Source: Gemmatimonadota bacterium (GTDB lineage Bacteria; Gemmatimonadota; Gemmatimonadetes; Gemmatimonadales; GWC2-71-9). From it: a DNA stretch of 52,690 bases. The stretch lies in assembly GCA_003246755.1 (NCBI GenBank), contig QKDC01000156.1:1-52690 (forward strand), in the 5' to 3' direction. The notes beneath the pieces were generated by a model. The model worked only from the letters and a program-made list of their open reading frames with translations, was not told the origin of the DNA and did no database searches. The translations under genes were made by a program, and so were the position numbers. Of the stretch, positions 1-52,690 are shown piece by piece (position 1 is the stretch's first letter; every line of letters begins with the position of its first letter).

Positions 1-2
1 TC

Positions 3-572
3 ATCTTCATCGCGGATATCGACGGGTCGGGTACACACCCCATCACGTCGGATACGTCAGATGCGGTTGGCTATCTCTTATCTCCCGATGGAACTCAGAT
101 CGCCTACACCACTCTCACGCAATCCAGCGGTGTCCTCGACCTGTCAATCGTGGGGATAGACGGAAGTGGTGCACGCACCCTGACGACGATGGCGGGCGAA
201 GAGTACGTGGCCGATTGGTCTCCGGACGGATCCCGGGTCCTCTTTCGGAACAATGCGGATGGGCACTTTGACCTCTGGACCATTCCGGTGGCGGGTGGTG
301 AAGCAACCAGACTCACCTCCATGCCCGGTGATGAGAATGGTCGTTGGTCCCCGGATGGCTCGCGGATTGTGGTGATGAACCGCGGTGACATTTACACCAT
401 GTCCGCAGAGGGCGGGGAGCCGACTCCACTGGTCGCCACTTCGTTCTTCGAAGGAGGCGCTCGCTGGTCGCCGGACGGTCGTTCCATCGCTTACACCAGG
501 AACAGCGAGGGGACGTCCCTGCCGGCGGCGGTGACCCTGAGCTGCTGGTTGGGGATCCTGAGGATGACCTAA
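3..572 (+). CDS. PD40 beta-propeller protein, upstream fragment (5' end outside window, frameshifted at 3' end)
   Basis: The reading frame is open from the first complete codon, so the true start lies outside the window. The protein consists of WD40-like PD40 blades, each marked by a WSPDG-type turn (LSPDGTQIAY, DWSPDGSRVLF, RWSPDGSRIVV, RWSPDGRSIAY). Such blades build TolB-like propellers, usually secreted or periplasmic and often protein-binding; no specific partner can be named. After SIAYTRNSEG the frame runs into about 20 non-homologous residues and a stop. The same propeller continues in another frame just downstream, so this is the front part of one disrupted gene. One missing G in the G4 run at 509-512 explains the break. 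It may be a real pseudogene or a sequence error. Confidence 0.8.
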   Translation: MFIADIDGSGTHPITSDTSDAVGYLLSPDGTQIAYTTLTQSSGVLDLSIVGIDGSGARTLTTMAGEEYVADWSPDGSRVLFRNNADGHFDLWTIPVAGGEATRLTSMPGDENGRWSPDGSRIVVMNRGDIYTMSAEGGEPTPLVATSFFEGGARWSPDGRSIAYTRNSEGTSLPAAVTLSCWLGILRMT

Positions 573-601
573 ACCCACAGTGGTCCCCCGATGGCCGCTG
601 G

Positions 602-1753
602 GTGGTGTTCCAGTCGCAGCGAGGCGGCCAGCCGGATCTCTGGGCCATCCCCGCCACCGGTGGGACGGCTGTCCGACTCACCAACGACAGGAATGACGAA
701 AGGCTCAGTGATCGGGTCTGGTCGTCGGATGGGTCCCGTGTCGCATTCACCAGCTTCACGAACCGGAGCCACCTCTGGCAGGTCTCCGCTTCAGGAGGAA
801 CGCCAATCCAACTCACCGAAGGCCCGTACGACGAACTCGCCCCCCACGTCTCTCCCGATGGAACGGAGGTGCTCTTCCACACGTGGATGAACGGAATCTC
901 GAATGTCGGGTTGGTCCCACTCGGAGGGGGAGAAGTTCGTCAACTCACCAATCTCCCCTCGAATGAAACCTGGCCGATGTGGTCTCCGGATGGCTCACAC
1001 ATCGCACTGACCTCCAACCGAGCCGCCAACTACCAACTCTACGTGATGCCTGCCACGGGTGGGGAGATGGTGCGTTTGAACAACGATTCGTCCGAAACCT
1101 ACGGCGGACTGCAATGGTCACCCGACGGCAGCACCATCGCTTTCCAAGGAGAGCGTGAGGGAGGGGGTCTCTTCCTGGTGCCGGCCGAGGGAGGGCCGAT
1201 CAGGACCCTAGTGAGCGGGATCTCTCTCAGCGACGTGGCCTGGTCCCCAACCGGAACCGAACTCACCTATTCATCCATCGGCGAAGACGGGAACTACCAC
1301 GTCTTCATCATCCCGGCGGCTGGTGGTCCCTCTCGAATCCTAGGGGCGGAGACGTACATGTGGGGTCAGGGATGGTCCCCGGACGGCAATTCGATCCTGG
1401 GCATCCGATTCGAGACAGGCAATCTCGCGGGAATCGTGTCCATCCCCATCGATGGAAGCCCAGTGCGGGTCCTCGCTGATGACCCAGGCAGTTGGGAGAG
1501 TGTCGCGGCCTACTCTCCCGACGGTTCGCGGGTGGCGTATGTCACCGACAAGCACGAGGGACGGAGGGAGTTGTACGTTCTGGATTTGAGCAGTGGGGTG
1601 CCCCTGCGTCTGACCACGACCCCGGCGGGGGAAGAATGGGCTCCGGCGTGGTCACCCGACGGCTCCACGATCGTCTACCAAATGGACGAAGGCGACGGGG
1701 ACGCGTTCGTGGCGGACGTCACGACCCTACTCGCCCCCACACCCCCCGAGTAG
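602..1753 (+). CDS. PD40 beta-propeller protein, downstream fragment of the same frameshifted gene
   Basis: This is the continuation of the upstream propeller in the -1 frame. Homologous sequence already begins near position 512 (DVPAGGGDPELLV, then QWSPDGRWVVF), so the GTG at 602 is only the first usable start after the frameshift. About nine further PD40 repeats follow (for example MWSPDGSHIAL, QWSPDGSTIAF, GWSPDGNSILG, AYSPDGSRVAY, AWSPDGSTIVY), with the recurring PA-GG hairpin between blades. The gene ends at TAG 1753, only 12 bases before the stop of the convergent serine hydrolase. Restoring one G at 509-512 would join both fragments into a propeller of about 13 visible repeats. The function is unknown beyond a predicted extracytoplasmic propeller. 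Confidence 0.8.
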   Translation: MVFQSQRGGQPDLWAIPATGGTAVRLTNDRNDERLSDRVWSSDGSRVAFTSFTNRSHLWQVSASGGTPIQLTEGPYDELAPHVSPDGTEVLFHTWMNGISNVGLVPLGGGEVRQLTNLPSNETWPMWSPDGSHIALTSNRAANYQLYVMPATGGEMVRLNNDSSETYGGLQWSPDGSTIAFQGEREGGGLFLVPAEGGPIRTLVSGISLSDVAWSPTGTELTYSSIGEDGNYHVFIIPAAGGPSRILGAETYMWGQGWSPDGNSILGIRFETGNLAGIVSIPIDGSPVRVLADDPGSWESVAAYSPDGSRVAYVTDKHEGRRELYVLDLSSGVPLRLTTTPAGEEWAPAWSPDGSTIVYQMDEGDGDAFVADVTTLLAPTPPE

Positions 1754-1765
1754 GATGCGTCTGGG

Positions 1766-3463
1766 CTAGGGGGAGCGCATCTCCTCCCGGCGGAAATGCA
1801 GGTCCCTGACCCGCCCGGCCTGGAGTACGAAGCCGGCCACGGCCCCATCGACCATCGAGAATTCCACGATCGGGCCCGAGGGAGCCCGGAAGGTATTCTG
1901 CATAACGGGAACGAACCGACCCGAGTCCGTGGGTGTTGTGATCACGAGTCCTCCCCGTGCCGGTCTGACCTGGAAGGCCACCCGGAGTTCATCGCTGTAG
2001 TAGGACCCCGCAAACAGATCCAACTCCGTCGCGGACGGCTCCCAGGGCGTGTACGCCTCGAACACGCTGTTCGGCAGCCCCTCTTGGTCGACGATCATCC
2101 GTTCCGGGCGCCGATCTGAGGGGTCGAACGACACCACGACTCGCACTCCGACATCGACCATCAGGAAGCGACCCCCACCGATCGCCGCCAGCTCGGTCTG
2201 ATTCCCGGGTCCGCGACGATAGAGGAACTTCCCGCCGTCCAGCAGAATGTGCCTGGCAAGGCCATCCTCCCCATTCCAGTAGTGGCCGGCGACCCGCTCC
2301 AACTCGGCACGCGGGACCTCGATCGCCTCGCCCACGGTTTCGGGTGCTGCTTGGCCAACCTCCGCCGCCACGGCCGCCGGGGGCAGGTAGAGGTCCACGA
2401 TCGAGCGGGAAAGCGACGCCACATTGACCGTCGGGACGTTGGCGAGGATGATCACGGAAAACCGTGCGTCGGGAAGGCGGAGTATGTTCGCGCGGTAACC
2501 GCCCAACGCCCCTCCGTGCTCGACCAGCCGATGCCCTCTGTACTCGCCGATGTCGAGGCCAAGCGCATAGGAAATGGTATCGCCGCTGGTGAGCACCCCC
2601 CGGGTGTGCAGCATGTCCTGCACCTCCTTGCCGCCGACCTGGTGCGTGTAGAAGTTGGCGTCCCACTTTGCCAGGTCCTCCACCGTGGAGAACACGCCCC
2701 CGCTGCCCACGCGATCGAAGGTCGTGAGAAAGGCCGTGTAGCCTCCCTCTCTCGCGGGAAAGTACGCCGACGCCCGGCGGGGGATGAGGTGGGTGTAGTC
2801 GTCGTGGAAATGTGTGTCGCGCATCTCCAGGGGCGCGAAGATCCGTCGTTCGGCGAACGCTCGCATTGACTCACCGCTGACCCTCCCGACGATCTCCGCC
2901 AGGAGCAAATACCCCGAGTTACTGTAGAGGTATCGAGTCCCTGGGGCGAAGTTGAGCGCCCGCTGCCTCGCGATCAGGTCGATCACCGGTTGGTTGTCGT
3001 GAAAGGCGTCGAGAGATATCCCCGCGAGGTCCATCAAGGTGAGGTAGTCACGAATCCCGCTGGTATGATGGAGCAAGTGACGGATGGTGATCGGTGTGCC
3101 ATAGTCCGGCATCTCGGGGATGTGCTTCCGGATGTCGTCATCCAATGACAGCGCTCCGTCCTGTACCAGGAGGGCAATCGCGGTCGCCACGAATTGCTTC
3201 GAATCAGAGCCGATGTAGAACACGCTCCGGGGGGTGATCGGGACGTCCAATTCGAGGTTGGCGAGCCCGTACCCTTTCGCCAGAACGACCTCCCCGTCGC
3301 GGATGACCGCGACCGCGGCCCCGGGAGAACCCGGTGTGGTGAACGACGCGAAGAGCGTGTCCACTTGGGCGGCCGCGGACATCGGTGTCTGGCCGAGGAG
3401 AGGTGCAGGGACCGCCAACACCACGACCAGGAGCATCCATCGAATTGAACGTTGATTACGCAT
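1766..3463 (-). CDS. secreted serine hydrolase, beta-lactamase class C / penicillin-binding-protein-like
   Basis: This is a 565-aa exported serine hydrolase of the class C beta-lactamase/esterase fold. An N-terminal hydrophobic signal (WMLLVVVLAVPAPLLGQ) is followed by the hydrolase domain. The three family motifs are present: SxxK as S86-D-S-K89, Y180-S-N and H316-G-G. From about residue 390 a beta-rich C-terminal part resembles the accessory domain of many D-aminopeptidase/esterase-type homologues. Substrate cannot be read from the sequence; a peptide, ester or beta-lactam is possible. I chose ATG 3463 because it overlaps the last 8 bases of the upstream DUF3224 gene (ATGCGTAA) and puts the signal peptide at the N-terminus; an in-frame ATG at 3487 would add eight residues. 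Translation is probably coupled to the upstream gene. Confidence 0.88.
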   Translation of the reverse strand: MRNQRSIRWMLLVVVLAVPAPLLGQTPMSAAAQVDTLFASFTTPGSPGAAVAVIRDGEVVLAKGYGLANLELDVPITPRSVFYIGSDSKQFVATAIALLVQDGALSLDDDIRKHIPEMPDYGTPITIRHLLHHTSGIRDYLTLMDLAGISLDAFHDNQPVIDLIARQRALNFAPGTRYLYSNSGYLLLAEIVGRVSGESMRAFAERRIFAPLEMRDTHFHDDYTHLIPRRASAYFPAREGGYTAFLTTFDRVGSGGVFSTVEDLAKWDANFYTHQVGGKEVQDMLHTRGVLTSGDTISYALGLDIGEYRGHRLVEHGGALGGYRANILRLPDARFSVIILANVPTVNVASLSRSIVDLYLPPAAVAAEVGQAAPETVGEAIEVPRAELERVAGHYWNGEDGLARHILLDGGKFLYRRGPGNQTELAAIGGGRFLMVDVGVRVVVSFDPSDRRPERMIVDQEGLPNSVFEAYTPWEPSATELDLFAGSYYSDELRVAFQVRPARGGLVITTPTDSGRFVPVMQNTFRAPSGPIVEFSMVDGAVAGFVLQAGRVRDLHFRREEMRSP

Positions 3464-3899
3464 CGGCAAGCTCGTAGTCCAGGTCATAGAAGTGCTTCCC
3501 TTCCTCGATCCTGATCATCTTGGTACCGGTAATACCGACCAACTCGCCCGCACCAGAGTCGGGCACGATCGTGATGACCAGATGCGGCTCTCCTCGCGTC
3601 ATCGTCCCTGTATGCTGCAATACGAAACTTCCAGTCCGACCGTGAAGCGTCCCAGTAACCCGCTCGATGGCCACATACCCAGCCGACCCCTTCACCTCCG
3701 TCATCGCACTGAGCATCCTCCCGATGCCCTTTCCAGTGAAGTCTCCGCGGTAGGTCTTGTCGATGGTCATGACACCAAGCGTGGCACCCTGGGATGTCTG
3801 GGGCTCACCCTCTGGAGTCATTGTGACATCGAAGGTTCCACTCGCATGTATCACGATCCACTCCCGGAAATGATTGTGAAGCATGACCCGACCGAGCAT
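3456..3899 (-). CDS. DUF3224 domain-containing protein
   Basis: This 147-aa protein matches the DUF3224 pattern: an opening HASGTFDVTMTPE strand, YVAIERVTGTLHGRTGSFVL in the middle, and a closing IVPDSGAGELVGITG block. The family is thought to be a small beta-barrel and its biochemical role is unknown. There is no signal peptide or membrane segment, so it is probably cytoplasmic. It starts at 3899 or at the internal ATG 3884; neither has a strong ribosome binding site. Its stop overlaps the start of the serine hydrolase, so the two form a coupled pair. It diverges from the MFS gene with about 46 bases between the preferred starts. Confidence 0.8.
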   Translation of the reverse strand: MLGRVMLHNHFREWIVIHASGTFDVTMTPEGEPQTSQGATLGVMTIDKTYRGDFTGKGIGRMLSAMTEVKGSAGYVAIERVTGTLHGRTGSFVLQHTGTMTRGEPHLVITIVPDSGAGELVGITGTKMIRIEEGKHFYDLDYELADA

Positions 3900-3945
3900 C
3901 GGTCGAGCCCCCGACCGTATCGAACATACTCACGCCGCGCCGACC

Positions 3946-5679
3946 ATGGTCACCTATATTGACCAACGACTGTCGATTTCCTCCTCCCAGATGCCCATGC
4001 CACCTTCCCCGAGTTCCTCCAGCAGACCGGTGACCCGCCACACCCGCGCGGGAATCGAGTTCTTCAACCCGGTGGCGTTTTGGGTCGGCACGATCATGAC
4101 GGTGGTTGGTGTCCTGCTCCACATCCGGGACTTCGCGTCAGCCGCCGACATGGGCTATGTCATGGTGGGCATGCCGATGACTCGGTGGATGTTCCTTGGC
4201 ATGGTACTCATCATCGGCGGGTTGATGCTCTCCACCGTCGGCCTTCATCCGTTCCGCGCCCCCCCCGGCATCGCAGTTCGACGCTCCATCCAGGGATACC
4301 ATTTCAAGGCAATGGACGATGCCCGACTCACCCCGGCTCACTGGGGTCTTCTTTTCGTCCTTGGCATCGCGCTGATCATCGACGTGATGAAGCCGGCCAC
4401 GCTTGCGTTCGTCATGCCAGGGACCAAGGCCGAGTATGGATTGACGACCAGTGAACTCGCTGTGCTACCACTCATCGCGCTGACAGGCACCACGATCGGC
4501 TCAATGATTTGGGGCTACCTGGCAGACCGAATCGGGAGGCGCGCGTCGATCCTGCTCGCCTCGGTCATGTTCATCGGAACTTCCATCTGCGGCTTCATGC
4601 CGTCGTACACCTGGAACCTCTTCATGTGCTTCGTCATGGGGTTGTCAGCCGGCGGCATGCTCCCGATCGTGTACGCCCTGATGGCCGAGTCAGTTCCTGC
4701 GCACAAGCGCGGTTGGCTCGTGGTCTTGCATGGGGGGATGGGTACCGTGGGGGGGTACATGGCGGCGAGCGGATTCGCCGCTCTCCTGGAACCGGTCTTC
4801 ACCTGGAGAATACTCTGGTTCCTGGGGCTCCCAACCGGCCTGCTGATGCTCCTGTTGAACCGTTGGATCCCCGAGTCCCCCAGGTACCTTCTCGAACGGG
4901 GACGAGAGGAAGAGGCTCGGGCCGTGATGGGCCGTTATGGAATCATCCTCGAACGGGGCGACGCCCCGACGACCGACGAGGGAGTGGTCAAAACCGAGCA
5001 ACAACTCGGTGGCTTGCTCCGGCTGTTTCGGCAGCCCTACTCGGCCCGTACGTTCACGGTTGTGCTCTATGGCCTCGGGTGGGGTCTCGTGAATTGGGGG
5101 TTCCTCACGTTCTTGCCGACCTTCCTCTCGGAGGCCGGATACGGCAGAAGTTCAGCCTCAAGCCTCCTCTTCTTTTCCTCGATCATTTCGATCCCAGGCA
5201 CCATCGTCGTGGCGTGGTTGTACGGCATGTGGTCCAGCAAGCGGACCATGATTCTGTATGCGGCCTTGACGGCAATCACGATGGTGGGGTTCGCGTTCTT
5301 GGACCCGGATCCGACGATGGCCAACCCGACCATCCTGACTCTCCTGCTGGTCAGCCTGTTCGTCGCGAGCGGCGGGGTCATTTCCATGCTTTCACCCTAC
5401 ACCGCGGAGGTCTATCCGACCGCCCTCCGGGGATCCGGGAGCGGCCTGGCGGCGGGAAGCAGCAAACTCGGTGGGATTCTCGGACCCCCCGTGGTGGCGA
5501 GCCTGATGGCCATTGCGCCCGGCTTGGCTCTTCCGGCTCTGGCATCCGCCGCGCCCATCGCGATTTCGGCGCTGGTGTTGAGCTGGCTCGGCGTGGAGAC
5601 CAGAGGGAGACGCCTGGAGGACATTTCCGACGCCATCATACCTGGTACGCCCAGCGATCCAGGCCCAGGCGTGTTGTAG
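3946..5679 (+). CDS. MFS transporter, sugar/organic-acid (SP-like) type
   Basis: A large inner-membrane secondary transporter (577 aa from ATG 3946; ATG 3991 would give 562 aa). Two hydrophobic helices at the N-terminus precede a standard 12-helix major facilitator domain beginning near LTPAHWGLLFVLGIAL. The loop 2-3 signature is clear (GYLADRIGRRASILLA), as is the PESPRYLLERGREEEA motif after helix 6 that is typical of the sugar porter and aromatic-acid/SV2-like groups. The C-terminal half has the matching AEVYPTALRGSGSGLAAG motif. The substrate is unknown; organic or aromatic acids are as plausible as sugars. The extra N-terminal helices are unusual for this group. The upstream frame extends to 3883, but those residues look non-coding. 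Confidence 0.85.
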   Translation: MVTYIDQRLSISSSQMPMPPSPSSSSRPVTRHTRAGIEFFNPVAFWVGTIMTVVGVLLHIRDFASAADMGYVMVGMPMTRWMFLGMVLIIGGLMLSTVGLHPFRAPPGIAVRRSIQGYHFKAMDDARLTPAHWGLLFVLGIALIIDVMKPATLAFVMPGTKAEYGLTTSELAVLPLIALTGTTIGSMIWGYLADRIGRRASILLASVMFIGTSICGFMPSYTWNLFMCFVMGLSAGGMLPIVYALMAESVPAHKRGWLVVLHGGMGTVGGYMAASGFAALLEPVFTWRILWFLGLPTGLLMLLLNRWIPESPRYLLERGREEEARAVMGRYGIILERGDAPTTDEGVVKTEQQLGGLLRLFRQPYSARTFTVVLYGLGWGLVNWGFLTFLPTFLSEAGYGRSSASSLLFFSSIISIPGTIVVAWLYGMWSSKRTMILYAALTAITMVGFAFLDPDPTMANPTILTLLLVSLFVASGGVISMLSPYTAEVYPTALRGSGSGLAAGSSKLGGILGPPVVASLMAIAPGLALPALASAAPIAISALVLSWLGVETRGRRLEDISDAIIPGTPSDPGPGVL

Positions 5680-5734
5680 AGTCGCGTCGGACCCTGGAAT
5701 CGGGTATCGCGGCGGTTGGAGAGGTCCGTTCGAT

Positions 5735-6253
5735 CTACCCGACCGTTTCCGGAGTCCCAGGGATCTGCTCGCGGTGATGACGAGTGTGGAGTGCCTGGAA
5801 CCGCCCGTAATCCACCACGGAGATCCTGCCAAATATCGGGTGCGTGAATGAAGGGTCGGAGGCTACTCGGTTCCTGCAGGCCTGATCGAACTTGGCGAGG
5901 GCCCCTTCCAGTCTTTCGCGCGCCTCGGACGGTGATGCCGGAGAAGACTGGGGTTCGAAGGGCTTGCTGGTCTTGGCTTTGGGGAACTTCCCCCGTTTCA
6001 CCGTCGGGTTGAAGAAGAGGACGCGGATCACGGGGCGCACGAAAGCTGGGAATGACACGAACGTCGAGGACGTCCCAGTCATGAGGTTGCCGGACTCTTC
6101 GAGGACCAGAGCCACATGCTCCACCACCTGACTGGGCGACCATTTCCCGGGAGCCCGCGGGGTCTTCCAGGTGGACCCGGATCGCTCGGCGGCGGCGATC
6201 AGCTCATCGAGTGCCTTGTGATTGTCGTCGAGAACGGCCTGGAGCTCTGACAT
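5735..6253 (-). CDS. DinB family protein
   Basis: A 172-aa protein of the DinB/YfiT-like metal-dependent four-helix-bundle superfamily. The PGKWSPSQVVEHVALVLEE segment supplies the first histidine, and HTRHHREQI near the C-terminus supplies the others. Together they form the usual three-histidine metal site. Members include bacillithiol or mycothiol S-transferases and many uncharacterised stress proteins, so a thiol-transferase-like activity is possible but not shown. There is no signal peptide. It diverges from holB across 139 bases and converges on the MFS gene with a 55-base gap in which I see no clear terminator. Confidence 0.8.
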   Translation of the reverse strand: MSELQAVLDDNHKALDELIAAAERSGSTWKTPRAPGKWSPSQVVEHVALVLEESGNLMTGTSSTFVSFPAFVRPVIRVLFFNPTVKRGKFPKAKTSKPFEPQSSPASPSEARERLEGALAKFDQACRNRVASDPSFTHPIFGRISVVDYGRFQALHTRHHREQIPGTPETVG

Positions 6254-6380
6254 GACGTGCCCCCGAACAAGATGAACCAGACGACCAAGTAGCGGTCACC
6301 GCAGCCTGATCTTATCTCCTAAGTTGTATTCCTGCAACCACTTGGCATTTTGGAGAGTGCCATTCGGTCTCGGAACCGGC

Positions 6381-6386
6381 TATCTT
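6381..6386 (+). promoter_or_regulatory. candidate -10 hexamer immediately upstream of holB
   Basis: TATCTT lies six bases before the holB ATG at 6393. Transcription would start at or next to the A of the start codon, giving a leaderless mRNA; no Shine-Dalgarno sequence is visible. No good -35 element is found at 16-18 bases. Confidence 0.3.
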
Positions 6387-6392
6387 TGATGG

Positions 6393-7481
6393 ATGCCTTT
6401 GCTCCCCCTCACCGGCCACGAATCGGCAAGAAGCCTCGTGGCTGGAGCAGTGAAGACCGACCGGCTCCCGAGGACGCTGCTCATCAGCGGCCCACCGGGA
6501 ATCGGCAAACAGCGCTTCGCCCTCTGGGTAGCACAGCTCCTCATGTGTGTCGACCCGGGGGAGGAGCCCTGCGGACAATGTCCCCCGTGCCGGAAGGTCC
6601 TGGGACTGGCCCACGCTGATCTGCACTGGTTCGTCCCAATCCCCCGCCCCAAGGCGACCGACCCCGACAAGGCGGTCGAGGAAGCCGAGAAGACGCTCGC
6701 CGAGCTCATGGCCGATCGCAGGGACAACCCGCTGTGGACAGCACCAGACGGCATGGCGAGTCACGCGGTTGCTTCGGCCAGACTCCTGTTGCGAAAGGCG
6801 GCACTCACTTCGGTCGAAGGTGGGTCCAAGGTCTTCATCATCGGCGATGCGGAACGGTTGGTGCCCCAGGAATCGAGCCCGGAGGCGGCCAATGCCCTGC
6901 TCAAGATCATCGAGGAGCCCCCGCGCGCTACGTACTTCATCCTGACCGCATCCGACCCGGGCCGCCTCCTCCCCACCATTCGGTCCCGCGCGGTGCCCCT
7001 CAGGCTCGGCGCGCTCCGTCCCGAACAGGTCGGTGCGTTTCTCGCCGAATACGCGAAGGACGATGGGGCAGGTTCGGCTCACCGATCCCAGAGTTCACGG
7101 GGCTCTATCGGAAGCGCCCTCGCCGATTCCGGATCGACGACGAAGGCCCACGAAGCCGCGACGGCCCTCCTTGCCGCCATTGTCGACCCCAAGGGTGCCC
7201 CCTACGAACTCGCGTTGAAACAGCGTCCCTGGGAGGCTCGGGGCGAGTTCAGTTCGATGCTCGAGGCTCTCGCCGAGACACTCGGCAACGCCGCGCGACA
7301 GCGGACCCTGCACGACAAACCCGTGAAGATCGGTGGCACCCGCCTGGCGGCAGACACCGGCGCCCTGGTGCGCGCCATCTCCCAAGTGGAGAAGGCTCGA
7401 GAAACCGCCCAGGGGAATGTGAATCCTCAGTTGCTCCTTGCCGTATTGGCAGGAGACCTGGAGGAGGTCCTGTGCGACTGA
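6393..7481 (+). CDS. holB: DNA polymerase III subunit delta' (clamp-loader AAA+ subunit)
   Basis: A 362-aa clamp-loader subunit, part of the complex that loads the beta sliding clamp on primed DNA. The N-terminal AAA+ domain has a Walker A-like loop GPPGIGKQ and a four-cysteine zinc module (C-x7-C-x2-C-x2-C in CVDPGEEPCGQCPPCRK). NALLKIIEEPP and the IRSRAVPLR arginine region are characteristic of delta'/gamma subunits. Delta' is usually ATPase-inactive, and the degenerate P-loop fits that. Length is near the family norm. The stop codon overlaps the GTG start of moaC, so the genes are co-transcribed. No ribosome binding site is evident at the start. Confidence 0.9.
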   Translation: MPLLPLTGHESARSLVAGAVKTDRLPRTLLISGPPGIGKQRFALWVAQLLMCVDPGEEPCGQCPPCRKVLGLAHADLHWFVPIPRPKATDPDKAVEEAEKTLAELMADRRDNPLWTAPDGMASHAVASARLLLRKAALTSVEGGSKVFIIGDAERLVPQESSPEAANALLKIIEEPPRATYFILTASDPGRLLPTIRSRAVPLRLGALRPEQVGAFLAEYAKDDGAGSAHRSQSSRGSIGSALADSGSTTKAHEAATALLAAIVDPKGAPYELALKQRPWEARGEFSSMLEALAETLGNAARQRTLHDKPVKIGGTRLAADTGALVRAISQVEKARETAQGNVNPQLLLAVLAGDLEEVLCD

Positions 7482-7957
7482 CCCACACGGACGATCAGGG
7501 AACGGCGCGGATGGTGGACGTCTCCGACAAACCGGTGACGGAGCGCACAGCGCTGGCACAGGGGATGGTTATGATGTCCACGGAGGCATTCGGGTTGGTC
7601 AGGGACAACGCCATCGAGAAAGGTGATGTCCTGGCCACCGCGCGTCTTGCCGGGATCTGTGGTGCCAAGCGGGTTGCCGACCTGATTCCGCTCTGCCACA
7701 GCCTGCCTCTCGACCTCGTCGATGTAGACGCGGTGCTCGACGAGGGCTTGCCCGGTGTCCGGATCAGTGCCCGCGCGAAGGCCATTGCACGGACCGGGGT
7801 GGAAATGGAGGCCCTGGCCGCGGTATCCGCAGCCTGCCTCACGGTGTACGACATGGTTAAGGCCGTCGACCGCGGGATGCGGATCGAAGGCATCCGATTG
7901 ATCGAAAAGACCGGTGGTACGAGAGGCGACTGGCTCGCACCGCCCGACAACAACTAG
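7472..7957 (+). CDS. moaC: cyclic pyranopterin monophosphate synthase MoaC
   Basis: A 161-aa molybdenum-cofactor enzyme that converts the MoaA product (3',8-cyclo-7,8-dihydro-GTP) into cyclic pyranopterin monophosphate. Family motifs are MVDVSDKPVTERTALAQG at the N-terminus, LIPLCHSLPL in the centre, GVEMEALAAVSAACLTVYDM, and KTGGTRGDW at the end. I chose GTG 7472 because it follows an AGGAGG at 7462-7467 and overlaps the holB stop by 10 bases. A much longer open frame upstream is only the shadow of holB. No other Mo-cofactor gene is in the window, so moaC is separated from its pathway partners here. Confidence 0.93.
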   Translation: MRLTHTDDQGTARMVDVSDKPVTERTALAQGMVMMSTEAFGLVRDNAIEKGDVLATARLAGICGAKRVADLIPLCHSLPLDLVDVDAVLDEGLPGVRISARAKAIARTGVEMEALAAVSAACLTVYDMVKAVDRGMRIEGIRLIEKTGGTRGDWLAPPDNN

Positions 7958-7966
7958 GAGGAATGC

Positions 7967-8677
7967 TTGGCTGATCCCTGGAAGCGGTTTCGACGCCGAC
8001 GCGGCGTTGCCCTGATCAAGATTGCCCTGACTCAGCTCGCGCTGCTCGTGGCAGGCGCGGTTGCGGTGGGTTCCTTCACGGCGGTGATTTCGGTGCTTCG
8101 TGCATCGGACGAGACGCGCGTCGTGACCTCCGAGGAAGTGAACGCGGAATTGGAGACCCTCCAACGGCGTCTTCAGGAATCCCATGGCGAACTCGATGTG
8201 ACCAAGCTCCAACTCGAGCGCTCCACCGAAATCATCAAGTACTCTTCGCACTACCAGATCCCAGCCGATCTCAGTGCGGCCATCTACGATGTTGCCATTG
8301 CGGAAGGCATCCACCCATCACTCGGTTTCCAACTCGTGCAAGTGGAGAGCCGGTTCGAACAGGGTGCCCGGAGCATCGCAGACGCTATCGGGTATGCCCA
8401 GGTTCGTCTCCCGACTGCGCGCGCTTACGACCCCGACCTGACGGCGAAGGACCTGCTCGATCGCGAGACGAACCTGCGGATGGGGTTCCGGTTCTTGCGT
8501 GACCTGCTGAAGCGTTTCGATGGAGATCTCGATGTGGCACTCATCGCCTACAACCGCGGACCGACTCTCGTCGATTCCATCATCTCGGCCGGCGGCGACC
8601 CCAGGAATGGATACGCCGTGGCGGTGAAGAAGGGTTTACGGCCCAAGGCCGTAAAGTCTCCTACGAGGGGATCTTGA
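7967..8677 (+). CDS. membrane-anchored lytic transglycosylase (SLT domain)
   Basis: A 236-aa murein-cleaving protein with an uncleaved N-terminal anchor (about residues 15-45). A coiled-coil stretch follows (EEVNAELETLQRRLQES), then an SLT/lysozyme-like domain from about residue 95. The catalytic glutamate is E127 in VQVESRF; GYAQVRLPTA and ALIAYNRGP are the other family motifs. It should cut peptidoglycan glycan strands to 1,6-anhydro ends on the outer face of the inner membrane. Translation starts at TTG 7967, placed by AGGAGG at 7956-7961 with a five-base spacer. It is the last gene of holB-moaC-SLT and overlaps the convergent LysM transglycosylase by 17 bases. Confidence 0.85.
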   Translation: MADPWKRFRRRRGVALIKIALTQLALLVAGAVAVGSFTAVISVLRASDETRVVTSEEVNAELETLQRRLQESHGELDVTKLQLERSTEIIKYSSHYQIPADLSAAIYDVAIAEGIHPSLGFQLVQVESRFEQGARSIADAIGYAQVRLPTARAYDPDLTAKDLLDRETNLRMGFRFLRDLLKRFDGDLDVALIAYNRGPTLVDSIISAGGDPRNGYAVAVKKGLRPKAVKSPTRGS

Positions 8678-10364
8678 TCCGCTTGCCTGCCAGTAACCCG
8701 CGGGCGGATCGGATCCCGTTGAGTTCCATGATGGCGCTCACCGAGACTCCGTAGCGCGACGCGATCGCCGACAGCGTTTCCCCTCGACGTACGAGGTGAC
8801 TCCGAGCACTGCCCGTTGCGGCAGTGCTCGCTCGCGTTCCGGAGGGAGGCTGGAGTACCAAGCGTTGTCCCACACGAATGCGCCCTGAAGCAGGAAGGCC
8901 ATTCCAGGCAATCAGTTTGGAGAGGCCGATGCCATAGTGCTCGGCAATCTCCGAGGCGGTCTCACCACGGCGAACAGTGTGGGTGCCACCACCAGACGAC
9001 GGCGCGGCCGGCGCCCCACCGGCTGACACGGACGTTCCGCCAGATCCTCCGATGACGGGTACGACGAGAATCTGGTTGATGCGGATGAGGTTGGTATTCC
9101 GTACCGCGCGATTGGTTGAACGCAGATCGCTCACGCTGACACCATATCGTCTTGCGATCCCGCCGAGGGTTTCGCCCTTGCGCACGATATGCTCCCGATA
9201 TCGGACGCGCTTCGAGGGAGGGAGTTCCGCATACCCGGTGGCGACACGCTCGGCCGAACCACTGGGGAGACGAACCACGGCGGTGGTACCGGGGGGAGTC
9301 GTCTGCCGAAGGTAGTGGGGATTGAGTTCACGCAGGACGTCGACACTCGTCCCCGCGAGGTCTGCGATGACATCGAGCCCTGTCATGTCCGGGACCACGA
9401 AGGAGTCGGTCGGAAAAGGGGCGACGGAGCGAGGAGGTTCGAATCCGTACGCTTCGGGATCGCGCGCGATGAGCGAGGCGGCGATCAGCTTGGGTATGTA
9501 GGATTTGGTTTCCGAGCGGAGATAGCGGGTGTCGGCAAGTGTGAAGAAGTCGGCATCACTCCAGACCTCTCCCTCTTCGTCGCCGGAAAGACTCTCGGGC
9601 CCACCATTCGAAGAGGTCACCCGCTTGAGTCCCCGTGACACGGTCCCCGGTCCGGCATTGTAAGCGGCAGCTGCGAGGTAGGTCGAGCCGAAGCGCTGGG
9701 TGAGATACCTGAGGTAACGAGCGGCAGCATCGGTCGCTTTCACCGGATCGCGGCGCTCATCGACCCACCGATCGACTCGGAGCCCCATCCATCGCGCGGT
9801 CGGGGACATGAACTGCCACATTCCCACCGCGCGCGACCGGCTCACCGCCACGTTCGAATATCCCGATTCGATCAGCCCGAGGTAGACCAGGTCACTGGGA
9901 AGGCCTTCCGCCTCGAACCGCTGCCGGACCATGGACTCGTAGACCGGGAGCCGTTGCAGCCAGACTTCCATGCGTGGTCGCGCATCACCCTTGAAAAAAT
10001 CGAGATAGAACTGGATACGCGGGTCGTCCGCGTAGGTGGTGAGATCGAGAGCGACTCCTGTTGTCGTGAAGGATTCCAGCGTCGGGTCGTTGGCATCGCT
10101 ACCTGGGGCCAGCACCGTCGCCAATTGCTCCAGGGCCATCGCGTCAGCGACTGAGTCGGCCAACGCCCTCTCAGAGGGGATCCCAACGCGGGTTGGGTTG
10201 GTCGCCGGTTCAGCCACCATGGGTGATGGCGGGAGGGGATCCGGCTCTCCACGGGGTGCGACGACCGGCTCGGGCGTTGCAGGAGTCGACTCCTGCCATG
10301 GTACGCCGGCACAGGCCGACAGCACGACGGCACCCATGGCCAGTGAGAGTCTCGCTGCCTTCAC
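8661..10364 (-). CDS. MltD-like lytic transglycosylase lipoprotein with three LysM repeats
   Basis: A 567-aa murein hydrolase. A lipobox (VVLSAC, C18) predicts a lipoprotein. The catalytic SLT domain spans about residues 155-270 with E166 in GLIESGYSN, then RAVGMWQFM and AAAYNAGPG. Three LysM peptidoglycan-binding modules follow in the C-terminal third, each beginning with an H(I/T/L)VR(K/R)GET motif (near residues 395, 465 and 525) and separated by Ser/Gly-rich linkers. The architecture matches MltD. The start is GTG 10364, preceded by GGAGGG. The 3' end overlaps the other lytic transglycosylase tail to tail, so each transcript reads into the antisense of the other. Confidence 0.9.
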   Translation of the reverse strand: MKAARLSLAMGAVVLSACAGVPWQESTPATPEPVVAPRGEPDPLPPSPMVAEPATNPTRVGIPSERALADSVADAMALEQLATVLAPGSDANDPTLESFTTTGVALDLTTYADDPRIQFYLDFFKGDARPRMEVWLQRLPVYESMVRQRFEAEGLPSDLVYLGLIESGYSNVAVSRSRAVGMWQFMSPTARWMGLRVDRWVDERRDPVKATDAAARYLRYLTQRFGSTYLAAAAYNAGPGTVSRGLKRVTSSNGGPESLSGDEEGEVWSDADFFTLADTRYLRSETKSYIPKLIAASLIARDPEAYGFEPPRSVAPFPTDSFVVPDMTGLDVIADLAGTSVDVLRELNPHYLRQTTPPGTTAVVRLPSGSAERVATGYAELPPSKRVRYREHIVRKGETLGGIARRYGVSVSDLRSTNRAVRNTNLIRINQILVVPVIGGSGGTSVSAGGAPAAPSSGGGTHTVRRGETASEIAEHYGIGLSKLIAWNGLPASGRIRVGQRLVLQPPSGTRASTAATGSARSHLVRRGETLSAIASRYGVSVSAIMELNGIRSARGLLAGKRIKIPS

Positions 10365-10522
10365 AGTCCCTCCAAGCGCTTCAACAATAAGTACTTACGC
10401 GGCACGTGCCTGGCCCGCTGATCCACCAAAGGTAGGACCCTCTCCAACATCCGTCCATCGGCGACCCCGAGTCCCGTCTGCGAGTGTGCATATCAGATGC
10501 CCGAAGTCCCGATGGCGTTGCG

Positions 10523-11011
10523 TCAGAGGTTCTCGTCCCAGGCGGGTCCGCACCCTGTTTCTCGGTAGGTGTCGCTCACGTTGAGCACTTTCCACGACCC
10601 ACCTTGACGAATGAGCTGGAAGGCATCGTGGCCGCAGTGATGCACCGCCCCATCCACGAGGACCTGGTACTCTGCCCACACCGTCGCAAGATCTCCGTCG
10701 ATCTCCACCCGTGGATTCCGCATGACTTCCTCGACGTGGCCTCCTGGGCGGGTCACTGCCTCGATGAACTGGTCCCCCGTCATGGTCACCACCCGCGACC
10801 CAGACCCGTTCTGGGCGGGTCGGAGGAGCGTGAGACGGGTTTCTGGGATGGTCAGGGCCCGAGCGGCTTCCGCATCACGCGTTTCAAGGACCGACAGGAA
10901 GTCCTTGGTGGCGGCGAGGACGTCGGCTTCCGCGCTGGCTCCTTGTGCTATCGCCGACGTGGTCAATGCGATCAAGGCGACAAGGGGCAGGATTACCGTA
11001 CGATGGGTCAC
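10523..11011 (-). CDS. secreted NTF2-like (SnoaL/DUF4440-type) protein
   Basis: A 163-aa protein with a signal peptide (VILPLVALIALTTSAIAQG) and a single NTF2-like cone domain. The visible pattern is [22 protein letters not shown], the WAEYQVLVDG strand and FQLIRQGGSWKVLNVSDTYR at the end, as in DUF4440 and related proteins. This fold serves many ligand-binding or enzymatic roles, so no function is assigned. I placed the start at GTG 11011, which has GGAGG four to five bases upstream and puts the signal peptide at the N-terminus; an in-frame ATG at 11077 would give an unlikely polar extension. It lies 34 bases after ilvE on the same strand. Confidence 0.75.
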   Translation of the reverse strand: MTHRTVILPLVALIALTTSAIAQGASAEADVLAATKDFLSVLETRDAEAARALTIPETRLTLLRPAQNGSGSRVVTMTGDQFIEAVTRPGGHVEEVMRNPRVEIDGDLATVWAEYQVLVDGAVHHCGHDAFQLIRQGGSWKVLNVSDTYRETGCGPAWDENL

Positions 11012-11045
11012 GCTTGCCTCCGATGGGCGAGTGGTGTGGAACGCC

Positions 11046-11900
11046 TCAGCTCCGTACGAGCTTGTGGAAGCGCGCATGGATGTCTTTCGTGATGGGACCT
11101 GCCTTGCCGGCTCCGATCACCCGGCCATCAACGATCCGGATAGGTGCCACTTCGCTCGCGGTCCCCGTGAAGAACGCTTCGTCGGCGGTGTAGACGTCGT
11201 AACGGTTGATCATCGCCTCCCGCACTTCATATCCGGCCTCCCGCCCGATTTCGAGGACGGCGTTCCGCGTCACACCCATGAGAATCCCGGCGTGGGCGGG
11301 CGGCGTCGTGAGGGTCTTCCCCTTGACGATGAAGAGATTCTGCCCGGAGCCCTCACTGACCGTCCCGCTGGCTTCGAGCATGAGGATTTCATCGGCCCCA
11401 GCGTTGTTCCCCTCGATCTTGGCCAGAATGTGGGCCAGATAGTTGAGCGACTTGACCCTGGGCGAGAGCGACTCGCGGTGCGGGATCGGGGTGGACGCGG
11501 TGACCACGCTGAGTCCCTTGTCATAGACCTCCTGGGACCAGACGCGGATGGTGTCGACGATCACGACGACGGTGGCCTTGGGACACTTCCGCGGATCGAT
11601 CCCGAGATCACCGACACCCCGGGTGATCACCGGCCGGATGTAGGCGTCCGCGAGCCCGGAGCGTTCCACGGTCTGCTCGATGATGCGCGCCATCTCCTCC
11701 TTGGAGTGCGGTATCTCGAGCATGATGGCCTTGGCGGAGTCGAAGAGCCGGTCGACGTGCTCGCCGAGTCGAAAGATCTTCCCCTCGTAGGCGCGGATGC
11801 CTTCGAAAACACCGTCGCCGTACAGCAGTCCGTGGTCATAGACCGAGACCTTGGCGGTGTCCTTGTCGCACCACTCCCCATTCATCCAAATCGTGGGCAT
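11046..11900 (-). CDS. ilvE: branched-chain amino acid aminotransferase (class IV, PLP)
   Basis: A 284-aa class IV aminotransferase that interconverts leucine, isoleucine and valine with their 2-oxo acids using 2-oxoglutarate. Family features are YDHGLLYGDGVFEGIRAYEG near the N-terminus, the PLP lysine K150 in PRVKSLNYL, the EASGTVSEGSGQNLF glutamate/phosphate-binding segment, and GILMGVTRNAVLE. D-amino acid transaminase and aminodeoxychorismate lyase share the fold, but the EGIRAY and SEGSGQNLF sequences favour IlvE. ATG 11900 has AGGAG seven bases upstream. The 42-base gap before it contains an 18-bp palindrome that could separate it from the DUF1080 gene. Confidence 0.9.
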   Translation of the reverse strand: MPTIWMNGEWCDKDTAKVSVYDHGLLYGDGVFEGIRAYEGKIFRLGEHVDRLFDSAKAIMLEIPHSKEEMARIIEQTVERSGLADAYIRPVITRGVGDLGIDPRKCPKATVVVIVDTIRVWSQEVYDKGLSVVTASTPIPHRESLSPRVKSLNYLAHILAKIEGNNAGADEILMLEASGTVSEGSGQNLFIVKGKTLTTPPAHAGILMGVTRNAVLEIGREAGYEVREAMINRYDVYTADEAFFTGTASEVAPIRIVDGRVIGAGKAGPITKDIHARFHKLVRS

Positions 11901-11923
11901 GTCAACTCCTGATTGCAGAACGG

Positions 11924-11941
11924 CGCACTCCGCGGAGTGCG
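11924..11941. promoter_or_regulatory. 18-bp perfect palindrome between the DUF1080 gene and ilvE
   Basis: CGCACTCCGCGGAGTGCG is a perfect inverted repeat just after the DUF1080 stop and 23 bases before the ilvE start. As RNA it folds into a 7-bp GC-rich hairpin with a CGCG loop. It has no following U tract, so it may be an operator, a processing site or an atypical terminator. Confidence 0.55.
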
Positions 11942-11942
11942 A

Positions 11943-12656
11943 CTATGGTAGTGTCCGGATCTTGATATTTCGGAAGGCAACGCGGTCACCGTGATCCTGG
12001 AGGCCGATGTGGCCTTCGGCGATCGTTCCGTACTTTGGCCACTGGGCAAACTTGCTGTTGGCGACACGGTCCGTCCAATCGGCGCTCCCCAACTCGTACT
12101 CCACGACCCGCGTCCCGTTGAGCCAATGCTCCACCGCGCTACCCCGGACAACGATCCGCGCGGTATTCCACTCGCCGGCCGGTTTGACGACTCCCCGCGG
12201 TGCGGGATACAGGCCATAGTTGGCCCCGGCGGAGGTGAGAGGAGACGCACCATCGGGATGCCGCTCGTCGTCCACCACCTGCATCTCGGGGGCGACCTGA
12301 TAGATCACCCTTGTCTCCTCACTCGCTCGGTAAAATACGCCGCTGTTCCCCCCTGGTTCGACCTTCCAGTCGATCGAGAGCTCGAAGTCGGAGAACCTCT
12401 CTTTGGTGATGATGTCGCCACCCCGTCCCACTCGCGTGAGGGCACCATCCACCACCTGCCACCCGGCGGGCATGACGTCGCTGCGATACCCTCGCCATCC
12501 CTCCGTGGTGTGGCCGTCGAACAGCAGTCGCCATCCCTCCGCATGTTCGGCTTCGGTCAGCACATTGTCTCCCGATCCCGACTGAGCCATGCCAACGACA
12601 GGGTCGAAGAGCACCGCAAGTCCGAGCACCGTGAGGACGCGAATCACACTTCCCAC
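11943..12656 (-). CDS. DUF1080 (3-keto-disaccharide hydrolase fold) secreted protein
   Basis: A 237-aa exported protein with an N-terminal signal ([19 protein letters not shown]) and one DUF1080 concanavalin-like jelly-roll domain. The family pattern is visible: [50 protein letters not shown], and [19 protein letters not shown] near the end. Characterised relatives hydrolyse 3-keto-glycosides; carbohydrate binding or cleavage is the best guess. The start is GTG 12656 or GTG 12647; the latter forms a GTGA overlap with the upstream gene. Pairing with a Gfo/Idh oxidoreductase fits a route in which the oxidoreductase makes a 3-keto sugar and this protein acts on it. Confidence 0.85.
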
Positions 12657-14050
12657 CCCGGACGATACTCCCGAGTCAGATACTGGTTGGCCTCGGGGAT
12701 ATTGGTGATCCTCATCTGCGCGCCGTCGTACTCGATCGTCCTCCCCTGTCCTGTCCGGAGCGCCACGATGCCAAGCAGCATGACCTCGGTGAGGCGCGCG
12801 GCGTAAGAGATGGGAGAGGTCGCCGACCCCTTCCCCTTGCAGGCTTCTGCCCAGTTCAGTTCATGGGACGTCGTGATTCGTTGATGCGTCTGTGGTACGC
12901 TCTCCGCCCATTCCATGAGGCCCTCCGGGTACACCTTGGGATTCCGTCCGTAGGTCTCGTGAATCAGGATTCCCCGTTCGCCGACGAAGATCACACCGCC
13001 CTCACGGGAGAGACGGAAGCTCTCGGGGAGGACATCCGGGCGTGCGGGCATGAGGCCCCCGTCGTACCAGGTGAGCTTCACCGGAGGTCGCATTCCCCGG
13101 GCCGGGAACTGGTAATGCACGAGCATGGCGAGCGGGTACGAAACCGGAGCGTCGCGAGGCCCACCCCAAGGTGTGGAGGTCGCCTCCACGGTGGTGGGGA
13201 AGCCCAGATCGAGTGCCCAGAACGGGTGATCGATCAGATGCGCGCCCATGTCGCCCAGGGCCCCAACCCCAAAGTCGGTCCAACCGCGCCAGCTGAAGGG
13301 GTGATATCCCTCGGCGTACGGCACCTCTTCAGGGACCGGTCCGAGGTATAGATCCCAACGCATTCCCTTTGGCGGAGAACCCGTCTTCGCGGGCCGACTC
13401 ATTCCCTGGGGCCAGATCGGCCGGTTGGTCCAGACATGGATTTCGTGCACGGGACCGATCACCCCGGCCTCGATCCACTCGTTGACGAGGCGAGCGTCAT
13501 CATGGGAATGACCCTGATTCCCCATCTGGGTCACGACTCCGGTCCGGGCCGCGGTCGCGCTCAGCACCCTGGATTCATGGACAGAGTAGGTGAGGGGTTT
13601 CTGGACGTAGACGTGCTTACCGGCCTCCATCGCCGCCTTGGCGATGACGGCGTGAGCGTGATCGGGCGTCGCGATGACGACGGCCTCGAGATCGCGCTGC
13701 TTGTCCAGCATTTCTCTGAAGTCGGCGTAGCGGGCGGCCTTGCCGAACTGCTCGATGAGCTTGACACCGTCCGGCCGGGTCTCTCCCTGGCGGTTCTTGT
13801 CGCGCCCCACCAGTTGCTTGTCGACGTACCCGAAGTCGACATCGCAGAGAGCGACGATGTTCTGGCTCACGAGCGCCTCGGCGTTGCTCATGCCCATCCC
13901 CCCGGCCCCCACGATCGCCACGTTGAGCGTGTCGCTGGGAGCCTGGTACCCCGGTCCGCCGAGCACATGACGGGGAAGAATCATGGCGCTCAGAGCCGCT
14001 TGGCTGGTGCCGGCAACGAAGTCCCGTCGGGTAATCGTGTGACGTGGCAT
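12644..14050 (-). CDS. Tat-exported Gfo/Idh/MocA family oxidoreductase
   Basis: A 468-aa NAD(P)-dependent oxidoreductase with a twin-arginine-type leader ([18 protein letters not shown]), so it is probably exported folded with its cofactor. The Rossmann fold starts at [17 protein letters not shown]. The usual EKP catalytic motif appears as YVQKPLTYS, and [17 protein letters not shown] is typical of the exported subgroup. The C-terminal alpha/beta domain ends in a Trp-rich region. Substrates in this family are sugars, inositols and related polyols; none can be specified. It heads the minus-strand cluster with the DUF1080 gene, which overlaps its last codons. The region before the start has no strong ribosome binding site. 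Confidence 0.9.
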
Positions 14051-14108
14051 GGCCTGACCCCTGTGACGGTAGGGACGGTGGTGTGGACACGGGGTGGAGC
14101 ACGATCGA

Positions 14109-14180
14109 TGAGGGCGCTGAGACTCGAACTCAGAACCTACGGGTTAAAAGCCCGTTGCTCTACCATTGAGCTACGCCCCC
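14109..14180 (-). tRNA. tRNA-Lys (anticodon UUU)
   Basis: The minus strand folds into a complete 72-nt cloverleaf. The acceptor GGGGGCG pairs with CGCCCTC (one G-U), the D stem is GCTC/GAGC, and the anticodon stem ACGGG/CCCGT encloses loop CTTTTAA with anticodon TTT. A five-base variable loop is followed by T arm CTGAG-TTCGAGT-CTCAG and discriminator A. The CCA end is not encoded. It lies 55 bases downstream of rnhB on the same strand and may be cut from the ribosomal-operon transcript. Confidence 0.96.
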
Positions 14181-14198
14181 GGGGAGGGGAAAAGTGCA

Positions 14199-14224
14199 AG
14201 GGCTTGGGGCCGAGGGCTAGGGGC
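14199..14224. repeat. short 12-nt direct repeat between rnhB and tRNA-Lys
   Basis: Two copies of AGGGCT(T/A)GGGGC occur at 14199-14210 and 14213-14224, separated by two bases, with one mismatch. No function is evident; this may be replication slippage in a G-rich spacer. Confidence 0.5.
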
Positions 14225-14235
14225 GAAACTGCCCT

Positions 14236-14892
14236 TCAACCCGAAGCCCACAGCCGGAGCTGACTGACGGGCGTGAAACTCCGGCGATGATGCGGGGTCG
14301 GTCCCGCCCGCTCGATGCCGCTGAGATGATCGGGTGTCCCGTAACCCATGTTCGCATCCCACCCGAAGTCCGGATAGCGGCGTCCCAGCCGGGTCATCAA
14401 TCGGTCCCGGATCGTCTTCGCGATGATGCCCGCCGCGGCAACCGAATAGCAAAGCGCATCGCCGTCGACCAGCGCCTCGTGACCGAATCCCAACTCGTGG
14501 AAGGGGAGCCCGTCGACGAGGATGGTGAACCCCGGGAACTCCGCGCCGCGCCCGACCGGCTGGCCCAAGGCTCGACTCAGTGCCCGACGCATCGCCACGG
14601 CCGTCGCTCCCCGAATATTGAGACGATCGATGAGCCGGGGAGACGCCGCACCGACTCCCAAGAGGGCTGCGCGGCGCCGAATCTCCGCCGCGAGCACCTC
14701 ACGACGGGGACCGGTCAGGACCTTGCTGTCACGCACTCCCCGGATCCGGGGACAGGACGGTGGAAACGCGACGGCCGCGGCAACCACCGGACCGGCCAGT
14801 GGACCGCGGCCTACTTCATCGATTCCAATCAACAACCGACGATCCGTCCACGCCGCGCGCTCGCGACTCGTGGTCGGACCGCGTCGTGGCAC
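14236..14892 (-). CDS. rnhB: ribonuclease HII
   Basis: A 218-aa endonuclease that removes RNA primers and misincorporated ribonucleotides from DNA. The catalytic metal site begins with LLIGIDEVGRGPLAGPVV (D25, E26). It is followed by RDSKVL, VDGDALCYSVAAAGIIAKT and the GYGTPDH motif of RNase HII. I chose GTG 14892, five bases after the rplS stop; the open frame continues upstream only as a shadow of rplS. A partial duplicated context is absent and length is normal. It is the last protein gene of the ffh-rpsP-rimM-trmD-rplS cluster, a common bacterial arrangement. Confidence 0.92.
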   Translation of the reverse strand: MPRRGPTTSRERAAWTDRRLLIGIDEVGRGPLAGPVVAAAVAFPPSCPRIRGVRDSKVLTGPRREVLAAEIRRRAALLGVGAASPRLIDRLNIRGATAVAMRRALSRALGQPVGRGAEFPGFTILVDGLPFHELGFGHEALVDGDALCYSVAAAGIIAKTIRDRLMTRLGRRYPDFGWDANMGYGTPDHLSGIERAGPTPHHRRSFTPVSQLRLWASG

Positions 14893-14896
14893 CGCT

Positions 14897-15244
14897 CTAT
14901 CGCTCTCGCTTCTCGCGGATCCGGGCGGCCTTCCCTGACAGCGCACGGAGATAATAGAGCTTCGCCCGCCGGACGCGACCGCGCCGTACCACACTGATCG
15001 AATCGATCGTGGGACTGTGTAGCGGAAAGATTCGTTCGACCCCGACACCCGCCGACACCTTCCGCACGGTGAAGGTCTCGCTGATCCCTCCACCCTTGAG
15101 CCCGACACACACGCCCTCAAAGGCCTGCAGTCGGACCTTCTCGCCTTCACGAACCCGAACCATCACCTTGATGGTGTCTCCCGGAGCAAACTCGGGGTGC
15201 TCTGTCCGAAGGCCCTCTCGAGCCAATGTCGCCAAGTGATCCAT
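14897..15244 (-). CDS. rplS: 50S ribosomal protein L19
   Basis: A 115-aa ribosomal protein at the 30S-50S interface. The L19 pattern is clear: [45 protein letters not shown], and the basic tail [23 protein letters not shown]. The start is ATG 15244, giving the normal [11 protein letters not shown]-terminus; a longer frame from 15325 would overlap trmD. It is separated from trmD by 47 bases and followed almost directly by rnhB. Confidence 0.96.
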
Positions 15245-15291
15245 CCTGGTATCCTCCGCGCCTCGCGGCGCACGTTGCTTCAGCTGGCCTC

Positions 15292-15984
15292 TCACGGGCC
15301 CTCGTGTCGTTCGTGTCGTTCCCACAAATCCGGCCGGCGTTCACGGGTCAATCTCTCGGACGCAGCGGCTCGCCAGGCCTCGATCTCGGCGTGATTCCCC
15401 GACAACAACACCTCCGGAACTTCCAGCCCACGATAGGCCGGCGGCCTGGTGTAACTCGCCGGACTCAAGAGCCGGTCGTAATGCGAGTCCCCACTCGCTG
15501 ACTGGTGGTCTCCGATGGCTCCCGGGAGCAATCGAACCACCGCGTCGATCACACACAACGCGGCAGGCTCACCCCCGGAGAGGACGAAGTCACCGATTGA
15601 AATCTCCTCCGCCCCGAGCCCATCCGCCACCCGCTGGTCCACATCCTTGTAGTGCCCGCAGAGAATCGTGAACCGCTCCTCGAGCGACAGCCTCACCGCG
15701 TCGTCGTGTCCGAAGACTCTGCCGCGAGCCGACATCAGCAGTATCGGTCCCGTGGGTCGCACCGACTCCACCGCTTCGAAGAACGGCTCGGGTTTCATCA
15801 CCATTCCCGCCCCGCCGCCGTAGGGGTAGTCATCGACGGTGGCGTGCCGGTCGTGCGCAAAGTCCCGGAGTTGTACCAGTCGGTACGATGCCAATCCCGC
15901 GCGTTCGGCCCGACCCGGAATACTCGCCCCCAGATAAGGCTGCAACGTTTCCGGAAACAGCGTGATCACCGTGATGGAGAGCAT
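15292..15984 (-). CDS. trmD: tRNA (guanine-N1)-methyltransferase TrmD
   Basis: A 230-aa SPOUT methyltransferase that methylates G37 of tRNAs with G36 and so prevents +1 frameshifting. Visible signatures are [16 protein letters not shown] at the N-terminus, [30 protein letters not shown], and the trefoil-knot SAM site [19 protein letters not shown]. Loop [16 protein letters not shown] carries the catalytic aspartate region. Length is typical. It starts 12 bases after rimM and lies in the conserved rpsP-rimM-trmD-rplS order. Confidence 0.96.
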
Positions 15985-15996
15985 CTCGGGACCGCT

Positions 15997-16524
15997 TTAC
16001 AACCCCTCCGGCAAGTCGAGCACCATCTGCCGCATCTCTCGATCCATTTCCCTCACGAATTCCTTTCGGAAGGGAACGAGGAACTCCCGTTTCGGCCCTT
16101 GAATCTCCAGCATCAGTCCCGCCGGCATTTCATAGTAGGCCGTCACCAGACCCAGCGCCTGCCCACTCGGGGCGCGGGCCGCAAAACCCACGAGATCGTG
16201 GAGGTAGACTTCCTCCTCCGCCGGCGGATCGAGGTCCTCGACCGATGCCGTGAGAAAGGTCTGTCCCCAGCCCTCGACCGCCGTCCGACTATCGTGCCCC
16301 CGAAAGGCCAGCAGCCATTCGCGGTGAAACGTCCTCGCGCGCACGATTTCCAACGGCCCCGCGACGGCATTCCCTTCCAAGTCCACGATCCTGACCGCCC
16401 GACCCTCCACGAAGACCCCCTCCGGGTCGTCGGTGAGGGGAAACACGGCTACCTCCCCCTTGAGCCCGTGGGGTTTCCGCAAGCGCCCCACGACGAGGCT
16501 CCGCAGCGTCGCCCCACCCTCCAT
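15997..16524 (-). CDS. rimM: ribosome maturation factor RimM
   Basis: A 175-aa 16S rRNA processing factor that acts on the 30S head through ribosomal protein S19. The RimM N-terminal barrel is shown by LVVGRLRKPHGLKGEVAVFP and the PRC-barrel half by EVYLHDLVGFAAR. The C-terminus EFLVPFRKEFVREMD matches the usual LIP(F)...V domain ending. ATG 16524 overlaps the rpsP stop as TGATG, so the genes are translationally coupled; the frame upstream of this is the shadow of rpsP. Confidence 0.92.
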   Translation of the reverse strand: MEGGATLRSLVVGRLRKPHGLKGEVAVFPLTDDPEGVFVEGRAVRIVDLEGNAVAGPLEIVRARTFHREWLLAFRGHDSRTAVEGWGQTFLTASVEDLDPPAEEEVYLHDLVGFAARAPSGQALGLVTAYYEMPAGLMLEIQGPKREFLVPFRKEFVREMDREMRQMVLDLPEGL

Positions 16525-16778
16525 CAGGCCGCGGGCAGGACGCCCGCCTTCTTCAACAACGACCCCACCGTCTCGGACGCCGTCGCACCCTTGGCCAACC
16601 ACGCCTTCGCCTTCTCGACGTCGATGGTCACCTGCTTCGTGTCCTCGGCCCGAGGGTCGTAGGTCCCAATCGTTTCGATGAAGCGCCCGTCCCGGGCGGC
16701 TTCTTTGTCCGCCACCACGATGCGGTACAGCGGGACCTTCTTTCGTCCAACTCTCCGCAAACGAATTCGTGTTGCCAT
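16524..16778 (-). CDS. rpsP: 30S ribosomal protein S16
   Basis: An 84-aa small-subunit protein with the standard S16 N-terminus (ATRIRLRRVGRKKVPLYRIVVAD). The core RDGRFIETIGTYDPR and the AKAWLAKGATASETVGSLLKKAG tail are typical. Length is normal for the family. It follows ffh after 29 bases and overlaps rimM by one base. Confidence 0.97.
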   Translation of the reverse strand: MATRIRLRRVGRKKVPLYRIVVADKEAARDGRFIETIGTYDPRAEDTKQVTIDVEKAKAWLAKGATASETVGSLLKKAGVLPAA

Positions 16779-16807
16779 GCGTGATTCCTCGTTATGATGG
16801 GGGCCCC

Positions 16808-18142
16808 TTACACCGGGAACCCGTGTCCCCCTCTGAAGGGGAGTTTCCGTCCGGGCTTCCCCCCGCCTTTCATGAGCTTCTGCATCTGCTTGAACTGCGA
16901 CAGGAGTTGGTTGACCTCCTGCACCGTGCGGCCTGATCCCTTGGCAATCCGCGACCGCCGGGATCCGTTCAGTATCTCTGGCCGCTCCCGCTCCGCCGGA
17001 GTCATCGAGAGGACGATGGCCTCGACGTGCCGAAGGCGCTTGTCGTCCACATTGGCCGTCTTCAGCATGGCGGGACTCACTCCCGGCAACATCCCCAACA
17101 CACTCTTGAGCGGCCCCATCTTTTGCATCTGACGCATCGCCGTCAGGAAGTCCTGGAGATCGAGGCCGCGCTTGGTGGTCGCCTTGCGTGCCAGTTTTTC
17201 CGTGGCTTCGCTATCCACCGTCGCTTGGGCCTTCTCCACCAGCGTCAAGATGTCGCCCTGCTGGAGAATCCGTCCCGCGAGCCGCTCGGGATGGAACGGC
17301 TCGATCGCCTCGACCCGTTCCCCCACACCGACATACTTGATCGGTGCGCGGGTCACTCCATAAATCGACAACGCCGCCCCACCCCGCGCGTCACCATCCA
17401 TCTTGGTGAGCACCACACCCGTCAGCCCAAGCGCCTCGTGGAATCCTTGCGCGGTTCGCACGGCATCCTGGCCGGTCATCCCGTCGGCAACGAGCAAGAT
17501 CTCGTGGGGGGCTACCGCTTCCTTGAGCCCCCGCAACTCGGCCATCATCTCGTCGTCGATCTGCAGCCGTCCCGCGGTATCGACGATCGCCGTCCGGGCT
17601 CTCGCATGTCCCGCGGCTGCGATGCCTCGGCGAACCAACGCGACCACATCGGTCGTCGCTTCGCGATGGATCCCCACACCCACCTGGTCCGCCAGCGTCG
17701 CCAATTGATCGGCCGCGGCGGGACGATACACATCGGCGGCGATCAAGAACGGCGCCTTCTGCTCCAGTTTCAGGCGGTGCGCGAGTTTGGCGGCGGTCGT
17801 CGTCTTGCCCGATCCCTGCAATCCCACCAGAAGGATCACCGTCGGCGGCAGCGAGGCGTGTGCGATCGGCGCCTGCCGTTCGCCCAACATCACGACCAAC
17901 TCGTCATACACCAGCTTCACCAGCTGCTGGCCCGGACGGACCGACTTGAGCAGTTCCGTCCCAACCGCCTTTTCCTGGACTCGCTCGAGGAACTGCCGCG
18001 TCAGATCAAAACTGACATCCGCCTCGAGGAGGATGCGTCGAATCTCGCGCAACCCGGTCCGGACATCGTCCTCACTCAGGACACCTTTCCCGGTGAGTTT
18101 CCGCAGTGCTCCAGACAGTTTGGACGAGAGGTCCTCGAACAT
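16808..18142 (-). CDS. ffh: signal recognition particle protein Ffh (SRP54)
   Basis: A 444-aa GTPase that, with 4.5S RNA, targets nascent membrane proteins to FtsY and the translocon. The N domain is followed by a G domain with G1 GLQGSGKTTTAAKLA, DVYRPAAADQL, G3 VDTAGRLQIDDEMM and G4 TKMDGDARGGAALS. The closing GVGERVEAIEPFHPERLAGRIL motif is typical. The methionine-rich M domain contains the SRP RNA-binding stretch NGSRRSRIAKGSGRTVQEVN and ends KQMQKLMKGGGK. No ribosome binding site precedes ATG 18142, but a promoter-like pair lies a few bases upstream. It heads the ribosomal-protein operon. Confidence 0.97.
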   Translation of the reverse strand: MFEDLSSKLSGALRKLTGKGVLSEDDVRTGLREIRRILLEADVSFDLTRQFLERVQEKAVGTELLKSVRPGQQLVKLVYDELVVMLGERQAPIAHASLPPTVILLVGLQGSGKTTTAAKLAHRLKLEQKAPFLIAADVYRPAAADQLATLADQVGVGIHREATTDVVALVRRGIAAAGHARARTAIVDTAGRLQIDDEMMAELRGLKEAVAPHEILLVADGMTGQDAVRTAQGFHEALGLTGVVLTKMDGDARGGAALSIYGVTRAPIKYVGVGERVEAIEPFHPERLAGRILQQGDILTLVEKAQATVDSEATEKLARKATTKRGLDLQDFLTAMRQMQKMGPLKSVLGMLPGVSPAMLKTANVDDKRLRHVEAIVLSMTPAERERPEILNGSRRSRIAKGSGRTVQEVNQLLSQFKQMQKLMKGGGKPGRKLPFRGGHGFPV

Positions 18143-18151
18143 AAGCCCCGA

Positions 18152-18180
18152 AAGCTAGCCGAGTTACGGCACTCCGACAA
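18152..18180 (-). promoter_or_regulatory. candidate promoter of the ffh operon
   Basis: On the minus strand TTGTCG (18180-18175) is separated by 17 bases from TAGCTT (18157-18152), which ends nine bases before the ffh ATG. Predicted transcription would begin almost at the start codon. Confidence 0.4.
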
Positions 18181-18245
18181 GACGCGACACGGGCCCCGCG
18201 ACACCGCCCCTCCCCTGATCGGGTCGGGTGTGGCGATACTAGGGG

Positions 18246-19823
18246 ATGGATCTCCCAACCATCATCAGCGGGGTGCTTACCGTTGGGGTAGGCGCCATCT
18301 CCGGTGGACTGACAAACGCCGTCGCGATCTGGATGCTGTTTCACCCCCACGACGAGCGCAAATTCGTGGGATTCCTGCGCCTCCACGGGGCGATCCCCAA
18401 GAACAAGGCGCGACTGGCTCGGAGCATCGGGAAGACGGTCGGCGAGCGGCTGCTGACCCCCGAAGACCTGGCCCAGCGCCTGAGCGCTCCACAGGTCAAA
18501 GGGGCCTTCGACGAGGCCATGCACCGCCTTGCCGATGAACTCCTCGAACAGCAGCACGGTCCTCTCCGCGAGGCCTTGCCACCGGCGGCCGCCGACGTCA
18601 TCGATGGGGTCATTAGCGAGCTCGGCCCCCGCGTGGCCGATCGCTTGGCCGAGTACGCGGGGACGGACGCGTTTGTCGAAATCGTCACGGGCTGGATGGA
18701 ACAGTTGCGGATCGACCTGGCGGATCGGCCGGTCGGAGATCTCCTCACCCCCGCCAGGAAAGATGCGCTGGCAACGCAGGTCGACGACTGGGTGAGCGAC
18801 CTGGCCGGCGGCACCGAGGTGGAGAAGACCTTGCGGTTGTGGGTCGACAACCAGATCGCCGCGCTGGAAGCGGACCCTCGCCCCCTGATCGACCGCCTCC
18901 CCCCAGGCCTGTTGGCACCGATCGAGATGGCGATCAACGACTACCTCCCGACCGCCATCGATCGGATCTCAGGATTGATGCAGGACAGCGAAACCCGGAG
19001 GACCATCTCGGAGGCACTGCGGAAGGCGTTCGATGGCGCTGCCCGCCAATTGCTGCTCCACGAACGGTTGCTCGCCAAACTCGTCGTCACCGAAACGACC
19101 TTCGAGCGGCTCCTCGATGGCCTCGAGCGCACCGGCTACGAGAAGTTCACTTCCGCTCTGACCGCGCCTGCGACGCGCGCCCGAGTGGCAAGGGCGATTC
19201 ACGATTCCTTCCTGGGTCTCCTCCGGATGCCGCTCAGCGAACGACTCGCACGCTTGGAGCCGGACAAGCGGGCCGCGCTCGCGGAGACACTGGGAGACTG
19301 GGTGGTAGGAGCCGCTCGAAGTCCATCCACGCGCTCCTCCGTCCGCAGCGTCCTCGAGCGGGGACTCGATGCCGTTGGAGAACGAACCTGGGGCGAAGTC
19401 CTGGCCTACTTGCCCCCAGATCGGGCGGCTGCGGCCATCGCCGAGGGCCTTCGGAGTGAAGGAGGACGTGCCTGGATCGCGGGCGTGGTTCAGCGCACCG
19501 CCAACAGCATCGTCGCCCGACCTATCGGGAAGCCCTCAACCTGGCTGGGAGAAGAGACGGTGCTCAGGATCCGGGAGGGGGTAACCGCCACAGGATGGAA
19601 CTGGGTACAGGCACAGGTGCCGCGGGTTGTCGAGCGGCTTCAGGTCCCCGAAATGGTGGAGCAGAAAGTGCTCGGGTTCTCCACCCACCGGATGGAAGAG
19701 ATCGTCCGGGGCGTCACCCAACGCGAACTCGAGATGATCGTGCGGATCGGGTATGTCCTCGGAGCCTTCGTGGGCCTCATGGCGTTCGTCATCAATCAAC
19801 TGATCTCGAGGGGTGTATCGTAG
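18246..19823 (+). CDS. DUF445 family membrane protein
   Basis: A 525-aa protein of the DUF445 (YjiN/YheB-like) family. The N-terminal hydrophobic segment IISGVLTVGVGAISGGLTNAVAIWMLFHP is the family signature region. A long, mainly helical cytoplasmic body contains repeated amphipathic stretches. A second membrane helix closes the protein (VLGAFVGLMAFVINQLI). Its function is unknown. ATG 18246 directly follows AGGGG with no spacer, and GATACT lies five bases upstream, so leaderless expression is possible. It diverges from ffh across about 100 bases. Confidence 0.82.
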   Translation: MDLPTIISGVLTVGVGAISGGLTNAVAIWMLFHPHDERKFVGFLRLHGAIPKNKARLARSIGKTVGERLLTPEDLAQRLSAPQVKGAFDEAMHRLADELLEQQHGPLREALPPAAADVIDGVISELGPRVADRLAEYAGTDAFVEIVTGWMEQLRIDLADRPVGDLLTPARKDALATQVDDWVSDLAGGTEVEKTLRLWVDNQIAALEADPRPLIDRLPPGLLAPIEMAINDYLPTAIDRISGLMQDSETRRTISEALRKAFDGAARQLLLHERLLAKLVVTETTFERLLDGLERTGYEKFTSALTAPATRARVARAIHDSFLGLLRMPLSERLARLEPDKRAALAETLGDWVVGAARSPSTRSSVRSVLERGLDAVGERTWGEVLAYLPPDRAAAAIAEGLRSEGGRAWIAGVVQRTANSIVARPIGKPSTWLGEETVLRIREGVTATGWNWVQAQVPRVVERLQVPEMVEQKVLGFSTHRMEEIVRGVTQRELEMIVRIGYVLGAFVGLMAFVINQLISRGVS

Positions 19824-19870
19824 GACACCGCCGGCCGTGATCGGGCCCGACTCGCTTGGGTGAAGTCTTA

Positions 19871-21079
19871 TCAGGGGCGTACGCCAACGCTGGGGGGAGC
19901 GGCCCACCCACTCCAGTCGATCGGCGCGTGGATGACCCGCACACCGGGAAGCCCACCGATGTCCACCCGATCAACGGTGAAGCGGTATCCCGGTCGGGGC
20001 GTCACGAACCCGTCCCGCAACAGCCGCTGCGCGCGATCGGCCTGCGGAACGCCGTCCCACACCGAATACCAGATCAGCGCCAGCCCGGTCGGGCTGCGAG
20101 AGACACGGTAGCGATCCCCCCCCCATCCCAACGCCTGATCATACGAGGCTTCATCAGCCCCACGCATCGACGCAAGCAGGATCTGAATCTCGAGTTCACC
20201 GAGAGTGTCTTCGTGCAGAACTTCTGAGGACGAATCCGCATAAGCCAGAGCGACGGGCAGATCGTGCCCTACGTAGCGATCGGGGTGTAACACCTGCTCA
20301 CTCGAAACAGGGAGCTCGTCAGGGGCCGGGAGAGGGCGTGCCCTGTTCTCGCTCCACCACCGCATGAACTCTGCGCCTTCGAGGTAGGGGAAGACGAGTG
20401 CCTCTCTCAACACCAGGGGAGCACTTGCAAAGACCGCCATCTGTCGCTGTTGCGTTCGAACTTGCCGGCGGTAGGTCTCCCAAAACTCCGGAGTTGCGAC
20501 CACATCTGCGGCGGGCGTGAGGACACGGATGGATGCCACGGTCGCGTGTCCTTCGAGCACGGCTTGGGTCGCGGCGACGAGGTCACCATTCCCACTCAGG
20601 ACCATCAAGGAATCGAGCGGGAGGTACTGATCCTGGAGCGCATGTACCATTTCGTGAGCCATGATGAGGCGAAGCTGGCTCGGGTCGGCGGTCTCGATCG
20701 CATACAGCGTTTCGCGTTCGGGATCGTAGTACCCCGCCACCTGCTCGGAATACAGATCGAGCAGGAGCTTCTCGAGATCGAGAGAGTCCGGGAGGAGCCC
20801 CAAGAGGCGGTACGCGCCTTGAACACCTTCCATCCGCTCGGTGGGGAAATCCCTCATCAACCGATCGAGCAGATACGCCTGGACCGCTTCTCTCGTGGTC
20901 AGTTCCGAACGCACCGGGCCGGTGAAGGGGAGTCCTACAGCTGCCTCGACGGCACTCTCGAGACTATCCACCAGGGCCCCGAGGCGTTCGGGGGTCAGGG
21001 AGGATCGGGGCTCACCACGGCAGGCGAGCGGGAGCAGGAGCAGGAGCAGGATCCAGAGTGCTCGTACCGATGATGTCAT
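19871..21079 (-). CDS. lipoprotein zinc metallopeptidase-like protein (HExxH)
   Basis: A 402-aa protein with a lipobox leader (ILLLLLPLAC, C near residue 19), so it is probably anchored in a membrane. A zincin motif HEMVHALQDQ lies in the middle, with EGHATVASIRVL about 55 residues downstream providing a candidate third metal-ligand glutamate. The sequence just before the site, LYSEQVAGYYDPERETLYA, resembles a conserved block seen in uncharacterised HExxH lipoproteins. The substrate is unknown. ATG 21079 is chosen because the preceding frame overlaps prepilin peptidase and the signal sequence begins here. It starts two bases after the prepilin peptidase stop, so co-expression is likely. Confidence 0.75.
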   Translation of the reverse strand: MTSSVRALWILLLLLLPLACRGEPRSSLTPERLGALVDSLESAVEAAVGLPFTGPVRSELTTREAVQAYLLDRLMRDFPTERMEGVQGAYRLLGLLPDSLDLEKLLLDLYSEQVAGYYDPERETLYAIETADPSQLRLIMAHEMVHALQDQYLPLDSLMVLSGNGDLVAATQAVLEGHATVASIRVLTPAADVVATPEFWETYRRQVRTQQRQMAVFASAPLVLREALVFPYLEGAEFMRWWSENRARPLPAPDELPVSSEQVLHPDRYVGHDLPVALAYADSSSEVLHEDTLGELEIQILLASMRGADEASYDQALGWGGDRYRVSRSPTGLALIWYSVWDGVPQADRAQRLLRDGFVTPRPGYRFTVDRVDIGGLPGVRVIHAPIDWSGWAAPPSVGVRP

Positions 21080-21081
21080 GG

Positions 21082-21855
21082 TCAGCTCAACCCGGCATAT
21101 CGCCGGTACCACTCGACGACCTCCGGACCCCACACGTACGTGATCGCGGCGCCAACGGCGAGAAAGACCCCGAAGGGAACCAACTTCTTCCGCCCGAGAA
21201 GGCTCAGTGGCAGAAAGATCGCGGCGCCAGAGAGGGCCCCGAGGAACACGGTCAGCAAGACACCTTCCCAACCGAGGAAGGCTCCCACCATGGCCATCAT
21301 CTTCACATCTCCTCCCCCCATCGCCTCCTCCTTGAAAGCCCAGGTGCCCAGTGTCCCCACCACCCAGAGCAACCCGAAACCAACGGCCGCGCCGATGATG
21401 GCCGTGAGGACGGTCTCAAAACCGCCAGCGACGCTGAGTAGGAGACCGATCCCCAGACCGCCCAAGGAAAACTCATCCGGGATGATGTACTCTCGCGCAT
21501 CGGTCATCGCGATCCCGAGCAGGAGCGTCCCAAAGAGGGCCCCTTCGAGCGCCACGATGGTGAGTCCCGATCGCCAGCCCATCCAGGCCCAGATGACTGC
21601 GGTCGTCAGCTCCACGAGGGGGTACATGATACCGATCGGTTCTCGGCAACCCCGGCAACGGCCACGCAGCAGGAGCCAGGACACCACCGGGATGTTGTCG
21701 TACCAGGCCACCGGCCGTTCGCATCGTGGGCAGCGGGACCGAGGCTTCACGACCGACAACCCCGCGGGGAGTCGGCAGATGCAGACGTTGAGAAAGCTCC
21801 CGACCGCAGACCCGAAGAGGCCCATGACGAGCGCCGACCAAGTTTCAATCGTCAC
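21082..21855 (-). CDS. prepilin peptidase / N-methyltransferase (type IV leader peptidase, PilD/GspO family)
   Basis: A 257-aa polytopic inner-membrane aspartyl peptidase that cleaves prepilin leaders and methylates the new N-terminus. The amino-terminal domain has the GSFLNVCICRLP entry and the four-cysteine cytoplasmic zinc loop (CPRC and CRGC, 22 residues between pairs). The two catalytic aspartates lie in MTDAREYIIPDE and in the GGGDVKMMAMVGAFLG motif. The start is GTG 21855, overlapping the TrmH-type gene by 11 bases. No pilin or type II secretion gene lies in the window, so its substrates are encoded elsewhere. Confidence 0.9.
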   Translation of the reverse strand: MTIETWSALVMGLFGSAVGSFLNVCICRLPAGLSVVKPRSRCPRCERPVAWYDNIPVVSWLLLRGRCRGCREPIGIMYPLVELTTAVIWAWMGWRSGLTIVALEGALFGTLLLGIAMTDAREYIIPDEFSLGGLGIGLLLSVAGGFETVLTAIIGAAVGFGLLWVVGTLGTWAFKEEAMGGGDVKMMAMVGAFLGWEGVLLTVFLGALSGAAIFLPLSLLGRKKLVPFGVFLAVGAAITYVWGPEVVEWYRRYAGLS

Positions 21856-22618
21856 GCAAGACCTCGTGGAGAAGGATGCCCGCCGCGACCGCAACATTGA
21901 GCGATTCAGCTTCTGATCGGAGCGGTACGGCCACCCGGTGGGCGGCCAACGCCACGATGTCCTCCCGCACACCACTGCCCTCATTGCCCACGACCAGCGC
22001 CAGATTGGTGGGAGTAGGTTGCGACCCAACCGGCGCACCATCCGCGGCGGCGACCCAGATCGTCATGCCTCGCTCCTCGACCAGCGCACGAAGACCATCG
22101 AGAGAGAGAGCCACAACCGGGAACCGAAACACCGCACCCATGCTGGCTCGGAGCACTTTCGGACTCGCGAGTTCCACGGTGCCGGGGAGGGCCACGACGC
22201 CGGCAGCTCCGAGACTCCACGCCGTCCGTATCATCGTACCCACATTGCCGGGATCTTGTACCCCGTCGAGGACCAGGCATGCCGGTCCGGAGCGGGGCAG
22301 ATCGACCAGCGACCACACGCGGGGTTCCACGACCGCCAACACGCCTTGCGGGTGGTCGGTCTCGGTGAGCGCCTCGAGTTCCCCGTCAGTGACATGTTCG
22401 ATCCTCACGCCGTGGGCGTCGAGCGACTCTGCCAGGTTCCGGCCGCGAGGTGTAGCTTCCAGCCCCGGTGCCACGACGGCGGCGCGGAAGGTGATCTCGG
22501 CGGCAAGGGCTTCTTCGACCAGCCGGACACCCTCCACAAGGGACAATGCGGAGTTTTCACGGCCCCGTCTGTCGTGCAGGCGGCGAATCTCGGTTTGCAG
22601 GGAGCGTGGCAGCACCAT
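21845..22618 (-). CDS. TrmH/SpoU family RNA 2'-O-methyltransferase
   Basis: A 257-aa SPOUT-class RNA methyltransferase. An N-terminal substrate-binding domain (ALSLVEGVRLVEEALAA) precedes the knotted catalytic domain. Motif 1 is VQDPGNVGTMIRTAWSLGA, motif 2 LVVGNEGSGVRED, and motif 3 VPLRSEAESLNVAVAAGILL. Homologues methylate ribose in 23S rRNA (RlmB) or tRNA; the exact target is not clear here. ATG 22618 is preferred, with GAGGG upstream inside thiD; ATG 22633 would add five residues. Its start codon overlaps that of divergent thiD within the four bases CATG. Confidence 0.87.
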   Translation of the reverse strand: MVLPRSLQTEIRRLHDRRGRENSALSLVEGVRLVEEALAAEITFRAAVVAPGLEATPRGRNLAESLDAHGVRIEHVTDGELEALTETDHPQGVLAVVEPRVWSLVDLPRSGPACLVLDGVQDPGNVGTMIRTAWSLGAAGVVALPGTVELASPKVLRASMGAVFRFPVVALSLDGLRALVEERGMTIWVAAADGAPVGSQPTPTNLALVVGNEGSGVREDIVALAAHRVAVPLRSEAESLNVAVAAGILLHEVLRDD

Positions 22619-23438
22619 GAAGATTGCCCTCACGATTGCAGGCTCGGACTCGGGCGGTGGAGCCGGAGTTCAGGCCGACCTCAAGACCTTCCAAGCGTTC
22701 GGTGTCTACGGCACTTCCGTCATCGTTGCCGTCACGGCGCAGAATACAGCCGGGGTGTGGGCTGCTGAGGGCGTTTCCCCCACGCTGGTCACCGCTCAAC
22801 TCGAGGCCCTGGCCGAGGATCTGCCCCCAGCGGCCGTCAAGACGGGGATGCTCTTCTCGGCGGCACTCGTAACCCGGGTAGCGGCAGCCCTCCGTACCCA
22901 GCGCTGGCGACCCTACGTCCTCGACCCGGTGATGGTCTCCACCTCAGGCGACCGACTGCTGGCCGCCGAGGCGGAGTCGACCCTCAGAACTGAACTCTTG
23001 CCTCTCGCGACACTCGTGACACCCAACCTTCGCGAAGCGTCCCTGCTGACGGATCTCCCCGTCACCACACCCGAAGAAATGGAGATCGCTGGGCGGGCAC
23101 TTCTCGAAGCCGGGGCCCAGGCAGCGCTCATCACAGGTGGCCACCTCGCGGGGACCGACCTGGTTGACGTCCTCGTAACTCCTCACGGGACGATCCCTCA
23201 TCGATACACCCGCATCGAGACCCAGGCCACGCATGGGACGGGGTGCACGTTGTCCGCGGCGGTCACGGCGTGTCTCGCTCGCGGGGCATCCGTCGCCGAT
23301 GCAGTCGAGAGTTCCCACGAGTACGTCCAACGTGCAATCCGGCATGCCCCCGGTCTCGGTCGAGGACACGGTCCGGTCGATCACGCGGTCGCCGCCACGA
23401 TCCCCTCGACCAAAGCCCCAAGACGTCCACCCACCTGA
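22617..23438 (+). CDS. thiD: hydroxymethylpyrimidine / phosphomethylpyrimidine kinase
   Basis: A 273-aa ribokinase-fold enzyme that phosphorylates HMP and HMP-phosphate in thiamine pyrimidine synthesis. Signatures are ALTIAGSDSGGGAGVQADLKT at the N-terminus, AVTAQNT, VLDPVMVSTSGDRLL, LVTPNLREASLL, and the catalytic/anion-hole motif THGTGCTLSAAV. It could alternatively process pyridoxine, as some ThiD proteins do. The start ATG 22617 overlaps that of the divergent methyltransferase, and the upstream open frame is antisense shadow. The 3' end overlaps the convergent purine nucleoside phosphorylase gene by 58 bases. No other thiamine gene is in the window. Confidence 0.93.
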   Translation: MKIALTIAGSDSGGGAGVQADLKTFQAFGVYGTSVIVAVTAQNTAGVWAAEGVSPTLVTAQLEALAEDLPPAAVKTGMLFSAALVTRVAAALRTQRWRPYVLDPVMVSTSGDRLLAAEAESTLRTELLPLATLVTPNLREASLLTDLPVTTPEEMEIAGRALLEAGAQAALITGGHLAGTDLVDVLVTPHGTIPHRYTRIETQATHGTGCTLSAAVTACLARGASVADAVESSHEYVQRAIRHAPGLGRGHGPVDHAVAATIPSTKAPRRPPT

Positions 23439-24211
23439 GCCGCCATCGCCATGACATCCACGTGCGAGAGCGATTCCTGAGAGAGACCGGCCGCGGGATT
23501 GGTCACCGTCGAGAACCCGAGGCATCGCATCCCCCGGGCTCGCGCGGCGATCACCTCAACCACCGTTGACATCCCCACGGCATCCGCCCCCGCGCGACCC
23601 ACCATGGTCACTTCGGCTGGGGTCTCGTAACTCGGACCGAGCAGGCCGGCGTAGACCCCTTCCCGAAGGGGTACGTCGTTTTCCTCGGCAATCCGGCGCG
23701 CGGTCTTCCTGAGGCCAAGGTCATAGGCCACCGTCATGTCGGGGAAGCGCTCTTCACCCGGCAGCGCACCGCCGAGGAGTGGGGTCCGCCCGGTCAGGTT
23801 GAGGTGGTCGTTGATGAGCATGATCGTGCCGGCACCAAACTCCGGATTGATCCCCCCGGCGGCATTCGTGACGATCAGAATTTCAACGCCAAGTTCGGCG
23901 AACGCGCGCACGGGAAGAGCGGAGACGTCGGCGGAGTGCCCCTCGTACATGTGGAACCGGCCCGACTGCACGATCACCGCCTGACCGGCAAGGCGGCCAA
24001 TGAGCAGTTCACCGCGGTGCCCCTCGACCGACGGGACATGAAAGCCGGGAATCTCCCCGTAGCCAATCCGAATGGGGTTGGCAACGCGGTCGGCCAATGG
24101 TCCGAGACCCGAGCCGAGCACGATCGCGATCGTGGGCTTGAGGTGACCCATCCGAGCCGCGATTGCCCCTCTCGCCGCTTCGACCATGGCGGCTCGCTCC
24201 GCTGTGCTCAT
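23381..24211 (-). CDS. purine nucleoside phosphorylase (trimeric PNP-I type)
   Basis: A 276-aa phosphorylase that splits inosine or guanosine and their deoxy forms with phosphate into base and (deoxy)ribose-1-phosphate. The N-terminal phosphate loop is VLGSGLGPLAD. The class motif appears as TNAAGGINPEFGAG with NDHLNLTG; ligand-binding residues occur in LLGPSYETPAE, VGMSTVVEVIAAR and FSTVTNPAAG. The asparagine in TVTNP fits 6-oxopurine specificity. The stop lies inside the convergent thiD. The start overlaps the transporter stop as ATGA, making this the last gene of the salvage operon. Confidence 0.92.
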   Translation of the reverse strand: MSTAERAAMVEAARGAIAARMGHLKPTIAIVLGSGLGPLADRVANPIRIGYGEIPGFHVPSVEGHRGELLIGRLAGQAVIVQSGRFHMYEGHSADVSALPVRAFAELGVEILIVTNAAGGINPEFGAGTIMLINDHLNLTGRTPLLGGALPGEERFPDMTVAYDLGLRKTARRIAEENDVPLREGVYAGLLGPSYETPAEVTMVGRAGADAVGMSTVVEVIAARARGMRCLGFSTVTNPAAGLSQESLSHVDVMAMAAQVGGRLGALVEGIVAATA

Positions 24212-25581
24212 GCGAGCATCCCCGCGAGGGAGGCGGAGAGAAACGCCGCGAGGTTCCCGGCGATCATGGCTCGAAGTCCGAACCTCGCGATCTCACCTCG
24301 TCGTTCCGGAGCGAGGCCGCCGATGCCGCCAATCTGGATCGCGATGGAGGAGAAGTTGGCGAATCCGAGCAAGGCGTAGGTCACGATCAGTGTGCTCCTT
24401 GGCGCCAGCGCGACGCCCGTGGACATGTCGGCGGCGAATTGCGAGTAGGCCACGAATTCATTGAGGCCGGCCTTGATGCCGATCAATCCGCCGACATAGG
24501 CCGTATCGGCCCAAGGCACACCCATCACCCACGCGAGAGGCCGAAGGACGAAGCCGAGGATACCCTGGAGACTGAGGTTGGGTTGTCCTACGAGCCCGCC
24601 ACCCCAGGACAGCAGGAAATTGAGCAGCGCGACCAGCGCGATGAACGCCATCAGCATGGCGGCCACGTTGATCGCGAGCTGGACTCCCTGGGCCGCCCCG
24701 TTTGCGGCAGCCTCGATGACCGATTTCTCGGTCTTCTCGACGTTCATGGTCAGCGTCCCACGTGTGGTTGGGACGTCCACTTCGGGGAGGAGGATCTTGG
24801 AGAGGATCAACCCCGCGGGTGCATTCATCACGCTCGCCGCAAGGAGGTGGCTGGCGATCGTGGGAAAGGTGCCGGAGAGCATCCCGACGTAGGCGGCGAG
24901 AACCCCACCCGCGACGGTGGCGAACCCACCGACCATCACCGTGACCAGCTCGGAGTGGGTCATGGTCTTGACGAAGGGTTTGATCAGCAGGGGGGCTTCC
25001 GTCTGGCCCAGGAAGATGTTTCCCGAGGCCGACAGCGTCTCCGCACCCGAGGTCCCCAGCGTCTTCTGCATCACCCATGCGATTCCCTTCACGACCAGCT
25101 GCATGACGTTCAGGTAGTACAGCACCGACATCAGGGCGGAGAAGAAAATGATGGTGGGAAGCACGTTGAACGCGAAAAACGCCCCGGTTTGTGCCACCAT
25201 CCCCGCGGAGGTGTCGACAGCGCCAGCGGCCCCGGAAAGACCCACCGGCACGGTGTTGTCGACGAGGTTTCCGAAAACGAACCGCGCGCCCTCTTCCTGA
25301 AATTTGAGGAGGCCGGTTACCACATCGCCCAGCGCAGCGAAAAACCGGCGTCCAAAACTCGTCTTGAGAACGATGATACCGAAGAGGACCTGGAGTCCGA
25401 GGCCCGAGGCAACCAGCCGCCAGTTGATGCGGCGTCGGTTGTAGGAGAGGAGAACGCCGAGGCCGAGCATCGTTGCCATGCCCAGCAACCCGATCAGCCG
25501 GGCCGCCAGCGGCGTGTCCAGGCCTCCACGGGTTTCGGCAAAACGCTCGGCGGCCGTTTGGAGTATGAAGAGGGCGGTCAT
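24208..25581 (-). CDS. concentrative nucleoside transporter (CNT/NupC family)
   Basis: A 457-aa inner-membrane nucleoside/cation symporter. The hydrophobic profile fits 9-12 helices. CNT signatures are present: WRLVASGLGLQVLFGIIVLKT, the ASGNIFLGQTEAPLLIKPF hairpin with the substrate-binding Q-T-E, GGFATVAGGVLAAYVG, and LGFANFSSIAIQIGGIGG near the end. Purine nucleosides are the likely cargo given the flanking genes. It overlaps both neighbours by ATGA (25578-25581 and 24208-24211), a tightly coupled add-CNT-PNP cassette. Confidence 0.93.
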   Translation of the reverse strand: MTALFILQTAAERFAETRGGLDTPLAARLIGLLGMATMLGLGVLLSYNRRRINWRLVASGLGLQVLFGIIVLKTSFGRRFFAALGDVVTGLLKFQEEGARFVFGNLVDNTVPVGLSGAAGAVDTSAGMVAQTGAFFAFNVLPTIIFFSALMSVLYYLNVMQLVVKGIAWVMQKTLGTSGAETLSASGNIFLGQTEAPLLIKPFVKTMTHSELVTVMVGGFATVAGGVLAAYVGMLSGTFPTIASHLLAASVMNAPAGLILSKILLPEVDVPTTRGTLTMNVEKTEKSVIEAAANGAAQGVQLAINVAAMLMAFIALVALLNFLLSWGGGLVGQPNLSLQGILGFVLRPLAWVMGVPWADTAYVGGLIGIKAGLNEFVAYSQFAADMSTGVALAPRSTLIVTYALLGFANFSSIAIQIGGIGGLAPERRGEIARFGLRAMIAGNLAAFLSASLAGMLA

Positions 25582-26603
25582 CGAATCTCCTCGAGTTCAT
25601 CCCGCGCGCGCTGCAGCAGCTCTGCCCGCTCAGGCCACGGCAAGAAGGCACCTTCGAAGGCGTTGAGAATCATCTGATCGATGTCCTGCCGCGTGAACCC
25701 GAGGACCTGATGCGCCATCCAGTATTCATCGGTCAGGGTGACACCACTCATCAGCCAATTGTCGGTACAGAGGGTCACCTTGAGGCCGGCATCGAAATAT
25801 TGGCGTACCGGATGCTCCGACGCCGTTGGGACAGCCCGGGTTTGCACGTTGCTCGTGATATTGGTTTCGAGCAGCATCCGTCGATCCCGGACGTAGTCTT
25901 GGAGATCTGCATCCTCTCGGAGACGGGTGGCATGACCCAACCGATCGGCGTGACACCGGTGGATCGCCTCGCGGACCGATTCCACCCCTGCCGCTTCGCC
26001 GGCATGTACCGTGATGTGGAGCAGACCCCGGGCGGCAATGTCGAAGGCCTCGGCATGCACACTGGGGAGACGCCCCGCTTCTCCCCCGGCAAGATCGAAG
26101 CCCACGACACCTTTCCCCCTCCAGGCGATCGATCGCTCTGCGATTTCGACGGACACCGAGGGGTCGTAGTGCCGGAGCGAGCAATTGATGACCCCGGTGC
26201 GCACCCCGAAGTCCTCGGTTCCACGGTGAAGCCCGCGAAGTTCCGCCGCGATGACCTCGTCGAGCGTGAGCCCTTCGCGACGACTGAGATGGGGACAGTA
26301 GCGCACTTCGAGGTACCGCAGGTTGTCAGAAGCCGCATCCTCGACCATCTCGTAGGCGACCCTCTCGATGGCCTCCGGCGTCTGCAACAACTGAATGGTG
26401 AGCTCGAATTTGGCGAGATAATCTTCGAGGTTTCGCGCATCATCGACCCGCATCGAACGGCGCAAGGTCTCGGGGTCGGTGGTGGGAAGGGAAACCCCCA
26501 GCCCCCGTGCCAGGTCGATCATGGTCTCGGGACGCAGGGAGCCGTCGAGGTGGACGTGCAGTTCCGCTTTGGGAAGCCGAGCGATCACCTCACGCGTCAG
26601 CAT
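25578..26603 (-). CDS. add: adenosine deaminase
   Basis: A 341-aa zinc hydrolase that deaminates adenosine and deoxyadenosine to inosine and deoxyinosine. Metal ligands and catalytic residues are visible in AELHVHLDGSLRPET, the catalytic HAGEAAG glutamate, RLGHATRL, and CTDNWLMSGVTLTDEYW. Adenine deaminase shares the fold, but the LMSGVTLTDEY form is typical of bacterial Add. Together with the downstream transporter and PNP it converts imported adenosine to hypoxanthine. It overlaps the preceding small gene by 14 bases and the transporter by four. Confidence 0.93.
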   Translation of the reverse strand: MLTREVIARLPKAELHVHLDGSLRPETMIDLARGLGVSLPTTDPETLRRSMRVDDARNLEDYLAKFELTIQLLQTPEAIERVAYEMVEDAASDNLRYLEVRYCPHLSRREGLTLDEVIAAELRGLHRGTEDFGVRTGVINCSLRHYDPSVSVEIAERSIAWRGKGVVGFDLAGGEAGRLPSVHAEAFDIAARGLLHITVHAGEAAGVESVREAIHRCHADRLGHATRLREDADLQDYVRDRRMLLETNITSNVQTRAVPTASEHPVRQYFDAGLKVTLCTDNWLMSGVTLTDEYWMAHQVLGFTRQDIDQMILNAFEGAFLPWPERAELLQRARDELEEIR

Positions 26604-26823
26604 CAGATTCCTGTCGGCGGGCGGAGACGATCACTCGCAGGATCGCCCCCGCCTCTAAAGCGGCATCGGGTTGGAGGCGGATGCCGCGACCATCGGTCAC
26701 GTAGGCTCGTCCTCCCTCGAGTTGCGGGATGAGCGTCCGGTCATGTGCCTCGACGGCGGAGAGCACCGTCGCTGGGGCCGAAACCAGAGTTGGGCGTTCA
26801 TTGACGAAGACGGTGACGGACAT
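26590..26823 (-). CDS. small conserved-looking protein heading the purine salvage operon (possible beta-grasp fold)
   Basis: A 77-aa protein from ATG 26823 (GTG 26853 and ATG 26835 are alternatives; none has a Shine-Dalgarno sequence). The order of segments, TVFVNERPTLV then ATVLSAVEAHD and finally GAILRVIVSARR, is reminiscent of MoaD/ThiS-like beta-grasp proteins. The C-terminal Gly-Gly that such sulfur carriers need is absent, so a carrier role is unlikely. VTDGRGIRLQPDAAL is a distinctive central motif. It is the first gene of the add-CNT-PNP operon and overlaps add by 14 bases, so coupling is likely. Function is unknown. Confidence 0.65.
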   Translation of the reverse strand: MSVTVFVNERPTLVSAPATVLSAVEAHDRTLIPQLEGGRAYVTDGRGIRLQPDAALEAGAILRVIVSARRQESDADA

Positions 26824-26900
26824 GACGTGAGACATGGAGGGCGAATAATTCACTCACGGGGAGTGGTTGGCAATCGGGGCCCCGAAGGGACACCGCACGG

Positions 26901-26929
26901 TTGCACGACGCGCCAGGTTTGTGTATTCG
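26901..26929 (+). promoter_or_regulatory. candidate promoter of the arsR-phoB-phoR unit
   Basis: TTGCAC (26901-26906), a 17-base spacer and TATTCG (26924-26929) lie 11 bases before the arsR ATG. The -10 match is weak. The 117-base divergent region also must hold the promoter of the purine operon. Confidence 0.3.
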
Positions 26930-26940
26930 TCTCTCCACTC

Positions 26941-27309
26941 ATGGCATCCTCCGGACCATCACCCGCCGACCTGTTGTGTACCATCGCAGAGCCCACCCGC
27001 CTGCGACTTCTCAATTGTCTCGCCGGCTCACCGCTGTTCGTGCTCGACCTGCAGGCGATCCTCGCGCTCCCGCAACCGACCGTGTCGCGACACCTGACGG
27101 TGCTGCGCCACGCCGGGATTGTTCAAGCCATTCCACACGCCCAGTACATGCTCTACCAAATCCGATGGGAGGCGTCCCATCGAGACCGCTTGCTCCGCGC
27201 GATCCTCGGCGCGCTGAGTTCCGACGATCACTTCGCTCGTGAACGGCAAGAAGCCCAGGCACGCGGTCAGAGTCGGGACCGCACGCTCCGAGCCCGTTCG
27301 ACAGCATGA
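26941..27309 (+). CDS. ArsR-type winged-helix transcriptional regulator
   Basis: A 122-aa DNA-binding protein. The ArsR-family winged helix runs from TIAEPTRLRLLNCLAG through the recognition helix PQPTVSRHLTVLRHAGIV to the wing AQYMLYQIR. The CVCDL-type metal-binding cysteines of arsenite sensors are replaced by LFVLDL, so classic As(III) sensing at that site is not expected; two cysteines (about residues 13 and 26) remain. ATG 26941 is the only plausible start and has no ribosome binding site. The stop overlaps the phoB start (ATGA at 27306), so it is co-translated with the phosphate regulator. A role in phosphate or arsenate response is inferred from position only. Confidence 0.82.
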   Translation: MASSGPSPADLLCTIAEPTRLRLLNCLAGSPLFVLDLQAILALPQPTVSRHLTVLRHAGIVQAIPHAQYMLYQIRWEASHRDRLLRAILGALSSDDHFARERQEAQARGQSRDRTLRARSTA

Positions 27310-27992
27310 CGGCTGGCATTCTCGTCGTCGATGACGAACGCGACATCACCGCACTCGTCGCCTTTCATCTGGCCAAAGAAGGATTCCGGGTGACCACCGC
27401 CAGTTCCGCGGACGAAGCGCTCAGGACGGCCAGACTCGAAGTTCCGGATGTGGTGGTACTCGATGTCATGCTGCCGGGAGCGTCGGGATATGACATCCTG
27501 GAAGAATTGCGGTCGTGGCCGGAGACCAAGACGGTCGGGGTGATCATGCTCACTGCCCGACGGGATGAAGCGGACCGGGTGCGCGGACTTTCACTGGGAG
27601 CGGACGATTATCTCACGAAACCGTTCTCCCCGCGTGAACTGATCCTTCGCGTGAAGGCCCTGCTCCGTCGCCTCGAGAGCCCGGGCGCTTCGAAGAGCAC
27701 CATTGCCGCCGGAGCACTCCTGATCGATCGCACGGCCCACGTGGTGAGCGTCAACGGAGTGGAAATCACCCTCACGGCCACGGAATTCAAGCTCCTCAGC
27801 GAACTGGCCGAACGTCCGGGTCGAGTCCACACCCGTCCCCAATTGCTGCAGAGCGTGTGGGAGGCCCAGCCAGACATCCAAACCCGGACCGTGGACATGC
27901 ACGTGCAGCGACTGCGTGGCAAACTCCTCGACGCCGCCGACTTGATCGAGACGGTTCGAGGGTTTGGCTATCGCCTCCGCATTCCCGACTAG
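27306..27992 (+). CDS. phoB: phosphate regulon response regulator PhoB/PhoP (OmpR family)
   Basis: A 228-aa two-component regulator. The receiver domain has the acidic pocket VVDDERD, the phospho-acceptor D53 in VVLDVMLPG, the Thr/Ser position MLTARRD and the conserved lysine in LTKPFSPREL. The C-terminal OmpR-type winged helix contains ALLIDRTAHVVSV, LTATEFKLLSELAERPG and VDMHVQRLRGKL. Assignment to PhoB rests on the directly following PhoR-like kinase and pst-phoU genes. It probably binds the 11-bp repeats upstream of pstS. It overlaps arsR by ATGA and is nine bases from phoR. Confidence 0.92.
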   Translation: MTAGILVVDDERDITALVAFHLAKEGFRVTTASSADEALRTARLEVPDVVVLDVMLPGASGYDILEELRSWPETKTVGVIMLTARRDEADRVRGLSLGADDYLTKPFSPRELILRVKALLRRLESPGASKSTIAAGALLIDRTAHVVSVNGVEITLTATEFKLLSELAERPGRVHTRPQLLQSVWEAQPDIQTRTVDMHVQRLRGKLLDAADLIETVRGFGYRLRIPD

Positions 27993-28001
27993 ACCACCTG
28001 C

Positions 28002-29411
28002 ATGCGGTTGACCGGCAGACTGCTCCTCGGAGCCACGGGCATTCTGGTCTTTGCCATTCTCGTCACGGCCATCGTCTTCCACCGCACCACACGCTACCAA
28101 ATCGATCTGGCGCCATCATCTCGCCAGGATGCACCCCGGGACCAAAGTGCCGTTCGAGCACCCGCCATCGAATGGGAACGCCCACTCGTGCTGTCAGCGG
28201 TGGTGGTCCTGGTTCTCGGAGGGGGAATCGTGCTGATCGAAGCACGGCGCCTGAGCAAGTCACTGCATCGGATAACCGACGCCATCGGCACTTTCGACGC
28301 GAAGGATCTTGCGGCCATTCCGCAGACTCGCATCGCCGAGCTGGACGACCTGGTTCGTGCCCTGCGGCGGCGAAGGGACACCGTGGAGCGGAATGTCGCA
28401 TTGCTGACCCAGGACCGGGTCCAGGCCGCTGCTCTGATCGATGTGATGGAGGAAGCCGTTCTCGCCACCGACCCCAAGGGACGGATCGTGACCTTCAATC
28501 GAGCCGCGCAACAGCTGTTTGGCCCCTCATCCAGCGGTGCCCTCCCGGAGTTGTCTCACCTCCTGCGCACCCGTGAGGCGCAAGAATTCATTCAGGCCGC
28601 TGAGGGGGGTGGCCCGATTACCCGCGAAATTCGGCTGGCAGGTCGTGTTCTCCTGGCCTCGGCGCGAGCCACCCCGGACGGTGGATTGCTCATCGTCCTG
28701 CACGACGTGACTGATCTCCGCCATCTCGAAACCGTCCGGAGAGACTTCATCACCAACGCCTCACACGAACTCAAGACCCCTCTGACAGCCGTCGTGGGAT
28801 TCGCGGAAACCCTGCGAGACGAAACGACCGACCCCGACACGCAGAAACGGTTCGCCTCCATCATCCTGTCGAATGCACTCCGGATGCAGGCCCTGGTGGA
28901 GCACCAACTGGACCTCGCGCGAGCAGAGTCCCCGGAGTGGAACCCCGCGCCGGAGTCGTCGGACATCGCCCGGGTCGCCGGAGACGTCTGGAGCCACCTG
29001 ATGGAGTTGGAAAGGGACAGCAGCATCGAACTGCAACTGGAGGTCACCGATGCCGGCTCGGTCTGGGTGGACCCCGAAGCCCTGCGACAAGTGCTGCGCA
29101 ACCTCTTGGAGAATGCGATCCGGCACACCCCCCCGAAGGGCCGAATCACGCTTTCGACCACCCGTCGGGATCGGGGTGTGGTGATGACGGTGAGCGATAC
29201 GGGGCCGGGGATCGGCAGCGAGCACCTCACGAGAATCTTCGAGCGGTACTACCGAGCCGACGCGGGACGATCCCGGAAGGAAGGGGGAACGGGGCTCGGC
29301 TTGGCCATCGTCAAACACCTCACCGAGGCGCATGGAGGGACGGTGGCTGCGGAGAGCGAATTGGGTCGGGGTACCAGGATCTCCTGCTGGTTCCCCGACC
29401 AGGGCGTTTAG
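28002..29411 (+). CDS. phoR: phosphate sensor histidine kinase PhoR
   Basis: A 469-aa membrane kinase. Two N-terminal helices (about residues 8-28 and 61-79) enclose a loop of only about 30 residues, which fits PhoR proteins that sense phosphate indirectly through PstSCAB-PhoU. A HAMP-like linker and a PAS domain (MEEAVLATDPKGRIVTFN) precede the HisKA box with H255 in ITNASHELKTPLTAV. The ATPase domain shows NLLENAIRHTPP, DTGPGIG and GGTGLGLAIVKHL. It should phosphorylate the PhoB encoded just upstream. Its stop is followed immediately by the repeat ladder and pstS. Confidence 0.9.
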   Translation: MRLTGRLLLGATGILVFAILVTAIVFHRTTRYQIDLAPSSRQDAPRDQSAVRAPAIEWERPLVLSAVVVLVLGGGIVLIEARRLSKSLHRITDAIGTFDAKDLAAIPQTRIAELDDLVRALRRRRDTVERNVALLTQDRVQAAALIDVMEEAVLATDPKGRIVTFNRAAQQLFGPSSSGALPELSHLLRTREAQEFIQAAEGGGPITREIRLAGRVLLASARATPDGGLLIVLHDVTDLRHLETVRRDFITNASHELKTPLTAVVGFAETLRDETTDPDTQKRFASIILSNALRMQALVEHQLDLARAESPEWNPAPESSDIARVAGDVWSHLMELERDSSIELQLEVTDAGSVWVDPEALRQVLRNLLENAIRHTPPKGRITLSTTRRDRGVVMTVSDTGPGIGSEHLTRIFERYYRADAGRSRKEGGTGLGLAIVKHLTEAHGGTVAAESELGRGTRISCWFPDQGV

Positions 29412-29476
29412 TGACGGTGGATGTTACACGACCGTGACGACAGGGTGAGTGGGCCGTGACGGCGGAGGAGTACTGT
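29411..29476 (+). promoter_or_regulatory. candidate Pho box: ladder of 11-bp direct repeats and -10 element upstream of pstS
   Basis: Four consecutive 11-bp units start with GT(T/G)A(C/G): GTTACACGACC (29423), GTGACGACAGG (29434), GTGAGTGGGCC (29445), GTGACGGCGGA (29456). A further GTGACG at 29411 begins 12 bases before the first. Tandem 11-bp repeats are the known form of PhoB/PhoP operators. A possible -10, TACTGT, lies at 29471-29476, nine to ten bases after the last conserved core, as in PhoB-activated promoters lacking a -35. pstS starts at 29510. Confidence 0.65.
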
Positions 29477-29509
29477 TGTCTCGCCTCCAACCCATCACTA
29501 GGAAGAGCA

Positions 29510-30595
29510 ATGTCCGACACCAAACAGATTGCACGCCGAAGCGGGTTCAGTCTCATGGCCTCCCTCGTCCTCCTCGGTTGCGGAGGAGCAGGTGGAGGTG
29601 ACGGCGCCGGCGCGAATGCGGTGACCAGTCTCACCGGTGCGGGAGCCACGTTTCCCTATCCCATCTACAGCAAGTGGTTCGATGCCTACGCCCGGGAGAC
29701 TGGAGTGGAGGTGAACTACCAATCCATCGGATCGGGAGGCGGTGTCCGCCAGTTCACCGCCGAGACCGTGGACTTCGGGGCCACGGACGGGCCGATGACC
29801 GATGAGGAAATCGCTGGGGTTCAAGGCAACGTGGTCCACCTCCCCACCGTGCTGGGAGCAGTGGTACTGACCTACAATCTCCCCTCCCTGGGAGACCATC
29901 CATTGAGACTCGATGCCGCCACTATTGCCGATATTTTCCTTGGCCGCATCACCAAGTGGAATGACCCCCGGCTGGTCGCTCTCAACCCAGGCACGGACCT
30001 ACCCAACCAGGACTTGATCGTGGTCCATCGTTCCGACGGGTCTGGAACCACCTTCGTGTTCGTCGACTACCTGGCCAAGGTATCCACCGACTGGCAAGAG
30101 CAAGTCGGCGTCGGCAAGTCGGTGAACTGGCCGGTCGGACTGGGAGGCAAAGGGAATGAGGGTGTCACGCAACAAGTGAGTCAACTCGACGGAACGATCG
30201 GCTATGTTGAGTTGGTGTACGCCGTTTCCAATAGTCTCCGGGTCGCTGAGGTGCAGAACGCCGCCGGCCAGTTCGTGACCCCAAGTCTGGAAGCCGTCAC
30301 CGCGGCGGCGGCGGGTGTTTCGATGGGACCCGATACCGACTTCCGCGTTTCGATCACCAACGCCACGGGAGAGGCTTCGTATCCGATCGCCTCCTATACG
30401 TGGTTGCTGGTGCATGCAGACAATCCCGACGTTTCGAAGGCGCAGGCCATCCAGAGCTTTCTCCGATGGATCCTGACACCCGAGGCGCAGGCCATGGCGA
30501 CCGACTTGGGTTATGCGCCGCTTCCGGAGTCCGTGGCGACGTTGGCCAGGACCCGCATCGCATCCCTCCTGGGTGGAGGGCAGGCGCTCAAGTGA
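29510..30595 (+). CDS. pstS: phosphate ABC transporter substrate-binding lipoprotein PstS
   Basis: A 361-aa phosphate-binding protein. The lipobox LVLLGC (C24) predicts a lipid-anchored form. Phosphate-contact segments are recognisable: LTGAGATFPYPIYSKW, YQSIGSGGGVRQF, DFGATDGPMTDEE, and VVHRSDGSGTTFVF. Length is typical. ATG 29510 is preceded by AGGAAGAG; the in-frame ATG at 29456 would lie within the repeat ladder and is rejected. It is the first structural gene of the pst operon and presumably the main PhoB target. Confidence 0.95.
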   Translation: MSDTKQIARRSGFSLMASLVLLGCGGAGGGDGAGANAVTSLTGAGATFPYPIYSKWFDAYARETGVEVNYQSIGSGGGVRQFTAETVDFGATDGPMTDEEIAGVQGNVVHLPTVLGAVVLTYNLPSLGDHPLRLDAATIADIFLGRITKWNDPRLVALNPGTDLPNQDLIVVHRSDGSGTTFVFVDYLAKVSTDWQEQVGVGKSVNWPVGLGGKGNEGVTQQVSQLDGTIGYVELVYAVSNSLRVAEVQNAAGQFVTPSLEAVTAAAAGVSMGPDTDFRVSITNATGEASYPIASYTWLLVHADNPDVSKAQAIQSFLRWILTPEAQAMATDLGYAPLPESVATLARTRIASLLGGGQALK

Positions 30596-30605
30596 CCTGG
30601 GGGAG

Positions 30606-31598
30606 ATGAACGAGCCGGAGTCGAACGTGGCACCACCGAAAGGTGAGCCACACGGATTCCAGGACTTGTCGGGCACCAATGTTGGGGACATCGTTTTCAA
30701 AACGGTCCTCATCCTTGGTGCCCTTCTCATCCCCGTTCTTCTCGGGTTCCTCGTCTGGGAGCTCGTGGATGGATCGCGCCTGGCGATCCAAGAGTACGGT
30801 CTCGGGTTCCTCACCTCCTCGACCTGGGATCCCGTCGCCGAAGAGTTCGGCGCGCTCCCGCTGATTTTCGGAACCCTCCTGTCGTCGCTTCTCGCGCTGC
30901 TCATCGCGGTCCCGCTGTCGCTCGGGGTCGCGGTCTTCCTCACAGAATTCGCGCCGGCCAGGATACGATCCCCGATCGCGTTCCTGCTCGAACTGCTCGC
31001 GGCGATCCCGAGTGTGGTGTACGGCCTCTGGGGCATCTTCGTCCTGATTCCCTTCCTCCGTGCGACCATCTTTCCCTTCCTGCAAGGCACACTTGGGTTT
31101 CTCCCGTTCTTCAGCGGACCGATCTACGGGCCGTCCATGCTCGCTGCCGCGGTGATCCTCGCCATCATGGTCATGCCGTACATCATGTCGGTCTCGCGGG
31201 AAGTCCTGCTGGCGGTTCCCGCGAGCCAGCGCGAGGCTGCCATCGCGCTGGGAGCGACCCGCTGGGAGGCGGTCACGACCGCCGTGATCCCATCCGCCCG
31301 ATCGGGGATCATCGGCGCGATCATCCTGGGACTCGGTCGAGCCCTGGGTGAGACCATGGCCGTGACCATGGTGATCGGGAACACTCACGAACTCGCGGCC
31401 TCGCTCTTCGCGCCGGGATATACCATGGCGGCGGTGGTCGCCAACGAGTTTACCGAGGCCTCCACCGACATCCATTTCGCGGCCCTCACGTACGTTGCGC
31501 TCGCCCTGTTCGTCGTGACTCTTGCAGTCAACGCCTTCGCCCGGCTTCTCGTGTGGCGAGTCACGCAGAAGGCTTCGGGGAGCGGGGGAGGACGATGA
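30606..31598 (+). CDS. pstC: phosphate ABC transporter permease PstC
   Basis: A 330-aa inner-membrane permease subunit. After a soluble N-terminal tail, six helices begin at FKTVLILGALLIPVLLGFL. The PstC signature FLLELLAAIPSVVYGLWGIF and the EAA coupling loop REAAIALGATRWEAVTTAVIPSARSGI-type segment are visible, followed by GLGRALGETMAVTMVIGN. It pairs with PstA to form the channel. ATG 30606 is preceded by a GGGGGAG run, and the stop overlaps the pstA start (ATGA at 31595). Confidence 0.95.
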   Translation: MNEPESNVAPPKGEPHGFQDLSGTNVGDIVFKTVLILGALLIPVLLGFLVWELVDGSRLAIQEYGLGFLTSSTWDPVAEEFGALPLIFGTLLSSLLALLIAVPLSLGVAVFLTEFAPARIRSPIAFLLELLAAIPSVVYGLWGIFVLIPFLRATIFPFLQGTLGFLPFFSGPIYGPSMLAAAVILAIMVMPYIMSVSREVLLAVPASQREAAIALGATRWEAVTTAVIPSARSGIIGAIILGLGRALGETMAVTMVIGNTHELAASLFAPGYTMAAVVANEFTEASTDIHFAALTYVALALFVVTLAVNAFARLLVWRVTQKASGSGGGR

Positions 31599-32443
31599 TC
31601 AACTCCCGTCGGGTCCGTCGATGGACGAGCAATCTCATGGTGGGAGTCGTGGGTTTGACGGTGCTCATCGGAATCCTGCCGCTCTTCCTGATCCTCGGTA
31701 CGCTCGTGGTGAAGGGGGCCGGCAGTCTCAACCTCGCGTTCTTCTTGGAGACCCCCGCCCCGGTTGGCGAAACCGGTGGCGGCGTGGCCCACGCGATCGT
31801 GGGAACGCTCCTCATTGTCGCGGTGGCCTGCCTCATGGGACTCCCCATCGGCCTCGCCGCCGGCATTCACGCCGCCGAGTTCCCAGGCACCAGACTCTCC
31901 CGCGCAACACGGTTCCTCGCCGACGTGATGAACGGGACCCCTTCCATCGTCGTCGGGGTCTTCGCCTGGACATGGGTCGTGGCTCGTCAGGGACATTTCT
32001 CCGGATTGGCGGGATCGGTTGCTTTGGCCCTGCTGATGATCCCGATGGTGATGCGAACAACCGAGGAACTGATCCTCCTGGTCCCGAACGCCCTGCGTGA
32101 GGCGGCGCTGGCCCTGGGCTACTCACGTTGGCGGACGTCCCTTACCATCGTGGCGCGCACCGCCCTCCCGGGACTGGTGACCGGAAGCCTGCTCGCCGTG
32201 GCCCGGATTGCCGGGGAGACCGCGCCGTTGCTCTTCACGGCCCTCGGGAGCCAGTTCATGCGGACCGACGTGACACAGCCGATGTCGGCACTCCCTCTCG
32301 CGGTCTTCGCCTATGCGACGGGACCATACGAGGAATGGCACCGTTTGGCGTGGGCTTCGGCGCTGGTCCTGATTCTGTTGGTGCTGTTCCTCAGCCTGTT
32401 GACCCGGCTCGCGACGCGATCACGGTTCGGTTCTCATGAGTGA
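31595..32443 (+). CDS. pstA: phosphate ABC transporter permease PstA
   Basis: A 282-aa permease partner of PstC with six predicted helices. Family motifs include [19 protein letters not shown], the EAA loop [19 protein letters not shown], and [22 protein letters not shown] 31595 overlaps the pstC stop, and its own stop overlaps pstB1 by eight bases, so translation of the pst genes is coupled throughout. The open frame from 31553 is the shadow of pstC. Confidence 0.95.
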
Positions 32444-33197
32444 CCGCCCTCGCGTGGAGGCGCAGAACCTGACGGCGAGCTACCACGGGAAACCGGCGAT
32501 TCGCGAGGTGTCGTTGAGTTTCCAAGCCAACCAAGTCCATGCGCTGATCGGTCCGTCGGGGTGCGGCAAGTCGACATTCCTGCGCACCATCAACCGGATG
32601 CACGAACTGACCCCGGGGGCGACGGTCGAAGGCAGCGTCCTGGTGGACGGCAAAGACATCTACACCTCCGGCATCAATCCCATGCATCTCCGGCGACACG
32701 TTGGCATGGTCTTCCAGAAGCCGACCCCCTTCCCCACGATGTCGATCTTTGACAACGTCGCTGCCGGGCTCAAGATCTTGCCGCGCAGCGAACGGCCGCT
32801 TGCCGAGGTCGTCGAAGAGGCGTTACGAGGCGCAGCGCTGTGGGACGAGGTCAAGGATCGCCTGAACAAGAGTGCGCTTTCACTCTCGGGTGGCCAGCAG
32901 CAGCGTCTCTGCATCGCACGGACACTCGCGCCAGGTCCCACCGTCATTCTGCTCGACGAACCGACGTCGGCCCTCGACCCGACGGCCACTCAGCGTATCG
33001 AGGAGTTGCTCTACAAGCTCAAATCGAAGTACACCATCGTGATCGTGACCCACAACATGCAGCAGGCGGCCCGGCTCTCGGATACGACGTCCTTCTTCTA
33101 TCTCGGTGAGTTGATCGAGCACGCTGATACCAAGTCGCTCTTCACCACGCCCCAGAAGGAGCGCACCGAGGCGTACGTTACGGGGAAGTTCGGATGA
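32436..33197 (+). CDS. pstB: phosphate ABC transporter ATP-binding protein PstB, first copy
   Basis: A 253-aa ABC ATPase powering phosphate uptake. The Walker A is [18 protein letters not shown], with the PstB-typical NRMHEL after it. The Q loop is [10 protein letters not shown], the ABC signature [16 protein letters not shown] and Walker [14 protein letters not shown]; the switch histidine is in [13 protein letters not shown]. It overlaps pstA by eight bases and the second pstB by four. Two PstB genes for a single PstCA pair are unusual. Confidence 0.95.
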
Positions 33198-33958
33198 CGG
33201 ATTGGATTCCTGCCTTGGAGGCACGGGGCTTTGGCCTCTCGTACGGGTCCTCGCGGATCCTCGAGGAGATCTCCTTCACCGTTCCCACCGGCTCCGTGGC
33301 AGCCATCATCGGGCCATCCGGCTGCGGGAAGTCCACGTTCCTCCGTTCCGTGAACCGACTGAACGATCTCGTGCCGACGACATCCTATGACGGCGATCTC
33401 CTGATCGAGGGCGTATCGGTCTTTCGACCCGACACCGACCTCGTGGATCTCCGGCTCCAGGTTGGCATGGTCTTTCAGCGCCCGAACCCGTTTCCGAAAT
33501 CCATCTATGAGAATGTGGCGTACGGTCCTCGACTCAACCGGCTGGGCAGCCGCAAGGATTTGCCCACGCTCGTGGAACGGTGTCTTCAACGTGCGGCCCT
33601 GTGGGACGAGGTCAAAGATCGCCTTCACGAATCAGCCATGGGACTTTCGGGAGGTCAGCAGCAACGGCTCTGTATCGCGCGGGCACTCGCCAATGAGCCA
33701 CAGGTCCTCTTGATGGACGAGCCGTGTTCGGCCCTCGACCCGATCGCCACGCAGCGGATCGAGGAACTCATCTTCGAACTGAAACAGCAGTACACGATCA
33801 TCATCGTGACGCACAACATGCAGCAGGCGGCCCGGGTGTCCGATTCAACGGGCTTTTTTGAGAGTGGTCGGCTGATCGAGTATGGTCCGACCGAGCAGAT
33901 CTTCACGGCCCCAACTCAAGACCGGACTGAGGCCTATATCACAGGGAGGTTTGGATGA
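33194..33958 (+). CDS. pstB: phosphate ABC transporter ATP-binding protein PstB, second copy
   Basis: A 254-aa paralogue of the preceding ATPase, probably from tandem duplication. All nucleotide-binding motifs are intact: [70 protein letters not shown] and [13 protein letters not shown]. Its NRLNDL and [13 protein letters not shown] segments are closer to the classical PstB consensus than those of the first copy. The products could form a heterodimer or be alternative subunits. It overlaps pstB1 and phoU by ATGA. Confidence 0.95.
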
Positions 33959-34641
33959 GCGAGTCGCGGCGTCACTTTCACGATCAACTCAGCGAGCTGC
34001 TCGCGAGCCTCCTGCGCATGTCATCGGATGCCGAGACCGCGGTGAGCCAGGCGGTCGAGGCCCTCCTGACACGGGACCGGGCGAAGGCGAACGGGGTGAT
34101 CGCCGGAGACAAGAACCTGGACGGTCAGGAAGTCGAAGTCGAAGAAGAGTGTATCAACCTACTGGCGCTGCAGCAGCCCATGGGCAAGGACCTCCGGACC
34201 CTCACCGCGGTCCTCAAGATTTCGAATGACCTCGAGCGTGTGGGCGATCACGCGGTCAACATCGCCGAGTCCGCGGTCCGCTTGAGTGAGAGCCGGATGA
34301 TGGCCGCCGAACCCGAACTGGTGGAGATGGCTCGGATCACCAAAGCGATGTTGGCTGATGCGCTCGATGCTCTCGTCCGACGCGATGCCGAAGCAGCTCG
34401 TGCGGTGTGTCGCCGAGATGACCAGGTGGACGAACTGCACAAATCGGTGTTCCGGATCGTACTGACCCACATGATGGAGCACCCGGAGCACATCAGTGCG
34501 GGGATGGAGTTCACCTCAACCAGCCGTAACCTGGAACGAATCGCCGATCTCGCCACCAACATCGGCGAGGATGTCGTGTTCCTGGTCGAGGGCAAGACCA
34601 TCAAACACCACGCCGAAGATGAGGCCGGTCAGGCTCCGTAG
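33955..34641 (+). CDS. phoU: phosphate signalling complex protein PhoU
   Basis: A 228-aa cytoplasmic protein with two three-helix PhoU bundles. Family repeats with the metal-binding E/D-x-x-x-D motif are visible: [21 protein letters not shown] in the first half and [20 protein letters not shown] in the second. PhoU couples Pst transport to inhibition of PhoR when phosphate is abundant. Length is normal. It is the last gene of the phosphate operon, and its 3' end overlaps the convergent aldehyde dehydrogenase by 13 bases. Confidence 0.95.
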
Positions 34642-37022
34642 GGAATCCAGATGTTCTTGATCTGGGTGGCCTCCCGGAGAAACTCCTCACCCTCACCGTC
34701 GCGCGGATCGAGCCAATCACGCTTGGCATCGTGCTCGACCCACGTGCGTTTCATATTCCCGGCCGAGAGTCGCTGGACCTGAGTCGCGCCGGCGCCGCTC
34801 CCCCAGTACCACAACCCGTCCACGTCATCATGCGCCGCAAGCACATCGGTGAGGAGATCATGCCCGCCGGTGACCAAATTGATGACGCCACCAGGAAGAT
34901 CCGATGTATCGAAGAGTTGGTAGCAGTCGGTGGCAAGGAGGGGCCAACGCTCCGACGGAACGGCCACGACCGTGTTGCCGATGCTGATGGGTGGGAGAAT
35001 GGTCGAAAGGAACCCGAGGAGCGATGGCCCTTCAGGACACACCACACCCATCACACCGATGGGCTCTTTCATGGCCAGGGTAACGTTGCGGAAAGGCGTG
35101 TGGTGGACGGCGCCTTCCCATTTGTCCGCCCAGGCTGCGTAACTGAACACCCTGGAGATCGAAGCCTCGACCTCACGCTGGGCGGCACGCGAGCCCACCC
35201 CGGTCAAGGAATGGATCCGCTCGGCAAATTCGCCCCGCCGGTGAGACAGGTTTTCGGCAAGATAGAAGAGGATCTGGGCCCGGAGATGGGCGGTGGAGCG
35301 TCCCCAGCTCTCGGCGGCCTTGCGGGCCGCCTCGACAGCGTTACGGATGTCCTTCCGGTTGCCGTCTCCCACTTCACCGACCTGGGTCCCTGAGGAGTCG
35401 AGCACGGGACGACTGTAGGCTCCATCGGGACGGACCTGCTTGCCTCCAATGTACATCTTGACCGTGCGATCGAGACCGGAAAGGCTCTCTCCTGACCCCG
35501 TCGGCTTGGCCCCACCCGAATCACCCTCTTCGGCCCTCGATTTCTTGCGGGGTCGCGGAGCGCGTTTGACGTACTCCCAGAGACCCTCTTCCCCCCCCTC
35601 TCGTCCAAAACCGCTCTCCCGATAGCCGCCAAACCCGCTCGCCGCGTCAAATACATTGGTACAGTTGATCCACACCGTCCCGGCCTTGACCTGTGGCGCG
35701 ATGTCGAGCGCGGTGTTGATGTTCTCCGTCCAAATACTCGCCGCGAGACCAAATCGGGTGTTGTTCGCGAGCTCGACGGCTTCAGCGGGGGTCCGGAAGG
35801 TCATCAACACCACGACCGGCCCAAAGATCTCCACCTGCGCGATGGTGGCCGCCGGTGCCACATCCGTGAACAAGGTCGGAGGGTAGAACAGTCCTTCGGT
35901 GGGACAGCTCCAACTCGGCTGCCACATCGCGGCCCCCTCGGCCTCGCCTTGTGCCACGAGCTGTTGGATGCGCTCCAACTGCACCGGGGCAACGATCGCC
36001 CCGATATCGATGGCCTTGTCGAGAGAGTCCCCCACACGAAGCGTCTCCATCCTGGCCTTGAGCCGCTCGACGAGCCGTTGAGCCATTCCCTCTTGCACCA
36101 GGATGCGCGATCCGGCACAGCACACCTGGCCCTGGTTGAACCAGATCGCGTCCACGACTCCTTCGACGACCGAATCCAGATCGGCGTCCTCGAACACGAT
36201 GAACGGTGATTTGCCCCCGAGTTCGAGTGACAGCTTCTTGTCGGACCCCGCCGTGGCCGTCCGGATGATCCGACCCACTTCGGTCGATCCCGTGAACGCG
36301 ATCTTGTCGACATCCGGATGGTCGACCAGGGCCGCCCCGGTACGGCCGTCTCCCGTCACGACGTTGACGACACCGTCGGGGAGGCCAGCCTCCCGGCAGA
36401 CCTCGGCGAACAGCAGCGCCGTGAGAGAAGTGAACTCCGCGGGCTTGAGCACGACCGTGTTTCCCATGGCAAGTGCCGGGGCGATCTTCCACGCCAGCAT
36501 CAGCAACGGAAAGTTCCAGGGGATGATTTGGCCAACGACTCCCACAGGCCCGTAACCCGGGAACTCGCTGTCCCTCAACTGTGCCCACCCGGCGTGGTGA
36601 TAGAAGTGCCGTGCCACCAGAGGTACATCGATATCTCGGGACTCCCTGATCGGCTTGCCATTGTCCAATGATTCCACCACGGCGAAGAGCCGGTGGTGTT
36701 TCTGCACATGCCGTGCAATAGCGTAGAGATGCCGGGCGCGTTCGTGACCGGAGAGAGCGCTCCAGGTGGGGAACGCTGCCCGCGCCGCTCGCACTGCGGC
36801 ATCGACATCGGCCTCCGACCCCTGAGCCACCTGCGCGAGGACTTCCCGGGTCGCCGGGTTGATCGTATCGAACCATGCCTGGGGTTCGACCTGCTGACCC
36901 CCGATCACGTGTCCGAACTTCCGCCCGTTTCGGTCGAGCCATTCCAGGGCCTTCCCGGAGGCCTCTGGCGCGGGGCCCCAAGCCATGGATTCGAAGATCT
37001 CGGGTATGGAAGGTCGGGCCAT
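34629..37022 (-). CDS. two-domain aldehyde dehydrogenase, ALDH16-like, second domain degenerate
   Basis: A 797-aa protein. Residues 1-490 are a complete NAD(P)-dependent aldehyde dehydrogenase: PWNFP (N169), VLKPAE (K193), LELGGKSP (E267), catalytic Cys C301 in FNQGQVCCAGSR, and QVEIFGP (E399). A charged linker (about 490-515) leads to a second ALDH-like region of about 280 residues. This retains the Rossmann-type part (VCPEGPSLLGFLSTILPP, GNTVVAVPSE) but lacks the catalytic cysteine and glutamate blocks. One active plus one pseudo-domain is the layout of the ALDH16 family. It follows deoC by 32 bases, so the acetaldehyde released by DeoC is a likely substrate. Active-site channelling between the proteins is speculation. 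Confidence 0.87.
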   Translation of the reverse strand: MARPSIPEIFESMAWGPAPEASGKALEWLDRNGRKFGHVIGGQQVEPQAWFDTINPATREVLAQVAQGSEADVDAAVRAARAAFPTWSALSGHERARHLYAIARHVQKHHRLFAVVESLDNGKPIRESRDIDVPLVARHFYHHAGWAQLRDSEFPGYGPVGVVGQIIPWNFPLLMLAWKIAPALAMGNTVVLKPAEFTSLTALLFAEVCREAGLPDGVVNVVTGDGRTGAALVDHPDVDKIAFTGSTEVGRIIRTATAGSDKKLSLELGGKSPFIVFEDADLDSVVEGVVDAIWFNQGQVCCAGSRILVQEGMAQRLVERLKARMETLRVGDSLDKAIDIGAIVAPVQLERIQQLVAQGEAEGAAMWQPSWSCPTEGLFYPPTLFTDVAPAATIAQVEIFGPVVVLMTFRTPAEAVELANNTRFGLAASIWTENINTALDIAPQVKAGTVWINCTNVFDAASGFGGYRESGFGREGGEEGLWEYVKRAPRPRKKSRAEEGDSGGAKPTGSGESLSGLDRTVKMYIGGKQVRPDGAYSRPVLDSSGTQVGEVGDGNRKDIRNAVEAARKAAESWGRSTAHLRAQILFYLAENLSHRRGEFAERIHSLTGVGSRAAQREVEASISRVFSYAAWADKWEGAVHHTPFRNVTLAMKEPIGVMGVVCPEGPSLLGFLSTILPPISIGNTVVAVPSERWPLLATDCYQLFDTSDLPGGVINLVTGGHDLLTDVLAAHDDVDGLWYWGSGAGATQVQRLSAGNMKRTWVEHDAKRDWLDPRDGEGEEFLREATQIKNIWIPYGA

Positions 37023-37054
37023 TGGGGGTGCCCTGAGTCGTTAGTCGTGGATCG

Positions 37055-38122
37055 TCATCCCACCGGATGCCGATGGAATGCAGAGTAGCCGCCGGTGGCC
37101 TCGAACTCCAACTGACGCTCGATGTCGGCGAGGAGAGAGCTCGCACCAAACCGAAAGAGGTCGGGTCGGAGCCATCGATCACCGAGTTCTTCCTTCATCA
37201 TGGCCAGCCAGCCGAGCGATTGCTTGGCGGTGCGGATCCCACCAGCGGGTTTGAGTCCGACGTGGTATCCAACTCGGGCCTGGTAGTCACGGATTTGCCG
37301 AGCCATGACGAGACCGACTGGCAGCGTCGCGTTGACCGGCTCTTTGCCGGTCGAGGTCTTGATGAAGTCGGCCCCCGCCATCATGCACACCAGGCTCGCC
37401 CGTGCTACGTCGCGGAGGGTACCGAGTTCACCCGTTCCCAGGATGGTCTTGAGGTGCGCCTCGCCACACGCGGCACGGAACGCCTTGACCTCCTCGTACA
37501 GCGCCCCCCAGTTGCCCGTGAGCACGTGGCCCCGGGTGATGACGATGTCAATCTCGGCGGCTCCATCCCGGACCGATGCCTCAATCTCCCGCAATCGCGT
37601 CTCGAGGGGTGAGAGGCCCGCAGGAAAACCCGTGCTGACCGCGGCGACAGGGATCCCACTGCCGGCCAGGGCTGCGACAGCGGTTGCCACCATCTCGTGG
37701 TACACACAGACTGCCGCCACCCGGATGGGAAGATCTTGCGCGCCGAGCAGTTCAAGGAGGTCACGCCGCACCGGCATCCGCGCCTTGGCGCACAGTCGCC
37801 GCACCCGGCCCGGCGTATCGTCACCCTGGAGGGTGGTGAGATCCATCAGGGTAACTGCCCTGAGGAGCCAAGCCACTTGCCATTCTTTCTTGACCGTCCG
37901 ACGCGTTTCGATGGTCGCGGCCCGGCGTTCGACCGCACTGCGATTCACCCGCGTGTCCCGGACCCAGGACAGATCGAGGGGGCACCCCCGGTTGCGTTCA
38001 AGGACCGGAGGTGGATGATCCGGGATGGCGCCGGGCCTGGTCCTGCCCGCTCCATATCGGGCATGGGCCTTCGTGGTGCTCATGCCCGAATGGTACTGTG
38101 CCATCGAGGGTCTGTCATCCAT
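37055..38122 (-). CDS. deoC: deoxyribose-phosphate aldolase, long animal-like form
   Basis: A class I Schiff-base aldolase that splits 2-deoxyribose-5-phosphate into glyceraldehyde-3-phosphate and acetaldehyde. Active-site blocks are AEIDIVITRG, GEAHLKTILGTGELGT and the catalytic lysine region DFIKTSTGKEPVNAT, followed by GLKPAGGIRTAKQSL. At 342-355 aa it is longer than short bacterial DeoC. The N-terminal RRTVKKEWQVAWLLRAVTLM-type region and the LFRFGASSLLADIERQ ending closely match human DERA as I recall it. ATG 38122, 38104 and 38083 are all possible starts; none has a good ribosome binding site. It lies between a rhomboid gene and the aldehyde dehydrogenase. Confidence 0.92.
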   Translation of the reverse strand: MDDRPSMAQYHSGMSTTKAHARYGAGRTRPGAIPDHPPPVLERNRGCPLDLSWVRDTRVNRSAVERRAATIETRRTVKKEWQVAWLLRAVTLMDLTTLQGDDTPGRVRRLCAKARMPVRRDLLELLGAQDLPIRVAAVCVYHEMVATAVAALAGSGIPVAAVSTGFPAGLSPLETRLREIEASVRDGAAEIDIVITRGHVLTGNWGALYEEVKAFRAACGEAHLKTILGTGELGTLRDVARASLVCMMAGADFIKTSTGKEPVNATLPVGLVMARQIRDYQARVGYHVGLKPAGGIRTAKQSLGWLAMMKEELGDRWLRPDLFRFGASSLLADIERQLEFEATGGYSAFHRHPVG

Positions 38123-38134
38123 CTCCCGGCCAGC

Positions 38135-38890
38135 CTAGCGGATCCGCCACCCCGACCACGCAAGTGCCTGATTGCGACGAGCCATGAGTTCCCGGTCGCG
38201 GAAAAGGAAAATGAGCGTCGCGCCCGCGACGAACCCACCGGCGTGGGCCCAAAAGGCAACGCCTCCTCCTTCACTCGCGACGGCCGGAATCCCGCCCACG
38301 ATCTGGAGCAGGAACCAATACCCGAGCATGAGCCACGCCCGGACACCGATTGTGGTGATGAAGAACCCAAGGAAGATCAACATGTGTACCCGGACTCGTG
38401 GATAGAGCACGATGTACGCCCCCATGACCCCGCTGACGGCGCCCGACGCACCCACCATGGGAATGGGGCTCGCGGGATCGACGGCCATCTGGGCACTGGC
38501 GGCCGCCAGGCCGGTGAGGATGTAGAAGAAGAGGAACCGGCCGTGCCCCATCGAATCTTCGATGTTGTTCCCGAACACCCAGAGGAACCACATGTTCCCG
38601 ATGAGGTGCAGCCACCCACCATGGAGAAACATCGAAGTGACGACGGTGTACCAGGAAGCCTGATCGGTGATGACGCAAGCCAGCCCGCGACCGAGTGGGA
38701 TTTCCATGCCGGGGGTGACACGGTGGAGCAACTCAGCGGGAATGAGTCCCAACGAACAGACCGAATTCGAAAGGAGGGGTTCGGACCCCATACCCTGCAC
38801 GAACACCCACATCAAGACGTTCGCCGCAATGAGCCCAAGGGTGACGACCGGTTTGAGGAAGGTCGGGTTATCATCGCGGATCGGAAACAT
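38135..38890 (-). CDS. rhomboid family intramembrane serine protease
   Basis: A 251-aa inner-membrane protein with about six helices. Catalytic features are complete: the oxyanion region HLIGNMWFLWVFGNNIED, the nucleophile serine in MVGASGAVSGVMGAY, and the histidine in FWAHAGGFVAGA. The L1-loop segment SMFLHGGWLHL is also present. Rhomboids cut transmembrane substrates; the target is unknown. It begins the minus-strand rhomboid-deoC-ALDH group (12-base gap to deoC). TATATT lies five bases before ATG 38890 with no ribosome binding site, which suggests a leaderless start. Confidence 0.9.
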   Translation of the reverse strand: MFPIRDDNPTFLKPVVTLGLIAANVLMWVFVQGMGSEPLLSNSVCSLGLIPAELLHRVTPGMEIPLGRGLACVITDQASWYTVVTSMFLHGGWLHLIGNMWFLWVFGNNIEDSMGHGRFLFFYILTGLAAASAQMAVDPASPIPMVGASGAVSGVMGAYIVLYPRVRVHMLIFLGFFITTIGVRAWLMLGYWFLLQIVGGIPAVASEGGGVAFWAHAGGFVAGATLIFLFRDRELMARRNQALAWSGWRIR

Positions 38891-38895
38891 GGGTC

Positions 38896-38901
38896 AATAT
38901 A
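38896..38901 (-). promoter_or_regulatory. candidate -10 hexamer upstream of the rhomboid gene
   Basis: TATATT on the minus strand ends five bases before the rhomboid ATG. No -35 element is recognisable at normal spacing. Transcription from here would start within or next to the start codon. Confidence 0.35.
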
Positions 38902-38998
38902 GAAAGCCGTTGGCGGTAGGGTGGCCACCAAACATATTGCACTGCCGACGACCACCCCTTCGACCCCACCAAACAACGAACCGAGCGCTTCGAGTCGA

Positions 38999-39856
38999 AT
39001 GACGACGAATCACCCCATCACCCACGTTTCCGACACCGCCGTGTGGGTTGCGATGTACCGGGCGCTGGAGTCCGAGCGCCCCGACGCCCTCTTCCAGGAT
39101 CCACTTGCACGTCGTCTCGCGGGACCGCTCGGCGAGAAGATGCTGGCCGAGATCCCCAAGGCGCGGACCATGGGGTGGCCCATGGTCGTCCGGACCGCGG
39201 TCCTGGACGAGCTTGTCATGCGGAGCGTGACGGAGGGCGGTTTTGACACGGTGGTCAACCTGGCCGCGGGGCTCGATACTCGACCCTATCGGCTTCCCAT
39301 TCCCTCTTCGGTCCGGTGGATCGAGGTGGATCTACCGGGGATGGTGGAGTACAAGCGCGCGCGCCTGGGTGACGAGAAGTCTGTCTGTTCGCTAGAAGTC
39401 ATTTCGGCGGACCTCGCTGACCGGGCCGAACGTGACGCCGTCCTCGACCGAGTCGGTGACGGCACCGCACTCGTGATCACCGAGGGTCTCTTGGTGTATC
39501 TCGAGCCGTCCGACGTCAAGGAACTCGCCACGGCGCTCCACGCTCACCCCGCCGTCAAAGAGTGGATCCTCGATCTTGGGAGTCCAAGACTCCTCAAGAT
39601 GTTGGAGAAGACCTGGGGCCCGACACTGCGTGCGGGGAACGCACCGTTTCGGTTCGGTCCCAGTGAGGGAACTGCGTTCTTCACACCGATGGGATGGAAG
39701 GAACTGGAGTTCCGGCCCATGTTCGAGGAGTCGGTGCACCTCAAGAGAAGCATGCCACTCGGCCGGTTCTGGCTCTGGCTCGGGAAGTTCTCTTCTGCGA
39801 AGAGGCGAGAAGAGTTCCGCCGTATGTCGGGGATGGTGCGTCTCGGCAGAGCCTAG
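38999..39856 (+). CDS. class I SAM-dependent methyltransferase, LCM/PPM1-like family
   Basis: A 285-aa methyltransferase related to leucine carboxyl methyltransferases and to the TIGR00027 group common in actinobacteria. Signatures are VSDTAVWVAMYRALESERPDALF-type N-terminus, DTVVNLAAGLDTRPYRL (SAM loop), VRWIEVDLPGMVEYKRARL, and TALVITEGLLVYLEPSDV. The methyl acceptor is unknown and may be a small carboxylate. ATG 38999 is chosen because homology begins there; an in-frame GTG at 38921 would add 26 low-complexity residues. It converges on the following membrane-protein gene, sharing the CTAG at 39853-39856 for both stop codons. Confidence 0.85.
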   Translation: MTTNHPITHVSDTAVWVAMYRALESERPDALFQDPLARRLAGPLGEKMLAEIPKARTMGWPMVVRTAVLDELVMRSVTEGGFDTVVNLAAGLDTRPYRLPIPSSVRWIEVDLPGMVEYKRARLGDEKSVCSLEVISADLADRAERDAVLDRVGDGTALVITEGLLVYLEPSDVKELATALHAHPAVKEWILDLGSPRLLKMLEKTWGPTLRAGNAPFRFGPSEGTAFFTPMGWKELEFRPMFEESVHLKRSMPLGRFWLWLGKFSSAKRREEFRRMSGMVRLGRA

Positions 39857-40281
39857 CTGCCCCCCAAACGTTCATAGGCCCAGGCAGCCACCGCCGCGAC
39901 GACCATCATCTCCAGCACGCCCCAAAGAACGAACACACCCATCAATGTTGCGGTAAAGAGGCCCCAGCCTACGTTGACCCAGGCGAACTGGACGATCATG
40001 AGGAGCCACGCGGTCAACCCCGCCGCGACGACCGTCACGCGTCCGGGACCGAATCGGGGTCGCATGGCGGCATAGAGCCAGGCCACGGATGCCCCCATGA
40101 CCAGTCGTTCGGTAGTATGCGATAGGACCATGCCCATGGTGACCATGGGTTCGAAGCCCAGACGATCGAACCCTGCCGAGAGCATTCGTTCGGCCCAGAG
40201 GTTGGCGGCAAGGAGCCCCAAGATGAGGTCGGTCGTTCCCGCGGCAATCGCCGACACGATGAGGGGCCGGAATCGAATCAT
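39853..40281 (-). CDS. four-helix hypothetical membrane protein
   Basis: A 142-aa integral membrane protein with four predicted helices, starting IRFRPLIVSAIAAGTTDLILGLL and ending WGVLEMMVVAAVAAWAYERL. I do not recognise the family. Two conserved-looking polar positions lie inside helices (TTD in helix 1, HTTER before helix 2). ATG 40281 is supported by GGGAGGG five bases upstream. It diverges from the decarboxylase gene across 126 bases that hold no other feature I can support. Confidence 0.7.
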   Translation of the reverse strand: MIRFRPLIVSAIAAGTTDLILGLLAANLWAERMLSAGFDRLGFEPMVTMGMVLSHTTERLVMGASVAWLYAAMRPRFGPGRVTVVAAGLTAWLLMIVQFAWVNVGWGLFTATLMGVFVLWGVLEMMVVAAVAAWAYERLGGS

Positions 40282-40407
40282 GACATCCCTCCCTTCCCTT
40301 GAACCGGTGAGCCGACCAGCCCTTGAAGGTGTCGATGTACTTCCCCGCAGTCGCCAACACAAGCCCCTCCGCCCATTTTTAGCCTTCTCGTCCCGTGCAG
40401 GAGTATC

Positions 40408-41925
40408 ATGTCGCCGAATCCGTCCAACGCCCGTTCCGTCCCCCTCCAACTTCGCCCCGAGGAATTCCGCAGGATCGGTCACGACTTGGTGGATCGCATC
40501 GCCGAATTCCTGAAGACGATGCCGGAGGGACCGGTCACCCCCGGTGAGCCGCCCTCCACGATTCGCGCATTGCTCGGGACGGGTCCGCTACCCGCAGGCG
40601 GGGCATCCGCGGACACCCTGCTTCAGACCTCGAGCGAATTGCTCTTCAAACACTCCCTGTTCAATGGACATCCCCGGTTCTGGGGATACATCACTTCGCC
40701 ACCAGCCCCCATCGGTATTCTTGCCGATTTCCTCGCCTCGGCGGTGAACGCAAACGCGGGGGCCTATATCCTCTCGCCGGTCGCGACGGAGATCGAACGG
40801 CAGACCATCCAGTGGATTGCGGAACTCATTGGATTTCCGGCCTCATGTGGCGGGGTACTGGTCAGCGGGGGGAACATGGCCAACTTCGTCGGGTTTCTTA
40901 CGGCAAGGGCCGCCAAGGGTGGAGCCCCGGTGAAATCGGACGGGCTCCACGGGCACCCGGCGTTCAGGGCGTACGCCTCGGCAGCGGTCCACACATGGAC
41001 CCAGAAAGCGTCGGACTTATTCGGCCTTGGAGCGGAGAACGTCCGGTATATCCCTGTCGACCGCCAACAGCGGATCGACGTCGAGGCCCTGCGGGACAGG
41101 ATTCGCACCGACCTGGAGGCCGGAGACAGACCCTTCATCGTGGTGGGCACCGCGGGATCGGTGGGCACCGGCTCGATCGATCCCCTGCCGCAGTTGGCGG
41201 AGGTGTGCCGAGAGTTCGATCTCTGGTTCCACGTGGATGGGGCGTATGGTGGGCTCGCCGCATGTCTCCCGGATGCGTCACCTGATCTGAAGGGCCTGAG
41301 CGAGGCTGACTCCGTCGCCATCGATCCGCACAAATGGCTCTATGCACCGCTCGAGGCCGGCTGCGTCCTGGTTCGCGATCCGGCCAAGTTGGGCGAGACC
41401 TTCAGTTATCACCCCGACTACTACCGGATGGACGATGTCGGAGGTGAACAACCACTCAACTTCGTCGACTACGGTCCGCAGAACTCGCGCGGGTTCCGCG
41501 CGCTGAAAGTCTGGCTCGCACTCCAACATGCCGGACGCGACGGGTACGTGCGAATGATTGGTGACGACGTCGCCCTCGCGCAGGAACTATACCGGTTGGT
41601 GGAAGAGCATCCGCGATTGGAACCGGGCACCCAGAACCTTTCCATCACGACCTTTCGGTATATCCCTGACGGCCTGAGCCAGCAGACAGCGTCGCGGGAA
41701 GACTATCTCAACCGACTCAACGAAGAGATCCTTACCCGCATGCAGGAAGAGGGAGAAGCCTTCGTGTCGAACGCGATCGTGGACGGTCGTTATCTCCTGA
41801 GGGCCTGCATCGTCAACTTCAACACCAAACCCGAAGATCTCGTCGCACTCATCGAGCTGACCGATCGCCTGGGCCGAGAGCTCCATGAGGCAGCAGACAC
41901 CAACAAGGACAACTCGAGAGGATGA
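40408..41925 (+). CDS. PLP-dependent group II amino acid decarboxylase
   Basis: A 505-aa cytoplasmic decarboxylase of the aromatic-amino-acid/glutamate decarboxylase fold. PLP-site residues are VSGGNMANF, H195 in AAVHTWTQKAS, D277 in FHVDGAYGG and the Schiff-base lysine K309 in AIDPHKWLYAPLEAGC. The N-terminal NGHPRFWGYITSPPAPIG is typical of the aromatic-L-amino-acid group, so tryptophan, tyrosine, phenylalanine or DOPA are more likely than glutamate, but substrate is not proven. ATG 40408 has CAGGAG five bases upstream. Its stop overlaps the amidohydrolase start (ATGA at 41922), implying a shared pathway or at least co-translation. Confidence 0.9.
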   Translation: MSPNPSNARSVPLQLRPEEFRRIGHDLVDRIAEFLKTMPEGPVTPGEPPSTIRALLGTGPLPAGGASADTLLQTSSELLFKHSLFNGHPRFWGYITSPPAPIGILADFLASAVNANAGAYILSPVATEIERQTIQWIAELIGFPASCGGVLVSGGNMANFVGFLTARAAKGGAPVKSDGLHGHPAFRAYASAAVHTWTQKASDLFGLGAENVRYIPVDRQQRIDVEALRDRIRTDLEAGDRPFIVVGTAGSVGTGSIDPLPQLAEVCREFDLWFHVDGAYGGLAACLPDASPDLKGLSEADSVAIDPHKWLYAPLEAGCVLVRDPAKLGETFSYHPDYYRMDDVGGEQPLNFVDYGPQNSRGFRALKVWLALQHAGRDGYVRMIGDDVALAQELYRLVEEHPRLEPGTQNLSITTFRYIPDGLSQQTASREDYLNRLNEEILTRMQEEGEAFVSNAIVDGRYLLRACIVNFNTKPEDLVALIELTDRLGRELHEAADTNKDNSRG

Positions 41926-43970
41926 TCATGTCTCCCCACCTCGTCATGCCTCCGATCGGACTGCTCCTGATGACCGGTCTGACGACCGAACCCCACGGTA
42001 GACATGCCTTCGTCACCGATACAGTCCACTACACGGTGACGCTCAGCGGGAACCACGCGGGTGAGCAGACGGTGATCGGCGAGACGGACGGTTCTCGACG
42101 TGTGTTATTCGAATTCAACGATCGCGGACGCGGCCCACGCGTCGAGGCGCAATACGAAATGGGGGATGCCGGTATCCCGGTTCGCATCACGATTACCGGA
42201 ATCGACTACTTCAAGGCGAAAGTCGATGAGCGGTATACCCTCGATGCAGGACGGGCGCGCTGGACCAGCACGGCCGAGCAGGGCAATGAGGTGGTTTCGA
42301 CCGCCGCAGTCTACGTGGCCCTTCAAGAACCTCCTGAAGGGGCAGCGATCCTGGCTCGCGCCCTGTTGGAGAGCCCAACCCATTCACTGAAACTCCTTCC
42401 GGCCGGGTCAGCCAAGATCGAAGTGCAGACCGAGCGATCGCTGACCGTCCGCGGCCAATCCAGGACCGCTCGCTACTACCTGATCACCGGACTCGGGATG
42501 ACCCCGAATGGACTCTGGCTCGAACCAGACGGGACACTCTTTGCCCAGGCCTCAGGTTGGACCAGCGTGATCCGCGAGGGATGGGAAGAGGTCATTCCCT
42601 CCCTGCTGGCCGTTCAGGATTCGATCGACGTGGCTCGGGATCGTGAGGCGGCGCGGCAGCTGGCCGATCGCCCTCGCGGGCCAGTTGCTTTCACCGGGGT
42701 GTCGCTCTTCGACGCTGATCGGGGGGAACTCGTCGAGAACACCACCGTCCTGGTCGAGGGGAACCGGATCGTGCGCGTCGGCCCTGCCGCCGACTTCGCG
42801 CTGCCGGCCGGGACGCGGCAAATCGACGGGCGGGGGAAGACCCTGCTCCCGGGGCTGTGGGACATGCACGCGCACACCAGTGATGTGGACGGACCTCTCA
42901 ACATCGGCTCCGGGATCACGTCGGTCCGGGATCTTGCCAACACCCCTGAAGAGCTCGCCGAGCGTCAGCGGCGGTGGGACTCCGGCGAGACCATCGGTCC
43001 ACGCATCGTCAAGGCGGGATTCATCGATGGACCAGGTCCGTTCGCCGGCCCGACCAAGGCGCTAGTGACGACGCCGGAAGAAATGCGTCGGTGGATCGAC
43101 TGGTATGCGGATCACGGATATGAACAGATCAAACTCTACAGCTCGCTCAAGCCCGAGCTGGTGGCCGTCGCCGCGGAACGCGCCCATGCCAGGGGCCTGA
43201 GACTCAGCGGACACATCCCGGCCCACATGCGCGCCCGCGACGCCATCCACCAGGGGTATGATGAGATCCAGCACATCAACATGGTGGTGCTCAATTTCCT
43301 CAGCGATACCCTCGACACCAGGACCCCGGTTCGTTTCATCGAACCAGGCAAGCACGCGCTGGATCTCGACCTGACGTCCGACAGTGTGCGGTCGTTCATC
43401 CAGCTCCTGGCCGATCGCCACATCGTCGTCGACCCGACCCTCGCCACCTTCGAGGGGCTCTTCACCACCCGACCAGGTGAGATGGCGGAGGGGGATACCC
43501 GTATCGCCGTACAGCTACCTTCGCAGGTCAGACGTGCGCTGCTCGGTGGTGGACTCCCCGCGGACGAAGCACTCGTACAGAGGTACCGCGCGAGCTACCG
43601 GCAGATGCTGGCACTCGTCAAGACCATGCACGATGCCGGGGTCCAGCTGGTGGCTGGCACCGATTGCCTGGCCGGCTTCTGTCTGCAGCGGGAACTGGAG
43701 TTGTACAGCGAAGCCGGGATTCCCAATGCGGACGTGCTCCGGATCGCAACCATTGGGGCGGCCACGGTAACCGGGCGCGCCAACCAACTCGGCTCGGTTC
43801 GTCAGGGGAAACTCGCCGACCTCGTTCTCATTGACGGCAACCCACTCCTCGACATGAGGCAAATCCGGCGCGTCAGCCTGGTGATGAAGGACGGGGTGAT
43901 CTACGATCCTGCGGACGTCCAGCGTACCCTCTCGATCACCCCGTGGCAGGATCTGAGGCCAACGCCCTGA
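41922..43970 (+). CDS. amidohydrolase-superfamily protein with N-terminal beta domain
   Basis: A 682-aa protein. Residues 30-240 form a beta-rich domain without clear motifs; the metal-dependent amidohydrolase barrel follows from about 250. Ligands are H316-A-H318 in LWDMHAHTSD, a candidate carbamylated lysine K404 (QIKLYSS), H431 (LSGHIPAHM), H451 (EIQHINM) and D581 (VAGTDCLAGF). The barrel ends with GKLADLVLIDGNPL. This is the imidazolonepropionase/prolidase-like subgroup often seen in secreted peptidases; a weak hydrophobic N-terminus (PPIGLLLMTGL) may be a signal. The substrate is unknown. ATG 41922 (or 41928) overlaps the decarboxylase stop. Confidence 0.87.
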   Translation: MIMSPHLVMPPIGLLLMTGLTTEPHGRHAFVTDTVHYTVTLSGNHAGEQTVIGETDGSRRVLFEFNDRGRGPRVEAQYEMGDAGIPVRITITGIDYFKAKVDERYTLDAGRARWTSTAEQGNEVVSTAAVYVALQEPPEGAAILARALLESPTHSLKLLPAGSAKIEVQTERSLTVRGQSRTARYYLITGLGMTPNGLWLEPDGTLFAQASGWTSVIREGWEEVIPSLLAVQDSIDVARDREAARQLADRPRGPVAFTGVSLFDADRGELVENTTVLVEGNRIVRVGPAADFALPAGTRQIDGRGKTLLPGLWDMHAHTSDVDGPLNIGSGITSVRDLANTPEELAERQRRWDSGETIGPRIVKAGFIDGPGPFAGPTKALVTTPEEMRRWIDWYADHGYEQIKLYSSLKPELVAVAAERAHARGLRLSGHIPAHMRARDAIHQGYDEIQHINMVVLNFLSDTLDTRTPVRFIEPGKHALDLDLTSDSVRSFIQLLADRHIVVDPTLATFEGLFTTRPGEMAEGDTRIAVQLPSQVRRALLGGGLPADEALVQRYRASYRQMLALVKTMHDAGVQLVAGTDCLAGFCLQRELELYSEAGIPNADVLRIATIGAATVTGRANQLGSVRQGKLADLVLIDGNPLLDMRQIRRVSLVMKDGVIYDPADVQRTLSITPWQDLRPTP

Positions 43971-44057
43971 GTCGGGGTGCCGAACCTGACCGTCCCTGCC
44001 AAAGGCGATGGAAGGTCAAGATAGTTCCTGCCAAATCCTGCCAGAACGGCAGAATTT

Positions 44058-44119
44058 ACCGGTACGCCGGTTGCCCTTCCATAGTTGGGATTCCAAAGAC
44101 GGTCGGGGGACAGCTGTCC
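44058..44119 (+). promoter_or_regulatory. dnaK leader: hairpin and 14-bp palindrome
   Basis: The 186-base gap before dnaK holds an ACCGG-TACG-CCGGT hairpin (44058-44071) and a perfect palindrome GGGACAGCTGTCCC (44106-44119), 37 bases before the ATG. No CIRCE element or clear heat-shock sigma promoter is visible. The palindrome could be a repressor site. Confidence 0.4.
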
Positions 44120-44156
44120 CTCGACTTCATACTCGACACAGAATTGAGGGCGGAAC

Positions 44157-46079
<1,923 letters not shown>

Positions 46080-46094
46080 GCGGGTTGGCAAGAG

Positions 46095-46131
46095 GTGGGG
46101 TGCGACGGGAACCCATTCTGGCGCATCCCAC
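46095..46131 (+). terminator. hairpin between dnaK and the HtrA gene
   Basis: GTGGGGTGCG (46095-46104) pairs with CGCATCCCAC (46122-46131) over ten base pairs with one G-U, enclosing a 17-base loop. It begins 15 bases after the dnaK stop. No U tract follows, so it may be a weak terminator or an RNA-stability element. Confidence 0.4.
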
Positions 46132-46171
46132 GTACTATTAGAGGGTGGTCTACTCTTACTCGTGGTGAGGT

Positions 46172-47734
46172 ATGTCTGATCGATCTCTCAACTGGCTCAA
46201 GTTCGGCATCCTGGTTTCTCTCGCCTTCGTCCTGGGGCTCTTCTTCGCGGGACTGCTCGATTTGCCACAGAACTCCGTGGCGCAAGACGGGGCAGCCGCG
46301 CCCGCCACTCTGACCCAAGCCACCCCGGCTCGATCCATTCCTGAGGCCGCGCCGCTCACGGCCTTGAGTGATGCATTCGCGGCCGTGGCTGAGGCCGTCC
46401 GACCCAGTGTCGTATTCATCACCTCCAGGAGGACGACGGAACAAGGCGACCTCCGTGTCCCACCGGGCTTCGAACAGTTCTTCCGTCAGCAGCCACGAAG
46501 CCCACAGCGGCAGCAAGGCAGCGGCTCCGGCTTCATCGTGTCGACCGACGGTTACATCCTCACCAACAACCATGTGGTCGAGGGAGCCGAGAAAGTCCAA
46601 GTCCGACTCCTCGACCAGCGCACCTTTGAAGCACGGGTCATCGGCGCCGACCCGCTCACCGACGTGGCGGTCGTCAAGATCGACGCCAAGGATCTTTCAG
46701 CCGCCGCGTTGGGCTCGAGTCATGACGTCCGGGTCGGAGAGTGGGTCCTTGCCGTCGGCAATCCCCTCGGCAACGCACTGACCTTCACGGTCACATCCGG
46801 CATCGTCAGCGCCAAGGGGCGGGGGCAGTTGGGGTTACCCAATCGGGTGAATACCAGCATCCAGGACTTCATTCAGACCGACGCCGCGATCAACCCGGGC
46901 AACTCGGGTGGTCCCCTGCTGAACGTGCGTGGTGAGGTCATCGGGATCAACAGCGCCATCGCCAGCCAGACCGGAACCTACGTCGGCTATGGGTTCGCCA
47001 TTCCCATCGATCTGGTTCGCAACGTCATGAAGCAGCTCATTTCCACAGGGAAGGTCCAGCGTGCTGCGCTGGGCGTGTCGGTTCAGGATGCCTCCCCAGA
47101 GGACGCGGAATACGTCGGCTTGAAGGAGATTCGTGGCGTTTTCGTTGCCGACTTCTCCACGGACGACTCCCCGGCAAAACGTGCCGGCATCCAGCAAGGT
47201 GATGTGATCATTTCGGTGGACGGGGTGCCCGTCGAGTATGTCGCCCAGTTGCAGCAGGAGGTTGGATTCCGGCGCCCTGGGGAACACGTGAAGGTCGAAG
47301 TTGCACGAAAGGGAGGCATCCGACGGACCTATGATGTCGCCCTCATGGCGCAGGAACCGTTGGAACAGACCGCGGTCGCACCAGTCGAAGAGAGCGACGA
47401 GGCCAATCCAGGTGAGGAAATCACCGAGATCGGGATCATGGTCGAACCCGTGACACCCGAGATAGCCAGCCGTCTCGACCTGAAGTCCGACTTCGGTGGA
47501 TTGATCGTGCGGGAAGTCTCACCCGACGGTCCCGCCGCTGATCGCGGACAACTGCTCGGCATTCAAGATCCAAACGGACCGGACATCATTACCGCCGTCG
47601 AGGGCACCGAGGTACGGACCGAACGTGACCTGCGGAGGGCTTTGAGGGCTGTTGGGTCGGGCAACGTGGCTACCCTCACCCTGTACAACTCTTCGGCGGG
47701 AGCGCGTCGCCTGCTGCGAATCAGGGTCCGCTAG
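46172..47734 (+). CDS. HtrA/DegP-type serine protease with two PDZ domains
   Basis: A 520-aa envelope protease/chaperone. An N-terminal helix (FGILVSLAFVLGLFFAGLL) is either a signal or an anchor, followed by a low-complexity linker. The trypsin-like domain has the triad H134 (TNNHVVEGA), D164 (LTDVAVVKID) and S245 (NPGNSGGPLL). PDZ1 begins near residue 290 (ALGVSVQDA...GVFVADF) and PDZ2 near 410 (EIGIMVEPVTPEIASRLDL). It degrades misfolded envelope proteins. It stops one base before the convergent PD40 gene's stop, leaving no room for a terminator between them. Confidence 0.93.
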   Translation: MSDRSLNWLKFGILVSLAFVLGLFFAGLLDLPQNSVAQDGAAAPATLTQATPARSIPEAAPLTALSDAFAAVAEAVRPSVVFITSRRTTEQGDLRVPPGFEQFFRQQPRSPQRQQGSGSGFIVSTDGYILTNNHVVEGAEKVQVRLLDQRTFEARVIGADPLTDVAVVKIDAKDLSAAALGSSHDVRVGEWVLAVGNPLGNALTFTVTSGIVSAKGRGQLGLPNRVNTSIQDFIQTDAAINPGNSGGPLLNVRGEVIGINSAIASQTGTYVGYGFAIPIDLVRNVMKQLISTGKVQRAALGVSVQDASPEDAEYVGLKEIRGVFVADFSTDDSPAKRAGIQQGDVIISVDGVPVEYVAQLQQEVGFRRPGEHVKVEVARKGGIRRTYDVALMAQEPLEQTAVAPVEESDEANPGEEITEIGIMVEPVTPEIASRLDLKSDFGGLIVREVSPDGPAADRGQLLGIQDPNGPDIITAVEGTEVRTERDLRRALRAVGSGNVATLTLYNSSAGARRLLRIRVR

Positions 47735-47735
47735 A

Positions 47736-49562
47736 TCAAGGTTCGATGGCCCAGAACTGGGTCGAGAAGTGGAATACGGTAAACGCAATCTCACGGCCGT
47801 CGGGTGAAACCGACGGCTGTGTTTTGTCCGTCGCATCGAAAGTCAACTGGACAGGATCCCCGCCACTCGTCTCCACCTTGAACAGTTGCAGCCGTCCATT
47901 TGGACCCGGCGCGACGAAAACAACCCATGCGAAGTCGGGTGACACCCCCAGTCCCGACACCCGGTGTTCACTGGCAAAGCGATGGATGGGTCGGGGCCGG
48001 CCACCGGTCCGGCTGACCACATAGATCCCGCGTCGATCGATTCCCTCGAACGCGTCGAATACCAGACTGTCGCTGCTGGCAGTCCATTCAACTTGATCCA
48101 CATCACCGTCGAATGCCTCCAGGATGACGCGTCGTGCCGGCCCGAGTGCCGACCCGGTGCGGGGATCGACGGGAAGGATGAATGGTGTGCCACGCCACGC
48201 GTTTCCCTCCTGCCGATCACTGCCGAATGCGATCCATGCCCCGTCTGGAGACCATCGAGGCCATCCGGTTTCATGACCTCCGGAGGTCACCCGCCGAGCG
48301 GAGGAGGAACCATCGGCAGGTTGAATCCAGATATCGTCGGACCCTTCCGCATGCGAATGCAGCGCGATCCACCGACCGCCGGGTGACCACGTCATGCCCT
48401 GGTCCTCGGAGGCCGTGGCCCTGACCACTTCCCAGGGAGCCGCGGCTGGGAGAGCGGCGCTGCTCGGCACGATGCCGAGGTGCTGTGCGATGTCTGGATA
48501 GTGCAGATCGTCGGCCACCCGACGCCAGGACCCAAAGGTGAACCCCAGGTGCGTTCCGTCAGGGCTCCAGCTGGGGGTCTCGGACTGAAAGGCGGTAATC
48601 TGCCTCACGGTGCCACCGTCGGCCGGGACGGCGGCAATCAGTGTTCGGTAATCCTGAACCCCAAAGACGACTCGACCATCACGAGTCACCGACGGCGCGT
48701 AAGAATCTCTGGCAAAGCTCGTCAGGCGCACTCCGTCCCCACCGTCGAGGGGACGGACATGCAGGTCGACCGTGCCGTGGTCGTTCGGGTGGCTGTAGTA
48801 AAGACGAGCACCATCCGGGGAGAAGGCGATGGGACCGAATGCTTCCCATTCCTCTCCGGCGATGGGATCACCGCAGGGCAGAGTGACCACCGGGGCACCA
48901 TCGGTTTGGGCCAGGCAGGCGACGGAAGCACCATCTGGACTCCAGGCGGGAAACGAAAGTTCCCTCGAATGGGTTTCCCCCACCGCCTCGGAGCCGTCGG
49001 CGCTGATGACCCACAGCTCGGACTGCTGACCACTCACGATCACACCGGCAACCCGCAATCCATCGGGAGACCATGACAAACCTCTGAGAGCCACCACGGA
49101 GCGCCGCACGTTCCGGACATCAGAGGCGCTCCTCAGGGTTCCCTGAATGGCAGTCTGCCCTCCCCAGAGGTCTCGCCGGGAGCCCGACGCCACATCATAG
49201 ACCGACCAGACGGGCTCCGGGCCGTCACCACGCCGTTCCCGCACCGCGATCTGTGCCGCGTTTGGGTGCCAGGCGAGTTCGTAGATCCGCTGTACGGGTT
49301 CACCCAACTGCCGAACCGGTCCACCGGAGATGTGAGTCAGCAGGAGGTTGCCACCGGATGTATACGCCAGCCAGCTGCCATCGGGCGAAACCGCGCCGAC
49401 GGGGTCACGATACCCTACGGGCCCAAGTTGGCGGGCACTGGTAAGAAAGCGTAGCCTCGGAAGAGAGGGTAAAGCCTGTTGCGCGGGGGCAAGGCTCGGG
49501 GCCAGGCACGTGCAGAGGACAGCGGCAATCCGCCGGTGCCAGGCCCCGACGCCTCCCGTCAC
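47736..49562 (-). CDS. secreted PD40 (TolB-like) beta-propeller protein
   Basis: A 608-aa exported protein with a signal peptide (RRIAAVLCTCLAPSLAPAQQ) and at least ten PD40 blades, for example VSPDGSWLAYTS, WSPDGLRVAGV, WSPDGASVACL, FSPDGARLYYS, WSPGGRWIALH, WSPDGAWIAFG and VSPDGREIAFT near the end. No catalytic domain is attached, so binding is the likely role. GTG 49562 is chosen because it forms a GTGA overlap with the upstream lipoprotein gene and places the signal peptide at the N-terminus; ATG 49619 would overlap that gene by 61 bases. It resembles the frameshifted propeller at the window's left edge in architecture but shares no obvious operon context. Confidence 0.87.
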   Translation of the reverse strand: MTGGVGAWHRRIAAVLCTCLAPSLAPAQQALPSLPRLRFLTSARQLGPVGYRDPVGAVSPDGSWLAYTSGGNLLLTHISGGPVRQLGEPVQRIYELAWHPNAAQIAVRERRGDGPEPVWSVYDVASGSRRDLWGGQTAIQGTLRSASDVRNVRRSVVALRGLSWSPDGLRVAGVIVSGQQSELWVISADGSEAVGETHSRELSFPAWSPDGASVACLAQTDGAPVVTLPCGDPIAGEEWEAFGPIAFSPDGARLYYSHPNDHGTVDLHVRPLDGGDGVRLTSFARDSYAPSVTRDGRVVFGVQDYRTLIAAVPADGGTVRQITAFQSETPSWSPDGTHLGFTFGSWRRVADDLHYPDIAQHLGIVPSSAALPAAAPWEVVRATASEDQGMTWSPGGRWIALHSHAEGSDDIWIQPADGSSSARRVTSGGHETGWPRWSPDGAWIAFGSDRQEGNAWRGTPFILPVDPRTGSALGPARRVILEAFDGDVDQVEWTASSDSLVFDAFEGIDRRGIYVVSRTGGRPRPIHRFASEHRVSGLGVSPDFAWVVFVAPGPNGRLQLFKVETSGGDPVQLTFDATDKTQPSVSPDGREIAFTVFHFSTQFWAIEP

Positions 49563-49912
49563 TGGGCGGGATCGACCGGAATGTTGTGCTGTCCCGCAAC
49601 GGAATCCAGGTGCGCCCACCCCCAGCCCGTCAGGGCCCCGTCCACGATCACGAGTGGGAGTAGGGATTTCCGTGGAAGATCGTCCGCCGGACCCGATTGC
49701 CCATCAGAACGGAACATCAGAATCTCGATGTATTGCCCACCCATCAGGTACGCCTTGAGGGGGACATCGGGTGCGCCCATGACCACACTCACGCTGTCCT
49801 TGGTCATGCCGGCCTGGAGTGATGCGACTCTGGGGTCCTCGCTTTGGCAGGCGCTGGAAACGAGCGTGAAGACGGCGATGACAGCGGCGGTTGAGGCATG
49901 ACGAAACAGCAT
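49559..49912 (-). CDS. small lipoprotein, DUF3192/BamE-like
   Basis: A 117-aa lipoprotein with lipobox LVSSAC (C22). The mature part opens with LQAGMTKDSVSVVMGAPD, the pattern shared by BamE/SmpA-like and DUF3192 domains. It continues with YIEILMFRSDG and PLVIVDGALTGWGWAHLDSV, which fit DUF3192 best. Its function is unknown; BamE itself belongs to the outer-membrane assembly machine, but this protein is probably not BamE. ATG 49912 is preceded by AGGAGA. It is co-translated with the PD40 propeller through GTGA, which suggests the two envelope proteins act together. Confidence 0.65.
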   Translation of the reverse strand: MLFRHASTAAVIAVFTLVSSACQSEDPRVASLQAGMTKDSVSVVMGAPDVPLKAYLMGGQYIEILMFRSDGQSGPADDLPRKSLLPLVIVDGALTGWGWAHLDSVAGQHNIPVDPAQ

Positions 49913-50175
49913 GGTTCTCCTCGATCGATGGGTGATGGTGAATCGGCATGACCCGAATCTCCCGAAAGCTACGTGCAGGGAGAAGCAGGAGACAGCCCCG
50001 GGGACCGGAGCAACAGGGGGAACCGATCCGGGTAATGGGCCCCACGTTACGGATCGCAACATCAAGAAAAGGGGGCTCGCGGTACCTGCGCGAATGGCCT
50101 ACCTTAGCAGATGAAGGGTGTTTGCTGCCCTACCAAATTCAGACACATCAGAACTCCGGACCGTTGGCGGGGTGA

Positions 50176-50257
50176 GCGAGCGTGGCGGAACTGGCAGACG
50201 CGCAGGACTTAGGATCCTGTCCCGAAAGGGGTGCGGGTTCGACTCCCGCCGTTCGCA
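50176..50257 (+). tRNA. tRNA-Leu (anticodon UAG)
   Basis: A complete 82-nt class II tRNA. Acceptor GCGAGCG pairs with CGTTCGC (one G-U), anticodon stem CAGGA/TCCTG encloses CTTAGGA with anticodon TAG, and a long variable arm (GTCCCGAAAGGGGT region) is present. The T arm is GCGGG-TTCGACT-CCCGC and the discriminator is A. CCA is not encoded. It begins one base after an unrelated TGA and is followed by the small membrane-protein gene. Confidence 0.96.
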
Positions 50258-50315
50258 TTGTGAGTTCCTCCCCCTCGTGAATTCTTCGAGACTCGAATCG
50301 CAAGGAGAACGAACG

Positions 50316-50591
50316 GTGGAAGCATCAATCCTCGAATGGTTGGGATCGGCGAACGGGGTCCTGGTCCGACTCGCAGCAAGCTTGTTCCTGGCACTGAACG
50401 TCGGCGCGGTTCTCGCAGTCGGGATCAAGCGCGACCGGTCGTTCGTCAACAAATGGACTTCACCCTGGCTCGCCGCCAACATGACGCTCGTCGGCGTGGG
50501 TCTCGGAGCTCCATTGCTGATCGGCATGGCAAAATTCTGCGTCCGGATGATGGCCTCAACGGGGCACTTCCTGGTTCAACTCTCCCAATAG
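50316..50591 (+). CDS. small two-helix membrane protein of unknown function
   Basis: A 91-aa protein with two predicted membrane segments (VLVRLAASLFLALNVGAVLAVGI and ANMTLVGVGLGAPLLIGMA) joined by a basic loop KRDRSFVNKW. I do not recognise the family. GTG 50316 is supported by AAGGAG eight bases upstream; an in-frame ATG lies far upstream but would run through tRNA-Leu. A strong GC hairpin follows the stop. Real-gene evidence is the ribosome binding site, the clean hydrophobic pattern and the terminator-like structure. Confidence 0.65.
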   Translation: MEASILEWLGSANGVLVRLAASLFLALNVGAVLAVGIKRDRSFVNKWTSPWLAANMTLVGVGLGAPLLIGMAKFCVRMMASTGHFLVQLSQ

Positions 50592-50598
50592 GACCCAG

Positions 50599-50619
50599 CG
50601 GCGGAGGATCTCTCCGCCG
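50599..50619 (+). terminator. GC-rich hairpin after the small membrane-protein gene
   Basis: CGGCGGAG-GATCT-CTCCGCCG forms a perfect 8-bp stem with a five-base loop, starting eight bases after the stop codon. It lacks a U tract, so termination would be of the atypical hairpin-only kind. Confidence 0.5.
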
Positions 50620-50668
50620 GGTAGTGCCCACCTCTCCCTCACCGCCGAGTTTCGCTTGGCGCGTCACA

Positions 50669-50698
50669 TTGCCCCCCTTCGCGCGACACGGGTAAATT
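50669..50698 (+). promoter_or_regulatory. candidate promoter of tig-clpP-clpX
   Basis: TTGCCC (50669-50674), an 18-base spacer and TAAATT (50693-50698) end seven bases before the tig ATG. There is no Shine-Dalgarno sequence, so the tig message may be leaderless. Confidence 0.45.
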
Positions 50699-50705
50699 GT
50701 TCTGA

Positions 50706-51959
50706 ATGAATGACATTAGCGTCGTCAAGACGGCTGAGGACCCCGCGTCCAAGGCTCTCCAGGTCACCGTGCCGGTCGCACGGGTGCGCGAGGCCGAGAA
50801 CCGCGCGGTCAAGCAATACTCCCGTCGGGTCCGCCTTCCGGGGTTCAGGAAGGGCAAGGCGCCGGAGGTCATGGTCCGGAAACGGTTTTCGGACGAGATC
50901 CGGCAGATGGTGATCCAGGAGGTGATCCGTGAGGGTTGGGATGCCGCGCGAGAGGCCGAAGACCTGAAGCCGCTGCGCGATCCCGCCGTCCGTAATCTGA
51001 AGTTCGAGGATGGCGCCCCGGTAGAATTCGAACTTTTCGTCGAAGTGAAACCGGAGATCACTCTTCAACGATTCGGCGGATTCAAGCTCACACGAACCCT
51101 GGTTGCGGTGTCGGACGACCAGGTCGCCGAACAGATCGAACAACTTCGATCACGCAAGGCCTCGTGGATCCCGGTCGAAGGTCAACGACCGGAACTCGGG
51201 CACCGCGTCTCGGGAGAGGTCGCGTCCATCGAAGGCGAGACCGTTCACGCAGGCAAGCCGTTCGTCATGGTGCTGGGCGAAGGTGAGGCCATCCCCGACC
51301 TGGAAGATCAGATCATGCGGCTTACCCCAGGTGAAGTGGCCGAGGCCGACGTCCGATTCCCCGACGATCACCCCGACGAGACACGACGTGGCCAGACCCG
51401 ACGCGTACGCGTCACCCTTCACGAGGTCAAGCGGAAGGAACTGCCCGAGGTGGACGATGCCTTCGCCGCGACGATTGGTGACTTTCCCACCGTGGCGGAC
51501 CTGAAGACGGCCATCCGGGAAGACCTCGAACGTGAGGCGGAGCGAACGGCAGACTCCAAGGTGCGGGAGGACCTGATCATGCAACTCGCCGAGGCGAACA
51601 ATCTGGTGTCACCGCCTTCGCTCGTGGAACGCGTCCTCCATGGGTTTGCGCATGCGTATGAGGTTCCAGCAGAGCAGTTCGAGAACTTCGCGACCCAGTT
51701 TCGCCCTGTCGCGATCCAGCAGGTTCGGCGTGACCTGGTGCTGTCGGCCGTTGCGGAAGCGCACGGGCTTCGGGCCACCGAGGGCGATCTCGATGCCAGG
51801 ATCGCGGAGATCGCCGAGTCGCGAAACAGCACCCCTGCGGAAGTGTACCGGTCTCTCGAGGAAGCCAAGCGGCTGCCGGAACTCGAGCGGGCCCTGACGG
51901 AGGAGAAGGTCTTCGACTTTCTCCTGAACGAATCCACGGTGAGCGAGGAGCAGTCGTGA
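50706..51959 (+). CDS. tig: trigger factor
   Basis: A 417-aa ribosome-bound chaperone and peptidyl-prolyl isomerase. The ribosome-docking domain has [18 protein letters not shown], equivalent to the GFRxGKxP signature. The FKBP-like middle part covers about residues 155-245 and is somewhat degenerate. The helical C-terminal domain includes [14 protein letters not shown] and ends in an acidic tail (STVSEEQS). It is slightly shorter than the E. coli protein. The downstream clpP and clpX complete the common tig-clpP-clpX order. Confidence 0.94.
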
Positions 51960-52576
51960 CTATGAGTTCCCTGTATCCCCCATACATCATCGAGCGGTCC
52001 AGCCGGGGCGAGAAGACCTACGACATCTTCTCCCGCCTCCTCATGGACAGGATTGTCTTTCTCGGTGCCCCGATCAACGACGACGTCGCGAACATCATCA
52101 TCGCGCAACTCCTCTTTCTCGATGCCGACAATGCCGAGAAAGACATCTTCCTCTATCTCAACTCTCCGGGTGGTGTAGTGTCAAGTGGCATGGCGATTTA
52201 CGACACCATGCAACACCTTCGGGCTCCGGTGAACACGATTTGCATGGGTCTTGCTGCATCGATGGGAGCCTTTCTCTTGGCGGCGGGTGAGCAGGGCAAG
52301 CGGGCGGCATTACCCCACTCGAGAATCATGATCCACCAGCCGTCAGGCGGAGCGCACGGCACGGCTGCCGACATCGAGATTCAGGCTCGGGAGATCCTCT
52401 ACTTGCGCTCGAAGACGAACCAGCTCCTGAGTAAACACACCGGACAATCGGTGGAGACCATTGAGCGGGACGTTGATCGTGACCGGTTCATGAGTGCGGA
52501 AGAAGCCCAGGCATATGGCATCATCGATCGTGTACTCGTGCCGCAGGAGAGAGAACCGAGTGGCAAGACCCCTTGA
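51956..52576 (+). CDS. clpP: ATP-dependent Clp protease proteolytic subunit ClpP
   Basis: A 206-aa serine peptidase that forms the tetradecameric chamber used with ClpX or ClpA. The N-terminus [22 protein letters not shown] and the [11 protein letters not shown] core are typical. Catalytic residues are S102 in [15 protein letters not shown]127 in [10 protein letters not shown] and the aspartate in [12 protein letters not shown]. Start is GTG 51956, which overlaps the tig stop (GTGA), or ATG 51962. clpX begins 45 bases downstream. Confidence 0.96.
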
Positions 52577-52621
52577 CGGTCGGCGCCGCTGGGGTCTTCA
52601 TTGACCGGAGGCCGATGACCC

Positions 52622-52690
52622 ATGTCTACTGAGAAGCAGCTCCGCTGTTCTTTCTGCGGCAAGTCGAAAGATTCGGTTCGGAAGTTCATT
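52622..52690 (+). CDS. clpX: ATP-dependent Clp protease ATP-binding subunit ClpX, N-terminal part (truncated by window end)
   Basis: Only the first 23 codons are present. They encode STEKQLRCSFCGKSKDSVRK, with the first CxxC pair of the ClpX zinc-binding domain. Position directly after clpP confirms the assignment. The rest of the gene lies beyond the window. Confidence 0.9.
   Translation, partial: MSTEKQLRCSFCGKSKDSVRKFI

Follow-up and report, generated by a model that had tools for sequence, protein, structure and literature searches.

Pho boxes of the E. coli type are built of CTGTCATnnnn repeats and occur at phoA and pstS. In the E. coli phoA promoter, whose sequence is present in 4,653 of the 5,426 E. 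coli genomes searched and, in the record examined, lies directly 5' of phoA, the units GTCAT and GTCAC start 26 and 15 bp ahead of TATAGT, which we take to be the -10 hexamer. The structure of E. coli PhoB on DNA places base contacts at T194, V197, R201 and R219 (PMC3264566), with T194 and V197 contacting thymines and R201 a guanine (PMC3973317), and the direct repeat units of Streptomyces PhoP read GTTCACC, are 11 nt long and stand several to an operator (PMC4415409). No paper on a Pho box of Gemmatimonas or other Gemmatimonadota was found in the literature library searched. Here we describe a ladder of short repeats in a Gemmatimonadota genome that we read, with a probability of roughly 90%, as a Pho box that serves the promoter of the pst operon, with PhoB binding and activation as in the known family.

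A repeat ladder between phoR and pstS

In the window (the whole analysed stretch of 52,690 nt), the genes of the cluster phoB-phoR-pstSCABB-phoU all point the same way, with short gaps or overlaps between them. The ladder lies between phoR and pstS, the placement of a Pho box, with pstS directly 3' of it and phoB and phoR upstream. The features are as follows:

27306..27992, + strand: phoB, the response regulator that would be expected on the ladder; its top-scoring NCBIfam model is TIGR02154 (PhoB) at 253.6 bits, under the cut-off of 296
27897..27899, + strand: codon of Met198 in the recognition helix RTVDMHVQRLR, equivalent to V197 of E. coli PhoB (from the translation, a helix comparison and the contact residues of PMC3264566)
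28002..29411, + strand: phoR, sensor kinase with HisKA, HATPase_c and PAS domains; best NCBIfam matches PnpS/PhoR
29411..29415, + strand: ladder unit 1, GTGAC, 12 bp 5' of unit 2, sharing its first base with the end of the phoR stop codon (sequence)
29423..29427, + strand: ladder unit 2, GTTAC, with the -10 48 bp downstream (sequence)
29434..29438, + strand: ladder unit 3, GTGAC, with the -10 37 bp downstream (sequence)
29445..29449, + strand: ladder unit 4, GTGAG, degenerate, with the -10 26 bp downstream (sequence)
29456..29460, + strand: ladder unit 5, GTGAC, in the place of a -35, with the -10 15 bp downstream (sequence; 15-bp register in other lineages)
29471..29476, + strand: predicted -10 element TACTGT, matching TANNNT and standing at one of the three distances enriched in relatives, 15 bp
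29500..29505, + strand: RBS-like AGGAAG ahead of the pstS ATG (sequence)
29510..30595, + strand: pstS, phosphate-binding protein, leading the predicted regulated operon; TIGR00975 above cut-off
30585..34641, + strand: pstC, pstA, pstB, pstB and phoU, the remaining operon (NCBIfam TIGR02138, TIGR00974, TIGR00972 twice and TIGR02135)

The five units start 12, 11, 11 and 11 bp apart, as the initial annotation had placed them; four thus stand at exact 11-bp steps and one at 12, against the two or more direct repeat units of 11 nt that make a Pho box. The final base of the phoR stop codon TAG (29409-29411) is also the start of unit 1, and units 2 and 3 together form the commonest core among the relatives, GTTACAnnCCGTGAC. 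The hexamer TACTGT at 29471 is weak and is the -10-like sequence nearest to the ladder, 48, 37, 26 and 15 bp from the starts of the last four units; the weak -10 previously noted at the right distance lies exactly 15 bp from the start of the last unit. Neither an intrinsic terminator, an ordinary -35/-10 promoter nor an Rfam RNA family was found at the ladder site, and an ordinary promoter, a terminator and an RNA element were rejected there because none was detected.

Two other features of the cluster are recorded here. The two pstB genes (window 32436-33958), both above the TIGR00972 cut-off, form a tandem pair that is seen again in many relatives, and a gene for an ArsR-type regulator (window 26671-27309) overlaps the start of phoB. 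The region 5' of phoB in the window carries no ladder.

The ladder is a single site in this genome. In the window there is one match to four GTKAC units at 11 bp with up to 3 mismatches, where 0.04 are expected from shuffles; pattern searches of the source genome (3.15 Mb in 190 contigs, 96% complete) returned the ladder as the sole match to the four-unit pattern with up to 2 mismatches, and a reversed control pattern returned 0. A chance repeat in GC-rich DNA would sit well with the two deviations, the 12-bp step and the GTGAG unit. Against it stand this rarity, the recurrence of the ladder at the homologous place in relatives, which we regard as having already refuted chance, and the changes of GTCAC to GTGAC or GTAAC to GTTAC set out below, which base composition does not explain. 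We consider a chance origin practically discounted.

A scan for copies near phosphatase and transporter genes had been proposed with the initial annotation. In pattern searches of this genome, other phosphate genes had no further full ladder nearby; the expected enrichment did appear across relatives, after phoR, at pstS and at pstC. The PhoD phosphatase was rejected as a second regulon member: the gene is absent here, and the relatives' PhoD had no G/T-centred pair upstream in the 9 loci scanned. A looser three-unit search of the genome found the ladder and one other place, and the control equally gave 1. Two candidates for a second ladder were treated as chance, namely G000:C33:14899, which is flanked by a transketolase and an HNH gene and had 1 control match, and C137:18905, which lies inside a coding frame and had 2. 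The 11-bp repeat at the former, CTGTCgcgaaaCTGTCACG (G000:C33:14899-14925; L113, ~1500-1530), between the transketolase and an HNH-endonuclease-like gene, is possibly the site of another OmpR-family regulator, or else chance.

Conservation and promoter register among relatives

Judging from PstS, the closest relatives are Gemmatimonadales MAGs. Of 102 genomes of the family, 27 carry the exact ladder GTGACn6GTTACn6GTGAC, one copy in each, with 0 control matches, and the exact three-unit ladders that could be placed lie mostly directly 5' of pstC. Many close relatives thus differ from the window, where pstC overlaps pstS and one longer ladder stands 5' of pstS. The 26 distinct three-unit sequences align as GTGACnnntCCGTTACAnnncCGTGACGG; counted from where the third unit starts, TAnnnT comes at 26 bp, and an ATG follows it.

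More broadly, 24 of 37 Gemmatimonadota regions have a G/T-centred KTNAY pair at 11 bp in the 200 bp that follow phoR, where shuffles give 0.16, and 40 of 90 have one ahead of pstC (0.42 expected). The strict pair is absent from 50 of the 90 pstC regions and 13 of the 37 regions downstream of phoR, partly because the box precedes another gene of the cluster.

The distance from the last unit start to TANNNT in the relatives is enriched at 15 bp (5 cases), 26 bp (27) and 37 bp (7), with 0.46 expected at each. The 15-bp register appears again in other families of the same class (L202-L206) and in 6 of 33 ladders of other phyla. Since the distances in the window match those of E. coli phoA (15 and 26 bp), the ladder has the E. 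coli geometry, with a fixed -10 register and no -35. A -10 at 15 + 11k bp is the pattern that would be expected from a chain of regulators on one helix face ending at the -35 position. Taken together, the pairs after phoR and before pstC and a -10 at 15, 26 or 37 bp identify the ladder as a Pho box, consistent with the initial annotation, which had proposed one of lineage-specific sequence; the 11-bp period and the adjacent phoB and phoR support the same conclusion.

A regulator unrelated to PhoB could be imagined on the ladder, the ArsR-type protein for instance, whose gene (to 27309) overlaps the start of phoB. No such gene turned up at those phoB loci that were read in relatives, where the ladders are of the same kind, and ArsR proteins typically bind inverted repeats. 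We attach almost no weight to this explanation.

Modelled on the known PhoB family, the preferred Pho box reading would work as follows. When phosphate is scarce, PhoR would phosphorylate PhoB, and PhoB molecules would bind the 11-bp units head to tail on a single face of the DNA. The promoter-proximal molecule, 15 bp ahead of the -10, would recruit sigma-70 RNA polymerase in lieu of a -35 element, leading to transcription of pstSCABB-phoU. PhoB very probably binds the ladder; the dependence on phosphorylation and the activation are likewise drawn from the family. The direct support comes from the units, their period and uniqueness in the genome, the -10 register, the neighbouring genes, and conservation and orientation across the phylum. 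Points against the Pho box reading are the single 12-bp step, the GTGAG unit, the weak -10 and the PhoB model score under the curated cut-off, together with a window phoB that has no ladder, the lack of a second full ladder in the genome, and the many regions without a strict pair.

Several further arrangements were seen in the relatives. At their pstC promoters (e.g. L008, L033, L036 and L038), 25 of 26 distinct ladders have TANNNT 26 bp beyond the start of the last unit, with the ATG only 5-10 nt past that hexamer, from which a leaderless or nearly leaderless, PhoB-driven pstC mRNA is predicted. In L148, L159, L163 and L172, the frame after phoR, behind a box-like pair, resembles by eye the start of a GT4-type glycosyltransferase, which could have a role in lipid remodelling under phosphate starvation. 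In L211-L217, a divergent pstS paralogue has pairs of the GTGAC-GTGAC type ~2.3-2.8 kb upstream, with space for a large gene between, and in L220 (4660-4740) two divergent pstS genes come with one G/T-centred pair facing each way, which offers a natural check of box orientation.

Half-site sequence, orientation and the PhoB recognition helix

The units of the ladder (GTGAC, GTTAC, GTGAC, GTGAG and GTGAC) depart from the A/C-centred core of the E. coli type (KTMAY, e.g. GTCAT). That the core differs from the E. coli and Bacillus forms had been noted from the start, and this holds mainly for the centre base, G/T instead of A/C. The forms are nonetheless not unrelated, as published boxes and this ladder, aligned by register, have KTNAY in common. 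Among distinct pairs at 11 bp, drawn from 298 Gemmatimonadota regions and 137 others, both units were G/T-centred in 88 of the 104 pairs from Gemmatimonadota (0.9 expected), and both were A/C-centred in 38 of the 55 from other phyla (0.9 expected). The half-site of the lineage, as judged from these alignments, is KTKAY (GTGAC/GTTAC), compared with KTMAY elsewhere (GTCAT, TTCAC, GTAAC).

As GTNAC is palindromic, the Gemmatimonadota box could in principle be an ordinary A/C-centred box on the opposite strand, bound by a PhoB of the usual specificity facing away from pstS; indeed, the minus strand reads GTCAC and GTAAC, forms common in other phyla. In an inverted box, asymmetric variants would be expected to give KTMAY when read from the minus strand. 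Palindrome-breaking variants are, however, of the forward type in 12 Gemmatimonadota cases (TTTAC 7, GTGAT 5) and of the reverse type in 0 (p = 0.0005, an optimistic value because related, non-identical sequences count as separate cases), and the -10 register also matches forward boxes. Inversion is thus improbable, if the least so of the alternatives. Other phyla show 15 forward variants to 1 reverse, and by this comparison the orientation is shared with them, the centre base being what differs.

The recognition helix offers a candidate cause. PhoB of the window keeps three of the four base-contact residues of E. coli, with Met198 replacing V197. Met occupies this position in 20 of 20 distinct Gemmatimonadota helices and in 26 of 26 close PhoB homologues of a further set whose genomes overlap with the first, and in 0 of 14 readable PhoB-like proteins of other phyla (8 Val, 4 Thr, 1 Ala, 1 Gln). 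The KTKAY half-site would most likely be due to this Met, given Val, Thr, Ala or Gln in the other phyla sampled. The match between Met and a G/T centre is consistent but amounts to essentially one evolutionary contrast, and the causal step is an inference from it. Helix position 200 (E. coli numbering), which is Gln in most Gemmatimonadales, was rejected as the determinant because L242-L246, from related families, have Arg there and yet go with G/T-centred boxes, which were seen at the pst loci of three of these genomes (L203, L204 and L206).

G152, a genome from another class, lacks a close PhoB (best E 7.8e-34). Ahead of its pstS stands CTAACn6CTAACn6CTAATn6CTAAC, and TAAATT lies 15 bp past the last unit start. 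One PhoB-like regulator of this genome, L260, has Val at the V197 position and is our guess for the cognate regulator of this box. The genome also bears on whether an OmpR-family response regulator other than this PhoB occupies the ladder, which the generality of 11-bp direct repeats in the OmpR/PhoB family and the several such regulators per Gemmatimonadota genome would allow: the pst genes of G152, the sole genome sampled from another class that lacks a close PhoB, come without a G/T-centred pair, and the placement beside phoB-phoR and pst is conserved. We therefore hold another regulator to be quite unlikely, even less probable than an inverted box.

It is an evenly balanced conjecture that an ancestor of most Gemmatimonadota saw PhoB change in concert with its operators, a single Met substitution having switched the centre from A/C to G/T in every Pho half-site while spacing, orientation and promoter register were kept. 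If true, the Met/centre-base switch would be a natural case of a regulon recoded via a single contact residue. The question of how a global regulator alters its DNA specificity yet keeps its regulon is here reduced to one amino acid versus one base.

Comparison with described Pho boxes

These results provide a usable Pho box definition for a widespread and hardly cultured phylum: KTKAY units in 11-bp steps, with a -10 at 15, 26 or 37 bp from the last unit. They also bring Pho boxes that are written very differently across species into one common register, KTNAY.

Like the E. coli-type Pho box, the ladder consists of direct 11-bp units in the same orientation with the core KTNAY, and its promoter-proximal unit stands 15 bp ahead of the -10 without a -35. 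It differs in a G/T instead of a C centre, in having five units compared with two in phoA, and in the Met of its PhoB at the V197 position. With the Streptomyces PhoP operator it shares 11-nt direct units, several in a row; those units have C at the centre and T as the first core base, whereas the window has GTKAC. Acidobacteria pst ladders (L084, L088), e.g. TTCATn6TTCACn6GTAACn6TTAAC, likewise place four units at exact 11-bp steps 5' of pstS, but they are A/C-centred, and where a PhoB of that phylum was read, its residue at the helix position is Val or Ala. The layout is that of a classical Pho box, and what is altered throughout the class is the centre base, along with one DNA-contacting residue of PhoB.
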